Shown here: positions 1 through 64,000 of the stretch, one piece after another | How the letters are laid out: each line of letters starts with the position of its first letter | Numbering within the stretch: the first letter of the stretch is position 1 | Assembly (NCBI GenBank): GCA_012744475.1 | Contig: JAAYBV010000056.1 | Span: 1-64,000, forward strand | Origin: Phycisphaerae bacterium | GTDB taxonomy: Bacteria; Planctomycetota; Phycisphaerae; Sedimentisphaerales; Anaerobacaceae | Reading direction: 5' to 3' | DNA: 64,000 nucleotides | The notes under the pieces: generated by a model | Database searches by the model: none | Seen by the model: the letters and a program-made list of their open reading frames with translations, nothing else | What the model was told of the DNA's origin: nothing | Position numbers and translations under genes: made by a program

Positions 1-124
1 GGGGATGGATCGCCTCGCAGAGGCCTTTCCGTACGGATGCGCCACTCCCATTCGCCATCCCCAAAGCTCCGTTGCACTACGCTTTGAGGCTGCCACCCAC
101 ATGCCACGATATTTTCACACACAC

Positions 125-144
125 GTGACGCCGCCAAGCGTCAC
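125..144 (-). terminator. hairpin downstream of rfbB
   Basis: A perfect 7-bp inverted repeat (GTGACGC / GCGTCAC) with a 6-nt loop lies about 75 bp past the rfbB stop. It could end the rhamnose operon transcript. No T-run follows on the minus strand, so intrinsic termination is doubtful. Confidence 0.3.
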
Positions 145-220
145 AGCTTGCATTGAGGGTGCGGGACGTTTCCCTCTCCCTGGAGAGTATGCCCTTGCGG
201 GCACACTACGAACAGGAACC

Positions 221-1234
221 TCAGCGGTTGGCGTACATGGTGCGGTAGTAGTTCTGGTAGTCGCCGGAGACGACGTGGGACAGCCACTGTCCGTTGGCCA
301 GGTACCAGTCAATGGTTCGGGCGATGCCTTCTTCAAACGTCACGGAGGGCTTCCAGCCCAGGTCGCGCATGATCTTGCCGGCGTCGATGGCGTAGCGGCG
401 GTCGTGGCCGGGCCGATCCTTGACGTGCTTGATCAGCGTCTCGGGCTTGCCCACGTGCTGGAGGATGAGCCGGATCACTTCGAGGTTGGGCTTCTCGTTG
501 CAGCCCCCGACGTTGTAGACCTCTCCCGGCCGCGCGTTCTGTAGCACGCACCAGATCGCCGTGCAGTGGTCGTAGACGTAAAGCCAGTCGCGGACGTAGA
601 GGCCATCCCCGTAGACGGGAAGCTCCTTGTCGTGGATCGCGTTGTTGATCATCAGCGGGATCAGCTTCTCGGGGAACTGGTAAGGCCCATAGTTGTTCGA
701 GCAGCGCGTGATGTTGTACGGCAGACCCCAGGTGTGCCCGAACGCCTGCACAAAATGGTCAGCGGAGGCCTTGCTGGCCGAATAGGGCGAGTTCGGGCTC
801 AGCGGCGTGCGCTCGGTGAACATCCCTTCGGACCCGAGCGAGCCATAGACCTCGTCGGTGGAAACCTGGAGGAAGCGCGAGATCTTCTTGTCGCGGGCGG
901 CCTCCAGCAGCGTCAGCGTGCCGCCGACGTTCGTGTCGATGAAGATCTTCGGCCCGGTGATCGAGCGGTCGACGTGGCTCTCAGCCGCGAAGTTGACGAT
1001 GGCGTCGATCCGGTGTTCGTCGAGCAGCCGCGTGACGAGCGGACCGTCGCAGATGTCTCCGTGGACGAACCGGTGATTCCCGTGCGACATGAATTCCGTG
1101 AGGTTTTCGAGATTGCCGGCGTACGTCAGCTTGTCGAGATTGACCACGAGGCAGTCGGGGTGCTCCGACAGGACCATGCGAACGAAGTTGCTGCCGATGA
1201 ACCCGGCTCCGCCGGTGACCAGGAGTCTTCTCAT
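221..1234 (-). CDS. rfbB: dTDP-glucose 4,6-dehydratase
   Basis: It converts dTDP-glucose to dTDP-4-keto-6-deoxyglucose, the second step of dTDP-L-rhamnose synthesis, in the cytoplasm. The 337-residue protein has the N-terminal NAD-binding glycine motif GGAGFIG, the family motif STDEVYG, and the catalytic YSASK with Tyr151 and Lys155. These are full-length short-chain dehydrogenase features of the RmlB type. The ATG at 1234 is chosen because it overlaps the rfbD stop in an ATGA arrangement and places the Rossmann motif at the N-terminus; an upstream in-frame extension adds unrelated residues. It is the last gene of rfbA-rfbD-rfbB, and the overlap implies translational coupling. Confidence 0.95.
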   Translation of the reverse strand: MRRLLVTGGAGFIGSNFVRMVLSEHPDCLVVNLDKLTYAGNLENLTEFMSHGNHRFVHGDICDGPLVTRLLDEHRIDAIVNFAAESHVDRSITGPKIFIDTNVGGTLTLLEAARDKKISRFLQVSTDEVYGSLGSEGMFTERTPLSPNSPYSASKASADHFVQAFGHTWGLPYNITRCSNNYGPYQFPEKLIPLMINNAIHDKELPVYGDGLYVRDWLYVYDHCTAIWCVLQNARPGEVYNVGGCNEKPNLEVIRLILQHVGKPETLIKHVKDRPGHDRRYAIDAGKIMRDLGWKPSVTFEEGIARTIDWYLANGQWLSHVVSGDYQNYYRTMYANR

Positions 1235-2094
1235 AGCTGCCTCAGGAAACGTTCGAGCCCCTGCTGCCACGGCTCGAGGGGGGCTTTCAGCAGGGCCTGG
1301 ATCTTGCTGCAATCAAAGCGGCTGTTCAAGGGCCGGTCGGCGGGCGCGGAGTACTCGCGGCTGCAACATGGACGCAGGTCCACATCCAGGCCGAGCCGTT
1401 CGAAAACGAACTGAGTCATTCCGAACCGGCTGACGTATCCGGCGCTGGCCAGGTGGAAGGTCCCCTGGGCCCTTTGTCCCAGCAGTTCGCAAACCGCCTG
1501 CGCCACCAGCGTCGTTGGCGTGGGCGATCCAATCTGGTCTTCGACGACAACGAGCGGCAGGCCCGTCTTGGCGCGTTCAATCGTCTTGGTCACGAAGTTG
1601 CTGCCGTACGCGCCATAGGTCCACTCCAGCCGGACCAGGCAATAGGAGCAGCCGCTGCGGGCAAGCAATTCTTCTCCGCCCAGCTTGCTCCGGCCGTATT
1701 CGTTGATCGGGTTGGGACTGTCCGTTTCCTGGTAGGGACGCTCCAGCGTCCCGTCGAAAACGAAATCCGTGCTGAAATGAAGGACCCACTTGCCAAGCCG
1801 CGCCGCCAGTTCGCCGAGGCAGCCGACGGCCTGAGCGTTTACACGGTGCGCCAGCTCGGCGTGGGTCTCGGCGCCGTCAACGTCCGTGTACGCAGCACAG
1901 TTGATCACGGCGTCCGAAGTCTCGACCACGTTCCGCACGTGCTCCGTGTCGGTGATGTTGAATTCGGGCAGATCATAGCTGTGGACGTCAAACCCTCTGG
2001 CGGCACACGCGGCCACCAGATCGGTCCCGAGCATTCCCTTGCCTCCGAGAACCGCCACCACAGGCTTACGGACGTGCCCGACCTCACGTGTCAC
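1231..2094 (-). CDS. rfbD: dTDP-4-dehydrorhamnose reductase
   Basis: It reduces dTDP-4-keto-L-rhamnose to dTDP-L-rhamnose with NAD(P)H, the last step of the pathway. The 287-residue protein has the N-terminal nucleotide-binding motif GGKGMLGTDL, the NCAAYTDVDGAE segment and the STDFVFDG catalytic region typical of RmlD. The start is taken as the GTG at 2094, which overlaps the rfbA stop as GTGA. A longer reading would run 72 bp into rfbA with unrelated residues. Both junctions of this gene are 4-base overlaps, so the three enzymes are probably made in a fixed ratio. The epimerase rfbC, needed between RfbB and RfbD, is not in the window. Confidence 0.94.
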   Translation of the reverse strand: MTREVGHVRKPVVAVLGGKGMLGTDLVAACAARGFDVHSYDLPEFNITDTEHVRNVVETSDAVINCAAYTDVDGAETHAELAHRVNAQAVGCLGELAARLGKWVLHFSTDFVFDGTLERPYQETDSPNPINEYGRSKLGGEELLARSGCSYCLVRLEWTYGAYGSNFVTKTIERAKTGLPLVVVEDQIGSPTPTTLVAQAVCELLGQRAQGTFHLASAGYVSRFGMTQFVFERLGLDVDLRPCCSREYSAPADRPLNSRFDCSKIQALLKAPLEPWQQGLERFLRQL

Positions 2095-2816
2095 TTTGGC
2101 GGCTCCTTCTGCACCAGATCGTTGGCCTTGGCGAGCGACTCGAACGTACCGGCGTCGGTCCACCATCCCTCCAGAACGTCGTAGCCCAGTTGTCCGCTGC
2201 GCACATACGCGTTGTTGACGTCGGTGATCTCCAGCTCTCCCCGAGCCGACGGCTTCAGCGTTCGGATGATGTCGAAGACAGCCGAATCATAAAAATACAC
2301 CCCGATGATCGCATGGTTGGACTTGGGGGCCTTGGGCTTCTCTTCGATCCCCACGACCCTGCCGTCGCGAATCTCCGCCACGCCGAACCGCTCGGGGTCA
2401 GGCACCCGTTTGAGCAGCAGGCGGGCCCCCCGGCCCTGCTCGACAAACCGTCCCGCGTACGCCGCCAGGTCCGCCTGGAAGACGTTGTCCCCAAGGATCA
2501 CCGCCACCGAATCGCCGTTGGCGAAGTTCTCCGCCAGCCCCAGAGCCTGGGCGATCCCGCCGGCCTCATCCTGGACCTTGTACGTGAAGCGACAATGGAA
2601 CTCCCGTCCCGAGCCCAGCAACCCGACGACGTCCCCCATGTGCTCGACACCGGTGACGATCAGGACTTCTTCGATTCCGATGCCGGTGAGCTTCTCGATG
2701 GGGTAGTAGATCATGGGCTTGTGCCCTATGGGCAGCAGGTGCTTGTTCGTGACCTTCGTTAAGGGTCGCAGGCGCGACCCCGTTCCTCCGGCAAGCACGA
2801 CACCTCGTAGGCTCAT
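2091..2816 (-). CDS. rfbA: glucose-1-phosphate thymidylyltransferase (short form)
   Basis: It makes dTDP-glucose from glucose-1-phosphate and dTTP, the entry step to dTDP-rhamnose. The N-terminus carries the nucleotidyltransferase signature GGTGSRLRPLT, followed by the K-P-M-I-Y-Y-P segment and the GDN metal-binding motif (ILGDNVF). At 241 residues it is shorter than classical RmlA (about 290), as in the short branch of this family. The start ATG at 2816 follows a GAGGACA ribosome-binding site; upstream in-frame residues look non-coding. It is the first gene of the minus-strand rhamnose operon and is divergent from tRNA-Lys. A related sugar nucleotidyltransferase is possible, but the neighbours strongly favour dTDP-glucose. 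Confidence 0.9.
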   Translation of the reverse strand: MSLRGVVLAGGTGSRLRPLTKVTNKHLLPIGHKPMIYYPIEKLTGIGIEEVLIVTGVEHMGDVVGLLGSGREFHCRFTYKVQDEAGGIAQALGLAENFANGDSVAVILGDNVFQADLAAYAGRFVEQGRGARLLLKRVPDPERFGVAEIRDGRVVGIEEKPKAPKSNHAIIGVYFYDSAVFDIIRTLKPSARGELEITDVNNAYVRSGQLGYDVLEGWWTDAGTFESLAKANDLVQKEPPK

Positions 2817-2904
2817 CGTTGTGTCCTCAACAACATGACCAGGCTCCTGGCATGTTTGCGGCACGGTACCACCCGGCTGCCGCATCCCTTGTTATCGAAA
2901 GTGT

Positions 2905-2934
2905 TTGACAGTTCCTTCGAAAAGAGGCTATATT
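2905..2934 (+). promoter_or_regulatory. sigma70-type promoter of tRNA-Lys
   Basis: A perfect -35 box TTGACA (2905-2910) is followed after 18 nt by a TATATT -10 box (2929-2934, one mismatch). The predicted start near 2941 lies about 14 nt before the mature tRNA, as expected for a stable RNA promoter. Confidence 0.75.
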
Positions 2935-2954
2935 ACCACGACTTAGACGAACAT

Positions 2955-3027
2955 GGGAGTGTAGCTCAGTCGGCAGAGCAACGCACTTTTAATGCGTAGG
3001 TCCTGGGTTCGAGTCCCAGCACTCTCA
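2955..3027 (+). tRNA. tRNA-Lys (anticodon TTT)
   Basis: The 73-nt sequence folds as a standard cloverleaf. The 7-bp acceptor stem is GGGAGTG/CACTCTC with one G-T pair. The 5-bp anticodon stem is ACGCA/TGCGT with loop CTTTTAA, giving anticodon TTT at 2988-2990. The T stem is CTGGG/CCCAG with TTCGAGT in the loop. The discriminator base is A, and CCA is not encoded. Confidence 0.95.
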
Positions 3028-3596
3028 TTGGTCCGGTCTCGCCAACCACACTCATCTGTATCGTTTCGCCTTCACCTCCAATGCCCTGGTTTCGACCTCG
3101 GCTGCGAGCGAGCTCCGAAATGCAGAGCCGATCGCTTTCATAAAACATCGGTTGGATCAACCCATAACTTGAGACTCGGCTAAATGTCTACAAAAGCGAC
3201 ACTTACACGATGCATGCGCTCGGCCGACTCTGTCGCGGCCGGTGCGCTCGGCGCCAGGCGGTTGGGCAGTCTCCCGGAAGGAGACCGGCCGAAGGTGGAC
3301 GCATCGCGGCGTGTGTCGCACGTCCGAAAAAACACTTCCTCGGACGGAGAAATGGGGACTTTTCCATTGCTTTCCGGCTGACCGTCGGTATAGTCGATGC
3401 GGATTAATGGCTGTCTCAGGAGGAGGTCACAGCGCACGCCGCGTCACTCATCTGCGCCGTGCGGCAAGCCTCTATGCATCACGATTCCAAAAGACAAAGT
3501 CCGGAAAAAGACGCGCCCGCGTCGGCCGTCTCGTTCCGGGCGACTCTTCGTACGAGTTTAGGTTTTGTCCAAGGCCACGGACAGGAGGGTATGACC
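3028..3596. other. intergenic region between tRNA-Lys and the secreted heptad protein
   Basis: No convincing gene is seen in these 569 bp. A 7-bp inverted repeat (CGTCCGA 3321-3327, TCGGACG 3340-3346) and a 6-bp one (GTCTCC/GGAGAC) are present. A possible promoter for the downstream gene is TTGCTT (3367-3372) with TATAGT (3389-3394) at 16-nt spacing, which would leave a leader of about 200 nt. An AGGAGGAGG run near 3418 has no start codon at a suitable distance. No known riboswitch could be matched by eye. Confidence 0.5.
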
Positions 3597-6500
3597 ATGA
3601 GAGGGTCGACAGAATCTCGTTCGCTCGGGGCGGTTCTGCCCGTCATCTTCGTCGTGATCGCCGCACTGGCGTCGTCGGGCTTCGCCCAATCGATGGACGA
3701 TTGCGGCTGGCAGGATGGTTCGTTCCACAGGATGCACTGGCCGCAACTGCCGAATCTGACAGCAACCGGCAGCGCCGTGAGCCTCACGGGCGCGACTGTG
3801 GCTGACGATTTCCTCTGCACCGCCACCGGCCCGATCCGAGGCATTCACCTTTGGGCCTCGTTCCGCAGCGACGACCTGCCCAAGGAAGGGGCGGACAGCC
3901 TGACGATCAGGCTGAACCTCTATGCGGGCGTTCCCGCCGAGGGCCCCAAGTGGGGCCAGCCGGGCGAACTGCTCTGGACCAGAACCTTCTCGCCGGGCCG
4001 GTACACCGTCCAGGCCGTTCACAATGGGCCGCAGGATTGGCACGACCCGACAACGCAAGCGTACACTTGGGCCGATCACCGGCAGACCTATCAGTACGAC
4101 TTCTCCGTGCAGGATGACCCGTTTATGCAGCAGGAGGGAAACACGTACTGGCTGGCCGTCGGCGTCGTCGAATCGGACACCAACTGTGCCCTTGGATGGA
4201 AGACCACCTCGCGCCGATGGCAGTGGAGCGACAGCGCGGTCTGCCTGACGCAGAGCCAGTGGAGCTGGATACCTGTGGGTTACCCGGACGGACACGAGGA
4301 TGCCGACGCTCCCATAGGGCTGGCTTTCGTCATCACCGGCGGGGATGACACCGCGCCGGAATATGACCTCGGCGACGCGCCGGACAGCACCGGCAACTTC
4401 CCGGCGGTGAAGGTGCCCGCGTACCCATGCGGCGTCGCAGGCAGCTTTCCGACAGTGTACCAGGCCGGCAGTCCGCCCTATGGTCCCCTCCACCGGCAGC
4501 CCCGTGACGCGTTCTATCTCGGCACACGCGTCAGCCTCGAAAGCGAGGCCGACCTCGGCCCGGACGAAGACGGGCTCAACAATCTCGATCCGCCGTCCGA
4601 CGCGTCCAATCGCGACGGGGGTGACGACGGCCTTGGCCTGCCCGCGGTGATGCCGCATCTTGGGCAGACAACTTTGACGTATACCCTGACGAGGACGAGC
4701 CATCTGGCCCGGGCAATCTACGTCAATGTCTGGTGCGACTGGAATCGCGACGGGGACTGGAACGATATGATCCTCGCGACGGACGGCACATGGATCGCGG
4801 AATGGGTCGTCCAGGACCACCAGCCGAACGTGTCCGAGCTGGGGACCTTCACGTTTACGACCCCGTCCTTCACATGTTGGCATCCTATTGCCGACAACGG
4901 AGATCCGATCTGGGTGCGGATCACCGCTTCCGAGCAAAGCTGGCAAGACGCCATCGCCGCTCCGAGGGTGGGCGGCGCGGGCCCCGCCGTCGGCTACCAG
5001 CATGGCGAGACCGAAGACTACTACCTGCGGCCGCTCCACGAGCCGATCGCCGTGCAGTGCGACTGGGGTGATGCCCCCACGGGATATCCGACGCTCTCGG
5101 CCCACAACGGCGCTCGTCACATCGCCGCCGGGCCGTGGCTGGGAGACGAACAGGATGCACCCGACACGGAAGACGACGGACGTCCTGACACCGGCGCTCT
5201 CGGAGACGATAACACCGGCGAAAACGACGAAGACGGCGTGGCGATCCCGCCTTTGATTCAGGGGCTGGACGCCTCGATCACCGTCCAGGTCAATGGGGGC
5301 GGTGGCATCGTTCAAGGCTGGATCGACTTCGATGCGGACGGGATCTGGCAGGCCGACGAGAAGGTCTGCGATGCGTTCCTGCCGGATGGTGTCCACATCC
5401 TGTGTCTGGACGTCCCCGAGGATGCAACGGTCGGACAGACCTTTGCGAGATTCCGCATCAGCAACTCCGGCGATCTTGATCCTCAAGGCCCCGCAGCCAC
5501 GGGAGAGGTCGAGGATCATCAGGTCTGGATCGAGGCGATGCCCTCCAACGTGAAGTGGTGTCAGCAACCCGATCTGACGCCGCAGGGCATCGGCCTTCGC
5601 GTTGATGGGGACCAGGAATCGCCCCGTGCACTGGCGGATGATTTCAGATGCACCAGCCGCGACCGGCTGACCCACATCCGCCTCTGGGGCTCCTGGAAGA
5701 ACGATCAGAAAGGCCGGATCGATCTGGTTCGTCTTCGTATTCACGCCGATGATCCGGCCGGACCCGAGGGCGCCGACAGAACGAACGCGTTCAGCAAACC
5801 TCGTCCGGAGATTCTGTGGGACAAGCAGTTCGGCCCCGGCGCGTACCAGGAGAGCCTCTATCACGTAACGACCCTCGGCAGCCGGTGGTGGTGGGACCCC
5901 GCCTCCGGCCAGGCGATCTGTGACGACCACACCCAGGTCTGGCAGCTCGACTTCGCGATCGATCCCGAGGAGGCTTTCCTCCAGGAGGGGTCCGAGCAGG
6001 CCCCTTGCGTCTACTGGCTGTCGGTCGAAGTACAGACCATAGGCGGCCAGTTTGGCTGGACGACGCGCCGCTGGCCCGACCACTCTATGGACGACGCCGT
6101 GTCGGACCTCGGCAGCAAGCTGCCGCGGCCCTGGCAGGAGCTGCAATATCCCAAGGGGCATCCGTACTACGACTGCCGGCAGAACTCCGTCGACCTGGCC
6201 TTCTGTCTGATGTACTCGGCGGGCGGCTCCGGCGAGCCGGTCACTTCGCGTCCGGCGACCGTGACCTACTGTCCGGCCATCGAGACGATGTGCCCGGCAA
6301 CGGAGACGAAGTGCCCCGGCACGGCGACAAGGTGCCCCGCCGTGGCGACCCAGTGTCCAGTGACGGAGACGCAGTGCCCGCCGATGCCCACGCGATGTCC
6401 GGCGGTAGCGACCGAGTGTCCGGCGAACATCACGCAGTGCCCCACGATGGAGACGATGTGCCCCTCGACAGAGACGAAATGCCCGATCGCGATAACCCAG

Positions 6501-6872
6501 TGTCCGGCCAGCGCGACCAAGTGCCCCGCCACGGCTACGGAATGTCAGGTATTCCCGACAACGTGTCCGGCGGTCGAGACGCAATGCCCGGTGGCGGTAA
6601 CAAGCTGTCCGGCATCGGTGACGCAATGCCCGGCCGCAGAAACTCGATGCCCCGCATCCGCAACCACCTGCCCGGTGATCAGCACATCGTGTCCGGCGTC
6701 CGAGACGATGTGCCCGGCGACTCTGACCCATTGCCCGCCCACGAACACGTCGTGTTCGGCTATTAACGTCGCGGCTGAGGATGGCGCTGTGCGGCGTCCA
6801 ATGACGCAGACCTGCCCGGCCGTAGAGGCGGAGTGTCTCAGCGTCGCGGATTACCTGGCGACGGCGCGGTAG
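3597..6872 (+). CDS. large secreted GEVED-domain protein with C-terminal Cys-Pro heptad repeats
   Basis: A 1,091-residue exported protein of unknown function. Residues 1-30 form a signal peptide (hydrophobic core, then GFAQ). Two related domains beginning with an ADDF-C-T pattern and IHLWAS or IRLWGS strands lie at about 31-245 and 650-880. They resemble a planctomycete extracellular domain of unknown function. Between them are two GEVED-type acidic domains ending in GETEDYY and GEVEDHQ. Residues 892-1052 are 23 tandem CPxxxTx units (described separately), and a short tail follows. The start at 3597 is chosen over the ATG at 3591 because AGGAGGG lies 7 nt upstream of it. GEVED domains are common on bacterial surface proteins, so a cell-surface or matrix role is inferred. 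Confidence 0.8.
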   Translation: MRGSTESRSLGAVLPVIFVVIAALASSGFAQSMDDCGWQDGSFHRMHWPQLPNLTATGSAVSLTGATVADDFLCTATGPIRGIHLWASFRSDDLPKEGADSLTIRLNLYAGVPAEGPKWGQPGELLWTRTFSPGRYTVQAVHNGPQDWHDPTTQAYTWADHRQTYQYDFSVQDDPFMQQEGNTYWLAVGVVESDTNCALGWKTTSRRWQWSDSAVCLTQSQWSWIPVGYPDGHEDADAPIGLAFVITGGDDTAPEYDLGDAPDSTGNFPAVKVPAYPCGVAGSFPTVYQAGSPPYGPLHRQPRDAFYLGTRVSLESEADLGPDEDGLNNLDPPSDASNRDGGDDGLGLPAVMPHLGQTTLTYTLTRTSHLARAIYVNVWCDWNRDGDWNDMILATDGTWIAEWVVQDHQPNVSELGTFTFTTPSFTCWHPIADNGDPIWVRITASEQSWQDAIAAPRVGGAGPAVGYQHGETEDYYLRPLHEPIAVQCDWGDAPTGYPTLSAHNGARHIAAGPWLGDEQDAPDTEDDGRPDTGALGDDNTGENDEDGVAIPPLIQGLDASITVQVNGGGGIVQGWIDFDADGIWQADEKVCDAFLPDGVHILCLDVPEDATVGQTFARFRISNSGDLDPQGPAATGEVEDHQVWIEAMPSNVKWCQQPDLTPQGIGLRVDGDQESPRALADDFRCTSRDRLTHIRLWGSWKNDQKGRIDLVRLRIHADDPAGPEGADRTNAFSKPRPEILWDKQFGPGAYQESLYHVTTLGSRWWWDPASGQAICDDHTQVWQLDFAIDPEEAFLQEGSEQAPCVYWLSVEVQTIGGQFGWTTRRWPDHSMDDAVSDLGSKLPRPWQELQYPKGHPYYDCRQNSVDLAFCLMYSAGGSGEPVTSRPATVTYCPAIETMCPATETKCPGTATRCPAVATQCPVTETQCPPMPTRCPAVATECPANITQCPTMETMCPSTETKCPIAITQCPASATKCPATATECQVFPTTCPAVETQCPVAVTSCPASVTQCPAAETRCPASATTCPVISTSCPASETMCPATLTHCPPTNTSCSAINVAAEDGAVRRPMTQTCPAVEAECLSVADYLATAR
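6270..6752 (+). repeat. 23 tandem 21-bp units encoding CPxxxTx
   Basis: Twenty-three consecutive in-frame 21-bp units each encode seven residues with Cys first, Pro second (22 of 23; one unit has Gln) and Thr sixth. Typical units are CPATETK, CPAVATQ and CPASVTQ. A 24th Cys at 6753 starts a degenerate unit. The phase is unbroken over 483 bp, while positions 3-5 and 7 vary freely, which indicates selection on the Cys/Pro/Thr pattern and not recent DNA duplication. Confidence 0.95.
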
Positions 6873-7043
6873 CAGGTCGCACTGGCAATATTGTATTGAC
6901 GGTCAGTCAGGCAGGGTTGCTGCAGAGCAACGCAAGCATCTGGGGCGACGATGAGGACGCCGCGGTGTCTCTCTATCGGTCCGGGCGACACAGGCAGGTC
7001 TTTTCGCATTGCCCGGCGTTGAGAACATGAGGATAATCCACGC

Positions 7044-9647
7044 GTGTACCCGGTTGAACATGAACAAGACGAACGACGGGTCGTGGATCCTCCGGCCAAC
7101 GTTCCGGCCACCTTTGGCCTGTTGCCGGCTGTGCTGTCAGCCTTGGCCGGGGCGTGGATCGCCGCCGGCTCGACGGGCCTTCTGGCTCATCCACTCCGGC
7201 GCATTCTTGTCCTTGTCGCGCTCGGCATCGCGCTCTTGGTTCCCGGTGTTGGCACGCGGCGTCCGAAGCTGCGAATCCTGCTGACGCCGTTCGTCGCGTG
7301 CGTCGTGATCGCCATGGTCGCTCTGACGTCTCCGGCCGCAGGCGTCACGGCCGCCGCCGTCGTTCTCGCGTTTCTCGCCTGGGCTTCCGATGAACAGTGT
7401 GAGAACGTTCTCCGTACGGGCGCCGTGGCGATCGCCGCGTACGGTCTCTATGTCTTCGCCCGCACCGCAATCCCCTCGGTCTGGCAGCTTGCGGACGTCG
7501 TCGGTCGCGCTGTCGGCTCTCTGGCAGGCGCGGTCGCGCGCCGCCCACTGCACGTCGGCGCAACCTTTGCCGGCGTGGACTTCCCTGTCGTGACAAGCGC
7601 ATTCTGGGCTCTGTACCTCGTCCACACGAAACCGCCCCGTGTAGCGCGGGCAACATACGGCTTTGTGGCGATCGTCGTCGGTCATGTGATCCATCTCGTC
7701 GCATTGGCATACGTCCCTGACGTTCTCGCTGCCATCCCGCAGTCGGCCGATCAAAGCGTCCGGCTCGCCACTTTCCTGCACAAGGCACTGCCCTGGAACG
7801 CGCCGCTGCTGGCCTGTGCCATTCATCTTCTCCTGGTCGGCACGATGCTTCGCTGGACCGCATGGGCCTCTCCCACCGGCACGCCGCCGGCAGACCGCCC
7901 GGCACGCTCGGCCTGGACCCAACTGGCATTGGCCTCGGCGGCCTCCGCCCTCGCGATTCTCCTGCCGATCGCGACAATGTTGAGCACGCGTCCTCTGAGC
8001 GTCGAGGGCAAGAAGATCGTGTTCTACGAGAGAGGCTTCCTGAACTGGCTCAAGCCGACCCACGGCTCGTACGGCAGGCTGTCCAGCGGAATGTACGGAA
8101 TGCTGCCGGTCTTCGTTGAGAGCCTCGGCGCGCGAAGCGTCGTCTCGCCGGACCTTTCCGAAGCCGATTTGGCCGACGCCGATGTGCTGGTGCTCATCTT
8201 TCCCGATGAATCCTGGGCCGACGGCCAGTTGCATCGCATCCACGATTTCGTCCGCTGCGGCGGATCGCTCCTCGTGATGGGCGAACACACGACGGGCGGC
8301 GCCGACGGAGACAACCGGTTCAACGACGTGCTGGCGCCAGCGTCGATGCGTGTCCGCTTCGACTCGGCCACTTTCGCGGTCGGTGGATGGCTGCACTCGT
8401 ACGAGACGCTCGCCCATCCGACCACGATGGGAATCGCCGACGACCGGAACGAGTTCGGCGTGGTCATCGGGGCCTCAATCGCAGCGAGGTGGCCCGCGCG
8501 GCCGCTGCTCGTCGGGCGATGGGGCTTCAGTGACGCCGGAGACGAGGCCAGCGCCCAGGCCATGATGGGAAACAGCCGCTACGATCCGGGCGAGAAGCTC
8601 GGCGACATCGTGCTGGCGGCGGAGCAATCGGTCGGCAAAGGTCGCGTCATTGCCTTCGGTGACACCTCGGGCTTCTCCAACGCGATCAACGTCTCATCGC
8701 ACGTTTTCACGTCGAGGCTTCTGGCGTATCTGGCCGGCGGCCCAAGCGCCCAACCGATGTGGCGACAGCTCGCAGGCATGCTGATCGCGCTGCTGCTGGC
8801 AGTTCTGCTCTGCCTGCATTCAAGTGCAGGAAAGACGGCACTGGTCGCGCTGGGCTTGGCTGCATCTGCAACAATCTGTATCCACGCCAGCGCGGCAGCC
8901 GCGAAACCGCTGCCGGACGGACGCCGCACGAACCCCAACAACCTGGCCTACATCCATGCATCCCACCTCGAAGCCTTCAGTGGCGAATCCTGGCGGCCCG
9001 ACGGCGTCGGAGGCCTCGCGCTGACGCTCATGCGCAGCGGCTACCTGACGCTCTCGCTGCCCAGACTGACGCCCGAGCGTCTCGAACGAGCCGGATTGCT
9101 CATTTCGATTGCGCCAACCTGTGCGTTTTCTCGCGATGAGATACAGACCATCGCCGATTTCGTCCGCAACGGCGGCACATTCATCATGACCGTCGGTCGA
9201 GACCGGATCGGCCCCAGTCTGCCCCTGCTGAGAGAACTCGGGTTCGAGCCTGAGCAGGCCGGATCGCCGGAGCCGATGCCCCTGGGACACTTCAAGTCGC
9301 CCTATCTCGAATCCAACGGCCGCCGGGTCTACGTGCGCTTCCATGCTGCCTGGTCTGTGCGGTGCGCCGACCCGAACGCGCGCGTGATCGCCTACGGGCG
9401 AGACAACCAGCCTGTCATCATCCTCCGCAGGATCGGGGCCGGCAAGGCGGTACTTGTCGGCGACACGTGCTTTGCGATGAACAAGAACCTCGAGTGGGAA
9501 AGCGGCGAGCCGTTCGAAGGACTCCGCGAGAACGCCGACTTCTGGCGGTGGTTCCTCACGGCACTGCGCGATGAGCCTATGTGGCTGCCGGAGGCGGTTC
9601 GCGAACAGCCAGCCGCCGGCGCGCCCAGCGAGGAGGTGACGCCATGA
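7044..9647 (+). CDS. multi-pass membrane protein with two amidotransferase-like domains (paralogue 1)
   Basis: An 867-residue protein of unknown function. About eight hydrophobic segments occupy residues 20-310. A soluble domain of about 320-560 contains a buried strand, a glycine turn and GEHT at 414-416, like the glutamine-amidotransferase fold of DUF4350/ThuA-type proteins. Two more membrane spans follow (about 575-620), then a second similar domain with FVRNGGTFIM and a late GAGKAVLVGD strand. No Cys-His-Glu amidotransferase triad is evident, so binding and not catalysis is likely. The GTG start at 7044 is weakly supported. The next gene is a paralogue overlapping by ATGA, so the two proteins are probably made together and may form a complex. 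Confidence 0.72.
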   Translation: MYPVEHEQDERRVVDPPANVPATFGLLPAVLSALAGAWIAAGSTGLLAHPLRRILVLVALGIALLVPGVGTRRPKLRILLTPFVACVVIAMVALTSPAAGVTAAAVVLAFLAWASDEQCENVLRTGAVAIAAYGLYVFARTAIPSVWQLADVVGRAVGSLAGAVARRPLHVGATFAGVDFPVVTSAFWALYLVHTKPPRVARATYGFVAIVVGHVIHLVALAYVPDVLAAIPQSADQSVRLATFLHKALPWNAPLLACAIHLLLVGTMLRWTAWASPTGTPPADRPARSAWTQLALASAASALAILLPIATMLSTRPLSVEGKKIVFYERGFLNWLKPTHGSYGRLSSGMYGMLPVFVESLGARSVVSPDLSEADLADADVLVLIFPDESWADGQLHRIHDFVRCGGSLLVMGEHTTGGADGDNRFNDVLAPASMRVRFDSATFAVGGWLHSYETLAHPTTMGIADDRNEFGVVIGASIAARWPARPLLVGRWGFSDAGDEASAQAMMGNSRYDPGEKLGDIVLAAEQSVGKGRVIAFGDTSGFSNAINVSSHVFTSRLLAYLAGGPSAQPMWRQLAGMLIALLLAVLLCLHSSAGKTALVALGLAASATICIHASAAAAKPLPDGRRTNPNNLAYIHASHLEAFSGESWRPDGVGGLALTLMRSGYLTLSLPRLTPERLERAGLLISIAPTCAFSRDEIQTIADFVRNGGTFIMTVGRDRIGPSLPLLRELGFEPEQAGSPEPMPLGHFKSPYLESNGRRVYVRFHAAWSVRCADPNARVIAYGRDNQPVIILRRIGAGKAVLVGDTCFAMNKNLEWESGEPFEGLRENADFWRWFLTALRDEPMWLPEAVREQPAAGAPSEEVTP

Positions 9648-12184
9648 GACGGGCCTGGATCGGTCTGGCTCTGTTGAGCACATCCTGGCTGTTCGCTCTG
9701 GGCTACTATCACGATCCCAACTGGGCGATCTGGGCGCTCCTCGTGCTGGCGGGCGTCGGGCTCCTCGTCAGCATTGACCTCCGCGCGCCTGCACACATCG
9801 AATCCGTTGTCGCGGCGGCGCTATTGGCGCCGGTGGTGCTTCTGGCTCCGTGGCCCTGGCGGGTTCCGGTGCTGTTTCTCGTCGCCGGCCTGTTGCTCTG
9901 TGTCGCGCCGATCCCGAGGCGATGGCCGCGCCGGCTGGGCCGGGCCACACTGACTGCCGGAATGATCCTCACCTTCCAGGCTGCCGGAATGCTCGCCTAC
10001 GAGAGTATGACGGCGCGGTCGCACGAGCTTCCCTGGCAACTGGCCAGAATGCTCCATGTCGCCGCACAGACCCTTCGGATTCCCGCCGCCCTCGATGGTA
10101 CGACGGTGGCGCTTTACTCTATTCGACATACCCATCGCCTCGGCGCCACGTGGGGCCTGCTGCTGGACCCGGTGACATTCAGCTTTCTCGTCGGAGGCGT
10201 GACGCTGCTCTACCTGCGAACACCAGCGACGTCGTTCGCCGGAATTCTCAGACACGGAATCTCGCAGTTGCTCGGCCTGATCCTGTGCATCGCTCTCTGG
10301 CTGCCCGCTCGGGCGGCGATCCTGGTCGCGGTCCACATGCACCGCGCTCTGCGAACATCGTACGAAGCGCCGCTGGCCTTGATGGGGCCCTTCTGGAATC
10401 CCTGGGTGTTGCTCCTGCTTCTGGCAGGCCCTGTCTTTCTGGCATGGCGATTCGTTCGTGCACCGGCAGCCATGACGACTCGGCCGATTGCTGCGCCGGG
10501 ACGATCGAGGCGCATCGTTTGCGTGGTCATGGCGTTTGCGGCCGCTTTGCTCGTGACGATCGGAATTCTCCGGGCCCCTTCCGGCCCGCGCAAGCAGGGA
10601 CGCATCTGGGTGGATGAGCACCGCTCGACGTGGGAGCGCACCGACCGGCCCTACGATCCCAACTGGTACGGCCAGGATTCCGGATACAATTACGCGTGTA
10701 TCTACGACTATGGCTCCCGTTACTATGACATGGGCCGGCTGAGCGCGCCCATCGACGCGAACACCCTCGACGGATGCGACGTCCTCGTGGTAAAGGTGCC
10801 GACGGCGCGCTACACGCCGGAAGAGATCGCGCACATTGAGCGGTTCGTCGAAGCCGGCGGCGGCCTCCTGCTGGTCGGCGAGCACACCAACGTCTTCAAC
10901 TCGGGAACCTATCTCAACGACATCGCCACGCGGTTCGGCTGCCGCTTCCGATATGACTGCCTGTTCGACATCGACACACCCTTCGAGCAGCTCTACCGCC
11001 CGCCGCTGGTGCCGCACCCGATTGTCCAGCATATGCCGCCGATGGATTTTGCCGTCTCGTGCTCCATCGAGCCGCAGTCGAGCGCCGGCCGGGCCGTCAT
11101 TCGGGCAACGGGGCTTCGAAGCCTGCCGGCCGACTATCACGTGAGCAACTACTATCCCCAGGTCGAGGATCGGGCCGATGCGAGATACGGCGCCTTCCTC
11201 CAGTTGTGGACGGCCGATCACGGCTCCGGCCGCGTCGCCGCGTTTGGCGATTCCACGATCTTCTCGAACTTCTCGACGTTCGAGCCGGGCAAGGCCGAGC
11301 TCATGCTGGGCATGCTCGAATGGCTCAACCACAAGGCCCCATCGCGGGATGCCAGGCCGGTCCTGATCGTGCTTGGCGTCCTGCTCGGCGCAGGCGTTCT
11401 GGTCGTCGGCCGGACCTGGCCCGGCGCCGGGTTCGTGCTGGTCAGCGGCGTCCTGCTGGGCGTCACCACCGCCGGCCTGGCCGTGCGGGCGATGCATCAA
11501 GCTGCGATGCCGTTGCCCAAGGCAGGTCGGCCCTTCACCCACGTCGTCATCGACCGCACCGTATGCGATACGCCCTTGTCGAGAAGCGGCTTCATCGCCG
11601 GGCAGGCCGATGGATTCGGCATCTTCGAACGGTGGATTCTGAGGCTGGGCTATTTCACCTCCCGCCGCAGCGGTCCCGACGCCTTCTCGGGCGATGTGCT
11701 GGTCTTTTTGTATCCCGGGAAAGAGGTCTCCGCCGACTTCCGCAGGCAATTAGCCGACTATGTCAACGGAGGTGGGAGGGTCCTCGTGATCGATGCTCCG
11801 GCCAGCGTCCGATCGACGGCCAACGCTCTGCTGCACCCGTTCGGCATGCGAATGATCAACACCCCCCTGCTGGCCGGGCCACTGGAGGCCCCGGCTGGCT
11901 GGCCCGTCAACGTAACGGCTCGAAACGCCGGCCGGATCGAGGGGGGCACGCCCCTGATCCGGATCGCCGGCCAGCCAGTGGCCGCGACCGCCGAATTCGG
12001 CAAGGGAACCATCACCGCCATCGGTTTCGGCGCCCAGTTTGCCGACCTGAACATGGGAGTGACCGCCGATACGATCCCCGATGTCGCGATGCGGAATCTC
12101 TACGAACTCCAGTTCCAACTGCTCCGCTCGATCGTCTCCGACGCCGGGCCGGTGGCAGCCGATCCGAACACAGCAGGCCGGTGA
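9644..12184 (+). CDS. multi-pass membrane protein with two amidotransferase-like domains (paralogue 2)
   Basis: An 846-residue protein with the same plan as its upstream neighbour: an N-terminal multi-span region, a soluble domain with GEHTN (Glu413), two spans near 565-620, and a second soluble domain with YVNGGGRVLVID. Matching landmarks fall at almost the same residue in both proteins: GAT at 167 here and 172 there, GEHT at 413 here and 414 there. This supports tandem duplication. The ATG at 9644 overlaps the upstream stop (ATGA) and is preceded by GAGGAGG. The membrane core (LGATWGLLLDPVT, later WLPARAA) loosely recalls exosortase topology but lacks the catalytic Cys. Function unknown; a role in envelope or exopolymer assembly is only an inference. 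Confidence 0.72.
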   Translation: MRRAWIGLALLSTSWLFALGYYHDPNWAIWALLVLAGVGLLVSIDLRAPAHIESVVAAALLAPVVLLAPWPWRVPVLFLVAGLLLCVAPIPRRWPRRLGRATLTAGMILTFQAAGMLAYESMTARSHELPWQLARMLHVAAQTLRIPAALDGTTVALYSIRHTHRLGATWGLLLDPVTFSFLVGGVTLLYLRTPATSFAGILRHGISQLLGLILCIALWLPARAAILVAVHMHRALRTSYEAPLALMGPFWNPWVLLLLLAGPVFLAWRFVRAPAAMTTRPIAAPGRSRRIVCVVMAFAAALLVTIGILRAPSGPRKQGRIWVDEHRSTWERTDRPYDPNWYGQDSGYNYACIYDYGSRYYDMGRLSAPIDANTLDGCDVLVVKVPTARYTPEEIAHIERFVEAGGGLLLVGEHTNVFNSGTYLNDIATRFGCRFRYDCLFDIDTPFEQLYRPPLVPHPIVQHMPPMDFAVSCSIEPQSSAGRAVIRATGLRSLPADYHVSNYYPQVEDRADARYGAFLQLWTADHGSGRVAAFGDSTIFSNFSTFEPGKAELMLGMLEWLNHKAPSRDARPVLIVLGVLLGAGVLVVGRTWPGAGFVLVSGVLLGVTTAGLAVRAMHQAAMPLPKAGRPFTHVVIDRTVCDTPLSRSGFIAGQADGFGIFERWILRLGYFTSRRSGPDAFSGDVLVFLYPGKEVSADFRRQLADYVNGGGRVLVIDAPASVRSTANALLHPFGMRMINTPLLAGPLEAPAGWPVNVTARNAGRIEGGTPLIRIAGQPVAATAEFGKGTITAIGFGAQFADLNMGVTADTIPDVAMRNLYELQFQLLRSIVSDAGPVAADPNTAGR

Positions 12185-12335
12185 GGGAGCGTGCCTGGGC
12201 CGGGCGGCCCCTCTCACGACAATCCAAGAACCCTCTGCACACGTGCGAGCGGAGGAATTTTGCCCGAATCCAGCGAAAGACTCCCAGAAATCGTCACATC
12301 GAGACGCCTCGCCTGACTTTATTATATAGCCGAGG

Positions 12336-14213
12336 ATGTTCAACGAAACGGATAACGTCGAGCTGGTGCGGAAGGCGCAGCAAGGTGACCGTGCAAGTCT
12401 GGATCGCCTCGCGGAGACAGCAAGGGTCCGTCTGCACGAATACGTGTTCCGAATGACCCTCGACGAAGACCTGACGGGCGACATTGTGCAGGAGACGATA
12501 CTGGAAATGCTCCGAATCTTCAAAACGCTCCAATACCGGGAGAAGTTCTGGGGTTGGCTGCACGGGATCGCGTTCAACAAGGTGCGGCGTCACTACGGCA
12601 AACAATGGCGGCAGCAGAGGCTCCGCCGCCGGGAGGCCGAGCGAGAGTCCCCCATCCCCATCGCGAACGACGTACTGACCGAAGTCGTCACCGACGAACT
12701 GAAACAGATCATCCTTACGTCGGTTCAGCAGTTGGCCCCGCGACACCGGGCAGTGCTGACGCTGCGCTGCTACGACCATCTGTCCTACGCCGAGATCTCC
12801 AGGCTGATCGGCTGCACGGAGATCGGTGCCCGAGCGGTCTTTTATCGCGCCAAGAGATGTCTGGCTGGCCTGTTGTCGGAACATGGCTTGGGCAAAGGGT
12901 CCCTGCTGCTGGCGCTGGTGGCATTCGGCAAGATGACGGCGGCCAGCACGGCGAGCGCGGCCCAAGTGGCCATCACGGGCGCGACCCTGCAGGTGGGCCC
13001 GCTGGCGGCTGTGCTGGCGATGCTGACGGGCAAGACCGGGCTGATCGCACTGGCGGCCGCCGGGACAGTCGCTGCCGCGTCGGTGGCCATCTCCCCGCAG
13101 ACCCTGCGTGCCGTCCTGCCCGGCGACGCACGTCGGACGGACAGCCTGCCGGCCAGCCCCTGGCAGGCGGCCTCGACGCAGCTCCAGGAGTGCTGGTACT
13201 ACTTCCCCGAGGGAGGACAGACACCCGTGATGATCCGCCTGCTGGAGCCGGACGCCGGCAAGCCGGCAGCCGCCTGCCGCATCCTCCAGAATCAGTATGC
13301 CAATTACCACTACGATGATGACGCCGAGACGATCCGCATCAAGAACTATCACGCCTGGAAGCCCGATCTGTCGGTGACAGGTCTGCCGACAGACGACCCG
13401 GCGCTGAGCCGGTTCGTCGCACAGGTCCAGGGGCACGCCGCCGATATGGAATTGACCAGAAATCGCGCTGCCGGCCTACTGGTCATCTGCCGCCATGAAA
13501 GCGAGCGGGCCGGGCAAATCTGGCGGATCGACCGCCATATGAACGTCCTGGACGAGGAGTACTTCCATTTCAGTTGGCCCGAGACTGCACCGGTCGTCGA
13601 CGACCGTGACGCCATGCACCGGCGAGGCTGGACTTTCTTCCAGATCGACGGCAGCATCGGTGGTCGGGACGTGTCCGGGACGGGCCGCGTGCCCTTCGTC
13701 TATACATCGGCCCGCAAGCATTACCCCTGGCTGAGAATCGAGATTGATGGCCGGCAGACCTGCGTCGACACACCGCAAGGCGCCGGTCGCTACGACCGGA
13801 CCGGCCGTGCCACAGAGCTTCTGCCGGGCGGCAGCTTCTTCCAGGGATTGCCAAGACCCTGGACGGGCCTGCACTGCGTCGACACGATCCGCCGGGATGC
13901 GGCCCAGCAGCGTCTGCGGTTCGAGACTGTCCGCCAGGACGATGGCGCGCACGTGAAGGTGATCGTGCACGCGATGCCGATCGGCCTGGTCTACACGGTG
14001 GACATGCAAACTGATATAGTTGAGACGATCGAGCTCTTCGAGGCGACGCCCGTCGAGGCAAATCGCATCGGTCGGCTGAGTTTTGCGTATCTCCAGGAGA
14101 TCGCCGAGCCGGCAGACCGGTCGTTCGACGCCCCGCGCGAGCCGCGATCGGGCCCGGCTGTGTCAGATGGAACCGGCCTGCTCTGGCTGACGCAACTGGC
14201 CGGCGGCCGATAG
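12336..14213 (+). CDS. ECF sigma factor fused to transmembrane and extracytoplasmic domain
   Basis: A 625-residue regulator. Residues 7-80 match sigma70 region 2 (GDIVQETILEML, then FWGWLHGIAFNKVRRHY). Residues 120-175 match region 4 with a helix-turn-helix (LSYAEISRLIGCTEIGARAV). Hydrophobic segments follow at about 187-200 and 231-254, then a polar domain of about 370 residues presumably outside the cytoplasm. It contains FHFSW and an outer-membrane-lipoprotein-like beta-rich pattern. Such C-terminally extended ECF sigma factors are known in Planctomycetes, where the tail is thought to act as a built-in sensor or anti-sigma. The ATG follows GAGG directly, and an AT-rich TATTATATA lies just upstream. 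It lies 24 bp before a secreted beta-helix gene, its likely target or operon partner. Confidence 0.85.
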   Translation: MFNETDNVELVRKAQQGDRASLDRLAETARVRLHEYVFRMTLDEDLTGDIVQETILEMLRIFKTLQYREKFWGWLHGIAFNKVRRHYGKQWRQQRLRRREAERESPIPIANDVLTEVVTDELKQIILTSVQQLAPRHRAVLTLRCYDHLSYAEISRLIGCTEIGARAVFYRAKRCLAGLLSEHGLGKGSLLLALVAFGKMTAASTASAAQVAITGATLQVGPLAAVLAMLTGKTGLIALAAAGTVAAASVAISPQTLRAVLPGDARRTDSLPASPWQAASTQLQECWYYFPEGGQTPVMIRLLEPDAGKPAAACRILQNQYANYHYDDDAETIRIKNYHAWKPDLSVTGLPTDDPALSRFVAQVQGHAADMELTRNRAAGLLVICRHESERAGQIWRIDRHMNVLDEEYFHFSWPETAPVVDDRDAMHRRGWTFFQIDGSIGGRDVSGTGRVPFVYTSARKHYPWLRIEIDGRQTCVDTPQGAGRYDRTGRATELLPGGSFFQGLPRPWTGLHCVDTIRRDAAQQRLRFETVRQDDGAHVKVIVHAMPIGLVYTVDMQTDIVETIELFEATPVEANRIGRLSFAYLQEIAEPADRSFDAPREPRSGPAVSDGTGLLWLTQLAGGR

Positions 14214-14237
14214 CCAAACGAGAAAGGAGTTGGGGTC

Positions 14238-17174
14238 ATGCAAGCCAATCGCGGCTTCGCAGGAAGCGCCAGGATCGCTCTGCTGCTGGGACTGTGGATG
14301 AGCCCGTGCGTCCTGACCGCGAAGATCATCTACGTCGACTCAAGAGCACCCGGTACGGGCGATGATGCCGGGACCACCTGGGAAGATGCCTACCTCTGCC
14401 TCCAGAACGCACTGGAAGTCGCCCAGGCGGGAGATGAGATCCGAGTCGCCCGAGGTGTCTACCAGCCTGACCGCAGAATGGTCTTCCCACGCACCGGTCT
14501 GCCCCCTCTTGATATTCAAGCCTCCGGCAGCGTGGACGACAGTTTCGTGCTTCCCGAGGGTGTGGTGATCAGGGGGGGATATGCCGGAGCCAGGAGTCCC
14601 AATCCCGACGCGCGAGTGTCGCCGTATCGGAGCATCCTCAGCGGGGACCTCTTGGGCAACGATCCCGATCTGAGCAATCTCGACTCGCAGACGCTGGAAA
14701 GTTTCGTCATGCACCTGGCGCTGCGGGACAATTCCCGCACCGTCGTAACCGCCACCGGGGTATCGAGCCAGACCGTCCTGGATGGCTTCACGATTACCGC
14801 AGGGCATTGCGAGGGAGGGACTCCCGGTTCGTCGCCCCGCTCTCGGAGTGGTACGATCGTGCCATCTCCTACCGCGCAGACGGACGGAGCCGGCGCGTTT
14901 ATCGACTCCGGCAGCCCGGTGTTCATTCGATGTGTCTTCTCCCGCAACACCATATTACCTTACACCGACGTCGGAGCAGGCGGTGCCGGCGTGGCGATGC
15001 GGAACAGCAGCGCCACGTTTCAGGAATGTACGTTCGAGGAGAACCTCGCCATTGGCTATGACGGATACGGATATGGCGGCGCCGTTCTGATCTGTGAGGG
15101 GGCGCCCCAGTTCACCACCTGCACCTTCCAGAACAACTCGGTGGGCGGCGCGGGCTGTGCGGGAGGGGCGGTCGCCAGCACTCTGAGCGACTTTGTGTTA
15201 ACCGACTGCACGTTTGTCGGCAACCATGCCATATATGCCGCGGACACGGTACGTGCCATGAATTCCGCGGGAGGAGCCGTCTACTGCATCGAGCACGGCC
15301 ACCCGACGATGGCGGACTGTCTGTTCGAGGGCAATTCCGCCAGCGAGGGCGGCGCCGTCCATCTCGATGGCGATGGTGAGGCGACTGTGATCGGGTGCAC
15401 CTTCCTGGCCAATGAAGCCACGGACATCGGTCGGGGCGGCGCGGTCTACAACAGCAGTAACTGCACAGGGAATCTCGATGGATGTCGCTTCCTCGGCAAC
15501 ACGGCCAATGGCTGGGGAGGAGCTCTATACGCCAAGGGCGCCCCGACCGTCGTCAGTTGTCTGTTCAGCGGAAACTCCGCAGTGCGAGGAGCAGGAATCT
15601 ACGCCGAGATATACGCCCTGCCCGTGGTCGTCAACTGCACGTTCAGCAACAACGTGGCCGCAGAAGAGGGCGGTGCATTCTGCAGCATCGTCGGCACCAC
15701 GCGATTCTCGAACTGCATCCTGTGGGGCAATGCTCCTCAGGAGATACGCTCAGATACGGGAGGTCTCCAGATCGATCATTCCAATGTCCAGGGACTTGGC
15801 CTGAGCAGCCAGGGGAATATCGATGCGAACCCGCGGTTCCAAGACCCGCTCGGCACCGACGCGATCGCCGGCACTCTCGACGACGACTTGCGTCTGTCCG
15901 CTGGTTCGCCCTGTCTGGATGCGGGAGACGACGCCGCCCTTCCGGCGTTTGTGACCACCGATCTGGACGGCCTGGAGCGCGTCGTCGGCGGCCGGGTCGA
16001 CATGGGCGCCTATGAATTCAGCGGTCCGCTGCGCTACTATGTCGACGCGGCTACAGGCGACGACGACAACGGCGGTTGGGGTCCTCGCGAGGCATTCGCC
16101 ACCATCCAGAGAGGGATCCGAGCGGCCAGCGAAGGGTACACCGTGCTGGTCATGCCGGGGGTGTATACCGAGGAGATCAACTTCGCCGGCAAGGCAATCA
16201 CGGTCTCCGGCGAGAATGGCGGCGCGATCCTGGAGGCCCCGGGCGGCTACGCCGTGTCGTGCTACACCGCCGAACGCAGCACCAGCGTCCTGAAGAACTT
16301 CGTTGTCCGCAACAGCGATGTCGGGATCTTCGTCGCCGGCGCGATGCCGACCATCCGAAACGTGACGGTCACCGGCAACGAATTCGGAATCGCCTCGTAC
16401 GCCGGAGGCAATCCCGACATCAGCAACTGCATCCTCTGGGATAATATCGATGGCGACCTCTTCGGATGCACCGCGACGTACAGTTGCGTACAGCAGGGAG
16501 TCGAAGGCGAGGGCAACATCCGCGAAGACCCGCTGTTCGCCGATCCCGAGGCCGGGGACTACCATCTGCTCTCGGAACGGGGACGCTTCGTGCCGGCTCA
16601 CGCACTCTGGGCATTCGACGCCAAGACGAGCCCCTGCGTCGACGCCGGCGATCCGAAGCTCGACCCGGGCGCTGAGCGGATGCCGAACGGGGGCCGGATC
16701 AACATGGGCGCCTTCGGGGGAACGCCGCAGGCCAGCATGAGCGAATGGCCCCTGGCAGGCGATCTCAACCGCGACAGACGCGTCGACTTCGCTGACCTGG
16801 CCATCCTCCTCGACCAGTGGCTGGAGGAACTGCCCGCGGTCAGCGCCGGCGCCACAGACACCTCTTCCCTTCAGCCGAACCCGGCCCGCTGGGCCATCGA
16901 CGGCCAGCCTCGTGAAGTCCATGGGGGCGGGGGTGTCTTCGACTATTACGTCGAGATGACGGCAGCGGAGGTGGTTTCGCTCTACGGCCCTGTCGAGTAT
17001 TTCTTCGATTGCCGCCAGCTTTCCGGCTACGACAGTGGCTGGCAAACCGCACGCACCCACAAGGTTCTGGTGGGACGTTCGAGCCAGGGTCTTGAGTTCC
17101 GCGTGCGAGCGCGCGACCAAGCCGGCAATATGACCGACTGGTCCGAGTGGGCCATCGCTCTGCCGGCAAGCTGA
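14238..17174 (+). CDS. secreted right-handed parallel beta-helix protein with dockerin-like repeat
   Basis: A 978-residue exported protein. A signal peptide (residues 1-28) is followed by two beta-helix regions. The first, about 30-590, has repeating strands such as F-x-x-N-x-A, C-x-F and GGAV, typical of PbH1 repeats. The second is at about 600-830. A planctomycete surface motif comes next (SPCVDAGDP, then NGGRINMGAFGGTPQ). After it comes a single dockerin-like calcium loop, GDLNRDRRVDFADLAIL (about 841-857), and a C-terminal fibronectin-like domain of about 95 residues. The start ATG has AAAGGAG 8 nt upstream. The fold suggests polysaccharide binding or cleavage; no lyase catalytic residues could be assigned. 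It lies directly after the membrane-linked sigma factor. Confidence 0.85.
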   Translation: MQANRGFAGSARIALLLGLWMSPCVLTAKIIYVDSRAPGTGDDAGTTWEDAYLCLQNALEVAQAGDEIRVARGVYQPDRRMVFPRTGLPPLDIQASGSVDDSFVLPEGVVIRGGYAGARSPNPDARVSPYRSILSGDLLGNDPDLSNLDSQTLESFVMHLALRDNSRTVVTATGVSSQTVLDGFTITAGHCEGGTPGSSPRSRSGTIVPSPTAQTDGAGAFIDSGSPVFIRCVFSRNTILPYTDVGAGGAGVAMRNSSATFQECTFEENLAIGYDGYGYGGAVLICEGAPQFTTCTFQNNSVGGAGCAGGAVASTLSDFVLTDCTFVGNHAIYAADTVRAMNSAGGAVYCIEHGHPTMADCLFEGNSASEGGAVHLDGDGEATVIGCTFLANEATDIGRGGAVYNSSNCTGNLDGCRFLGNTANGWGGALYAKGAPTVVSCLFSGNSAVRGAGIYAEIYALPVVVNCTFSNNVAAEEGGAFCSIVGTTRFSNCILWGNAPQEIRSDTGGLQIDHSNVQGLGLSSQGNIDANPRFQDPLGTDAIAGTLDDDLRLSAGSPCLDAGDDAALPAFVTTDLDGLERVVGGRVDMGAYEFSGPLRYYVDAATGDDDNGGWGPREAFATIQRGIRAASEGYTVLVMPGVYTEEINFAGKAITVSGENGGAILEAPGGYAVSCYTAERSTSVLKNFVVRNSDVGIFVAGAMPTIRNVTVTGNEFGIASYAGGNPDISNCILWDNIDGDLFGCTATYSCVQQGVEGEGNIREDPLFADPEAGDYHLLSERGRFVPAHALWAFDAKTSPCVDAGDPKLDPGAERMPNGGRINMGAFGGTPQASMSEWPLAGDLNRDRRVDFADLAILLDQWLEELPAVSAGATDTSSLQPNPARWAIDGQPREVHGGGGVFDYYVEMTAAEVVSLYGPVEYFFDCRQLSGYDSGWQTARTHKVLVGRSSQGLEFRVRARDQAGNMTDWSEWAIALPAS

Positions 17175-17243
17175 CTCAAGGTAAGTCGAGCGAAAAAGCC
17201 AGCGTTCGGAGGCGGAAGGAGCGAACGCAACGGCATCGCCTGG

Positions 17244-17279
17244 GGGCGGAATTGCGGTTGTTCGACGGCAACTCCGCCC
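17244..17279 (+). terminator. probable intrinsic terminator
   Basis: GGGCGGA pairs with TCCGCCC (7 bp), with a further TTGC/GCAA pairing inside, and TTCTGTTT follows. It lies 70 bp after the beta-helix stop and before the promoter of the pseudopilin gene. Confidence 0.5.
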
Positions 17280-17327
17280 TTCTGTTTGGCGAATCAAGGG
17301 TGTCCGGTGCACTCTGCGAATTGGGTG

Positions 17328-17356
17328 TTGACCTCCACCCAAGATCGGCATAAGAT
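17328..17356 (+). promoter_or_regulatory. putative promoter of pseudopilin gene
   Basis: TTGACC (17328-17333) and TAAGAT (17351-17356) are separated by 17 nt and lie 42 bp before the first candidate start. One -35 mismatch and two -10 mismatches to consensus. Confidence 0.45.
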
Positions 17357-17397
17357 GCGATCGACGAAACGGGAATTGCTCAAGCACGAGACCCGAG

Positions 17398-18327
17398 ATG
17401 TGTGCGACACGGCGAGAATGTGGCGATGCGATGCTGCAATGCATGAGAGGTTCGCGCGAAGGCCGCCGACGCGGCCTGACGCTGGTCGAACTTCTCGTCG
17501 TCGTGAGCATCCTTTCGCTGCTCATGGCACTGCTGGTGCCGGGCCTGGAGAGAGTTCGTCACCAGGCCCGATCCGTCATCGGGATGCAGAGGCTGCGAGA
17601 GATCACCACCGCCGTCAACACGTTCGCCACCGATCACGACGAGCGCTACCCTGCGTCGATCGCAACGATTGGCATGGAAGACAGTTGGAACTGGCAGGCG
17701 CCGAACATGCTGACAGGATATCTGGAGCGAGCGCCCGGCATTCGGCGGTCGGTCAGCGCGTACCTGCGGCCGTACATCAGCGACGCCGACGTGATGTTCT
17801 GCCCGAACGCCCCGCTGAAGTATCGGCATCTCCAGGAGGCCTGGGACGCCGGCGATGAATGGGACCACCCTGAAAGCCCGGCGGTGCCCGACGCCCTGTT
17901 CGGCACGTACTGCCTCTACTGGAACTACGTGGGCTATCTCGGCCAGGTCGGCGGGCTTTTTCGAGGTCCCACCGGTCCGGCGCGAGGACATCGGGAAAGC
18001 TCCATCCTGGTCAGCGATTACTTCGGCTACGACCACTGGCGCAGCCGTCTGACGTTCGGAAGCTGTGAGGCCTTTGAAGACGCCGGTGTGGTCGACGGAA
18101 CGGCGATCTCATCGGCGTTCTGGTCCACACCGGGCAGCGGCACATTCGAAGAGCTGGAGCGGATGTCGCTGCGGCTTCGTGCCGGATACGTGGACGGCCA
18201 CGTCGAATCCTACCGGCCCGCCGAGACCCGAGCGATGCACGTGATCATGGAACCGGCGACCAATGAGCCGTACGAGCCCGGCATCGGACCGGGCGCCTTC
18301 TACGTACCCCGTGTCGGACTGCGATGA
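17398..18327 (+). CDS. type II secretion/pseudopilin-like protein with prepilin leader
   Basis: A 309-residue protein with a classic prepilin cleavage site: a basic leader ends RRRG, followed by LTLVELLVVVSIL with Glu at mature position 5, then a 20-residue hydrophobic helix. The rest is a soluble head with FATDHDERYP and a late strand G-Y-V-D-G-H-V-E-S, as in the large planctomycete pseudopilin family. Cleavage by prepilin peptidase and assembly or membrane anchoring are expected from the family; the specific role is unknown. The start is uncertain: ATG 17443 would give a compact 11-residue leader, while 17398 gives 26. Neither has a strong ribosome-binding site. It converges on wbpA with a 31-bp gap. 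Confidence 0.82.
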   Translation: MCATRRECGDAMLQCMRGSREGRRRGLTLVELLVVVSILSLLMALLVPGLERVRHQARSVIGMQRLREITTAVNTFATDHDERYPASIATIGMEDSWNWQAPNMLTGYLERAPGIRRSVSAYLRPYISDADVMFCPNAPLKYRHLQEAWDAGDEWDHPESPAVPDALFGTYCLYWNYVGYLGQVGGLFRGPTGPARGHRESSILVSDYFGYDHWRSRLTFGSCEAFEDAGVVDGTAISSAFWSTPGSGTFEELERMSLRLRAGYVDGHVESYRPAETRAMHVIMEPATNEPYEPGIGPGAFYVPRVGLR

Positions 18328-18358
18328 GAGACCGGGCCAGCCGCGACCGAACGAATAC

Positions 18359-19681
18359 TCACGCCTTCACGATCTTGCTGCGACCGCTGCGGACCGCCGC
18401 CGTCGCGTTGCGGGTGTCCACCACCAGCCTGGCGTTCTTGACGATCCACGGGTAATCATAGTCGCTGTGGTTGGTGGCGATCACCACCGCATCATAGCCG
18501 GCAAGCGTCTTGGCGGTCAGCGGCTTGCTCTTCATCCGAAGATCGTACTCGCGCTGCTTGTGCGTCTGCGCGATGTACGGATCGTTGTAGTCGACCTTCG
18601 CGCCTTTTTCCTTGAACAGCTCGATCAATTCCAGCGACGGCGACTCACGCACGTCGTCGATGTCGGGCTTGTAAGCCAGGCCCAGCACGAGGACCTTCGA
18701 GCCCTTGAGGCTCATGCGCCGCTCGTTGAGGGCATCAGCCGTCCGCTGCACGACGTACTCGGGCATACCGGTATTGATCTCGCCGGCCAGTTCGATGAAC
18801 CGAGTCGGCATCGCGTACTGACGCGCCTTCCAGGTCAGGTAGAACGGATCGATCGGAATGCAGTGACCGCCCAGACCGGGACCCGGATAGAACGCGTTGA
18901 ACCCAAACGGCTTCGTGCTAGCGGCACGAATGACCTCCCACACGTCGATGCCCATCCGATCGAAGAGCATCTTCAGCTCGTTGACCAGGGCGATGTTGAT
19001 GCAGCGATAAGTGTTCTCGAGAATCTTGGCCGCTTCCGCCACCTCGCAGTTGTCCACAGGAACCAGCTTCTCGATCGCGCACCGATAGACGTCCAGGGCC
19101 CGGCGAAGGCTTTCTTTCCCGTAGCCGCCGACCACCTTCGGGATCGTGGACGTGCGGAAGTGCTTGTTGCCCGGGTCTTCGCGTTCGGGAGAAAACGCCA
19201 GGAAGAAGTCCTTTTCCGCTTTGAGCCCCGACTGTTCGAGGATCGGCAGCATGACCTCACGGGTCGTGCCGGGATAGGTCGTGCTCTCGAGGACCACGAG
19301 CTGGCCCTTGCGGAGATACCTGGCGATCGTTCGGCAGGTCGTCTCGACGAATTGAAGATCGGGCTCACGGTTCTGCGTCAGCGGCGTGGGCACGCAGATC
19401 AGAATCGCATCCGGCTGCGACAGCTTGCTCATGTCATCGGTGGCGCGAAACCGGCCCGACTTGACCATTTCCGTCATCGTCGCGTGTGGAATGTGTTTTA
19501 TCGGGCTTCTGCCCCGATTGATGGTGGCCACCGCCTTCGAGTTGATGTCGAAGCCCAGGACCTTGGCGCCGCCCTTGCAGAATTCTCTTGCCAGCGGCAG
19601 ACCGACGTAGCCCAGGCCAACGATCCCCACGTAAACCGATGTGCGTCCGCTCTTTGGATTCGTGCTCTTGCGTCTGGCCAC
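18359..19681 (-). CDS. wbpA: UDP-N-acetylglucosamine/mannosamine dehydrogenase
   Basis: A UDP-sugar 6-dehydrogenase, probably oxidising UDP-GlcNAc or UDP-ManNAc to the uronate for surface polysaccharide. The 440-residue length is normal. It has the N-terminal NAD motif GIVGLGYVGLPLA, the ESTTYPGTT segment, and the active-site GPGLGGHCIPID with Cys274. The C-terminal UDP-binding domain has VLGLAYKPDIDDVRESP. The HCIPIDPFYLTWKA context is typical of the WbpA group and not of UDP-glucose dehydrogenases. The start is GTG at 19681. The next two genes on the strand, a CpsB-type phosphatase and HtrA, suggest an exopolysaccharide and envelope setting. Confidence 0.88.
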   Translation of the reverse strand: MARRKSTNPKSGRTSVYVGIVGLGYVGLPLAREFCKGGAKVLGFDINSKAVATINRGRSPIKHIPHATMTEMVKSGRFRATDDMSKLSQPDAILICVPTPLTQNREPDLQFVETTCRTIARYLRKGQLVVLESTTYPGTTREVMLPILEQSGLKAEKDFFLAFSPEREDPGNKHFRTSTIPKVVGGYGKESLRRALDVYRCAIEKLVPVDNCEVAEAAKILENTYRCINIALVNELKMLFDRMGIDVWEVIRAASTKPFGFNAFYPGPGLGGHCIPIDPFYLTWKARQYAMPTRFIELAGEINTGMPEYVVQRTADALNERRMSLKGSKVLVLGLAYKPDIDDVRESPSLELIELFKEKGAKVDYNDPYIAQTHKQREYDLRMKSKPLTAKTLAGYDAVVIATNHSDYDYPWIVKNARLVVDTRNATAAVRSGRSKIVKA

Positions 19682-19822
19682 AGCGACCTCGCCTTCCTAA
19701 AGACCTTGTGCGATCCCCGGCGCCCGACGTCCGGGCCGCGGCGGTATATCCGCGCCCTATATCGACAATTTTGTCCCCCGGATTCGCATTTTTGGGATGC
19801 GGCATGGGTAGGAGCGTATCCG

Positions 19823-20629
19823 CTACGACTCCCCCATGCCGAGGCTTAGCATGGCCAGATCCTCTCCCGCCACCAGCCTGCGCGGGTTCTCGATGCACAG
19901 AATATCGGCCCCGTCGCGACCCAGATACCGGCTGAGCAAGTGATAGGCATCGGTCATGCAGGGCGCCCGACCGGCTGTGTCGTGCGCATCGGTGGCAACG
20001 ACGAGGGGCAGCGACTCCTGGAGAAACGCCCAGGCCGCCCGCTCGCTGCGGCGTCCGAATCCGCCGAGGAAGCTGCCCGCCGTGAGCTGAAGGCAGGGTC
20101 GATAGGAGGCCCAACGACGGACGTACTCGGGGCGCTCTGCGAGGAACATGTGGCGCTCGGGATGCGTGATCACGCCGCACAGCCCGGCCGGCCCCAACCT
20201 GGCCAGCAGCATCTCCGGGTCGATGAAAACCTCGTGGGGCAGTTCGAGAAGCAGATACCGTCGATTGTCGGCGACGGTAAGGACCCGGTCGGATTGCACG
20301 AGGTCGTCGATCCGCTCATCGATTCGAACATCCGCTCCCGGCAGAACACGCACAGGAATCTGAGCCTCCCCCAGCAGTCCATTGAGCTGCGTCACGGCCT
20401 GTCGAATCGTTCCGGCATCGTACAACCCGTCGTAGCGTCCAAGCTGGTGCGGTGTCGCCACCACCGTCCTGATCCGGTCGGCCGCGAGGGCGCGGCACAA
20501 CGCCAGGGCCGAAGGCACATCCGGCGGCCCGTCATCCAAGCCGGGAAGGCAATGACAGTGCACGTCGGTGAAGCCGGCCTCTCGCTCGCTCCGGACCCTT
20601 TCCATGCTGTTCGCACCGGATGACTGCAT
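19823..20629 (-). CDS. CpsB/CapC-type tyrosine-protein phosphatase (PHP fold)
   Basis: Probably dephosphorylates a bacterial tyrosine kinase that controls capsule or exopolysaccharide export. The 268-residue protein has the metal-binding motifs of the CpsB/YwqE branch of the PHP family: DVHCHCLPGLDDG near the N-terminus, VATPH, THPER and VATDAHD. These supply the expected His and Asp ligands for a trinuclear metal site. ATG 20629 is preferred because a GGGTGG element lies about 7 nt upstream; an in-frame GTG at 20668 would add 13 residues. It lies 59 bp behind htrA on the same strand. No matching tyrosine kinase is in the window. Confidence 0.85.
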   Translation of the reverse strand: MQSSGANSMERVRSEREAGFTDVHCHCLPGLDDGPPDVPSALALCRALAADRIRTVVATPHQLGRYDGLYDAGTIRQAVTQLNGLLGEAQIPVRVLPGADVRIDERIDDLVQSDRVLTVADNRRYLLLELPHEVFIDPEMLLARLGPAGLCGVITHPERHMFLAERPEYVRRWASYRPCLQLTAGSFLGGFGRRSERAAWAFLQESLPLVVATDAHDTAGRAPCMTDAYHLLSRYLGRDGADILCIENPRRLVAGEDLAMLSLGMGES

Positions 20630-20688
20630 TTGTGCCCACCCTGTCCAGCCCCATTCGATCGACGCCACAATCCAGGACTATGACGAGA

Positions 20689-21831
20689 TTACCGCACGGA
20701 CTGGAGCGTCACTTCGAGATTGACGTGTTCCTCCGGCCGACGCACCTGCAAGATCACGCGGTCACCAATCTCGTGCGTGTCGAGAAGGCGGAACAAATCG
20801 CGGCTGTTGCGCACCGGCTGGCCGTCCACCGCGACGATCAGATCTCCCACGACCCGGCCGCGTGTATCATACCGCAGCGATCGCAGACCCGCCTTCTCGG
20901 CGGCGCTGCCGGACATGACTTCCCCGACGAGCGCCCCTTCCAGGCCCAGACGCCGCACGATGTGGTCTGGGGCAAGACTCACCCCGAGACCGGCCTTGGG
21001 TGGACGGCCGTAGCGAATGATCTGCGGAACCAGGCGGTTGACCACGTCCACCGGAACGGCAAATCCGATCCCGGCGTACGCCCCGGACGGGCTGACGATG
21101 GCGGTGTTGATGCCGATCAGTCGTCCCGCACTGTCCAGCAGCGGACCGCCGGAGTTGCCTGGGTTGATGGCAGCATCCGTCTGGATGACCCCCTCGATCG
21201 GACGGCCGGTCACCGATTCGATCACGCGACCCAGACCGCTGATGACACCGGTGGTCAGCGTCTGGTCGAATCCAAAGGGGTTCCCGATGGCGAAGACCTT
21301 CTGGCCCACTTCGAGGTCGCTGGAGGTACCCACCGCAATGGCGGGCAAGGTGCGACTCTGGGCGTCGATCCTCAGGACCGCCAGGTCCTTGTCGGGCTCG
21401 ACTCCGACCAGCCGGGCCGGCCAGGTCGAATGGTCCGCCAGCGTAACGTCGGCTGCCTGAGCGCTCTGGATGACGTGGAAATTCGTCACGATGTATCCGT
21501 TGGCATCCCAGACAAACCCGGACCCGCTTCCCTGCGGCACTTCCGTGGCGCGGAGGCTGAAGGGACTCCTCTGCGTGGCCTTGCTGGTGATGAAGACCAC
21601 CGACGGAGACGCCCGCCGAAACAGCTCGATGGTGCTCCTCTCGTCCTCCGCCAGGTCCCCTCGCGGCGTGACGGCGCGCGGCACGGCGTCTTGGTTGTGC
21701 AGGCCGAAAAGCCACGGCCGAATCTGCCAGAACAGCAGTACGACGAGTAAAGCCAACAGAAGCAGAATCAGCCCACGCTTGTGATCCGGTTCCGCGACGC
21801 TGCGCGTTCGATCCACGTTGTTCTCTTCCAT
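20689..21831 (-). CDS. HtrA/DegP-type serine protease with one PDZ domain
   Basis: A membrane-anchored envelope quality-control protease of 380 residues. A single N-terminal transmembrane helix (about 20-40, GLILLLLALLVVLLFW) is followed by a trypsin-like domain. Its triad is His119 (TNFHV), Asp149 (KDLAVL) and Ser227 (GNSGGP). One C-terminal PDZ domain follows (about 285-380), with the carboxylate-loop-like region G-L-G-V-S-L. ATG 21831 follows GGGAG at 9 nt, while the longer reading uses a GTG without a clear site. DegS-like architecture (one TM, one PDZ) suggests regulated proteolysis or folding stress response; the substrate is unknown. Confidence 0.92.
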   Translation of the reverse strand: MEENNVDRTRSVAEPDHKRGLILLLLALLVVLLFWQIRPWLFGLHNQDAVPRAVTPRGDLAEDERSTIELFRRASPSVVFITSKATQRSPFSLRATEVPQGSGSGFVWDANGYIVTNFHVIQSAQAADVTLADHSTWPARLVGVEPDKDLAVLRIDAQSRTLPAIAVGTSSDLEVGQKVFAIGNPFGFDQTLTTGVISGLGRVIESVTGRPIEGVIQTDAAINPGNSGGPLLDSAGRLIGINTAIVSPSGAYAGIGFAVPVDVVNRLVPQIIRYGRPPKAGLGVSLAPDHIVRRLGLEGALVGEVMSGSAAEKAGLRSLRYDTRGRVVGDLIVAVDGQPVRNSRDLFRLLDTHEIGDRVILQVRRPEEHVNLEVTLQSVR

Positions 21832-22039
21832 GACAGTCGTCTCCCATCGGGTGTTCACGATCGCCCGGAGCGATCTCTTCGTGCGACGCCGATCATCATA
21901 GGCCTCGCACGGACGACTGTCAAAGCCCTATCGCAGACGGTGGTCGAAGAACCAATCGACGGGACAGACTGCGCAGGAACCGGTCGATCCGATCTGTTGG
22001 CAAGGTGGCCACCCGGACACTGAAGACGTCAGGCACGGA

Positions 22040-22186
22040 TCACAAATGTCGTGCCGACAGGCGGCGATGGATCTCCATCTTGCTTTCCCACTTGTGGAAG
22101 TCCAGCGCCGTGGTGCGATCCCAGTTCAACTGCCATAGGTCGCGCCAACGACGCCACAGAATGCGCAGAAATCTTGCCGCCTTCAT
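22040..22186 (-). CDS. small basic Trp-rich protein
   Basis: A 48-residue ORF (MKAARFLRILWRRWRDLWQL at its start) with four Trp and many Arg/Lys. The first 22 residues could form an amphipathic cationic helix. It has one of the best ribosome-binding sites in the window: AAGGAGGGG at 22192-22200, 7 nt from ATG 22186 (a second ATG lies 3 nt upstream). There is no recognisable family. The strong site and codon-like composition support translation, while the absence of homology evidence keeps confidence moderate. It lies alone in a gene-poor stretch downstream of palindromic DNA. Confidence 0.5.
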   Translation of the reverse strand: MKAARFLRILWRRWRDLWQLNWDRTTALDFHKWESKMEIHRRLSARHL

Positions 22187-22344
22187 CATCACCCCTCCTT
22201 GGGAATTCCAGCATACTGGAATCCGCCGACACAATGACCTGCCTGGCTCATCTCGGTTGCGCCTGCATGCGGCCGCAACCGGACACGAAAGCATGTGCGA
22301 CGGGCTTGGTCGGTATCTGCCGGTCGTCTCGGCTTCTTTCGGAA

Positions 22345-22423
22345 GGACGCCGCCCGGGTGATGCGCCGCGATCGATCGCGCCGGGTCACTAATCCGAGCG
22401 GCGTCCCCGTCCATCCGTGGACG
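22345..22423. repeat. nested and adjacent palindromes in a gene-poor stretch
   Basis: GGACGCCGC (22345-22353) pairs with GCGGCGTCC (22398-22406). Inside it lies the perfect 14-bp palindrome CGCGATCGATCGCG (22367-22380). A second hairpin, CGTCCA-tccg-TGGACG (22408-22423), follows at once. The surrounding sequence between the small ORFs (22187-22492) has no other gene I can support. Confidence 0.6.
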
Positions 22424-22492
22424 TACCGAATACCGCCACCCATCCTTGGTCTGGTGTATCTTCGAATGACGGCCTGCCTCGGCGTCATTCGA

Positions 22493-22657
22493 TCACAACA
22501 ATCGCCGATCCCGTTTCTGCACAGACTCTCCCCGGGGAACTGTTCGCCGGGAATCGTGCGGCAAGAGTTCGTCGCCGCATGAAGAAGGTATGCCGGTCGC
22601 CGTCTGCCACCTTCGTCTGTTTCCGGCGACCGTAGCGGTGCTGATGGTTACTGCCAT
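22493..22657 (-). CDS. possible 54-residue ORF with strong ribosome-binding site
   Basis: ATG 22657 is preceded by AGGAGGAGG at 5 nt spacing. The product (starting MAVTISTATVAGNRRRW) has no recognised domain and reads as low-complexity, so the ORF may be spurious. It starts just past one copy of the 21-bp element described below. Confidence 0.25.
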   Translation of the reverse strand: MAVTISTATVAGNRRRWQTATGIPSSCGDELLPHDSRRTVPRGESVQKRDRRLL

Positions 22658-22675
22658 CGAGCCTCCTCCTGAGAA

Positions 22676-22696
22676 CTGTCAATTGTGGACACGACG
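22676..22696. repeat. 21-bp element, copy 1 (downstream of subtilase gene)
   Basis: CTGTCAATTGTGGA then (C)AC(G)ACG. It matches copy 2 at 25006 in 19 of 21 positions, in the same orientation, and lies 14 bp past the protease stop. Confidence 0.65.
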
Positions 22697-22709
22697 CAAT
22701 TCCCCTCGG

Positions 22710-24851
22710 TCACGGCTGGATCGTGAGAGCCTCGCGAAGCACCGCGGAAGACCCGTCGGGGTTGGTCACGCGCACATCCCACACCACAGGGACAGGCAGG
22801 GTGTCGCCGCTTAACGTCACGCGGCCCATAACCGAACTGGAACCAACGGTGCGAACACCAGTGACCACGGGAGTCCGGCCCTGCCCCTTCTCGAAGGTCA
22901 CCTTCACCCCCTCGACAAAACCCGTTCCGCGAATCATGATCGTGCCGGGCATCCCCGCCCACATGGATCGAGGCGTAATCGACCAGATCGTCACGCGAGA
23001 GGATTCCGCCGGCGCTGAAACGGTCACGCTCAGGCCGTCCCAGTCATCGTCCGAATCGTCGTCAGCCAGGTCGTGGCTGGCGGTGATGGTGTGAACACCG
23101 ACAGCGGCGCCATGCGTGTCCCAGGTGTACTTCAGCGTGGTGCTCCGTCCTGCCGACAAGCCCCCTTCGATGACGCGCGTCCCAATGGCAATGTCGTCGG
23201 CGGTGCTCAAAGGTGTAGCCTGGTCCGATGTCAGAGAGACGGCGACGTCTGCGTCCACGTCTTCGTCGCCGGTGTTGGCGACGGTGACGCTGATCTGCGC
23301 CGAGTCGCCCACGGTGACACCGGCCGGGCCGCTCACGGCGGTGATGGCGATATCCACGATCGGCGTGCGAACCGTTACAGATACCCTCATCGTATCATTC
23401 GTCGCGTCGTCATCGGTCATGTTGTGTCTTGCCCTCAGGGTGCGCACGCCGGCGGCAACACCTGTCGTGTTCCACCTGTAGGTCAGCGTCGTAGAGGCGC
23501 CGGGGCTCAAGGGGCCGGTCGTTGTCCTGCTCCCAATCTCCGAGCCGGCGTCGCCGGTCACAGTCACTGCCACCCCCGCCGGACAGTCCTGGTTCCCCAC
23601 GTTCTCGACCGTCACCACAACCTCGACAGAATCGCCCTGGACGACGTCGCTGTCGACGGCGATGTCTGCAATGGCCAGGTCCACAAACGCCGCCGGGAGC
23701 GCCGCCTTCTCGGCGTCGACAAGACCATAGCCCACCTGTCGGGCTGTAAGGCCTGCGAGCGGCTCGGCGGTCTCCCGCAGTCTGGCCCGCACCGCCGCGG
23801 CGCCCGAAAGCCCCAGTTCCGGCGATGCCCAGACCAGAGCCGCCACGCCCGCCACGTGCGGGCAGGCCATGGAGGTGCCGCTGAGACTGGTGTACCCGCT
23901 ATTGCGGTATGTCGACCGGATGTCCACGCCGGGGGCTGCCAGCTCGATCTCCGGCCCGACACAGGAGAAGCTCGCCAGACCGTCGGCGGTGTCGACGGCG
24001 GAGACCGCCAGGACCGAGCCATACGCCGCAGGATAACCGACCGCCGTCCCGTCGTTGCCGGAGGAGGCGATGAGGAGCACGCCCGCATTGTAGGCCAGGT
24101 CGCATGCCTCGCCCAGAGCGCTGCTGAACCCGCCTGTGAAACTCATCGAGACGATGTCGATCCCATTGTCCACACACCACTCGATCCCCTGGATCACGTC
24201 GCTGATATGGCCGCTCCTGTCATCGGCCAGCACCTTGACCGCCCAGAGTCGCGCTTCAGGCGCTACACCCACGACTCCGATGCCGTTGTTCCGAGCGGCC
24301 ACCACGCCCGCGCAGTGCGTGCCGTGCCCCTCCTTGTCGTTCCAGTGGGCAGCCTTCGTGCTGCCGTCTGTCAGGATGTTCCCGGCGCAGTTGATGCCTC
24401 CGGCGACCACCAGGTCGGGATGGCTCGCGTCAATTCCCGTGTCGAGAATGGCCACGTCGACTCCGGCGCCGCGGCTGCCGCCGTACTTCGCATCCCACAC
24501 GCGCTCAGCGCCGATCCGGTCCACGCCCCAGGGCATCTCCTGCGCCGCCGCATAAACGCGCCCATCCTCCTCGACGTACGCCACATCCGGGCGATTCCGA
24601 ATCCGCCCGATGGTTTCGTCGCTCAGGGTCGCCAGGATGACGGGCAGCAAATGGTAGGAGTGTTCAACCTGTCCGCCTGCGCTGCGGATCGTCTCAGCCA
24701 GCGCTTCGGGACTTTCCGTCTCGACGAGATGATTGAAACCGATGAGAACCTTACGCCCAGGCGAATCGCTCTGGGCTACCGCTGTTTGAACCTGACACCA
24801 ACCCAAGAGAATCGCCAGCGCGATCCTCCACGCTCTCCGTAGCGTCTTCAC
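22710..24851 (-). CDS. secreted subtilisin-like (S8) protease with CARDB and IPT-like domains
   Basis: A 713-residue extracellular serine protease. An N-terminal signal peptide (about 1-26, ending TAVAQ) and a propeptide-like region with VAYVEEDG are followed by the S8 catalytic domain. Its triad is Asp137 (AILDTGID), His176 (GHGTHCAG) and Ser327 (SGTSMACPH). Two CARDB-type adhesion modules follow (about 385-490 and 493-610), then an IPT/TIG-like domain to the C-terminus. The GTG start at 24851 has AAGGAGGG 7 nt upstream and places the signal peptide at the terminus. It is likely monocistronic, with its own promoter upstream. Near-identical 21-bp elements flank the gene. Confidence 0.9.
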   Translation of the reverse strand: MKTLRRAWRIALAILLGWCQVQTAVAQSDSPGRKVLIGFNHLVETESPEALAETIRSAGGQVEHSYHLLPVILATLSDETIGRIRNRPDVAYVEEDGRVYAAAQEMPWGVDRIGAERVWDAKYGGSRGAGVDVAILDTGIDASHPDLVVAGGINCAGNILTDGSTKAAHWNDKEGHGTHCAGVVAARNNGIGVVGVAPEARLWAVKVLADDRSGHISDVIQGIEWCVDNGIDIVSMSFTGGFSSALGEACDLAYNAGVLLIASSGNDGTAVGYPAAYGSVLAVSAVDTADGLASFSCVGPEIELAAPGVDIRSTYRNSGYTSLSGTSMACPHVAGVAALVWASPELGLSGAAAVRARLRETAEPLAGLTARQVGYGLVDAEKAALPAAFVDLAIADIAVDSDVVQGDSVEVVVTVENVGNQDCPAGVAVTVTGDAGSEIGSRTTTGPLSPGASTTLTYRWNTTGVAAGVRTLRARHNMTDDDATNDTMRVSVTVRTPIVDIAITAVSGPAGVTVGDSAQISVTVANTGDEDVDADVAVSLTSDQATPLSTADDIAIGTRVIEGGLSAGRSTTLKYTWDTHGAAVGVHTITASHDLADDDSDDDWDGLSVTVSAPAESSRVTIWSITPRSMWAGMPGTIMIRGTGFVEGVKVTFEKGQGRTPVVTGVRTVGSSSVMGRVTLSGDTLPVPVVWDVRVTNPDGSSAVLREALTIQP

Positions 24852-24984
24852 GGTCGCACCCTCCTTGCAGCACACCCCTGACCTCCTTGGCACACCCCTG
24901 CTCCACCGTTCAGGCTCACACCGGGGGAAGCGACGTGCACATTTCGGACACATGGTCCGGTACGACCCTCCTCACATTAGCCCC

Positions 24985-25012
24985 ATGATAACTACATGTG
25001 ACGATCTGTCAA
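24985..25012 (-). promoter_or_regulatory. promoter of subtilase gene
   Basis: On the minus strand a perfect TTGACA (25012-25007) and TATCAT (24990-24985) are separated by 16 nt. The expected start near 24978 leaves a leader of about 127 nt. The -35 box lies inside copy 2 of the 21-bp element. Confidence 0.6.
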
Positions 25013-25026
25013 TTGTGGAAACTACG
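25006..25026. repeat. 21-bp element, copy 2 (overlaps subtilase promoter)
   Basis: CTGTCAATTGTGGA then (A)AC(T)ACG; 19 of 21 positions are shared with copy 1 at 22676. It contains the minus-strand -35 box and a CAATTG palindrome. Confidence 0.65.
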
Positions 25027-25071
25027 TATTGTAGATTGGGCTGTCTGCACAATCCAGAAAACCAGCGTTCC

Positions 25072-25659
25072 TCAACGATCGCCGGCGCTGCCGAAGGTGT
25101 TCGGCTTGGCGGCAAACACCCTGGCGTTGAAATCGGCGACAATGTCGCGACAGGCGTCACTGAGTCTGTCGGCGGGAATCACGCACATCAGGTGCTGCGA
25201 AAGAACGGCCAGGTCGTCCGTCTTCGGCAGCCCCTCGATCGCCGCGACCAGCTGTCGCATCCCCACCTCCAGGGGCTGGTCTCTCTGAAGCAGGCCGGCG
25301 TTGATGATGTAGCGCCACGCCTGCGCCAGCGTCGAGAGCATGTTCATCTGCGGCCCGTGCTTGAGCACGACCACGGAAAGCCCGATCGCGGTGGTGTTGC
25401 CCTCGTCATCCAGAAGCGCCTGGGTCACGAACTTGATCGTCCACTGCGGATTCTGCTCGACCAAACGCACTCCCGCGTACGGCCCAAACGCCTGGGCCAT
25501 GTGCAGGCGGATCGCCTCGGCGAGCGGCTGCGGGGCATTGATATCCAGCCGGATCGATACCGAGGGCCTCGCTTGCTCCGGAATCGCGCCATTCGGGCCG
25601 TAGGCTGCCGGCAGGCTCAAAGACGTGGCACACAACAGCAACACGATCGCAGGGTTCAT
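25072..25659 (-). CDS. small secreted protein of unknown function
   Basis: A 195-residue protein with an N-terminal signal peptide (MNPAIVLLLCATSLSLPAA). The mature part alternates beta strands and helices (IRLDINAPQPLAEAIRLHM, then WTIKFVTQALLDDEGN), but no family was recognised. The ATG at 25659 is supported by GGAGGAGG upstream; a longer reading adds Arg-rich residues before the signal peptide. It lies upstream of and co-oriented with the subtilase, but that gene has its own promoter in between, so co-transcription is not required. Confidence 0.65.
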   Translation of the reverse strand: MNPAIVLLLCATSLSLPAAYGPNGAIPEQARPSVSIRLDINAPQPLAEAIRLHMAQAFGPYAGVRLVEQNPQWTIKFVTQALLDDEGNTTAIGLSVVVLKHGPQMNMLSTLAQAWRYIINAGLLQRDQPLEVGMRQLVAAIEGLPKTDDLAVLSQHLMCVIPADRLSDACRDIVADFNARVFAAKPNTFGSAGDR

Positions 25660-25900
25660 CCTATACCTCCTCCGTGCAATTCTGACCGATGAACGCTCAA
25701 GGAGCCTCGCAAGACGCATACATGCCCTTGCTTCCATGGCTCCAACGCAGGTATTATAGGTCCACCGTTCGCCAAGTCAAGTATTTCCTGTCGGCCGGCC
25801 GACAATCTTGAGAAGAAAGCGTAGATGGGGCAGGCGGCCCCCTTGGGCGTCGGGATACCAGAAGACTAAGCATTTGTGGCCGATTCGCCCAACGTATCGT

Positions 25901-25928
25901 TTGCCAGCATCAACGAATGTGCTATGAT
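25901..25928 (+). promoter_or_regulatory. promoter of rho
   Basis: TTGCCA (25901-25906) and TATGAT (25923-25928) with a 16-nt spacer, one mismatch in each box. The predicted leader is about 50 nt. Confidence 0.6.
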
Positions 25929-25984
25929 AACTCAGTTTCGCCCGACCACCCTGTTTCGGCGGCTTTTTCCCTTGGAAGGTTTCG

Positions 25985-27103
25985 ATGGCTGATACAATTG
26001 CTGGAATTCTGAAGCGCATGCCCAACCGGCAGTTTGCGGTGCGTACCGCGGAGAGGTCTTACCGACGCGGCCCTGTCGAGTTGATGGTCCACCCCGAACT
26101 GCTGCGCCGCGTCCCGTTGACCGAGGGCGCCGCCGTGATTGGCCAGGTGGAGAAGAAGAAGGGCAAACCCAGCCTGACGGCCGTGGAAACGATCGGCGGC
26201 CTGCCACCGGAGGCCTTCCGCAGGCGGCCTCATTTTGCCGATCTGACCGCCATCGACCCGCACGAACGGTTCGATCTGGGCGGTTGCGGCCAGGTAAGCA
26301 TGCGCATTGTCGATCTCATCGCTCCCATCGGCAAGGGCACACGCCAACTGATTGTCTCGCCTCCAAAAGCAGGCAAGACCGTCCTGCTCGAACAGATGGT
26401 GCAAGCCATTCACGAGAGTTCTCCGGACAGCCGCATCATCGTGCTACTGCTGGATGAGCGACCCGAGGAGGTAACGCAGTTTCGCCGATCCGCGCAATGC
26501 GCCGAAGTGGTCTCCAGCACGAGCGACCATACGGCCGATGAACACACCGAACTGGCCGAACTCATGCTGGCCCACGTCCAGACCGAACTGGAATGCGGCC
26601 ATGAGGTTGTCCTGATGATCGACAGCCTCACGCGGATGGGAAGGGCATTCAACAACCGGACCCGAAGACGCGGTGAGCAGCGGGGCCATACCATGAGTGG
26701 CGGCTTGGAGGCCGGCATCATGGAAATCCCCCGTCGCCTGTTTGGACTGGCGCGCAACGTCGAGAACGGAGGATCGATCACGATCATCGCCACCTGCCTG
26801 ATCAACACCGGCTCGCGGATGGACCAACTGATCTTCGAGGAGTTCAAGGGCACCGGGAACAGCGAGATCGTGCTGGACCGCACGCTGGCGGAAGCAAGGG
26901 TCTTTCCTGCCATCGACATCCCTGCCAGCGGAACGCGCAAGGAGATGAAACTGTATGACAGCAGGAGGAGCCAGGGCCTGATCACCTTGCGGCGCGTGCT
27001 CGCGAACTATGGTCCTCGCGACGCGATGGAAGCGCTGTTCAAACTGCTCAAGCGATTTCCCACCAATGACGAGTTCCTGGAAAGCATGAGTGCGCAGAGC
27101 TGA
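25985..27103 (+). CDS. rho: transcription termination factor Rho (short form)
   Basis: An RNA-dependent hexameric helicase that ends transcription. The 372-residue protein has the RecA-like ATPase core: Walker A PPKAGKT with Lys131, Walker B VVLMIDSLTRMGRA, the Q-loop region TGSRMDQLIFEEFKGTGN and the arginine-finger region PASGTRKEMKL. The N-terminal Rho_N helical domain is absent. The following RNA-binding fold is divergent, with RQFAVRT where GFLR-type residues are usual. It could be the main Rho in a short version or a paralogue. It is followed after 6 bp by hemW, so the two are probably co-transcribed. Confidence 0.9.
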   Translation: MADTIAGILKRMPNRQFAVRTAERSYRRGPVELMVHPELLRRVPLTEGAAVIGQVEKKKGKPSLTAVETIGGLPPEAFRRRPHFADLTAIDPHERFDLGGCGQVSMRIVDLIAPIGKGTRQLIVSPPKAGKTVLLEQMVQAIHESSPDSRIIVLLLDERPEEVTQFRRSAQCAEVVSSTSDHTADEHTELAELMLAHVQTELECGHEVVLMIDSLTRMGRAFNNRTRRRGEQRGHTMSGGLEAGIMEIPRRLFGLARNVENGGSITIIATCLINTGSRMDQLIFEEFKGTGNSEIVLDRTLAEARVFPAIDIPASGTRKEMKLYDSRRSQGLITLRRVLANYGPRDAMEALFKLLKRFPTNDEFLESMSAQS

Positions 27104-27109
27104 CCGCCC

Positions 27110-28261
27110 GTGATTCCTCAAGCCACAAGCCTTGACCGCGAGGCCCCCGGCCTCTATCTCCACGTCCCGTTTTGCACGAGCAAGTGCCGGTACTGCGGAT
27201 TCTACTCGCAGCCGCTGGCAGGTCGCGATGCGGATCGCCTGGTTTCAGCTCTCGTGAGAGAGGTACAGGAATACCGAAACGTTGCGGCGGTGCGCACGAT
27301 CTACATCGGCGGCGGCAGCCCGACCAGCCTGCCGGTACACCGGTTGGCCGGGCTCATCGAAACCGTCGCATCGATCTGGCCGCAAGCGCAAGAGTTCACG
27401 GTCGAGTGCAATCCCGGACAGGTCGGCGTCGAAATGCTGTCGATGCTGGCCCGCCGCGGCGTCAACAGGCTCTCTTTCGGCGTGCAGTCCTTTCACGCCG
27501 CAGAGCTCGAACTCCTCGGCCGCCGGCACACCACCGACGATGCGCGCCGGTCGATCGAGCACGCCCAGGACCTCGGATTCGACAATGTCGGGATCGATCT
27601 GATCTTCGCCATCCCGGGTTCCACGCTCGCATCGTGGGAGTATTGCCTCCGCTCGGCACTCGCCCTTGGCGTGCAGCACATCTCCGCGTACAGCCTGAGC
27701 TTCGAGCCGGGAACGCCCCTCGACGAAGCGCGACGACTCGGCCAGATCGAAAGCGTGGACGAAGAGACCGATCGGGCAATGTACGAGATGACCATCGACT
27801 GTCTGGCCTCAGCAGGATTCGCACAGTACGAGGTGTCGAATTTCGCGCGCGACGGGTTTGCGTGCCGGCACAATCAGGGGTATTGGGAGAATCGCCCCTA
27901 CATCGGCATCGGCCCGTCCGCTGCGTCTTATTGGCAGGCCGAGCGGACCGCAAACGTGGCGGACATCGACACGTATATCCACCGGATGGAGGCAGGTTCT
28001 TCGCCAATCGAAGAACGAGACCGACCCAACCGCGCCGACCGCATCTGCGAGACCGCCGTCCTGAATCTGCGGACCCGCAAAGGCGTCGATCTGATCGAAT
28101 TTCACCGCAGGACCGGAGCGAATTTCCGCGAGGTCTTCGAGCTCCCCTTGCGCCGGCACGAACGCGCCGGACTCCTCGAAGTGACCGCAGACCGTGTACG
28201 CCTGGCTCGCACAGCCCTGGCCGTCGCGGATTCCGTTCTGTGTGATTTTTCAGCGTTTTGA
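27110..28261 (+). CDS. hemW: HemW-like radical SAM protein (coproporphyrinogen oxidase-like)
   Basis: A radical-SAM protein of the HemN/HemW family, thought to insert haem into acceptor proteins. The 383-residue chain has the [4Fe-4S] motif CxxxCxxC at Cys22, Cys26 and Cys29 (CTSKCRYC). It also has IYIGGGSPTSL, a SAM-binding strand with TVECNPGQ, FGVQSF, and the C-terminal HemN-type domain with R-H-N-Q-G-Y-W. The fourth Cys typical of HemN catalytic enzymes is not seen near the motif, which supports HemW over HemN. The GTG start at 27110 is only weakly supported. The stop lies 10 bp before the lepA start. Confidence 0.88.
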   Translation: MIPQATSLDREAPGLYLHVPFCTSKCRYCGFYSQPLAGRDADRLVSALVREVQEYRNVAAVRTIYIGGGSPTSLPVHRLAGLIETVASIWPQAQEFTVECNPGQVGVEMLSMLARRGVNRLSFGVQSFHAAELELLGRRHTTDDARRSIEHAQDLGFDNVGIDLIFAIPGSTLASWEYCLRSALALGVQHISAYSLSFEPGTPLDEARRLGQIESVDEETDRAMYEMTIDCLASAGFAQYEVSNFARDGFACRHNQGYWENRPYIGIGPSAASYWQAERTANVADIDTYIHRMEAGSSPIEERDRPNRADRICETAVLNLRTRKGVDLIEFHRRTGANFREVFELPLRRHERAGLLEVTADRVRLARTALAVADSVLCDFSAF

Positions 28262-28271
28262 GGAACCCAAC

Positions 28272-30068
<1,797 letters not shown>

Positions 30069-30123
30069 GCCGCACGAGCCGCTCCTCACGTCCATCGCCG
30101 TGGACCGGCAACGAAGGGAGAGT

Positions 30124-30594
30124 CTATTGCCGGCCGGACGAAGACCTCTTCCAGGGCGATGGGGCTTTGGCACCGCCCTTCTTGTTGCGGAACTCCCGTA
30201 TTCTTCCCTTGTTGGGCTTGTGCTTGGGGCGAAACGCCGGCTTGGGCGGCTGTCCGCCGGCCATGATGAACAGCGCCTTGGCGCAGGCGTCGCGCGTGAC
30301 GCGATCGGAGTGCTTGAGCCCCGCGGTCAGGGCATCCGACGCCATCTTCCTCATCCGGCCCTTCATGCTCCGCAATCCGTAAGCGGCCGCCTTCTTGGCG
30401 GTGCGAGGGAAGTCCCCGAACAGGATTTCCTTGAGGATGTCCAGGCCGTCCTCCTGCATCCAGGACAGATTGAAGGCGGCCAGACGGGCAGCGGAGACAT
30501 TGTCGGAGAACACCCTGTCCCGGAGTTTGTTGAGCAACTCAATCGCGGCCTCGTCCTTCTCCCGTCCGGAAGGTGTCCTTTTCTCGAGCTTCAT
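30124..30594 (-). CDS. HEAT-repeat-like small protein with basic tail
   Basis: A 156-residue, probably cytoplasmic protein. Residues 20-115 are helical with repeats such as ARLAAFNLSWMQEDG, TAKKAAAYGLRSM and VTRDACAKALFIMAGG, typical of HEAT-type helical pairs. The C-terminal 40 residues are Lys/Arg/Pro-rich (KPAFRPKHKPNKGRIREF), suggesting nucleic-acid or ribosome contact. ATG 30594 is supported by GGAGGG 6 nt upstream. It converges with lepA. I know no function for this arrangement; a ribosome-associated role is only a guess from its basic tail. Confidence 0.75.
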   Translation of the reverse strand: MKLEKRTPSGREKDEAAIELLNKLRDRVFSDNVSAARLAAFNLSWMQEDGLDILKEILFGDFPRTAKKAAAYGLRSMKGRMRKMASDALTAGLKHSDRVTRDACAKALFIMAGGQPPKPAFRPKHKPNKGRIREFRNKKGGAKAPSPWKRSSSGRQ

Positions 30595-30944
30595 AGAGCC
30601 CTCCATGTCAAGCATCCATGCTTCGTGACCCTGCCTCCTCCCTGAGCGGATAGAGGCCCGCGCTCTGTGCTGCCGCTCTCGGTCCCCAGAGGTCCCGGCG
30701 TCTCCGATTCTGGAGCCCGCCAGACGAAAATCGAGGTCCGCAGACCGGTTTGGACCCCCAATCTAACGCGACCATTGGCTCTCATGCAAGAGGCAACTCA
30801 CAAAAATCCGTGAAAGACCTGCATTCTGCAGGCAAGCAAGCGACGATTACAGGACGCCGCGCCGGGCGGCGGTCTCCTTCGTCAAATCCTATGACAGCGG
30901 AAGTATCGTATACTTTGAAGGGAGGAAGCTGGGAGGTCAACGTC
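30595..30944. other. intergenic region
   Basis: No gene is supported here. The region separates the HEAT-like gene (minus) from a small membrane protein (plus). The only structure noticed is CCTGCA-ttc-TGCAGG at 30818-30832, without a T-run. Confidence 0.5.
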
Positions 30945-31133
30945 ATGTGGACATTGCTGGTCAGTGCAACCATTCCGATGCCGGCGGGCGACGTGACGCT
31001 GGAGATTCTCCCGCCGGATGTCAACGCCGTGCTGCCGTTAGCGATTCTGTGCATCGCATCGGTTCTGTGCACCGCCGTGTGGTTCCTCGCGGTCTCCACC
31101 TGCTTCATCGGGCGTCACGACACTATGGTATGA
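30945..31133 (+). CDS. small membrane protein
   Basis: A 62-residue ORF starting MWTLLVSATIP, with one long hydrophobic segment (LPLAILCIASVLCTAVWFLAV) near the C-terminus. GGGAGG lies about 8 nt upstream of ATG 30945. It has three Cys and no known family. It precedes the beta-propeller gene by 172 bp on the same strand. The hydrophobic helix and the ribosome-binding site are visible; function is unknown. Confidence 0.5.
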   Translation: MWTLLVSATIPMPAGDVTLEILPPDVNAVLPLAILCIASVLCTAVWFLAVSTCFIGRHDTMV

Positions 31134-31305
31134 TGACTCCCGCATCGCCCCGGCTATCCTGTAACCAAACGTCTTTCTACAGCAAGCAGCCCCTGCACGA
31201 GCCTCCTCGTTTCTCCCGCACCGCCTTGAGGAAAGGCCGCCGAACCGGTAGAATGGACGCTCGTATCTGACAAGAAACTCTCTGTAGGCAGTCTCCGGGG
31301 GCCTT

Positions 31306-32895
31306 ATGCCAAGACGATCCAGCCGTTCGATGCCAGCCGATGACACTTCCACTCGCATCGCGCTGGGAGTCTGCGCGCCAGTTCACAGCCAGAGATTGCC
31401 TGCGGCCCTGGCCCTGCTGGTCGTCCTGGCGGCTGCCACGGGAGCCCGCCCCGCCGATGCGCCCCAGTGGGGTCAGCGGCACACCCGCAACATGGTCTCG
31501 CCGGAAACCGGGCTGCCCGACCGTTTCGATCCGGCCACGGGCCAGAATATCAAATGGACAGTCCCCTTGGGCAGCCAGACCTACGCCACGCCGACCGTCG
31601 CGGCCGGCAAGGTGCTGATCGGCACCAACAACGACAATCCTCGCGATGAAGACCACAAAGGCGATCGCGGGATCCTGCTGTGCCTGAACGAATCCGACGG
31701 CGCGCTGGCCTGGCAGCTCATCGCACCGAAGCTCTCCGACGACATCTACAAGGACTGGCCCAAGACCGGAATGTGTTCGCCCCCCACCGTCGAGGGCGAC
31801 CGCGTGTACATGGTGACCAATCGCAACGAAGTGGTCTGCCTCGACCTGCATAGCCTGGCCAACGGCAATGACGGTCCGTACCGCGACGAGGCCCGCCGCA
31901 TGGTCCCGGCCGACAAGGAGCCTGTCCCCCTGAAGAGCACAGATGCGGATATCCTCTGGCTCTACGACATCCCGAACGAGATTGGCTTGTTTCCGCACGA
32001 CTCGGTCCATTGCTCGATCCTCATTCTCGGCCAGTTTCTCTACATCAACAGCAACAGCGGACTGAACGGCACACACAAAGAGGTCCGCATGCCCGAGGCG
32101 CCCAGCCTGATCGTGCTCGACAAAACGACGGGGCGGCTCGTCGCGAAGGACGATGAGAACATCGGCCCGAACATCATCCACTCGACGTGGTCGTCGCCGG
32201 CGGTCGGCCAGATCGACGGCCAGACGCGGGTGTTCTTCTGCGGCGGAGACGGCGTCTGCTATGCCTTCGAGCCTATCCAATCAGTCCCGGCCGATGGCGC
32301 CGTCCAGAAGCTCAAACGGCTCTGGCGATTCGATTGCGACCCGACGGCGCCCAAAGAGAACGTCCAGCAGTACAACGGCAACCGGCAGGTCAGCCCGAGC
32401 AACATCAAGAGCATGCCCGTCTTCTATGACAACCGCCTGTATGTCACCGTCGGAGGCGACATCTGGTGGGGCAAGCCGCTCGCCTGGCTCCAGTGCATCG
32501 ACGCAACGCGGACGGGCAACACCACCGCCGACGGTCCGATCTGGGCCTTCCCGATGCAGACCCACTGCTGCTCGACGCCGGCGATCTGGAACGGTCTGGC
32601 CTTTGTCGCCGACTGCGAAGGCAACGTGCATTGCGTCGATATCGAGACGGGGAAGCCGCACTGGACGCACAAATGCGATGGGGAGATCTGGGCCTCGACG
32701 CTGGTGGCCGACGGGAAAGTCTATATCGGAACGCGGCGCCGCGACTTCTGGGTCCTGGCAGCCGACAAGGAGAAGAGAGTCCTCAGTTCGGTCCGGCTCG
32801 ACAGCCCCATGACCGGCAGTCCGGTCGCTGCCAACGGCGTCCTTTACGTGGCCACGATGAAGAGCCTCTACGCAGTGCAGCAGAGCGCCAAGTAG
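31306..32895 (+). CDS. secreted PQQ-type beta-propeller repeat protein
   Basis: A 529-residue protein with an N-terminal export signal (about 28-50, ALALLVVLAAATGARPADA) and a beta-propeller of the pyrroloquinoline-quinone repeat kind. Blades carry the pattern G-x-V-x-x-x-x-x-G-x-x-x-C-x-D, for example VYMVTNRNEVVCLDLHS, LAFVADCEGNVHCVDIETG and LYVATMKSLYAV. Cysteines are frequent. Such proteins in Planctomycetes are rarely dehydrogenases; a binding or structural role is more likely. No PQQ-ligand set was identified. GGGGG lies 6 nt before ATG 31306. It converges on the GH97 gene with a 12-bp gap. Confidence 0.8.
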   Translation: MPRRSSRSMPADDTSTRIALGVCAPVHSQRLPAALALLVVLAAATGARPADAPQWGQRHTRNMVSPETGLPDRFDPATGQNIKWTVPLGSQTYATPTVAAGKVLIGTNNDNPRDEDHKGDRGILLCLNESDGALAWQLIAPKLSDDIYKDWPKTGMCSPPTVEGDRVYMVTNRNEVVCLDLHSLANGNDGPYRDEARRMVPADKEPVPLKSTDADILWLYDIPNEIGLFPHDSVHCSILILGQFLYINSNSGLNGTHKEVRMPEAPSLIVLDKTTGRLVAKDDENIGPNIIHSTWSSPAVGQIDGQTRVFFCGGDGVCYAFEPIQSVPADGAVQKLKRLWRFDCDPTAPKENVQQYNGNRQVSPSNIKSMPVFYDNRLYVTVGGDIWWGKPLAWLQCIDATRTGNTTADGPIWAFPMQTHCCSTPAIWNGLAFVADCEGNVHCVDIETGKPHWTHKCDGEIWASTLVADGKVYIGTRRRDFWVLAADKEKRVLSSVRLDSPMTGSPVAANGVLYVATMKSLYAVQQSAK

Positions 32896-32907
32896 CCTGA
32901 TCCGGTG

Positions 32908-34779
32908 CTATTTGGCCGGAACGAGCCAGGCGACGAATCCGCCGTCGTCCTGGGTCTGCACGTCGAGCTTCTGGCCCTTGGTCACGTTCGCGCGTTCGAC
33001 GCTCATCTCGGCCGGCTTGCCCTCGACGTCGCGCACCAGCACAGCGTCATACGCTCCATCGGCAAGGAACGACAGGTCCAGCGCATGGGTTTGGGCCTTG
33101 CCGCCGTTGATGATCCCGACGAACCAGGATGCGCCGCTGCGGCGGGCAAAGGCCGCGACTTGGCCGATCTCGCTGCCGGGCAGAACGATCGTCTGGTCCC
33201 ACGTTGAAGGCATCGCCTTGATGACCTCCAGCACGTTGCTGTCGAGATAGAACTTCCAGTGATCCGCCCAGTGCATCAGCGGCGACGTGAACACCACCGT
33301 CGAGGCAAGCTGGAGGGCCGCGGTGGTTCCCTTGAGCTTGTCCGGATTGAACGTGCAGGGCGTGAAGTCTCCGTGTCCGGCCAGGTAACGCGTGAACGGC
33401 AGCGTTGCGTAGTGCGTCGCCGGCAGTTCGGACCACTTGTTGTACTCCAGGCCGCGAATGCCTTCCCGCGTCATCTCGTTCGGGAACGTTCTCGATTCGC
33501 CCGTCGGCTTGTTGGCGCCGTGGTAGTTGACCATGAGCTTGTTCCGGGCCGCGGTCGCCAGAGTGTACGTGTAGAAATCGATCCGCGAGCGGGACTCGGA
33601 GTCCATGAAGTCGATCTTCACGCCGACCGCTCCCGCCTGGGCGCAGCGCCGCAGGAAATCCTCCCGGTCGCCCACCGTTTCCAGCCCCCCCCAGTGCTTC
33701 CAGACGTTGATCCCGACGCCCTTGCCCTTGGCGTAGTCGCACAGCTCCTTGAGGCAGGCCCACATGTCCTTGGTGGGCAGTTGCCAGGACTTCTCCCAAC
33801 CGGCATCGACGAGGTAGTACTCGAAACCCATCTCGGCCGCCTTATCCACCCACTCCTTCTGGTAGCGGAACTCCACGCTGCTGTCGGACCACCAGTTCCA
33901 CAGCGAGCGTCCCGGCTTGATCCACGCGCAGGCCAGGCCATCGGGGAAGAGGTTGGCGTCCGGCGCCGGACACAGATTGGCGACGATGTCGCTGTTGACC
34001 AGTGCGTTCAAATCGGGCCCGGTCATCGTCACCCGCCAGGGCGTGCGGATCTCGCCGGTTTCCTGCCACTTGGCGTCGTCCTCGAAGACGCCCTTGAGCC
34101 GGCTCGGACGGGCCGCGCGAACCGTCAATCCGCTGAAGGCGAGCAGCCCGGCCTCCGTGATCGCGCCGTAGGTCCCATCGGCATACTGGATCGTGACGGG
34201 AAACCCGATCTGCTCGTCGACCTTGATCCTGGTGGACAACGACTTGGCGTAGAAGCCCTCGTAGTTGGCTACGTTCGTCTGGTACCAGACTTGGCAGTCT
34301 CTCGGCAGGTTCCAGACGCTGACCTCGCCGGAGATGGTCCGCTGCCCTACCCCAGGGACAACGTAGCGATAGGCAAGACCATCATCGAAGACGCGCATCT
34401 CGATCACGTAAGACATCTTCGACTCGGCGTGTGTCACGTCGATCTGCGCGACGTGGCAGCGATTCACCGCCTCGCTATGGACGCCACGGCAGGGATAGCG
34501 CTCGTCGATCATAGTCCGTCGGCACTCGCCCAGGGCCGCGCCCTGCCCGAGGTCAACGCCGTCCACCGTGATCCCGAGCGCCGATGGGTTCAGAATGACC
34601 GTATCGGACCCTTTGACCCGCTGCACCCAATAGCACAGCCGGCCCTCGTCGTTGACGAGAACCTCGACCCGGATCGCACCGTCCGGCGATGCGATCGTCA
34701 CCGGCTCGGCGTCGCCGGCCGTCGGGACGGACAAGCATATCGAGAGAGCAGCACACACCAAGCTGTAACATGCCTTCAT
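32908..34779 (-). CDS. glycoside hydrolase family 97 enzyme (probable retaining alpha-galactosidase type)
   Basis: An exported carbohydrate-active enzyme of 623 residues. The signal peptide is 1-24 (CYSLVCAALSICLSVPTAGDA). An N-terminal beta-sandwich (about 25-275) is followed by a TIM barrel with EYYLVDAGWEKSW, NVWKHWGG and VKIDFMDSESRS, then a C-terminal beta domain. Asp390 in KIDFMD aligns with the nucleophile position of retaining GH97 members, whereas inverting members use Glu bases; this favours the retaining group, and substrate specificity stays open. The start at ATG 34779 follows AAAGGAAAG, and the signal peptide fixes it. It is divergent from GH10 (205 bp between starts), so the two may share regulation. 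Confidence 0.88.
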   Translation of the reverse strand: MKACYSLVCAALSICLSVPTAGDAEPVTIASPDGAIRVEVLVNDEGRLCYWVQRVKGSDTVILNPSALGITVDGVDLGQGAALGECRRTMIDERYPCRGVHSEAVNRCHVAQIDVTHAESKMSYVIEMRVFDDGLAYRYVVPGVGQRTISGEVSVWNLPRDCQVWYQTNVANYEGFYAKSLSTRIKVDEQIGFPVTIQYADGTYGAITEAGLLAFSGLTVRAARPSRLKGVFEDDAKWQETGEIRTPWRVTMTGPDLNALVNSDIVANLCPAPDANLFPDGLACAWIKPGRSLWNWWSDSSVEFRYQKEWVDKAAEMGFEYYLVDAGWEKSWQLPTKDMWACLKELCDYAKGKGVGINVWKHWGGLETVGDREDFLRRCAQAGAVGVKIDFMDSESRSRIDFYTYTLATAARNKLMVNYHGANKPTGESRTFPNEMTREGIRGLEYNKWSELPATHYATLPFTRYLAGHGDFTPCTFNPDKLKGTTAALQLASTVVFTSPLMHWADHWKFYLDSNVLEVIKAMPSTWDQTIVLPGSEIGQVAAFARRSGASWFVGIINGGKAQTHALDLSFLADGAYDAVLVRDVEGKPAEMSVERANVTKGQKLDVQTQDDGGFVAWLVPAK

Positions 34780-34984
34780 CGGTCTTTCCTTTCTGGATGG
34801 CGGTGATTCGAGATGTCTCCTCCATCGGCTCCAGAGTGCCATATCTTGAGCACCGGTGCAACCCTTTCTGTGTGCCAAACCGCGTTTGCGCCTTCCCACA
34901 AGCTTGTAACAGGGTATGATATGGGAACTTCGGCTCTGTTGCGTCTGAATCGAACGAATGGATCGCCAAGGGAGGATACGCAGA

Positions 34985-36244
34985 ATGAAGCGATATCGGT
35001 CAATTCTCGCCTCTGTAAGTCTGTTGGCTTTTGGCGGGGCCATGGGTGGCTCGTCTGCCGCAGCCGACTGGATGGCCCAGGCGAACGCCCGGATCGAGCA
35101 AATCCGCCGGCAGGACGTGCGCGTGGAGGTCCTCGACAGCCAGGGAAAGCCGGTCCAGGACGCACAGATTGCCGTCCGGCAGATCCGCAAGGCCTTTCCG
35201 TTCGGGGCCGCCATAGGCCGTGCTTTCCTGAACAACGCCAAGTTCCAGGAGTTCTTCAAGGACCACTTCAACTGCGCGGTCTTCGAGAACGAGACAAAGT
35301 GGTACGCAAACGAGCGGGCCCAGGGCCAGGAACGCTATGCGGACGCCGATGCGATGTTCGCGTGGTGCCAGGCTAACGGCATCCCGGTGCGCGGCCATTG
35401 CGTCTTCTGGGAACCCGAGAAATGGCAGCCTCGATGGCTCCGGCCTCTGACCGGCGACGAATTGCGGCAGACGGTGGAACGACGGCTCGAAAGCGTCGTG
35501 CCCCATTTCCGGGGCAAGTTCATCAGTTGGGACGTCAACAATGAGACGCTTCACGGCGATTTCTTCAAGGCCCGCCTGGGCGAATCGATCTGGCCTTGGA
35601 TGTTCCGGCGAGCGCACGAGCTGGACCCCGACGCCAAGCTCTTCGTCAACGAGTTCAACATCCTCTCGGTCGACAAGGATTTCACTGAGGTGCAGACGGA
35701 CGAGTACGTCGCGCACGTTCGCTGGCTAATCGGCCAGGGCGCTCCCATTCACGGCGTGGGCATCCAGGGCCACATCTGGGCCGAAGACATCCTCTCCAAG
35801 CCCGAGGTCATCAAGGAGCGGCTCGACAAGGTCGCCACCCTGAATCTGCCGATCTGGATCAGTGAGTTCGACGTGGCCGACGACGATGAACGAAGCTGCG
35901 CCGACAAGCTCGAACTGGTGTACCGAACCGCCTACAGCCACCCGGCGGTCGAGGGCATCGTGATGTGGATCGTCTGGGCCGGCAACTCCTGGCGCGGCCC
36001 CAACGGAGGTCTCGCGCATCGCGACTGGACCCTGAACGAAGCGGGCAAACGATACGAGGCCCTGATGAGCGAGTGGTCCACCCAAACCGAAGGCCGCAGC
36101 GATGCCGAGGGCCTCTTCGCCTTTCGCGGCTTCCACGGGGACTATGAAATCACCGTCACGCCGCCGGAAGGCGAGGCGATGAGTCAGTCGGTGCGGGTCA
36201 CGGCAAGTCCGCAGGCCCAGACCGTGACGATCCGTCTGGAGTGA
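34985..36244 (+). CDS. secreted GH10 endo-1,4-beta-xylanase
   Basis: Cleaves beta-1,4-xylan outside the cytoplasm. The 419-residue protein has a signal peptide (1-27), a short N-terminal beta region (about 40-70), and a GH10 TIM barrel. The acid/base Glu187 is in SWDVNNETLHG, and the nucleophile Glu294 is in WISEFDV. GHCVFWE and FVNEFN are further family marks. A C-terminal strand-rich segment after about 375 follows the barrel. GGGAGG lies about 9 nt before ATG 34985. Its last 47 bp overlap the 3' end of the convergent symporter gene. Confidence 0.93.
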   Translation: MKRYRSILASVSLLAFGGAMGGSSAAADWMAQANARIEQIRRQDVRVEVLDSQGKPVQDAQIAVRQIRKAFPFGAAIGRAFLNNAKFQEFFKDHFNCAVFENETKWYANERAQGQERYADADAMFAWCQANGIPVRGHCVFWEPEKWQPRWLRPLTGDELRQTVERRLESVVPHFRGKFISWDVNNETLHGDFFKARLGESIWPWMFRRAHELDPDAKLFVNEFNILSVDKDFTEVQTDEYVAHVRWLIGQGAPIHGVGIQGHIWAEDILSKPEVIKERLDKVATLNLPIWISEFDVADDDERSCADKLELVYRTAYSHPAVEGIVMWIVWAGNSWRGPNGGLAHRDWTLNEAGKRYEALMSEWSTQTEGRSDAEGLFAFRGFHGDYEITVTPPEGEAMSQSVRVTASPQAQTVTIRLE

Positions 36245-38918
36245 TTCCGCGCCGTCGTTGCATCGTGTGGATGGTCAGACCGTCGAGGCAGTGCGATTCG
36301 CTCGGCAGCAACAGGCTCGCGCCGTAGCCGACCACGAAGCAGGTCACGAGGCCGATGGCGGCGAAGAGATAGCCGTTGACGGCGGTATAGACCGGCAGCA
36401 TCGCCATGACGCCTGCTCCCGCGAGCGCCCCGAGCAGCGAGCCCCATCCACCGGCCCGGCGCGTCAGCACGCCCAGCGCGAACAGCCCGCCCAACACGCC
36501 CATGAACAGACCGATCACCTTGATGAACGAGTCGAACAGCGAGCGATTGGCCGGGTCGATGAACAGCAGTCCCAACGCCGTGCCGGCCGCACCGAATCCG
36601 AAGGTCAACATGCGGGCCCAGGCGAGAGCCCCCTGTTCCGTTCGGACGACGCGAAACGGCCGCAGGAAGTCGGTCACGACCGCCGTCGCCGTCGAATTCA
36701 TGCTGGTGGAGATCGTCGACTGGGCCGCCGCGAAGATGCCCGCTACGATCAGACCGGCGACGCCGACGGGGACCTCGCGCGCAATGAACAGCGGGAAGAC
36801 CTGGTCGGTCATGAAGGTCGGGTCCAGCCGCTCAGGGTGGGATTTGTAGAAGACGTACAGAGCCGTGCCCATCCCGAAGAACAGGAACGACGAAGGGATC
36901 GTCATCAGCGCTGCCGCCCAGATCGATCCGGCCGCCCGCCTCATGTCGGGCGTCGTCATGTATCGCTGGACGACGGCCTGATCGGCGGTATACGACGAGA
37001 GGTGCTGGCCGAAGCCACCGAGAATCACGACCCACAAGGCCAGCGAGGCGCTGGTCGGGTCCATGTGCCAGTTGAAGGCGTGCAGCTTGCCGTCTGCGGC
37101 CGCCGTGTCGAAAAACCCGGCGATGCCGCCCTCCGAGCCGGCGACCATCAGACCCAGGCAAGCCAGCGCCCCGCCGAGCAGCACGAACGTCTGGATCGTG
37201 TCCGTCCAGATCACCGCCTCGATCCCGCCGATCGTGCAGTAGACAACGCAGAGCAAGCCCATAATCAGGACGCACTGGGTCGAACTCAGCGAGGTCACGC
37301 TCGCCAGCGCCAGCGACGCCAGGGACATCACGATCCCCATGCGAAAAACGTGGAACAGCGTGAACGATCCGCTGGCGAACAGCCGCACCGGCATGTTGAA
37401 CCGCTTCTGGAGGTATTCGTATGCGCTGGTCGCGTCGATCTGCCGAAAGAACGGCAGTGCCAGGTAGATCGCCACCGGCGCCACCGCCGGGATCATCAGG
37501 TTGCCGATCAGATAGACCAGGTCCTGGGCGTAGGCCTTGGCGGGAATCGCCATGTATGTGATCGAGCTGAGCATGGTCGCGAAGATCGAGCAGCCCGCCG
37601 CCCACCAGACGACCCTCTGGCCACCGCGGAAGTAATCGTTGGTGTCGCGGTTCCGCCGGGCGAAGTAGACGCCCACGCCCACCATCGCCAGCAGGTAGAC
37701 CGCCAGCACCGTGAAGTTGATCGCACCGAAGGACCGTTTGTGCGCAACCGGTTCGATGGCCCAGACCCCCGGCGTGCGGACGCGAGGCTTGATCTCGCCG
37801 GACGCGAGAATCATCTTGCCGTCCCACACGACTGCCGGCGTCGTCACCTGATTGGCTGGCGATGCGCCCGCCTCGATCCAGGTGTCGGTGATCGTGTGAT
37901 ACGCCAGCACCCGTTTGGGAAAGCCGGGATGCTCCAGCTTCAGCTCGTCGGTACGGGCCATGAGCGCGCCGTCGTCGCCGCTGAGCACGAAAATGTGCGA
38001 CTGGCCAATCGCGGCGCCCGTGCCCGCCATCACAGCGTGCGGAACGTCGGCGCGCCTGCGCCAGGGCTGGGCGAATCGACCGGTACCAGTGTAGGTGCCG
38101 CTGCGCGCATCGAACGCAGCCGCATCACAGCGTTGCGGGTTGAATTCGTAGACATCGCGAAGGGCGAAGACATCCGGCGTCGGTGCGAGTCCCGCAGCGT
38201 CCGCAACCCGACTGGGATCATTCACGCAGCGCCCGCCGACGACATAGATGCAGTCGTCGAACCCGTTGTGCTGCGCGACCATGAGATGAAAGGCCCTACC
38301 CGGTCCGGGCCAGGAAGGCAGGATTTCCCAGCGGAACGACTCAGCCGGACCGCCCTGCCGCGACAGATCGAGCCGCCAGAAGTTGCTCGTTGCCGTATCG
38401 AGCGTCGATCCGCTCTGGCCGCCCGCCAGGTAGATCACGTCGCCGATCCGCGCAGCCGCCCCACAAGCGCAAGGCTTCGGCAACGGCGGAAGCGGCTCCT
38501 GACTCACCCACCGCACCAGCGGGTCACATCGCAGCAGGAAGCAACGGTCGAAGACTGCCTGCCCGTCGGTCCCGCCCAGGCATGCGACGCCGTACAGAGT
38601 GCTGACACAGGCGGCATACGCAATCGGACGATCCAGCTTGAAGCCGGCGAGCCATTCGTAGCCACCGGCTCCGCTGGCGACCAGAACCCAGGCTTCATCC
38701 CGCCAGAGCTTCTCGCTCTCCCAGACCGGCTCGGGGAAGCAGGCGCCGCCCGCGACGATCAAGGCATCGTTGTACACACCCACGAGCGGCCCGCCCAGTC
38801 CCGGCGCATCGGGCATTGCAGGCAACGCCTCCCATCGCAGCACCTCGCCGGCGGACGCAGAGGCGCCGGATAGCAGAGCCAGCAGAGCCCACAGAACGAG
38901 GCAGCGATTGGCGCTCAC
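36198..38918 (-). CDS. Kelch-domain/sodium:solute symporter fusion
   Basis: A 906-residue protein joining two functions. An N-terminal signal-like helix is followed by a Kelch-type beta-propeller (about 30-395; repeats such as VIYLAGGQSG and IYVVGGRC), resembling the sialic-acid mutarotase NanM. From about 400 there are 13-14 transmembrane helices of the SSS family (DYFRGGQRVVWWAAGCSIFATMLS, split here as DYFRGGQ and WWAAGCSIFA). The likely cargo is a sialic acid or similar acid sugar taken up with Na+, as suggested by the lyase-type aldolase just upstream (13-bp gap). The GTG start at 38918 has GGGGAGAA upstream. Its 3' end overlaps the convergent GH10 gene by 47 bp. Confidence 0.85.
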   Translation of the reverse strand: MSANRCLVLWALLALLSGASASAGEVLRWEALPAMPDAPGLGGPLVGVYNDALIVAGGACFPEPVWESEKLWRDEAWVLVASGAGGYEWLAGFKLDRPIAYAACVSTLYGVACLGGTDGQAVFDRCFLLRCDPLVRWVSQEPLPPLPKPCACGAAARIGDVIYLAGGQSGSTLDTATSNFWRLDLSRQGGPAESFRWEILPSWPGPGRAFHLMVAQHNGFDDCIYVVGGRCVNDPSRVADAAGLAPTPDVFALRDVYEFNPQRCDAAAFDARSGTYTGTGRFAQPWRRRADVPHAVMAGTGAAIGQSHIFVLSGDDGALMARTDELKLEHPGFPKRVLAYHTITDTWIEAGASPANQVTTPAVVWDGKMILASGEIKPRVRTPGVWAIEPVAHKRSFGAINFTVLAVYLLAMVGVGVYFARRNRDTNDYFRGGQRVVWWAAGCSIFATMLSSITYMAIPAKAYAQDLVYLIGNLMIPAVAPVAIYLALPFFRQIDATSAYEYLQKRFNMPVRLFASGSFTLFHVFRMGIVMSLASLALASVTSLSSTQCVLIMGLLCVVYCTIGGIEAVIWTDTIQTFVLLGGALACLGLMVAGSEGGIAGFFDTAAADGKLHAFNWHMDPTSASLALWVVILGGFGQHLSSYTADQAVVQRYMTTPDMRRAAGSIWAAALMTIPSSFLFFGMGTALYVFYKSHPERLDPTFMTDQVFPLFIAREVPVGVAGLIVAGIFAAAQSTISTSMNSTATAVVTDFLRPFRVVRTEQGALAWARMLTFGFGAAGTALGLLFIDPANRSLFDSFIKVIGLFMGVLGGLFALGVLTRRAGGWGSLLGALAGAGVMAMLPVYTAVNGYLFAAIGLVTCFVVGYGASLLLPSESHCLDGLTIHTMQRRRGITPDGSSRSGPADLP

Positions 38919-38931
38919 GGACGGTTCTCCC

Positions 38932-39870
38932 CTACTCGTTGGAGATGGCGTTTCCTCCGGCGGGCCGGGACCAGTCGAAGAATCCAAGTGCATCGAGGTC
39001 GCGCCGCAATTGCTCCCCCTGTGCGCTGTCGACGCGAGCCAAAGGCAAGCGGCACGGCCCGCAGTCGAGGCCCAACATGGTCAGTATCTGTTTCATCGCA
39101 GGATGGAAGGGACAGCGGTTGATCGCGCGGACCATCTGAATCGAGAGCGACTGAAGCCGCCGCGCCTCGACCAGATCGCCCCGCTCGAACGCCTCCATCA
39201 GTCGCCGGTACAATGGCGCCGCGGTGTTGTACGTGCTGCCGATCGCGCCCCGCGCGCCGGCCGCCAGGGCGCTGAGCAGCATCTCGTCGCAGCCCCAGAC
39301 GCAGTCGAATCGCCCTCCTTCCAGCTCCAGGCACGCCTGGAACTCGAAGACAGTCGGCGCGGTGTACTTCATACCGACGAGGTTGGGTATCCGCGCCGCC
39401 GCCACCGGCAGGAAGCTCACCATGTCGAGCGCGACACCCGTCAGCGAGGGAATGTTATAGTAGTAGAATGGCAGGTCGGGCGCCCCCGAGGCGACCTGCG
39501 CCATGCAATCGGCGAGCACCTCGATCGAGCCGACCTTGAAGTAGGACGGCGCCGTCGCCGAGATCGCATCGGCGCCGATCCAGCGGGCGTGGCCCGCCAG
39601 TTGGGCCGCCTCCGCCAGCGAGTTGTGACCCACCTGCACGATGGTCTTCAGCCGTCCCTTGGCCACCTGCACGTACGCCTCGGCCACCGCCCGCCGCTCG
39701 TCGCCCGACAGCGACATCCCCTCGCCCGTGCTGCCGCAGATGTAGATTCCTGTCACGCCGGATCGCTCCAGGAAATCCACCATCGCCGGCACCAGATCGA
39801 GATGCAGCGATCCATCTTCACACAGCGGCGTATACGTCGCCGCAATCAACCCCGTCAACCGATACTCCAT
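38932..39870 (-). CDS. nanA: N-acetylneuraminate lyase-type aldolase (DHDPS superfamily)
   Basis: A class I aldolase, probably cleaving N-acetylneuraminate or a related keto-acid sugar to pyruvate plus an aldose. The 312-residue TIM barrel has the GSTGEGMSLS motif, the Tyr in YYYNIPSLTG, and the Schiff-base Lys168 in VGMKYTAPT. These residues fit NanA better than dihydrodipicolinate synthase. ATG 39870 follows GGGAG at 8 nt; a longer TTG reading is less likely. It is the first gene of a two-gene unit with the Kelch-symporter fusion, isolated upstream by a terminator. Other 2-keto-3-deoxy acid aldolases of the superfamily cannot be excluded. Confidence 0.82.
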   Translation of the reverse strand: MEYRLTGLIAATYTPLCEDGSLHLDLVPAMVDFLERSGVTGIYICGSTGEGMSLSGDERRAVAEAYVQVAKGRLKTIVQVGHNSLAEAAQLAGHARWIGADAISATAPSYFKVGSIEVLADCMAQVASGAPDLPFYYYNIPSLTGVALDMVSFLPVAAARIPNLVGMKYTAPTVFEFQACLELEGGRFDCVWGCDEMLLSALAAGARGAIGSTYNTAAPLYRRLMEAFERGDLVEARRLQSLSIQMVRAINRCPFHPAMKQILTMLGLDCGPCRLPLARVDSAQGEQLRRDLDALGFFDWSRPAGGNAISNE

Positions 39871-40023
39871 CTGCCACACTCCCACGTCGATCAACGTTCA
39901 CAGACCCGCCACCTCACCGGTCGGCATCAGCATACCCCCTGCCACCCTCACAGGCAAGACTCCGAGATCTCCGCAGACGGACAACATCACCGTGAGGTCA
40001 GCATTCCGGTGGCCCCAAACAAG

Positions 40024-40052
40024 GAAGGCACAGCCGTCATGGCCGTGCCTTC
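40024..40052 (-). terminator. probable intrinsic terminator of the Gfo/Idh gene
   Basis: GAAGGCAC pairs with GTGCCTTC (8 bp), then an A-C mismatch and a further GCC/GGC, with loop GTCAT. CTTGTTT follows on the minus strand. It lies 24 bp past the stop of the upstream oxidoreductase and separates it from nanA. Confidence 0.6.
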
Positions 40053-40075
40053 GATGCGGAAGACCAGAATGAGTA

Positions 40076-41557
40076 TCAGACTTCGTCGCGGACGACGAAG
40101 GGCTCTCGATAGGAACACTTGATGAACGGGTTGGCCTTCCCGGCGCCGGCGCCGACGAATCTCTCCTGCTGGCGGTCATAAGTCAGTTGCGGCCCGAGCA
40201 CGAACCGCTCCTTGGACAGATCGACTTCATTGCCGTCGAGCTGTTCGAGCATATCCTTGAGCGTGTTCAGCGCGTCCTCGTGCGACTTCATCGCTTCGCG
40301 GACCTCGTCCACGGAAGCCGCGGCGCCCGCCCGCCAGGCGACGTTGGCCTGATGGCAGATGGCGGTGCCGTAGTGACCGACCTCGATGTCGGCCGCCAGG
40401 TCTTCGCGTTTGCGGCTGCGCAGGCACTCGATGAAATTCTCAGCGTGATTGGCGCCCGCGTCACCTTTGTACTGGTACACGCGGTTGCCTTCGTTGTCGT
40501 GGAACCAGCCGCCGCCGCGCGAGATGCGGACAGAACCGGCTTCGCACTGGATGTAGTTGCCGCCGCGAGCGCCCAGATAGACCGCCCCGCTGTTGCCGCC
40601 CTTGCGCTTCGGGTCGGGCAGGTTGCGGACGTCGACCACCAGGGGCAGTCCGTCGTAGTCCATCAGAGCGAAGTGCACGTTGGGCGTCTGGCCGTTGTCG
40701 TCCCAGGCGAAGCGGTTGCCCGCTGCGACCACCTTCGTCGGCACGCTGTCCCAGCCCAGGATGTGACGCACGTCGTCGAGGTAATGAATGCCCCAGTTGG
40801 CCATCTCGCCGTCGCCCCAGTTCCACTGCCAGTGCCAGTCGTAGTGGAAGCTCTTGCGCATCACCGGCGTCATCGGCGCCGGACCCGCCCAGAGGTTGTA
40901 GTCGACGCTGGCGGGCACCGGCTGGGGCTCGGTCACCTTACCGATGCTCTGTCGCGAATGGAGCACAGAGCAGTGGACCCACTGGACCTTGCCGTACTTG
41001 CCCGACTGGACGTCGCGAGCGGCCTCCTGCACCGCCGGACACGACCGGTGCTGCGTGCCCGCCGCGACGATGCGATTATACTTGCGGGCCGCCTCCACCA
41101 TCTTGCGTCCTTCCCAGATCGCATGGCTGACCGGCTTCTCCACGTACACGTCCTTGCCCGCCTGGCAGGCCCAGATGGTCATCAGCGAATGCCAGTGATT
41201 CGGCGTCGCGATCACGACCGCGTCGACGTCCTTGCGATCCAGGACCTCGCGGATGTCACGATATCCCTTGATGGTCGAAGCATCGGCCTCGTATTTCTTC
41301 TTGAACTCCTCGACGCGCTTGTCGAGAATCTCCTGGTCCGGCTCGCACAGCGCCACCACGCGGACGCCCTCGATATTGTGGAAGTCGTGGACGTGGGCAT
41401 TGCCGCGAGTGTTGATGCCCGCCACCGCCAGGCGAATCTGGTCGTTGGCGCCCCGGGCGCTGGCCAAAAACGGGGAGGAACCGGACAGGGCCAGATACGA
41501 ACCCGCCGTGGCGGCCATACTGCGTTGGAGGAATTTGCGGCGACTGATCTGCTTCAT
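40076..41557 (-). CDS. Tat-exported Gfo/Idh/MocA family oxidoreductase
   Basis: A NAD(P)-dependent sugar oxidoreductase of 493 residues, of unknown substrate. A twin-arginine signal (SRRKFLQRS, then a hydrophobic stretch to about 35) predicts export folded with its cofactor. The N-terminal Rossmann domain begins IRLAVAGINTRGNAH, followed by CEPDQ and the EKPVSH motif with its conserved Lys. The C-terminal alpha/beta domain has WGIHYLDDVRHILG. Such secreted members are very common in Planctomycetes and some act on glycosidic sugars. ATG 41557 follows AAAGGAAAA. It is preceded 146 bp upstream by the ThuA-like gene. Confidence 0.87.
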   Translation of the reverse strand: MKQISRRKFLQRSMAATAGSYLALSGSSPFLASARGANDQIRLAVAGINTRGNAHVHDFHNIEGVRVVALCEPDQEILDKRVEEFKKKYEADASTIKGYRDIREVLDRKDVDAVVIATPNHWHSLMTIWACQAGKDVYVEKPVSHAIWEGRKMVEAARKYNRIVAAGTQHRSCPAVQEAARDVQSGKYGKVQWVHCSVLHSRQSIGKVTEPQPVPASVDYNLWAGPAPMTPVMRKSFHYDWHWQWNWGDGEMANWGIHYLDDVRHILGWDSVPTKVVAAGNRFAWDDNGQTPNVHFALMDYDGLPLVVDVRNLPDPKRKGGNSGAVYLGARGGNYIQCEAGSVRISRGGGWFHDNEGNRVYQYKGDAGANHAENFIECLRSRKREDLAADIEVGHYGTAICHQANVAWRAGAAASVDEVREAMKSHEDALNTLKDMLEQLDGNEVDLSKERFVLGPQLTYDRQQERFVGAGAGKANPFIKCSYREPFVVRDEV

Positions 41558-41703
41558 TGCTTTTTCCTTTCGCTCAAATCGAGGCACGACCGTCAAGTTT
41601 GTGCCGAATGGACCCTGCCAACCTGCCTGCGCACCAGACACCCAGTACAGACGCCCATCTTATCACGCCTATTCCCGGATTTGAACCATTTTTGTCGACG
41701 CGA

Positions 41704-42654
41704 TTACCCGTTCCGGCCGTCCGTGGCGTTCAGACGCTCGATGGTCTGGCGAATTCGGTCGGGCGTCCAGTCGGCCGGACGCTCGCCTTGCAGGTTGGCC
41801 TCCATCTGCGCGACGGTGGGCGTGGGGGTGCGGACACCGTCAACCGGGATCTCCACCTTCGCGACCCAGCAGATGGCGTTCAGCATGAGCTTGCGGAAAT
41901 CGTTTTGGGCATAGACCCAATGGGTGTGACCACCGGTGCAGCCGAAGCCTCGACCACCATCGGGACGCTCGCAGGCCCACGCGACGTGTTCCGGCATGCC
42001 GAGCCGGCTGCGGACGGTCGGATTTCCGCTGTGCGGCCCATCCGGCCCCTTGCGCGTGCCGTCGGGCGGGACCGCCGTCAGAATCGGCGTCACGCCCTTC
42101 ATCCCCTCACGAAATCGCATGTGGTAGTACCACTCGTCCTCTACCGCGAAGGGCCGGACGCCGCGCGTGATCGGATGGATGGGCAGGGTCGTGAACTCGG
42201 CCCGCCAGAAGGGGTTCACCGACCAGTGCTGCTCGTAGTACCCGCCGATCCAGTCGAGCAGATACTTGCCGAAAGGATCGCCGCAATCCAGCGCATAGTG
42301 GATGAAGACGATCCCGACGCCTCTGCGCGCGACAGCGTCGAGGGCCTTCCAGTTGGCCTCGGCGCCGATCAGATTGTTCCCGTCGCAGGCGACGACAATC
42401 GCGGCGGCGTCTTCCAGCACGCGGATATCCCTGGGCCATCCGCCCTCGATCACGACTGCCTCGATGGCCGGCATGTTCTCATTGAGAATGCGTGCAAGAA
42501 GCTTGCAGTCGGCGGTGTACGCATGCCCGCTCCAGCCGTGACTCTGCGGGCCGGGCAGAAAGACCACCTTCTTCTGTCCCGCATCGCTCGCCAAGGCGTG
42601 CGAACCGAATGCACTCCAGAGCAGCAAAACGCCAGCGATCAACATACGCCGCAT
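41704..42654 (-). CDS. secreted ThuA-like protein
   Basis: A 316-residue exported protein with the glutamine-amidotransferase-like fold of ThuA (trehalose utilisation) proteins. A signal peptide covers 1-22 (ending GSHALA). Family marks include the opening strand KKVVFLPGPQSHGWSGHAY, GIVFIHYALDCG, IGGYYEQHWSV and the late C-terminal GHTHWVYAQNDFRKLMLNAI. No amidotransferase catalytic Cys is visible at the expected nucleophile elbow, as in other ThuA proteins. GGAGGAT lies upstream of ATG 42654. The stop of the GH29 gene is 25 bp upstream, so the two are likely co-transcribed. Confidence 0.87.
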   Translation of the reverse strand: MRRMLIAGVLLLWSAFGSHALASDAGQKKVVFLPGPQSHGWSGHAYTADCKLLARILNENMPAIEAVVIEGGWPRDIRVLEDAAAIVVACDGNNLIGAEANWKALDAVARRGVGIVFIHYALDCGDPFGKYLLDWIGGYYEQHWSVNPFWRAEFTTLPIHPITRGVRPFAVEDEWYYHMRFREGMKGVTPILTAVPPDGTRKGPDGPHSGNPTVRSRLGMPEHVAWACERPDGGRGFGCTGGHTHWVYAQNDFRKLMLNAICWVAKVEIPVDGVRTPTPTVAQMEANLQGERPADWTPDRIRQTIERLNATDGRNG

Positions 42655-42679
42655 CGAATCATCCTCCAGAACGCAGCAG

Positions 42680-44143
42680 TCAATTCATCTGAAACGATAC
42701 TTCGATGGCGAAGCCGCGCTCGCATGACCTCGTCGTCGGAAGCTCGATCCGCAATGCCTGGTCCGTCTGCTCCCAGCGAATCGGCTCATCACTACCGAGC
42801 AGCCGCACCTTCTTCACATCCGATGGGGCATGGCCTGCCCTGCTGCCCAGCGATTGGATGGCGAGCTTGCCGTCCGCCGGCCAGACCAGGCCGCAGGCGA
42901 ACAGCCGCCCGCCTTTCTGCGTGAACCAGAAGTCCTGGGCGGAGAAGTCAGCTCGGAAGCCTTCCTTCTCTCGCGCCGTCGTGCTCTCCATCGCCAATTC
43001 GGTCGGTCCTTCGTGCATCACGGCCCAGCGTTTGGTGCCATAGATCGCCTCACCATTGATTTTCATCCATTCGCCGATCTTCGTCAGTTGATCGACGCTC
43101 TCCTGCGGAATCGTGCCGTCGGCTTTCGGCCCGACGTTCAGAAGGTAGTTGCCTCCCTTGCTGGCGATCTCCAGAATCCAGTACAACAATTCCTCGGTGG
43201 ACTTCCAATCGACGTCGTAGCTCTTAAAACCCCAGGTGTTGTTCAGCGTGCCGGGTGTTTCCCAGTACAGGTCTTCCCCCTCGCCCTTGCCAGGAATCTT
43301 GTTGTCGCCGGGGACCCAGAAATCGCCGAAGTTGTTGCCGACGCGGCTGTTGATGAGGCACTCGGGCTGGATATCGTACGCTAGCTTGTAGAACTCAAAG
43401 CTCATCTTCTCCGGCATGTGCCTGGGCACGTCGTACCAGATCTCCTGTATGTTGGAGAATCGTTGGAGCAGCTCGCGCATCTGCGGCTTGGCCTTGGCCT
43501 CGATGTATTCCTCGAACGACGCCGGCGACGGGTCCCACGTGTTGGCGGGCCAGGACGCCCACTGGCCCGTGTCCTCGGGGTGCTTCTTTCGGTACTCGGC
43601 GACGCCGGCGTCTCCCCCATCCATCCAGTCGGTGGCGTGCGAGTAATAGATGGCGAACCGCATGCCGTGACGTTGGCAAGCCTGGTACAGCTCCATCATG
43701 GGATCGCGGTCGAACGGTGTGACATCGATGATGTCGTAGTCGCTGACCTTGGAGTCGTACATGGCAAAGCCGTCATGGTGCTTGGGCATCGCCACGATGT
43801 AGCGCATGCCCGCGGCCTTGGCGAGCTGGACCCAGGCATTGGCATCGAATTGGACCGGGTTGAATTGCGCGCACATCTGCTTGTACTCGGCGCGGGGGAT
43901 CCGTGCGTGATAGAAGATCCATTCACCGAGCCCGCTGATCTTCTGGCCCTTCCAGATCCCGGCCGGGCCCGCGTACGCGCCCCAATGCACAAACATGCCG
44001 AACTTGGCGTCGTTGAATCGTTCCAGCGCCGCCTGCTTGCTCGCGTGCATCTTCCGCCATGGGTCCGCGTACTCACCCGCCTGACAGTAGCCGACCCGCG
44101 AGAGCAGCATCACCGCCAGCAACACCCAGATCATTCGTCGCAT
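42680..44143 (-). CDS. secreted GH29 alpha-L-fucosidase
   Basis: Removes alpha-L-fucose from glycans outside the cytoplasm. The 487-residue protein has a signal peptide (1-22) and the GH29 TIM barrel: FGMFVHWG, YIVAMPKHHDGFAMYDSK, and the nucleophile Asp238 in IWYDVPRHM. GGNYLLNVGP marks the end of the barrel, and a C-terminal beta-sandwich follows. The acid/base Glu of GH29 is poorly conserved and was not assigned. GGGAG lies about 9 nt before ATG 44143. It lies between GH78 (48 bp) and ThuA (25 bp), so these genes probably act on one fucose- and rhamnose-containing glycan. Confidence 0.93.
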   Translation of the reverse strand: MRRMIWVLLAVMLLSRVGYCQAGEYADPWRKMHASKQAALERFNDAKFGMFVHWGAYAGPAGIWKGQKISGLGEWIFYHARIPRAEYKQMCAQFNPVQFDANAWVQLAKAAGMRYIVAMPKHHDGFAMYDSKVSDYDIIDVTPFDRDPMMELYQACQRHGMRFAIYYSHATDWMDGGDAGVAEYRKKHPEDTGQWASWPANTWDPSPASFEEYIEAKAKPQMRELLQRFSNIQEIWYDVPRHMPEKMSFEFYKLAYDIQPECLINSRVGNNFGDFWVPGDNKIPGKGEGEDLYWETPGTLNNTWGFKSYDVDWKSTEELLYWILEIASKGGNYLLNVGPKADGTIPQESVDQLTKIGEWMKINGEAIYGTKRWAVMHEGPTELAMESTTAREKEGFRADFSAQDFWFTQKGGRLFACGLVWPADGKLAIQSLGSRAGHAPSDVKKVRLLGSDEPIRWEQTDQALRIELPTTRSCERGFAIEVSFQMN

Positions 44144-44191
44144 ACTCGATACTCCCGCTATGGAGAACTGCGCAAGCCGATTCCTCCGCCT

Positions 44192-47005
44192 CTACCGCCT
44201 GGCAACCACGGCGAGGCTGGATCGGAACTCGTACGCTCCGGCCGCCAGCTCGATTGCGGCGCAGCCGTTGTCGGTGCGCAGGTGTTTGAGGCCCTTGGTC
44301 TTCGCCAGCTCGCTGCCGCCTTCGGTGATCGTTTTGTCGTCGGCGGTCGGCAGGTACAGCGTCGCCGTCGTGTTGGGCGGAACGGTGACATTCAGCGTCA
44401 GCACCCGGTCGTCATCGATCCGCCAGCGACTCTCGATGCGGCCGTAGAGACTGTCGTGATGCGCTTTGACCCATTTCATCGATGGATCGTCGATGAGGCC
44501 CGGTTTGAGGACGAAACGCTGGAAGCCCGGACGATCCGTATCGGTCTTGATGCCCGCCAGACCTTCGATGAACCACGTCCCGACGTACAGGTACGAACTG
44601 TGGCACAGCGAGTTGTCCATCCTCCATGATTCGGTGATCGCGGTGGCGCCGTTGCGGCGCATCAGGCCCCAACTCGGGTACGTGTCCTTGTTGACCATCG
44701 GGAAGATCAGGTCCTGGCGGTCGGCGTCGAGCAGCGTCTTGAACAGGAACGCCCCGCCGGTGATGCCCGCGTGGATGTGCCCCTTGCGCACGACCAGAAT
44801 CTCCTTCTCAAGCCGGTCCCAGATCGCTTGTCGCAGCTCTTTCGGAGGCAGGTCCACCAGCAGCGCGATCGCCAGATAGCCCTGGAAGCCGTTGACGTAG
44901 CTGTTCAGTTCGGGCTTGAAGAACTTCGCGTGCACCGCGCGGCGCACCTGGTCGGCCCGCGCGCGGTACTTCGCGCCGGCGTCCTTCTCGCCGATCACGT
45001 CGGCGATCTTGGCAGCCGTCTGCAAATTGAATATCCAGTAGCAGTTGTTGAAGAACAGCGTCTCGATCGTGTCGCCGTTGACGCCCTCGGCGCCGGGCCA
45101 GAGCCAGTCGCCCAGGAAGTCCCACTCGCCGCCCCATCGCACCAGCATGTCGTCCTTGGCCTTGGTCTCGAGGAAGGCCAACCAACGCTGGATCGTCGGG
45201 AAATTCACCTGGCAGATGCGCGTGTCGCCATAGCGCTCGTAGATCTCCCAGGGCAATGTCACGCAGTAACCGCTCCAGCCGGGCCCGCCCCCGCCCCAGT
45301 AGGTCGGCGCGGTGTAGGGCAGGTTGCCGCTCTCGACAGTGTCCTTCGTCGCGGCCTTGTCCCCGCCGGTGCCCCAGGCGCTCTCGCCGCCCTGCACGTC
45401 GCGCCAGTCCTGGGCCCATTTCGTGTAGAAGGCGCCGAGGCTGAAGTGGTTCAGCCCGCACTCGGTCGTCGCGTGGGCGTCGCCGCCGTAGCCCATTCGC
45501 TCGCGATGGGCACAGTCGACAACGTAGCCGCCCAGGCTCAGGTCCTCGAACGTCAGCAGCGTCGCATCGTGCACCCAGTTCAGCAGCTCGTTCGAGCACT
45601 CGAAACTCGACGCCTGCGCATAGTCGGTGCGCACGAGATGCGCGCGAATATCATCAAGCTTGGGCTTGTACTTGAGCCCCTCGATCGTCACCCACTGGCC
45701 CGTGAAGTAATTGAACCGATTTCGGAACGTGCCTTTGCCCGAAGGGCCGATGACGTACTTGCTGTGCAGTCGGTGCGTCATGTCGGCCTTGGACTGCTCG
45801 GAGAACTTCATCTCGACGGTGTCGCCGGGCTCGCCCCGCAGGTCCATCTCGAACAGGCCGGTCATGTTCACGCCCAGGTCCACGCGGTAGACGCCGGGTT
45901 TGGGCTCGGCGATCGCGACGGGCTGGACCTCGCGGATGCGCCGATTGGGCTCGACCATCTCGGCCGACAGCCTCAGCGAGGGCGAGTAAACCACCGCCGG
46001 CTTCCAGTCTGAATCGTCGAAGCCCGCCTCGCACCAGTCGGCCACTTCCTGGCGGGCATCGTACCGTTCGCCGCCAAAGTGCATGAAGTCCCAGATGCCC
46101 AGCAGCGTGTTCGGGCTGGCGTGCGTCCGCCAGGTGGCGTCGGTGACAATTCGCATCGTGTTGCCGCCGGGCAGCTCGATGTCGGCCTGCGCCAGGACAA
46201 TCGGGGTCTGCGGCTTGTCGGGCGTCTTGTACTGCGGGAAGATCGACCACGAAACGCCCAGCCACAGCCCGATCACGTTCTGGCCTTCTTTGAGGTAGTC
46301 GGCGATCTCGTACGTGACATAGCGGGCCCGCTTGCGGTAATTCACCGCGCTTGGCGCCAGCACGGTGTCATCAACCTTCTTGCCGTTGACGTACAGCTCA
46401 TGGTAGCCGACCGAAGCGACGTAGACCGTCGCCCGCTCGGGCCTGGCGCTCAGCGCAAAGCTCTTGCGCAGCCACGGATCGGGCACGTCGTTGTCGGGCG
46501 GCGGCCAACCCTGTTTGCGCTCGAAGGTCTTGTCGGCGCCGATCCACTGCGCGTGCCAGTCGTTCTGCGTCAGCAACCCCATCGTCCAGCGGGCCGGCTC
46601 GCTCCAGGGCGAGACGATGTCGCTTTCGTCCCGGACCTGCACCTTCCAGAAACATGCCATGCCCGAGGTCAGAGGCTTTCCATCGTATGCGATGTGCGCC
46701 GACTGATCCGAGGCGACCATGCCGCTGTCCCACAGATCGCCTCTGCCCTGGCCGAGGAGGTCCTCTGTCGAGGCCACCAGGACGCGATAGCCGCTCTGCC
46801 GCTGGCCGCGTGCGCTCGCATCCGTCGCAGCCAGTTGCCAGCTCAATCGCGGCTGTGTCACGTCGATGCCCAATGGGTCGTGCAGATACTCGCACCGCAG
46901 CGCCGCTGGCGTCACGGAGCACGCACGCTGGCCCGCAAGAACGCCGGCGTGCGGCAGCAGAACGATGAGAACGAGGAAGAAAGGCAAGCGTGTCGATGTC
47001 TTCAT
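44192..47005 (-). CDS. secreted GH78 alpha-L-rhamnosidase
   Basis: Cleaves terminal alpha-L-rhamnose, as in rhamnogalacturonan or ulvan-like glycans. The 937-residue chain begins with a signal peptide (1-25, ending GVLA). It follows the family order: an N-terminal fibronectin-like domain (PRLSWQL), beta-sandwich domains to about 460, then the (alpha/alpha)6 barrel. Characteristic motifs are DCAHRERMGYGGDA and WGLMRRNGATAITESW. The acidic residues in those motifs include the presumed general acid and base. A C-terminal beta domain ends the chain. AGGAGG precedes ATG 47005. It is the first gene of a run GH78-GH29-ThuA. Confidence 0.92.
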   Translation of the reverse strand: MKTSTRLPFFLVLIVLLPHAGVLAGQRACSVTPAALRCEYLHDPLGIDVTQPRLSWQLAATDASARGQRQSGYRVLVASTEDLLGQGRGDLWDSGMVASDQSAHIAYDGKPLTSGMACFWKVQVRDESDIVSPWSEPARWTMGLLTQNDWHAQWIGADKTFERKQGWPPPDNDVPDPWLRKSFALSARPERATVYVASVGYHELYVNGKKVDDTVLAPSAVNYRKRARYVTYEIADYLKEGQNVIGLWLGVSWSIFPQYKTPDKPQTPIVLAQADIELPGGNTMRIVTDATWRTHASPNTLLGIWDFMHFGGERYDARQEVADWCEAGFDDSDWKPAVVYSPSLRLSAEMVEPNRRIREVQPVAIAEPKPGVYRVDLGVNMTGLFEMDLRGEPGDTVEMKFSEQSKADMTHRLHSKYVIGPSGKGTFRNRFNYFTGQWVTIEGLKYKPKLDDIRAHLVRTDYAQASSFECSNELLNWVHDATLLTFEDLSLGGYVVDCAHRERMGYGGDAHATTECGLNHFSLGAFYTKWAQDWRDVQGGESAWGTGGDKAATKDTVESGNLPYTAPTYWGGGGPGWSGYCVTLPWEIYERYGDTRICQVNFPTIQRWLAFLETKAKDDMLVRWGGEWDFLGDWLWPGAEGVNGDTIETLFFNNCYWIFNLQTAAKIADVIGEKDAGAKYRARADQVRRAVHAKFFKPELNSYVNGFQGYLAIALLVDLPPKELRQAIWDRLEKEILVVRKGHIHAGITGGAFLFKTLLDADRQDLIFPMVNKDTYPSWGLMRRNGATAITESWRMDNSLCHSSYLYVGTWFIEGLAGIKTDTDRPGFQRFVLKPGLIDDPSMKWVKAHHDSLYGRIESRWRIDDDRVLTLNVTVPPNTTATLYLPTADDKTITEGGSELAKTKGLKHLRTDNGCAAIELAAGAYEFRSSLAVVARR

Positions 47006-47142
47006 GTCGGCCTCCTGAGCGATCCCGGTTCGGCGAATCCACAGCGGACGGATGCCATCCGTATGCACCGCCCGCGCGCCGATTATACGGCGGCCGACCG
47101 TATCACACTACGGAAAACTGCCGGGCGCACAGCCGGCAGAAG

Positions 47143-47307
47143 TCACTGCCGGCCGGCACGCGTATCGCCGGGCTCCGCTCCGTCATTGCCTTCGATATGG
47201 CGCTCCACATGCCAGACCGCCTTCACCAGGGCGACCGCCACCCACACGCCGCTGAGAATGACCAGCCCGGCCGCCACGATCACCAGCATCAGCAGAGCGA
47301 CCATCAT
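47143..47307 (-). CDS. small membrane protein coupled to the symporter
   Basis: A 54-residue protein with one transmembrane helix (VALLMLVIVAAGLVILSGV) and a polar C-terminal tail (HVERHIEGNDGAEPGD). Its ATG (47307) overlaps the symporter stop as ATGA, and a second ATG follows at once. Small single-span companions of SSS-family transporters are known; this one has the right size, position and topology. I therefore infer an accessory subunit. No ribosome-binding site other than the coupled stop-start is visible. Confidence 0.65.
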   Translation of the reverse strand: MMVALLMLVIVAAGLVILSGVWVAVALVKAVWHVERHIEGNDGAEPGDTRAGRQ

Positions 47308-48695
47308 CGGTTGGGCCTCCGCAGAAGACCATGGGCGAAGTGACCCACGGCATAGGCCGCCAGCGAACAGACCAACGCCGGGAGGATCGATCCGACCTCG
47401 GTCTTGACGAAGGTCTCCAGTTGAAGCAGGATGGCCACCGCCGTGCCCACCGTCATGGACAGAATCCCCGCCAGAGGACGCGGGTGGCGAATCCACAAAC
47501 CGAGGAACAGTGCCGGCAGGATCGCGGGCGCCCAGATGTTGTAGCAGACCAGCAACCCCTTGATCACGCTGGGAACGAACAGGGCCATCCCCGCCGCAAT
47601 CGTAGCGATCATCACGGTCGAGTACCGTCCCGCGAGCAACGCCGCACTGTCCTGGCGGACGGTGAACCGCCGAAGGATGTCCTGTGTGAACACCACCGCT
47701 CCGGCGTTCAGCAGGGAATCGAGGCTGGACAGAACGATGGACACCAGCGAGACCAGCAGCAAAGCGTACGCCGCATCAGGCATCGTCGCCTTGACCAGGG
47801 TCAACAGCACGTAGTCCTCGCCTGTATCGGCAGGGACCACCGTTTGCGCGACGACGCCGAGGGAGATCATCACCGCGAACCACAGCGCGCTGAAGACGCC
47901 TGCGAGAATGAATCCGTTGCGAGAGACCACCGTGGTCCTGGACGCCAGCGCGAGGTTCGCGTACGGCGGGATCAGCGTCTCCCCCAGGAGAAAAGCGGTG
48001 ACGAAGCCGACGATCTCCAGCGGCGGCGTCGCCTGCAATCCATGCGCGGTCGCGTCCATCGCCTGCTGCCAGAACGCCGTGGCGCCGCCCTGAAAATGGA
48101 ACAGCAATTCGTAGAGCAGCACGCCCGGAAGCAGCAGCGCGAACAGCGCGAAGTGATATGCGTCGGTGATCACGCTCGCCCGCAGGCCCCCGAAGGCGGT
48201 GTACGAGGCCGTCACGATGGCCACGACCGCCACGGAGAACCGCGGCGGCAGACCGAAAACATCGTTCAGGACCACGGCCCCGGCGCTGATCATCACCGCC
48301 GAGAACAGCGTGCACAGAAGCACGGAGATGAGCCCGGCGAGAATCTGACATCGCGGTCCGTATTTCTGTCCGATCGCGTCCCCCAGGGTGTAGCAGTCCT
48401 TCAGTTCCCGCAGTTTCGGGGCGATCAGCAGACCGACCAGAACGTTCTGGAGAGAGTACGCCAGTCCGATCAACAGAAAGAAGAAGCCGCTGCGATATCC
48501 CCGGCCGACAAACCCGATGGAGAACGCCGGACCCACGTACGTCGCGCACAGGCTGCCGAAGATCAGGGCCAGGGGAAGCGTACGCCGGGCGATGGAGAAC
48601 TCCGCATACTCCCGTGCGGTCCGGGCGCGCGCGGCCACGACAATCAGCCCGACCACGTAGCCCGCCACCAGCGCCACCGAGACCACCGTATGCAC
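47304..48695 (-). CDS. sodium:solute symporter (SSS family)
   Basis: A 463-residue, 12-13-helix Na+-coupled transporter of the SSS family. The N-terminal helix (VVSVALVAGYVVGLIVVAA) is followed by R-T-A-R-E-Y-A-E-F-S-I-A-R-R, ATYVGPAFSIGFVGRGY, and SIVLSSLDSLLNAGAVVFTQD, the last near the Na+-binding SSLDS signature. The substrate is not deducible; its position beside rhamnosidase and fucosidase genes suggests sugar or sugar-acid uptake. The GTG start at 48695 has AGGGAAC upstream. It is followed by an ATGA-coupled small membrane protein. Confidence 0.85.
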   Translation of the reverse strand: MHTVVSVALVAGYVVGLIVVAARARTAREYAEFSIARRTLPLALIFGSLCATYVGPAFSIGFVGRGYRSGFFFLLIGLAYSLQNVLVGLLIAPKLRELKDCYTLGDAIGQKYGPRCQILAGLISVLLCTLFSAVMISAGAVVLNDVFGLPPRFSVAVVAIVTASYTAFGGLRASVITDAYHFALFALLLPGVLLYELLFHFQGGATAFWQQAMDATAHGLQATPPLEIVGFVTAFLLGETLIPPYANLALASRTTVVSRNGFILAGVFSALWFAVMISLGVVAQTVVPADTGEDYVLLTLVKATMPDAAYALLLVSLVSIVLSSLDSLLNAGAVVFTQDILRRFTVRQDSAALLAGRYSTVMIATIAAGMALFVPSVIKGLLVCYNIWAPAILPALFLGLWIRHPRPLAGILSMTVGTAVAILLQLETFVKTEVGSILPALVCSLAAYAVGHFAHGLLRRPNR

Positions 48696-48770
48696 CGTTT
48701 CGTTCCCTACCGTACTGTGCCACCTCCCGCCCGGCGTGAGGGAGCGGGTCTGTCCACGCAGGTTCAGCCT

Positions 48771-49850
48771 CTATTCACGCCCATCCTGAAACGCTTCCTC
48801 CTCCAGCTCGCTAATCACGGCATCCAGCTCGGACTCCGTGCGAATCCACCCGACCTCCGGATCGACCAGAAAGGATTGATACCACTGAATCAGGTTCTTG
48901 GCGAAGTCGGCGTCCTTGCAGTAGATGCCGAACGAGATCTCCCCGGCGTGCGAACCCGCTTTGTGCGGGATCTGCGGAAAGGCCAGCAGCACCGCGTCAC
49001 GGCTCAGCAGAAACTCGATGTCGGAGACCTTGCTGCTGTAGATGCGCAGCCGGCCCGATTCGATGGCGTCGGGATACTTGCGAAACAGATGCCGGGCGGC
49101 GTTGGAGAACCCGGGAACGCTGAGGTTCATCGCGCGATGCACCCGGACATCGGGATACTCTTCGATGATCGTGTAGAGCTGGCTGAGATAGTCGTCCATG
49201 GGCTGCCGCTCGCCCTCGAACAGCATGCAGGTCCACAGCTCGCCCTGCCCGGTCGCGTCCAACTGGTCCTCGCACATCCTCTTGGCGGCGTTGTAGGTCT
49301 CGCGCCGACTGCCGAGCACCTTGAGCTGCCGCTGCATGAGCACCTCCGCCCACACCGGCATGTCCTTGGGCAGCGCATCGGGCGGACAAACGCCCAGACG
49401 CGTCATCAGGCGGAGGAACTGCTTGTGATCCGAGCCGTAGAACCGCCGGCCCACCACGCTGCCGACGTTGCCGTTGCATTCCATCCCGTACCGCTTGTGG
49501 TAGCCGAACGACAGGCGGTGCACCGTGTACCCCCGCTCCGTCAGCTTCTTCTCGAGATCCGCGATCAGGGCGACCGCCTGTTTCTCCGGCGCCTTGTCCA
49601 CCGACAGGTGGACGTTGGGGCACAGCACGATGGGCCGTTCGCCCAGCATGCCCACCAGGGCGCCGAACTCCTCGGCGGCCTGCTCCACCTCCTCCCGGCC
49701 GTCGTACCGCTCGATGCAGACAAACATCACCAGCACGTTCTCGAACTCCGCCCGCGGCTGCGGAGGCGAGATCGTCGCCGGATCGATGCGGTTGCTGGGC
49801 CGTTTGTCCTCGAAATAGCATGAGGAACACTGATAGCTGTCGATGATCAT
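48771..49850 (-). CDS. freestanding archaeal-type ThrRS editing domain fused to a second domain
   Basis: A 359-residue cytoplasmic protein with no aminoacylation domain. Residues 35-140 match the archaeal threonyl-tRNA synthetase editing domain (DTD-like fold). They contain ENVLVMFVCIERYD, CPNVHLS with the conserved His, ERGYTVHRLSFGYHKRYGMEC with the conserved Lys (shown here in parts), and a Gly-rich end. Archaeal enzymes start HSD, but here the N-terminus has CSSCYFE. Residues 170-359 form another alpha/beta domain (LWTCMLFEGERQPMDDYL, AVLLAFPQIPHKAGSHAGEI) that loosely resembles the PLD-like sensor tails of transcription regulators. The gene follows a sigma factor and a 107-residue protein with 29- and 26-bp gaps. 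Role unknown; sensing or clearing mischarged tRNA is a hypothesis. Confidence 0.72.
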   Translation of the reverse strand: MIIDSYQCSSCYFEDKRPSNRIDPATISPPQPRAEFENVLVMFVCIERYDGREEVEQAAEEFGALVGMLGERPIVLCPNVHLSVDKAPEKQAVALIADLEKKLTERGYTVHRLSFGYHKRYGMECNGNVGSVVGRRFYGSDHKQFLRLMTRLGVCPPDALPKDMPVWAEVLMQRQLKVLGSRRETYNAAKRMCEDQLDATGQGELWTCMLFEGERQPMDDYLSQLYTIIEEYPDVRVHRAMNLSVPGFSNAARHLFRKYPDAIESGRLRIYSSKVSDIEFLLSRDAVLLAFPQIPHKAGSHAGEISFGIYCKDADFAKNLIQWYQSFLVDPEVGWIRTESELDAVISELEEEAFQDGRE

Positions 49851-49879
49851 AGCGTTACTTTGATCCCCTGGCGACTCGG

Positions 49880-50203
49880 CTACAGGTTCGCATGGTTGCG
49901 GCTGCGCGCCGGGCTGCTGCTGGGACTCCGCGTTGACGCGCCGGCCTTCTTCTGCCGCGAGACAATGGCCGCGTCAACGCGCGAGATAAAAAGCCCCACG
50001 TCCGGCGTCATCACCTTGTCCCCGAAGCCGGCGCTGTTCATCAGACGCACCATCTCCGTCGCCTCCCAGAAATCGTCCGACTCCCGGATGGCCTTCGCCT
50101 CCTCGCGCGTCAGCGACTTCAGAAACCCGGGTAGACACCCGTCCCGCAGCGCCATCCCATAGTCGGCCAGCAATTCCTGGATCTCTCGATTCACATTTGC
50201 CAT
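49880..50203 (-). CDS. 107-residue unknown protein in the sigma/editing-domain operon
   Basis: No family is recognised. The N-terminal two thirds are predicted helical and charged (NREIQELLADYGMALRDG, then LTREEAKAIRESDDFWEATEM). The last 25 residues are Ser/Arg/Pro-rich and probably disordered. ATG 50203 is chosen because the longer in-frame reading has non-coding character and overlaps the sigma gene. The gene lies 26 bp after the sigma factor and 29 bp before the editing-domain gene. A partner or anti-sigma function is possible from position alone; no transmembrane helix or zinc motif is present. Confidence 0.6.
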   Translation of the reverse strand: MANVNREIQELLADYGMALRDGCLPGFLKSLTREEAKAIRESDDFWEATEMVRLMNSAGFGDKVMTPDVGLFISRVDAAIVSRQKKAGASTRSPSSSPARSRNHANL

Positions 50204-50229
50204 CGGTTGTCCACTTTCCACAGAAGACC

Positions 50230-50805
50230 TCAGTCCTCTTCGTCGGAATACTCTTTCATCATGCGCCGCAATTTCAAGATCGTCCGGAACTCCAGCATCT
50301 TGACGGCCCCCACCGTCGTCTTGAGCTGGATGGCGATCGCCCGGTTCGACATCCCCTGCATCCACATCTCGATGGCCTTGCGCTCGCGGGCCTTCAGCTT
50401 GCCCAGCATGCGATGCAACAGTTGCCGCAGCTCGGCCTGCTCGGTAATCTCATGCAGGCCCATCTCCGGCGCCACCAGGTTATCCAGGTCCGCCTGGGAT
50501 AACGCCAGGTTCCGATTCATCCGCCGATACACCTCGCGGAGCCGCTTGCGCATGTAGTACAGATACACGGTGCGCAGCAGATGCGCGTCGTTGGCGATGT
50601 CACGCAAGTGATCCGGGTTTTCCCAAATGTCGGCATACACATCCTCGAGCACATCCTCACATTCCACCTCGTTGCCGAGGTAGCGATACAAATGGCGGAT
50701 GAAGATGTTGAACGTCGCCCGAACAAACGGTTCCATCGCCCGGCGACGCGACTCGGCATCAGGGCTCGTCAATCCCTTCAGAGCATTACGCAGCCGCTTA
50801 TCCAT
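50230..50805 (-). CDS. ECF-like sigma factor
   Basis: A 191-residue sigma70-family protein. Region 2 is around residues 15-85 (FVRATFNIFIRHLYRYLGNE, then DVLEDVYADIWENPD). Region 4 is around 125-185 with helix-turn-helix LKARERKAIEMWMQGMSNRA, followed by LKTTVGAVKMLEFRT. Regions 1 and 3 are missing, as in ECF factors, but the sequence is divergent. The ATG at 50805 has a weak upstream site. It heads a three-gene run with the 107-residue protein and the editing-domain protein, which suggests that these are its regulators or targets. No anti-sigma with a membrane helix follows. Confidence 0.8.
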   Translation of the reverse strand: MDKRLRNALKGLTSPDAESRRRAMEPFVRATFNIFIRHLYRYLGNEVECEDVLEDVYADIWENPDHLRDIANDAHLLRTVYLYYMRKRLREVYRRMNRNLALSQADLDNLVAPEMGLHEITEQAELRQLLHRMLGKLKARERKAIEMWMQGMSNRAIAIQLKTTVGAVKMLEFRTILKLRRMMKEYSDEED

Positions 50806-50871
50806 ATCCGGTTGTGTCGTTCTCCACTTCGCGATTCTGGCGGTCCCGGCGTCTCCGACGAGGCCCGGGGC

Positions 50872-50890
50872 GCGGGGCACTGTACCCCGC
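50872..50890 (-). terminator. GC-rich hairpin between propeller gene and sigma gene
   Basis: GCGGGG and CCCCGC (6 bp) with a 7-nt loop, lying 34 bp past the stop of the propeller gene and 67 bp before the sigma start. There is no T-run, so it could equally be an operator for the sigma gene. Confidence 0.3.
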
Positions 50891-50923
50891 AAACCCGTAT
50901 TGTATCGTGGATATCTGAGAAAC

Positions 50924-52198
50924 TCAACCGGCAAACGGCCGCGTTGCCCCCCTGTTTCGGTTCCCTGGGTACGACCGCATCGGGCGGTCCATCGTCTTGT
51001 CCAAACGACCGCCGGAATCCTTCGGCGCCGCCTCGGCGGGCACCGGACCGGAGATCGGCACTTCACTGAAATGGGACTGAAGCCATGTCCCGGCCAGGAT
51101 CGCCACGTCGGCGAAATCCACCCTGCAGTCTCCGTTCACGTCCCCGGCCGGCGGCGATGCGCAACCGGCCACATCCGGACCGTCCAGCAGGGCCGCATAG
51201 ATGTTCCACGGCCCCCGACGGTTGTCCTGCCAGAGGACCGTGCTGCCGCTGATGACCGGATGGATCTGGTCGCCGGGATCGTCCGTGATTCGGAACGTCC
51301 GCCGAGTGACCAGGTTGTGGCCGTAGATGTCCCATTGCCCGTTGCGGTTGTCCTGCCACACGACCAGGTGTCCTTCGACGTCCGGATGACGCTGGTCGCC
51401 TTCGACGGAGGCGATCACAAGCTCGGTCACCTGATTCTGGTCGGAAAGGCGGGCGCCGAAGATGTCCCAGTCCCCGTAGAAGTCGTCCTCCCAGACGACC
51501 GTGTCGGCGTGAACGACCGCATTCTGCTGGTCGCCTTCGAGCAGGACCACCGCAAATTCCGCCGGTCGATCACGCATCAGGATGTCCGCCGCCACGATGT
51601 CGTTGTCGCCGAAATAGCTGTCTTCCCACACCACCGTGGTACGCCAGATGGATGGCCTCTGCTGGTCGCCCTCGAAGGCGGCGACGACGAATTCGCTCGG
51701 CCGCTCCGGGTCGGTCACGTCGGCGCCGAAGATGTTGTAGTCGCCGCCGCTGGTGTCCTGCCAGACGACCGTGTTGCCGTAGATGGCGGGCCTCTGCTCG
51801 TCGTTGGCGGGGATGTCGGAGACGATGTAGCCGATCGGCTCGTCGAAGCGGCTCAAGTCCGCCATGTGGATGTCCCAGTCGGACGAGTCGCCCCAGACGA
51901 TCAGGTCCTGCCAGACGACCCGGTGTCCGTAGACGGCCGGGTGCATCTGATCGTTCGCGTCGCCAATCACAGTGACCAGCGGGTTCTCGATGTCGTTGAA
52001 ATCGACAACGTAGACGTCATAATCGCCAAACTGCGAGACGAACTCGTGCCATACCGCCACCGTGCCGTGCAGATCGGGATGCTGCTGATCGTCCGGCCCC
52101 GGGAGGATGGGCCATTCAGCCCACGGTCCGGCCTGGACCGCCGATCCGGCAGTCAGCAACAGAAACAAAAGTGTTCTACCTCGGCGACGGAACATCAT
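50924..52198 (-). CDS. secreted TolB-like beta-propeller protein with dockerin-like repeat
   Basis: A 424-residue exported protein. A short basic N-terminus and hydrophobic helix (RTLLFLLLTAGSAVQA) form a signal peptide. About seven repeats of some 45 residues follow the pattern EGDQQRPxIxxxxVVWxD then a GDxDI-type turn, matching TolB/WD40-like propeller blades. A dockerin-like calcium loop GDVNGDCRVDFADVAIL follows at about 353. The tail is Pro/Arg-rich. ATG 52198 or 52195 overlaps the end of the upstream gene by about 20 bp, with AAGGA nearby. A cell-surface or cellulosome-like scaffold attachment is possible, but no cohesin gene is in the window. Confidence 0.82.
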   Translation of the reverse strand: MMFRRRGRTLLFLLLTAGSAVQAGPWAEWPILPGPDDQQHPDLHGTVAVWHEFVSQFGDYDVYVVDFNDIENPLVTVIGDANDQMHPAVYGHRVVWQDLIVWGDSSDWDIHMADLSRFDEPIGYIVSDIPANDEQRPAIYGNTVVWQDTSGGDYNIFGADVTDPERPSEFVVAAFEGDQQRPSIWRTTVVWEDSYFGDNDIVAADILMRDRPAEFAVVLLEGDQQNAVVHADTVVWEDDFYGDWDIFGARLSDQNQVTELVIASVEGDQRHPDVEGHLVVWQDNRNGQWDIYGHNLVTRRTFRITDDPGDQIHPVISGSTVLWQDNRRGPWNIYAALLDGPDVAGCASPPAGDVNGDCRVDFADVAILAGTWLQSHFSEVPISGPVPAEAAPKDSGGRLDKTMDRPMRSYPGNRNRGATRPFAG

Positions 52199-54647
52199 CT
52201 TCTTCCTTGGCCGGGCTCTCCTGGCGACCCGCATTCACGGGAACCATCTGACCGTAGTGGGTGTTCGGATCGAGGTTCGGCGTCGTCTTCTCGACCGGTG
52301 CCTGCTGGTTCGCATCTTCCGACGCCGAGCCCTTCACACGCTCGAGCACGTTACTCTTGGACGATGTCGCCGGCGCCGCAGCGTCCGGTGTCACGGCACC
52401 AGCGCCTGAAACACCCTGCGATCCAGCAGCGCCACCCGTCGTCCCGGCGGCCTCCTGCTTGTTCAGCACGTTCAACAGCACCTTCGCCGCCTGCGCGTTG
52501 CGGATATCCTGGCCCGCCTGCTCCAGCGGTCCGCGTGCATACTCCATCTCGCCGACGCCCAGCAGGTGATAGCCCAGCAGAAGCTGGAGGTCCGCATCGA
52601 ATCCATAGGCATCGACCTTGTCCAGCAGCTTCTCGAGCTGACCGAACAGAACCTCATCCTGCGCGTAGAGGCCGCGAGGATAGAACACGCCCTCCTGCTC
52701 GGGCGAGGCGTTCTTCAACGCCGCCCGCAGGGCCTCAGCCGCCTCGGAGTACTGGCCGTTGGCGAACAGCGCCTGGGCATAGGCGAACGGCAGGATCATA
52801 TCGTTCGGCGCCATGGACATGGCGGAGGCAAAGGCCTGCGCCGCCTCGGCATAGTTGCCGGCTTCGAAGCGGGTCACGCCTTCCTCGAATCGCGTATCGG
52901 CCTGTGTCGGGGCGCCCGGCTCTTTGGCCTGCTGCTCCCGGACTCTCTGCTGGACCCGGGCATAGGTCTCGGCGTCGATCCCGTAAGGCAGGCCACCCGA
53001 GCTGGTCTGCGTCGTCTGGGTCGGGTAACCGCCGTCACCGGTGTAGTAGTTGTAGGTGTAGTAATTGTACGTGTCGCCCTCGACCTCGCGCGGGATCGGG
53101 TAATAACCCATCCACACGTAGGGATGGTAGCCATACCAGTAGTATCGCACGTAGTCGTAATCCCAGGGCCACCAACCGCCGAGGCTGATGAACACGTACT
53201 TGCGATGATAGTACGGATAGACCCAATGGTATCCGTGATAGGGACCCCAGTCATAGTAGATCGGATAGTGGTATCGCGGCCAGATGATCCGATGGCACAG
53301 ACGGTCGTAGTGATCGCGATAGACGTGCACGTGTCGCGGCTCATGACGGACCAGGTCCGGACGGTCGCGGTAGACCACCCGAGGCCGAACCGTGTGCTCG
53401 CGATGAATACCGCCGAGGTCACGCTGGACGACGCGGTCGGGCCGATGGCCAATGGACCGCTGCAACCGTGGCTCCAGACTCGTTCGCTCGCGCAGCTCCG
53501 GGCCGGCGGACCGGACACGTTCGTTGCGCTCGACGGGGCTCTCGGCGCGATCCCGCACGGAGTCGGCCTTGCGAACGCCGATGCGATCGCGCGTGGCCTC
53601 GCGGATACGGTCGATTCCCTCGCTGCTCGACGGCGAGCGCGACGTGATCGTCCGGCTGCGGTCCGCCGTAGCATTGCGACTCATGTCACGGCTGGACTCG
53701 ACCGCGCCGGAGCGGCTCGTCGACACGGAGTCTCCCGTTCGCGGCGTCGGATTCGGCCGCTGACGCTCCAAGCGCCCGACAATCTCGTCCCGCTGCTGCC
53801 GCGCATTCCGGCCGATGTCGCCGGAACGGCTGCTCGATCGAGTCACATCTCTCGTCGGTGTCGAGCCGGTCGAAGGACTCTGAGGCGTCGGAGTCATGGT
53901 TCTCGTCTGCGGCGTCGTGGACCGACGATTGAATATCGTCCGTTCTCGCAGCCGCGAACTGCCCGAGTCGACCGAGGGCGTGCCCTGCGCCAACGGAGTG
54001 GTCGGAGTCGCCGACGGCGGAGTGATCTGCTCCGTCTGTCGCTTGCCGATCCGGCTGCCGATGTTGTTGGTCCGGCCCGGGCTCAACGTCCCCGACGGAC
54101 TCGACACCGAAGGCGTCCGCACGATCGTCGAGTTGCCGGGACTGGGAGTCGTCGGCATGCTCGGCGAGATGTTTTCCGTCGAGGGCGTCAACCGCCGAAA
54201 GGTCGTCGGAGTCCGTACGTTGGACCGGATCGACGGGCTCGGCGCGGCCGGTCCCGAGGAATTCGGTTGGCTCTGCCTGCTGATCGAAGGCTGTCTCTGG
54301 ATGACCGACTCGCTTCGCGATGGAGCGGTGAACGACCGGCTCGGCGCCGAAGGCGTCGACGGTGCAGGCCGGCTGATGCTCGGCGACGGACTGCGCGTCG
54401 GCGTCCGGGTCACCGTCGGGCTGCTACGGTTGATCTGCATCCTGGGCTGCGACCCAACACTGATGCGCGGACTGACCGACCGGCTGGGCGCAGACCGTGA
54501 TACCGATGGAGCCGACCGGCTGGCCTGGCCCCCGCCGCCGCGCGAGCTCCGCTGGGCCTCGGCCGACGGGGCAAGCAGCAAGGCCGCCGCCAAGGCAATG
54601 GCCCCCGCTGTCATCAAAGAATCGAGTTTTTTCTTCGTCGAGAACAT
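52176..54647 (-). CDS. secreted Ser/Arg/Pro-rich protein with Tyr/His/Trp-rich region and TPRs
   Basis: An 823-residue exported protein. Signal peptide 1-31 (AAALLLAPSAEAQ). Residues 32-395 are low-complexity Ser/Arg/Pro/Thr, likely disordered. Residues about 400-545 are very rich in Tyr, His and Trp (HYPIYYDWGPYHGYHW, GYHPYVWMGYYPIP). Residues about 590-720 resemble TPR helices (FEAGNYAEAAQAFASAMSMA, then YSEAAEALRAAL). AAAGGAG lies 7 nt before ATG 54647. A promoter-like TTGGCT-N17-TATCCT lies upstream. Similar Tyr/His-rich modules with TPRs occur in planctomycete secreted proteins of unknown function. It overlaps the downstream propeller gene, so both may be expressed together. Confidence 0.75.
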   Translation of the reverse strand: MFSTKKKLDSLMTAGAIALAAALLLAPSAEAQRSSRGGGGQASRSAPSVSRSAPSRSVSPRISVGSQPRMQINRSSPTVTRTPTRSPSPSISRPAPSTPSAPSRSFTAPSRSESVIQRQPSISRQSQPNSSGPAAPSPSIRSNVRTPTTFRRLTPSTENISPSMPTTPSPGNSTIVRTPSVSSPSGTLSPGRTNNIGSRIGKRQTEQITPPSATPTTPLAQGTPSVDSGSSRLRERTIFNRRSTTPQTRTMTPTPQSPSTGSTPTRDVTRSSSRSGDIGRNARQQRDEIVGRLERQRPNPTPRTGDSVSTSRSGAVESSRDMSRNATADRSRTITSRSPSSSEGIDRIREATRDRIGVRKADSVRDRAESPVERNERVRSAGPELRERTSLEPRLQRSIGHRPDRVVQRDLGGIHREHTVRPRVVYRDRPDLVRHEPRHVHVYRDHYDRLCHRIIWPRYHYPIYYDWGPYHGYHWVYPYYHRKYVFISLGGWWPWDYDYVRYYWYGYHPYVWMGYYPIPREVEGDTYNYYTYNYYTGDGGYPTQTTQTSSGGLPYGIDAETYARVQQRVREQQAKEPGAPTQADTRFEEGVTRFEAGNYAEAAQAFASAMSMAPNDMILPFAYAQALFANGQYSEAAEALRAALKNASPEQEGVFYPRGLYAQDEVLFGQLEKLLDKVDAYGFDADLQLLLGYHLLGVGEMEYARGPLEQAGQDIRNAQAAKVLLNVLNKQEAAGTTGGAAGSQGVSGAGAVTPDAAAPATSSKSNVLERVKGSASEDANQQAPVEKTTPNLDPNTHYGQMVPVNAGRQESPAKEEDDVPSPR

Positions 54648-55025
54648 CGCTGATCTCCTTTCCCCGGCGGCGGTTCTTCTTCTCCGGCAACCCGGGACTC
54701 CCCTTCCCGCATCACCGCCGACACCCTACACGCCTTGTGAGATCACTTTGGCCGCCGGCTCAGGATACGCCGGACAAGCCATAAAGCCAACCTAAAAAAG
54801 AGCTTAAGATCTGCGACACTTGGGCCGGCCCGACCGCCCCATCGGGTTGGCCGAGCCAATCGCATCCATGACCCCGTACTCCTGTCGAGACCCTCTTTTT
54901 CTACCTGAGAAAGGCCCCAAGGTTGCCCGCGGTCACATAAAAAAGAACCAGTTTGCAGATTTTCGCCGGCCGCCCATGCGGGCGTCGCGCTGCCGTCGGC
55001 ACCGAGCCGAGCCGGACCGCAGAGG
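54648..55025. other. intergenic region with possible leader
   Basis: No gene is supported in these 378 bp. On the minus strand it carries a promoter-like TTGGCT and TATCCT with a 17-nt spacer near the downstream gene. AGATCTTAAGCTCT is followed by TTTTTTA near 54800, giving a weak terminator-like pattern. A CGGCC/GGCCG hairpin encloses a CCC-GAT-GGG stem at about 54830. No known riboswitch consensus could be matched by eye. Confidence 0.4.
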
Positions 55026-57221
55026 CTATTGGGGGGACTTGCTGGCTTGGGAGGTGCCGCCGTAGGCACCCATGTTGATGCGCGAGCCGTTGGGCGCCGG
55101 CTCTTCGCCGATGAGGTCGTCCGGATTGCCCGCATCGATGCAGGGGCTCGAGCTGTCGTCGCGGACCCAGGCCTGCTCATCGGGGTCCCACCGGCCGGAC
55201 TGCGAGCAAAGGTGAAAGTCGGCATTTGCGGCGTCGGCAAAGAGCGGATCGCCGTCGATATTGCCGTCGCCCCATACCACCGTCGATTGACTGCCCGAGA
55301 CGGAGATAGCGGTCCGCCCGCCTTCGATGTCGCTGTAGGACACGGTCACGTGCGAGCCGCGATCCACGATCTCCGTGTTCGAGCTGTCGGCCAGCGTGAT
55401 CGTCTGCGGACAGTCCCAGATGACGCAGTTGACGACCGTCGCGGTTCCGCCGCCGGGCGGCAGGTTGTACGGCGGCCCCCACCGCCCGAGGTCGAACAGC
55501 CGCACGCCCCGCCCGCAGCCGACGATCGTGTTGTTCACCAGCAAGGCCGAGCACGAGTTCTCCACCGCGACGCCCGCCGCACTACAGTCGTAGATCACGT
55601 TGTTCATCAGCACGGGAAAACACCGGCCCCGCAGCACGACGCCGTGGTCGTCGCTGCCCGCGATGACGTTGCCCACCAGCACCGCCGAGCAGTTCGTCGG
55701 GTTGATCATGTCGTCGTGGGCCGGGTCGAGGAACACGTTGTGACGCACCAGCGGCGGCGGCTCGCTCTCGCCCCACAGGTCGACGTCGTCGTTGTCGCCG
55801 CGTTTGCCCGTGAAGAAGCAGTCTTCGACAAGCACGTACGAATACCGCGTGTGGATGCTCTGCCCGATGGCCAGAAACCGGCAGCCCGCGATGTGCGCGC
55901 TGCCCGAGCCCGGATGATTCGGGTCGTCGGAGATGATCGCAATCGCGTCGCCCTCGGCGCCGCTGCCGGCGTCGGGCAGGTTACGAAACACACAGTCGTT
56001 GACATCGATGTGACAGCCCAGCGCCACGATCGCCTCGTGATAGTCGCGAGGTCCCGGTTCGTAGTAGTCCTGATGCGCCCCCTCGCTGTCAGCGTACTCG
56101 AAGATGCAGTGATCGAGCCGGCTGTCGTTGGCATCGACGAACCGGATCTGCTTCCACGCTGTGCCCGCGCCGTATTGCGTCACGAGAATCGGCTGCGACT
56201 CCGTCCCCCGGGCCAGAAGCTGTCCGTAAACCACCAGCGAGACACCGTCGTTCATCAGCAGCACCGTCCCTGGCTCGATCGTCAGAACGACATCCGCCGC
56301 AACGATGACGTTCTCGTCCACCACGTGGGCGCCCGACAGCGTTGTGTCGCCAGTCAGTTCGCCTGCGATCCGATCGTCAGGCGGAAGGTAGATGATCCTG
56401 GCTGAACCCGAATCGACTTCGTTGCCGGCGGCGTTGAGCGCTACCGCCGTCACCTCTCGCAGGCCCGCAGGCAGCCAAAGTCCGCACGTCCACGTCCCGT
56501 CGGCCGGGTCGAAGTCGATTCCGAAGCCGTCGATTATCACCACAGCGGCATCCGCCGCGTCGGTCCGGCCGCTCACCGTCACGATCTGCTCCGTGACGAT
56601 CCATGCGTCGCCGGCCCGAAGTGTCTCGGATGGCATCCGCAGCGAAGGCGACAGAGAGAAGTCGCTGCTGCCGGCCGAGGTGTTGTGTCCCTCGATGGCC
56701 AGGACGTTGACGCCCTCGACGAGCAGGTCGGCCGCCGGGCCCAAGGCGATCGTCTCGGGCGTTCCGGCCTCGTGCGACGAGGCGGTCGTCGCGAACGTCG
56801 CAGGTCCCTCAGGCATGTTGCGCCGCGCCACCTCCCGCCCGTTCAGGTAGGCGATGAAGCCGTCGTCATAGTCGATCTCCAGCTCCAGCGCGCCGTCACC
56901 GACCGGCGTCGAGACGGAGAACATCGTACGGATGTACAGCGTCACGTAGCGGTCCTGCATGTCGGCCAGGACCGTGGCGTCGTCGTTATCGCCAAACCCG
57001 AAGCCCGCCGGACCGACCGGCCAGGCCGAATCGTCAAACTCGACTTCGGTCCACGCCTCCGCCGGCTCGCTCGGCGCCCCCGCGCCGGCCAGGTAGTGCC
57101 ACATCCGACCGGCTTCAACGAGCGTCACCGTCTCCGACCCAAGCTGAATCGTCATCGCACCAGCCCGACCCGCCAGCGCCAGAATGCAGAGCAGCCCCAA
57201 TCGCATCCCAAACCGCGTCAT
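55026..57221 (-). CDS. secreted beta-helix (NosD/PbH1-type) protein
   Basis: A 731-residue exported protein. Signal peptide 1-22 (LGLLCILALAGRAGA). An N-terminal carbohydrate-binding-like beta-sandwich (about 35-200) contains WTEVEFDDSAWPVGPAGFG and IDYDDGFIAYLNG. The middle (about 310-650) is a right-handed parallel beta-helix with GTVLLMNDGVSLVVYG, VLVGNVIAGSDDHGV and VLMNNVIYDCSAAGV. The C-terminus has the motif SPCIDAGNP and RINMGAYGGTSQ that usually precedes a dockerin, but the chain ends right after it. TTTGGAGGA lies 7 nt before ATG 57221, which fits the signal peptide. The function, perhaps polysaccharide binding, is inferred from the fold. Confidence 0.82.
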   Translation of the reverse strand: MTRFGMRLGLLCILALAGRAGAMTIQLGSETVTLVEAGRMWHYLAGAGAPSEPAEAWTEVEFDDSAWPVGPAGFGFGDNDDATVLADMQDRYVTLYIRTMFSVSTPVGDGALELEIDYDDGFIAYLNGREVARRNMPEGPATFATTASSHEAGTPETIALGPAADLLVEGVNVLAIEGHNTSAGSSDFSLSPSLRMPSETLRAGDAWIVTEQIVTVSGRTDAADAAVVIIDGFGIDFDPADGTWTCGLWLPAGLREVTAVALNAAGNEVDSGSARIIYLPPDDRIAGELTGDTTLSGAHVVDENVIVAADVVLTIEPGTVLLMNDGVSLVVYGQLLARGTESQPILVTQYGAGTAWKQIRFVDANDSRLDHCIFEYADSEGAHQDYYEPGPRDYHEAIVALGCHIDVNDCVFRNLPDAGSGAEGDAIAIISDDPNHPGSGSAHIAGCRFLAIGQSIHTRYSYVLVEDCFFTGKRGDNDDVDLWGESEPPPLVRHNVFLDPAHDDMINPTNCSAVLVGNVIAGSDDHGVVLRGRCFPVLMNNVIYDCSAAGVAVENSCSALLVNNTIVGCGRGVRLFDLGRWGPPYNLPPGGGTATVVNCVIWDCPQTITLADSSNTEIVDRGSHVTVSYSDIEGGRTAISVSGSQSTVVWGDGNIDGDPLFADAANADFHLCSQSGRWDPDEQAWVRDDSSSPCIDAGNPDDLIGEEPAPNGSRINMGAYGGTSQASKSPQ

Positions 57222-57642
57222 GAGAGTTCCTCCAAAACCCTTGCCCGCCGCCCGCCCCGGGCCGACCCCTTCCATTATACCAAATCCCGCCGCTGGTGCG
57301 TATCTCGTGTCTCGTGAGGAACCGCAGAACGCTATGGCACACCAATTCTGACTTTTTCTCATCTCCTGCCCGATTTCTGTCGATAAAGACAGAAGCTGGG
57401 AGCACCATTGATGAGACACCTCGAAAACGCCGGGACCGCTTCATGTCGGCCAGGACCGCGAGAAACCCGTCTTCCCTGGCTACGCGAAGTGCCGGACAAC
57501 CACAACTCGACAGCAGGAGGCAACGGACCATGAGACTATGGGCAGGCGATTGTCCGTCGACGACCGGACGTGCCCCGCCGGGGCCCGCCAGGTTGCCGCC
57601 TTGTCTCGGGATTGACCACCTCAGCACAAAAGGGCCGTTACA
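57222..57642. other. intergenic region
   Basis: This 421-bp region lies between a minus-strand beta-helix gene and a plus-strand secreted gene, so both promoters should lie here. No strong sigma70 pair was found. The ORFs read here are shadows without recognisable products. Confidence 0.4.
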
Positions 57643-58674
57643 ATGAGGATTGCACTCGCACTTCTGGGGATCTTGTTCGTTTCGACACCCGCGATAGCAG
57701 CAGAGACCGCAGCGAAAACGACAGGAGGCTATATGTCCGAAGAACAAACTGATACGACACAGCCCAAACGGTTGTTGGACCTCGCCTTATCGACGAAGAC
57801 ACCGGGCCTCTTCCAGGCGGATCGCGCAACCTTGGCCGAATGGGGCAAGACCGACCAGCGGTCGGCCTTCGATCGGATCGCAACGGCGGTGGATTTGCTG
57901 AATCAGGGGGCCAAGCAGCTCGCGGTCACCGATTCGCCGAATCCCCTGAACTGGCACGGCAATCAACTGCGTCTGATCGTACGGCAGGTCACACGGGAGA
58001 CAGCCGCCCGGCTGGGCTACCAGGGCATCGGCTCGGCGGAAGCAACCACGAATCGACTCTACTTCTACGCCCTTCTGGCCGCGTACCAGGACGTCGGCGA
58101 AGACGACGACTCGGTGCATCCATATCTGGGGTATGGCCTTCACATGCTGATCACGATCGACGGTGCCCAGGCGTCCCTGAAAGCGGAACTGCCCTTCATC
58201 GCCGCAACGGCCACCACCACCGGTGTCACCACCGGCCTGGATTTCTACGTCTTCGGGGTGGACGATGTCAACGCGCTGCAACTGAGCCGGCACCTGGTGA
58301 AGTTCACTCGATTCGACGTCGATGCGTACGGCGCGTTTCTGCGCACGCGGGATGAGCTGATCGAGGCGGCCTCTTCGGGCAAATTGACGATTCACCCGAT
58401 GTTCTTCAGTCTGCCCGATCCGGTGGGCGAGGTGACGGCCGCCGAGAAGATGGCGTTCGCGTATGCGGTTCAGAGCGTGGCCGCCGGATGCTCCGTAGAT
58501 GAGGCCGTCGGAAAGCTGGCGGCTCCTTCCGACAAAGCCAGACTCAAAAACGTCATCGCCGCAGCCTACCTCGATATGTTCGGCATCAGCAGGAATTCAT
58601 CGAAGCCGAAGAAGGCGCAGGTGGACAAAGCAATGAACCTCCTCGCCCAATTCGGCATGAATCCGCGACAATGA
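57643..58674 (+). CDS. secreted/cytosolic protein of unknown function with two plausible starts
   Basis: A 343-residue protein from ATG 57643, beginning with a clear signal peptide (MRIALALLGILFVSTPAIAA). A second in-frame ATG at 57733 has a much better ribosome-binding site (AGGAGG, 6 nt) and would give a 313-residue protein without the signal, starting MSEEQTDTTQ. The rest contains NWHGNQLRLIVRQVTRE, HPYLGYGLHMLITIDGAQ and ATTTGVTTGLDFYVFGVDD, with no family I recognise. It is followed by the HNH gene after about 200 bp. The two starts may give exported and internal forms. Confidence 0.65.
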   Translation: MRIALALLGILFVSTPAIAAETAAKTTGGYMSEEQTDTTQPKRLLDLALSTKTPGLFQADRATLAEWGKTDQRSAFDRIATAVDLLNQGAKQLAVTDSPNPLNWHGNQLRLIVRQVTRETAARLGYQGIGSAEATTNRLYFYALLAAYQDVGEDDDSVHPYLGYGLHMLITIDGAQASLKAELPFIAATATTTGVTTGLDFYVFGVDDVNALQLSRHLVKFTRFDVDAYGAFLRTRDELIEAASSGKLTIHPMFFSLPDPVGEVTAAEKMAFAYAVQSVAAGCSVDEAVGKLAAPSDKARLKNVIAAAYLDMFGISRNSSKPKKAQVDKAMNLLAQFGMNPRQ

Positions 58675-58877
58675 CGCCGACTCCAGCCAGGACAGCGGAG
58701 CGAATCTCCATCAGCCGACGGAGACCGGCCGTTTCCTGGCATGTTGCTGGGAGACCATGGAAAACGACAAGGGAACTGCGAGAGACATCTCCCAGGTTCG
58801 CAAGGCGCCAATCAGCGTCATGGGCAGACTGAGACACTCACAGGGGATTCGTACCCGATGTGTGGAAGGACGAGAAG

Positions 58878-59447
58878 ATGATAGGCAGACCATATACGAC
58901 CATCAAAGATGTGGTCTTTGACGTCATTCGCCGGACGAAGGGGACAGCCGACTACGAGGCAGTCACAGAGGCGGTGCTCCAACACTTTCCAGACTCCAAA
59001 TGGAAGAAATCGCACTGGGGATTCTACCGCAGTCAGATCACCAGTGAGAGCGGGCGTCACAGAGACGAGTTCTCCGAGGAGATTCGGGCGAATCTGCGGA
59101 GGACGACAAGCTCCAAAGAACCGCCGGAGGGTGACACGGTCAAACGAATCGGAGACGGGATTCTGGCGAATGCGAGGCTCGTCATTGAGCTCGCTGCAAA
59201 GGAGGACATGCGGACGCGTTTCAAACTCCGTCGCTGGGTATATAGCAGACTGATGCAGGAGGAGATTCGGGAAAAGCGTCCGATCAAGAAAGCGCTGTGG
59301 GATTCGGGAATACAAGCGTGTCAAAGGTGCGGCGAGGAGTCCCACACCATCAAAGGAGTCGAGATTCATAGAAAGGATGCCGCCGAGCCGTATTCGGTCG
59401 AGAATTGCCAACTGCTCTGTAGGAAGTGTCATCAAGACAGGATGTAG
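58878..59447 (+). CDS. HNH-type endonuclease-like protein
   Basis: A 189-residue protein. The N-terminal 70 residues (TIKDVVFDVIRRTKGTADYE, then HFPDSKWKKSHWGFYRSQI) look like a DNA-binding winged helix. The C-terminus has a zinc-binding CQRCGE and CRKCHQ pair around VEIHRKDAAEPYSVENCQLL, as in HNH nucleases (His of EIHRKD, Asn of VENCQL). A split active site is therefore present. ATG 58878 is chosen because GGAAGGA lies about 7 nt upstream. The coding sequence looks more AT-rich than its neighbours, a possible sign of transfer. Restriction, homing or a toxin-like role cannot be separated. Confidence 0.7.
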   Translation: MIGRPYTTIKDVVFDVIRRTKGTADYEAVTEAVLQHFPDSKWKKSHWGFYRSQITSESGRHRDEFSEEIRANLRRTTSSKEPPEGDTVKRIGDGILANARLVIELAAKEDMRTRFKLRRWVYSRLMQEEIREKRPIKKALWDSGIQACQRCGEESHTIKGVEIHRKDAAEPYSVENCQLLCRKCHQDRM

Positions 59448-59611
59448 TCTGTAGTGGCGTCGTAAGACGCTATCTCCCTGTCGGCTCGCTCCCCAAACCC
59501 TACGCCCTCACGGGCACGCTGCAGACAGCGTCCGGCGAGCGGGGACGCTCGCCCTACGGTACCTCCCCGAGCGACGAGCGACGAGATGCGAGCGACGGCC
59601 GTCAAAACGGT

Positions 59612-59641
59612 GCAGCGGCAGCCGATCCTGGCTGCCGCTGC
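59612..59641 (-). terminator. intrinsic terminator of the second pseudopilin gene
   Basis: A perfect 12-bp stem (GCAGCGGCAGCC / GGCTGCCGCTGC) with a 6-nt loop, 61 bp past the stop. On the minus strand it is followed by ACCGTTTTG, a short T-run. Confidence 0.65.
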
Positions 59642-59702
59642 GGTCTGACCGTCTGAAGGATTGTCGTGCGACGGCCCGCGGGGCGGGCCGTGGAATTCGG
59701 GA

Positions 59703-60533
59703 TTACCACCAGTGATACGGCGCGCCGGTAGCGCCGCCGCCGGGCGAGTAACGATGCTGCATCTCGGAGAAGTTGCGCCATTCCTGGTGGGCATCGAGGA
59801 AGACGATGTTGGCGCCTTCCGGCCGGCTGCCACGGCGCAGGTGGTTCGTGCGGTCGTAAATCTGGTGCCGGGTGAACAGGCCGCCGGCGACCTCGACGAA
59901 GTTGCCGGCTTCGCGATCGGCGGTGGTGCTCAGCGTCGCATCGGTGATCAATTCGGCCTTGGCGGCGCCCTTTTCGTTGAGCGTTTTGACCCACTTCTTC
60001 GGCTCAGTGCCCTGCTCGTAAAGCGGATGGTCTCCGGCGCGGCCCGCCTCCGTGTCCATCATGAAGAAGTAGCTGGTCACGCGATAGGTACCCGTGCGGT
60101 TGGTCACTGCGGCCTCATCAACGTGCTGAATCGGCGTGCCGTACGGCGGATCCTGGCCATACTGCCAGACGATGGACATATCGGCATTCTTCGACAGGTC
60201 GGCGGGGCAATAGAAGATGTCCCGCGTCGCGCCGCTCCGGAGGATGAAGTCGCTCGTGAAATACGAGACGTCCCACAGCCAATAGCCGCCGGCATTGAGC
60301 GGCAGCTTCGCGTCGTTCTCGTTGGCGTACATGTGCAGGCTCAGCGCCAGTTGCTTGAGGTTGTTGGCGCAGGTGACCTTGCGGGACTGCTCCCGGGCGC
60401 GTTGCAACGCGGGCATCAGGATGCCCATCAGCAACGCGATGATGGCGATGACCACCAGCAGCTCGATCAGCGTAAAGGCGCCATTCCTTCTGCGCCGCCC
60501 ACGGTGATTGCCTCTGACAACGTGCATCTGCAT
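59703..60533 (-). CDS. pseudopilin-like secreted protein with prepilin leader
   Basis: A 276-residue type II secretion/pseudopilin family protein. A basic leader (RRRRNGA) precedes [18 protein letters not shown], with the conserved Glu5. Next come [21 protein letters not shown] and a head domain with FYCPADLSK and, near the end, [12 protein letters not shown]. That late strand and the CANNLKQL segment are typical of the abundant planctomycete DUF1559-like family. ATG 60533 has AAGGAG about 8 nt upstream. It is monocistronic, ended by a strong hairpin. The number of such genes in these genomes suggests surface display, but the role is unknown. Confidence 0.88.
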
Positions 60534-61186
60534 TTTGCATCTCCTTCGCGCGCTGGTCCCACAGGACTCGGTAGCCCGCGGCATGTCAAAAACCCCTCAC
60601 GTGACAAACAAATCCCAAACTCTCTACGCACCAACCACTTGCGTGTTCGTGCAGGCCTCTCGGCGTCGGGCGTTCACCCGCCCCGGCTTCTACATTGTCG
60701 CAAATCCCGGGCCACCGGAGCAATGCAGTTTTGCGTTTTTCTTTCGCCATTTTGCGCCCACCCGCGTCCCGGCTTAGCCGCCCGGCATGGTGGATATGTA
60801 CGGCGCGCGCAACGTTTGGACGATTTTTGCCCTCCGGTGGCGCATTTGGCCCGGTCGGCCCCAAAAACCCGCAATACGGCAGGCATTCCCAGAGCGGTCC
60901 CGTGCGGCGCCCGCGGCCGGGTCCGCCAATCCGAACGTCCGTCGCAGCCTTCGCCAGGCCGCCATCGCCCACAGCAAGTCCAAAGACCGCGACCATCTCC
61001 CCAGGCTGCCCGCCGGACACCTCATCCCCCCCCCGCCGACGGCGCTCGCTTCCGAAACATCAAGACCAGGCAATTCTAACGATCGCGCCGGAATGGACGA
61101 CAGGCGGCGTGATATGCGGGCGCGTCACACGCAATACAAGACTGGAGTCAGCAAGGCGTCCCCGCAATTCTCAACCCGCCACCGGC
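60534..61186. other. 653-bp gene-poor region
   Basis: No supported gene. A minus-strand ORF of 54 residues (MAKEKRKTALL) near 60750 has only a weak GGTGG site and low-complexity continuation. A TTGACA at 60584-60589 (minus) lacks a matching -10. The region borders a decayed transposase remnant. Confidence 0.4.
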
Positions 61187-61619
61187 CTACAGTCTACAGC
61201 CTACGGTTTTGCGGCCTGCCTCCTCGGGGAAGTTGAGCACCGCGAACTCGCCGGCCAGCTCGTACGCCTTGCGGTCACGCGCCTTGGCCGCCTCGACCTC
61301 CTCGTCGAACAGGCCCAGGCACTTGGACCCGCCCCGGTAGCTGACCGCCGCCTGCCACTTGTCGCCGTGCGGGAAGACGCCCCGAAACTGCGACTTGCCT
61401 GGCCGGCGTCGCTTTCGGGCAGCTTCCAGACGCAATGCAGGTGCTCCGGCAGCAGGCAAAACGCCACGGCTTCAAACGGATGACAAGATTGCGTCTGGTC
61501 AATGGCTCCTCGCAGCATTGGCGTGCCAGCGGCGTGAGGAACAGCCTGGTGCGGCCGTTCGTCACCACGGTGAAGAAGTAGTATCCGCTCTCGAATTTCG
61601 CCCGGATATAGTTCGGCAT
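61187..61619 (-). pseudogene. decayed REP-associated tyrosine transposase with AP2-domain remnant
   Basis: Reading from 61619 to the left, frame 1 gives MPNYIRAKFESGYYFFTVVT, the N-terminus of a Y1 (HUH) transposase. The continuation AIDQTQSCHPFEAVAF and HLHCVW, the latter holding the HxH metal motif, appears only in a second frame from about 61520. From about 61400 a third frame encodes an AP2/ERF-type domain (SQFRGVFPHGDKWQAAVSYR, GEFAVLNFPEE) up to a stop at 61187. The shifts leave no intact enzyme, and the transposase half stops short of its Tyr region. AP2 domains in bacteria often sit with mobile HNH elements. Possible sequencing frameshifts must be excluded. Confidence 0.75.
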
Positions 61620-61727
61620 AGGGCCTTGAGCATGGCGATCCGTTCGCGGTGGGGCAGGCCGCCACCCTACGAATTCCCGAGAAATGCCGCGATCGGTGAG
61701 GTGGGCACTGCCCCACCATTTGTGCGG

Positions 61728-62531
61728 TCAGGGCGTTTTGAGTCTCACCTGAATGGTGAAGGCGCCGGGGACGGGGCGCTCGGAGGCGACGAAGAGGTAT
61801 CCGCCGCCGCAGCCGGAGTACATCGCGCCGGGGTAGCGCGATTGGTAGAACGACAGTAATTCCATCAGGTCGACGCGGAGGGTCGGGTGGCGGACGGTGC
61901 CGGGCAGGATGGCCTCCCAGCAGGCCATGCACTCGTTCATCGAGGCGCCGAGTCGCTCGATGTCACGCGCGACGATGGCGTCGTAGCAGTCGCGGCCGGA
62001 GCGGCCCAGCCGCCCGATCCAGGCGGGATCGAGGTTCTTCGTTTCGAGGGGGTTGTAGCCGTCGGGACGCGGGGCGACCGGCAGGATGTGCAGGATGCGC
62101 CCGAGCCAGGCGGCGACGGCCGAGTCGTTGCACGACTCGATGTGGGCGGGGAATATGCCCTCGTGACATCGGAAGTCGTAGTCGAGGCGGCTGACGCCGG
62201 GATAGATCAGGCCGATCATGTCCTGCGAGCCGGAGGGCTCGGCCCGGCCTTCGTTCTCGGCGTCGTATAGCTCGCGGACGAGCTGCTCGGGGTCGCGGTC
62301 GGGCAGCGCGCCGCCCCAGAGCTCCAGGGCGATCTGGCGGGTGCTGCCGCAGATGCCGGAGCGGTCCATCCAGCGGAACTGCGGCTCGACGGCAACGACC
62401 ACCATCGAGCCGGGCGGATCCGGGTTGAGCCGGCTGGCGAAGGGCTGGTCGATCCAGCCGCCGGCCAGGGCCAGGCGGTACTGGAGCTTGCCGATGACGT
62501 CGGTGATGTCGTGACTTTGCGGCGGTGTCAT
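61728..62531 (-). CDS. GHMP-kinase-superfamily-like protein
   Basis: A 267-residue, probably cytoplasmic protein. The N-terminal RLALAGGWIDQPFAS matches the substrate-binding strand of GHMP sugar kinases (usual form: R-I-S-F-A-G-G-G-T-D). SGICGSTRQIA stands where the phosphate-binding loop P-x-x-x-G-L-x-S-S-A should be, and GAMYSGCGGGYLFV matches the C-terminal Gly-rich motif. The central loop is unusual, so ATP binding or catalysis may be altered. The adjacent GDP-mannose 3,5-epimerase gene (65 bp upstream on the strand) suggests a nucleotide-sugar role, such as a sugar-1-kinase. No strong ribosome-binding site is seen at ATG 62531. Confidence 0.65.
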   Translation of the reverse strand: MTPPQSHDITDVIGKLQYRLALAGGWIDQPFASRLNPDPPGSMVVVAVEPQFRWMDRSGICGSTRQIALELWGGALPDRDPEQLVRELYDAENEGRAEPSGSQDMIGLIYPGVSRLDYDFRCHEGIFPAHIESCNDSAVAAWLGRILHILPVAPRPDGYNPLETKNLDPAWIGRLGRSGRDCYDAIVARDIERLGASMNECMACWEAILPGTVRHPTLRVDLMELLSFYQSRYPGAMYSGCGGGYLFVASERPVPGAFTIQVRLKTP

Positions 62532-62596
62532 GTGCCGATTCTACTGCGCTCTGTGTCGCTGACAAGTGTTCTTATGCACGCGGGCGCGGCGGGCGG

Positions 62597-63640
62597 TCAA
62601 CTGACGGTGTGCTTGCCGGCCTTGCGGGCGTAGTACTGCGACTCGATCCATGTGTAGGTCTTGCGGAGGCCGTCTTCGAGCGGGGTGCTGGGGGCCCAGC
62701 CGAGGACCTGCTTGATGAAGGTGTTGTCGCTGTTGCGGCCGCCGACGCCTTTGGGGGCGGTCAGGTCGTGCTTGTGTTTGAGTTTGACGCCGCCGATCTT
62801 CTCGGCCAGCAGCATGAGGTCTTCGATCGAGATCAGGTAGTCGGAGCCGAGGTTGATGGGCGTGGCAATCAGCGCGTCGCAGTGCATGATCATGTCGATG
62901 CCGAGGACGCAGTCGTCGATGTACATGAAGCTGCGCGTCTGTGTGCCGTCGCCCCAGATTACCACTTCGTCAAGTCCTTGGTCCTTGCACTCGATCACTT
63001 TGCGGCACAGCGCCGCCGGCGCTTTCTCCCGCCCCCCATCCCAGGTGCCGGGCTCTCCATAGACGTTGTGAAAGCGGGCGATGTGGGTTTCGAGTTGGCG
63101 CTCGACCCAATACTCAATGCAAAACATCTCGCTTATCAGCTTTTCCCAGCCATAGCCGCGTTCGGCCATGGCCGGATAGGCATCGGACTCTTTCAGAGCG
63201 CGGACGTTGGGGTCCTTCTGGAGGTCGGTGTTGTAGGCGCAGGCGGACGACGAGAAGAAGTACCGCGTCGCGCCGGCCCGGTACGCGGCCTCGATCATAT
63301 GGGTGTTGATCAGCACGCTCCGCAGGCACTCGATGCGAAACCGCTCGATGAAGCCCATCCCGCCCATGTCGGCGGCGAGATTGTACACCTCGACGGCGCC
63401 CTCGCAGGCCCGTCGGCAGTTGTCCGGCTCGCTCAGGTCCAGGCACAGGCACTCGACGCCCGGCGTCCGCTGGTACCACTGCGGCAGCGGCTTCTTGTCG
63501 ATCGCGCGAATCCGCCGGAATCCCTGCTCGTGGAAATACCTCACCAGCGCCCCGGCAATAAACCCGCCGGCCCCACCGACCACGATCAGATCGTCCTTAT
63601 CCAGCACCGACGCCGCTGTGGGGTTCTTCTTGCGTGCCAT
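62597..63640 (-). CDS. GDP-mannose 3,5-epimerase-like NAD-dependent epimerase
   Basis: A 347-residue extended SDR enzyme that should interconvert GDP-mannose and GDP-L-galactose or GDP-L-gulose. It has GGAGGFIAGALV, LAADMGGMGFIERF, SSSACAYN, YGWEKL, REKAPAALCRKVI, WGDGTQTRSFMYIDD and GRNSDN, a near-continuous match to the plant GME family motifs. ATG 63640 has AAAGGA upstream; the longer reading adds unlikely residues. A promoter with TATAAT lies 80 bp upstream. In plants the product feeds ascorbate, but here an exopolysaccharide sugar is more likely, beside a GHMP-like kinase. Confidence 0.88.
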   Translation of the reverse strand: MARKKNPTAASVLDKDDLIVVGGAGGFIAGALVRYFHEQGFRRIRAIDKKPLPQWYQRTPGVECLCLDLSEPDNCRRACEGAVEVYNLAADMGGMGFIERFRIECLRSVLINTHMIEAAYRAGATRYFFSSSACAYNTDLQKDPNVRALKESDAYPAMAERGYGWEKLISEMFCIEYWVERQLETHIARFHNVYGEPGTWDGGREKAPAALCRKVIECKDQGLDEVVIWGDGTQTRSFMYIDDCVLGIDMIMHCDALIATPINLGSDYLISIEDLMLLAEKIGGVKLKHKHDLTAPKGVGGRNSDNTFIKQVLGWAPSTPLEDGLRKTYTWIESQYYARKAGKHTVS

Positions 63641-63719
63641 CTCGTGTCCTTTCCTATAGGCCCCGTCGCGTTGCTGCTCGGGCCTGCACCATATTGACTT
63701 CTCAGCCGAATCGCCGGCG

Positions 63720-63748
63720 ATTATAATGCTCGTGCAGCCCGATGGAAA
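63720..63748 (-). promoter_or_regulatory. promoter of the epimerase gene
   Basis: On the minus strand TTTCCA (63748-63743) and a perfect TATAAT (63725-63720) have a 17-nt spacer. The palindromic ATTATAAT also gives a plus-strand -10 (63722-63727) for the AraC gene, though its -35 match is poor (TTGACT, 22 nt away). Confidence 0.55.
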
Positions 63749-63791
63749 TGTCAAATGTTGTCCAGAGCATGACCATTCTTGACTGGTCGCC

Positions 63792-64000
63792 ATGAGCCAC
63801 GAAATCCGCGATACCGGCAGCGTCCCGACGTTCTACTCGAACCAGGTGCTCGAGTCCGAGCGGTTCTACCTCGACGCGGTCGGCAGCGTCCGCCAGCCGC
63901 TGGCGGTGGTCTGCGGCGGGCGCGAGCGCTGCGGCCCGGACTACCGCATCGACCGCGCCGATTTCCCCTTCCATTCGATCGAATTCGTCGCCCGAGGCAA
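63792..64000 (+). CDS. AraC-family transcriptional regulator (N-terminus, cut by window end)
   Basis: The first 69 complete codons, from ATG 63792, encode an N-terminal sensor region with VVCGGRERCGPDYRIDR and FPFHSIEFVARG. This matches the cupin-like arabinose-binding segment of AraC-type regulators common in Planctomycetes. The DNA-binding C-terminal part lies beyond the window. It is divergent from the epimerase gene and could regulate it. The ribosome-binding site is weak, so an alternative start is possible. Confidence 0.6.
   Translation, partial: MSHEIRDTGSVPTFYSNQVLESERFYLDAVGSVRQPLAVVCGGRERCGPDYRIDRADFPFHSIEFVARG

Follow-up and report, generated by a model that had tools for sequence, protein, structure and literature searches.

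How does a domain that in archaea proofreads threonyl-tRNA come to lie in a tight gene run behind a bacterial sigma factor? The locus that raises this question sits in a window of 64,000 nucleotides, the whole stretch of DNA analyzed here (positions 1 to 64,000, forward strand, of contig JAAYBV010000056.1), from the Phycisphaerae bacterium assembly GCA_012744475.1 (GTDB lineage Planctomycetota; Phycisphaerae; Sedimentisphaerales; Anaerobacaceae). A first-pass annotation had described three minus-strand genes separated by gaps of 26 and 29 nt and encoding a sigma factor, a small helical protein (mid), and a protein with an editing domain (the ED protein). Coordinates, strand, lengths, and gaps all proved exact, and the three-gene run stands as described; a fourth conserved member, the gene for an SSF-family symporter (47304-48695), had been overlooked. 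The features of the locus are as follows.

50899..50927, minus strand: housekeeping sigma70-type promoter (TTGAGT, 17 nt, TACAAT) 5' of the sigma gene, from motif scoring
50230..50805, minus strand: ECF-like sigma factor, 191 aa (TIGR02937, Sigma70_r4_2)
49880..50203, minus strand: mid, a small helical protein of 107 aa and candidate sigma partner (32-sequence alignment, AF2 model)
48771..49850, minus strand: ED-PLD protein (ED protein), 359 aa (PF08915, E = 7.9e-19)
49434..49850, minus strand: ED protein residues 1-139, archaeal-type ThrRS editing (DTD-fold) domain (superposition on 4rr6)
48786..49334, minus strand: ED protein residues 173-355, TrmB-sensor-like PLD-fold domain without HxKxxxxD (superposition)
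47304..48695, minus strand: SSF-family sodium:solute symporter, 463 aa, fourth cluster member (PF00474)

Distribution of the cluster

Of 89 genomes in this GTDB family, 48 encode the ED protein (65 to 95% identity), 45 a sigma orthologue (E ≤ 1e-30), and 43 the symporter (E ≤ 1e-60); a search of the order's 161 genomes recovered mid in 45, all of them cluster-carrying members of the family. The sigma factor and mid are missing beside the ED protein only in three genomes (G016, G078, and G080) and the symporter in five (G018, G038, G045, G074, and G087, with 158 to 539 nt remaining past the ED gene where readable), and each of these absences is explained by the position of the cluster at a contig end. 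Conversely, at the thresholds used, family genomes without the ED protein also lack the sigma factor, mid, and symporter. It is the larger genomes (from ∼3.1 Mb) that have the cluster, in 20 of 45 genera. Among the order's remaining 72 genomes, none of the four was found, and in a draw of 392 genomes from the phylum the editing domain gave weak matches only, while the PF08915 profile returned only proteins of a standalone type. A scan of named species genomes yielded 21 loci, all in Planctomycetota MAGs and titled Phycisphaerales, Sedimentisphaerales, Phycisphaerae, or Planctomycetota/Planctomycetes.

Across the family loci, the gene order sigma-mid-ED-symporter is constant, and a 4-nt overlap of mid and the ED gene is frequent. 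The same order recurs at ∼43 distinct loci, and therefore the cluster is not a product of chance. The expectation that the grouping would be conserved thus holds across the carrier genera of one family, but in the neighborhood survey it does not extend to Phycisphaerae at large. A mobile or plasmid origin was also considered and rejected: the plasmid search gave no match, and no related viral contig was found. Upstream of the cluster, two minus-strand genes (50924-52234 and 52176-54647), which encode a TIGR04275 (Methanosarcina-type) beta-propeller repeat protein and a Ser/Pro/Arg-rich TPR protein, are retained at about half of the loci. Downstream of the symporter lies an alpha-L-rhamnosidase gene (44192-47068, minus strand); a similar gene is present downstream in one other locus (L105), and no conservation of this neighbor was otherwise seen.

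Editing half of the ED protein

The proposed archaeal-type editing domain was borne out by sequence and by model. Residues 28 to 128 match PF08915, the archaeal ThrRS editing domain, at 68.5 bits (gathering threshold, 30.2; E = 7.9e-19). The profile also matches 37 of 37 members of the ED family, and the closest solved relatives of the N-terminal part are archaeal ThrRS editing domains (E = 2e-11). In an AlphaFold2 model built from a 37-sequence alignment of relatives (mean pLDDT, 73.6), residues 1 to 139 superpose on 4rr6 with a Z score of 19.6 and an rmsd of 1.6 over 131 residues (VIA-align); DTDs are more distant (Z ∼ 14). The N-terminal editing domain of archaeal ThrRS (Pyrococcus abyssi NTD, 1y2q and 2hl1) shares this fold with the ED protein at Z scores of 18 to 20, together with the PxxHLS and FGYxK motifs and the equivalents of His83 and Lys121. 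In contrast to archaeal ThrRS, the ED protein is bacterial, is encoded in a sigma operon, has no synthetase body, and is fused to a PLD-fold domain; relative to the archaeal editing domain it carries His for Tyr120, Val, Ile, or Thr for Glu134, and CxxC for the HSD start. The specific residues singled out at first pass were likewise recovered: the conserved His and Lys are His81 and Lys119 (P. abyssi His83 and Lys121), present in 44 of 44 sequences, and the Cys pair in place of HSD is Cys8 and Cys11, invariant in the 44 sequences. As also claimed, a synthetase domain is absent, both from the ED protein and from the rest of the cluster.

In the Pyrococcus domain, seven side chains lie within 6 Å of the scissile bond: Pro80, Phe81, Ala82, His83, Tyr120, and Lys121, plus Glu134 of the partner subunit (PMC4491819). 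Their equivalents by alignment in the ED protein are Pro78, Asn79, Val80, His81, His118, Lys119, and Val132, the first six of which are invariant in the 44 sequences, with Val, Ile, or Thr at position 132. With 39 invariant positions among the 139 of the whole domain, the inclusion of six of the seven pocket positions among them has a hypergeometric P of 0.002. The Tyr/Glu pair of the serine pocket is not kept, with His118 at the Tyr120 position in 44 of 44 sequences. Lys121 positions the catalytic water and is needed for catalysis, whereas Tyr120 and Glu134 hold the serine, and Pyrococcus domains with Ala in place of either (Y120A and E134A) still discriminate and deacylate (PMC4491819). With the Lys kept and two serine-holding residues changed, the editing pocket is, judged by its sequence, under constraint and could be active, and its ligand has likely changed relative to that of the archaeal domain.

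Other PF08915 proteins exist in the phylum. Standalone proteins of ∼136 to 165 aa, encoded by 25 genomes in a sample of 294 from Planctomycetota (L080-L091, L052, L053, and L072), are, like the ED protein, editing-domain homologues without a synthetase body; they differ from it in lacking both Lys121 and the second domain. Where aligned, they keep His83, and Asn or Cys replaces Lys121. At one such locus (L053), the neighbors are a chromate-transporter-like gene and a PadR-like regulator, and no sigma gene was seen.

Could the ED protein then still edit tRNA? It might be a trans-editing deacylase for misacylated tRNA, perhaps not Ser-tRNAThr, as two substrate-holding residues differ, with the PLD half binding tRNA and the sigma factor running a response to translation-quality or amino acid stress. 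The invariant His and catalytically needed Lys would suit such an enzyme, as would the activity of the Y120A and E134A mutants, and that the Lys is retained is notable, since standalone relatives in other Planctomycetota have lost it. Against this, the window genome has a canonical DTD as well as, elsewhere, a full bacterial-type ThrRS with its TGS and SAD editing domains, both proteins being intact by profile; moreover, most genomes of the order have no ED protein, and the conserved symporter does not fit. We therefore consider trans-editing rather unlikely. The narrower idea that the ED protein stands in for a defective ThrRS or an absent DTD was rejected on the same two proteins, whose presence makes a backup proofreading role unlikely; most cluster-bearing genomes also have DTD.

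PLD-fold half of the ED protein

The tentative resemblance of the second domain to a PLD-like sensor holds at the level of fold. Residues 173 to 355 of the model, where confidence is moderate, match PLD-fold proteins, including the TrmB sugar sensor (2f5t; Z = 11.1 over residues 175 to 339), TrmBL2 (5bpi; Z = 11.1), phosphatidylserine synthase PssA (8yr5; Z = 10.9), and NucT (6ehi; Z = 10.1). Invariant residues are many in both halves of the protein, with runs in the second half at, for example, 204-214 and 301-308. The HxKxxxxD (HKD) catalytic motif was not found anywhere in the 359-aa sequence; PLD catalysis by the second half is for this reason unlikely on sequence grounds, and a TrmB-like ligand-binding or regulatory role, as the model suggests, is the better guess. 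The archaeal regulators TrmB and TrmBL2 carry a C-terminal PLD-fold sensor with the fold of the ED second half (Z ∼ 11) and no HKD motif. Unlike them, however, the ED protein has its editing domain at the N-terminal place and lacks a winged-helix DNA-binding domain, and it has no sequence-level match to the Pfam TrmB family.

Symporter

The fourth protein matches PF00474 at 103.2 bits (cut-off, 22.8), a family shared with the SSF symporters vSGLT, PanF, and PutP, and keeps the Ser-Ser pair of the Na2 region when aligned with vSGLT; no subfamily equivalog cut-off was reached. Its gene lies directly downstream of the ED gene, ∼1 to 250 nt away, in loci with enough flanking sequence. The window genome's symporter shares 82% identity with copies from another genus and 64% with those from its own; its ED protein, in contrast, is 92 to 95% identical to that of close members of its own genus. 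The transporter thus seems, from these identities, to have been exchanged in place while the rest of the cluster stayed. In one genome (G004), an intact symporter gene lies behind a second ED copy, a remnant with a broken frame (L105, 5799-7996), and the symporter gene after the intact sigma-mid-ED set is truncated.

A constant transporter next door invites a metabolic explanation, in which the ED protein would be an enzyme acting on a small solute imported by the symporter (an aminoacyl ester, an amide, or a nucleotide-like compound) and the sigma factor would regulate the uptake and breakdown pathway. Besides the position of the symporter gene, always next to that for the ED protein, the many invariant residues in both ED halves would fit an enzyme, and the symporter gene shows faster divergence and, in the window genome, stands nearer to the copy of a different genus, as if the substrate range varied. 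Yet the second half matches no enzyme family and lacks the HKD motif, and no other catabolic gene is conserved beside the cluster. We judge this explanation unlikely.

Sigma factor, promoter, and small helical protein

The sigma-factor identity of the first gene was upheld, with region 4 (Sigma70_r4_2, 30.5 bits; Pfam cut-off, 25.7) and NCBIfam TIGR02937 (sigma70-ECF, 53.7 bits; cut-off, 42.9) above their cut-offs and region 2 below (Sigma70_r2, 18.4 bits; Pfam cut-off, 24). A 191-aa protein of the sigma-70 family composed of regions 2 and 4 only, it has the makeup of an ECF sigma factor. ECF sigma factors are typically found with autoregulation and a neighboring anti-sigma factor, though exceptions exist (review, PMC8103513). 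The present locus resembles the pairs with an adjacent soluble anti-sigma factor in its short sigma factor (regions 2 and 4) and in the small soluble protein encoded by the next gene (PMC8103513); it differs from them in having no recognizable anti-sigma domain, in a sigma70-type promoter where ECF autoregulation would be usual, and in its putative sensor, which would be the editing/PLD fusion.

In the upstream regions of 39 relatives, the best sigma70-type site scored on average 9.3 of 12, versus 7.8 in dinucleotide shuffles, and a score of at least 10 of 12 was reached in 38% of the regions versus 1.5% of shuffles; in most regions, the best site has a spacing of 17 nt. Because this conserved promoter is of sigma70 type and not ECF type, it fits control of sigma activity better than autoregulation, though a second promoter, of ECF type, may exist, and it points to basal expression with sigma activity controlled by partner proteins. 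Just past the predicted transcription start, the window has a possible hairpin (GCGGGG...CCCCGC, ∼50860-50895, minus strand); similar hairpins were seen by eye in close relatives (TACGGG/CCCGTA and TGCGGG/CCCGCA), with shifts of register between sub-clades. Rfam gave no known RNA family in the leader, its sole match within the window being a tRNA.

The small protein mid has no family match in Pfam or NCBIfam, where it also showed no recognizable anti-sigma domain. It has 21 invariant positions in a 32-sequence alignment, and its AF2 model of five helices (pLDDT, 69; modest confidence) found no fold match in the PDB. A mid paralogue in the window genome itself (L098, contig 43; 1302-1622 and 5276-5845) stands at the end of another ECF operon, as does one at L101; this operon also encodes a dockerin-bearing small protein and, as its last long gene, a VIT-VWA protein. 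Further paralogues in the genus (L102 and L104) occur in other contexts. One relative has an additional sigma-mid pair (71% and 59% identity; L099, 6029-6936) that lacks an ED gene and a symporter gene and has a possible lipoprotein gene behind it.

A candidate sensor module

The reading we favor, tentatively and at somewhat less than even chances, is a four-gene, family-specific sigma module in which the ED/PLD protein serves as a cytoplasmic ligand sensor. The housekeeping promoter would provide basal transcription of the operon, and the sigma factor would probably be held in check by a neighboring protein, most simply mid, for which a role linked to the sigma factor is plausible and which is its likely partner. 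The ED protein would be a cytoplasmic sensor with two ligand sites, the editing pocket and the TrmB-like PLD-fold site; the former still looks suited to binding a 3'-aminoacyl-adenosine end or a similar aminoacyl or nucleoside ligand. The ligand state, set in part by symporter uptake, would alter the contact of the ED protein with mid or the sigma factor and so release the latter for its target genes. Protein-protein binding, the nature of the ligand, the direction of control, and co-transcription of the symporter are elements of this scheme that we infer.

Several observations lead us to favor the sensor module: the near-perfect co-occurrence and adjacency of the four genes, the joining of an editing fold and a TrmB-like fold in one protein, the invariance of six of seven pocket positions, and the occurrence of mid paralogues in another ECF operon and of a second sigma-mid pair without the ED protein. 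The ThrRS editing domains and DTD otherwise present favor a role other than backup proofreading. That the four genes are ordinary neighbors kept by slow rearrangement, with no shared function, is very improbable: carriers do all belong to one family, but order and tight spacing are kept down to 47 to 65% protein identity while flanking genes differ, and the four genes are absent together. Other points count against the sensor module. Target promoters of the sigma factor did not come to light. Mid has no recognizable anti-sigma domain, and some of its paralogues lie away from sigma genes; the symporter gap is longer in many genomes, and that gene could have its own promoter; and TrmB-like folds are common to true PLD enzymes, so that the sensor role is read from the loss of the HKD motif only.

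Regulators derived from tRNA-charging enzymes exist, GCN2 with its HisRS-like domain being the textbook case. We found no literature report in which a proofreading domain works for a bacterial sigma factor, nor one of this gene combination. The conserved four-gene set suggests the recruitment of a proofreading fold into gene regulation, and a link between tRNA proofreading chemistry and transcription control, as proposed at first pass, may exist. A more specific version, which we hold to be doubtful, is that the editing pocket reads the end of an aminoacyl-tRNA, or a molecule resembling aminoacyl-adenosine, and together with the TrmB-like half controls the release of the sigma factor. The cluster offers a clear case in ∼45 genomes: the operon is defined, ligand analogues and key residues of the pocket are known, and a conserved transporter points to the signal. 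If the specific version is true, tRNA charging state or an imported aminoacyl compound would be coupled directly to promoter choice in these Planctomycetota.
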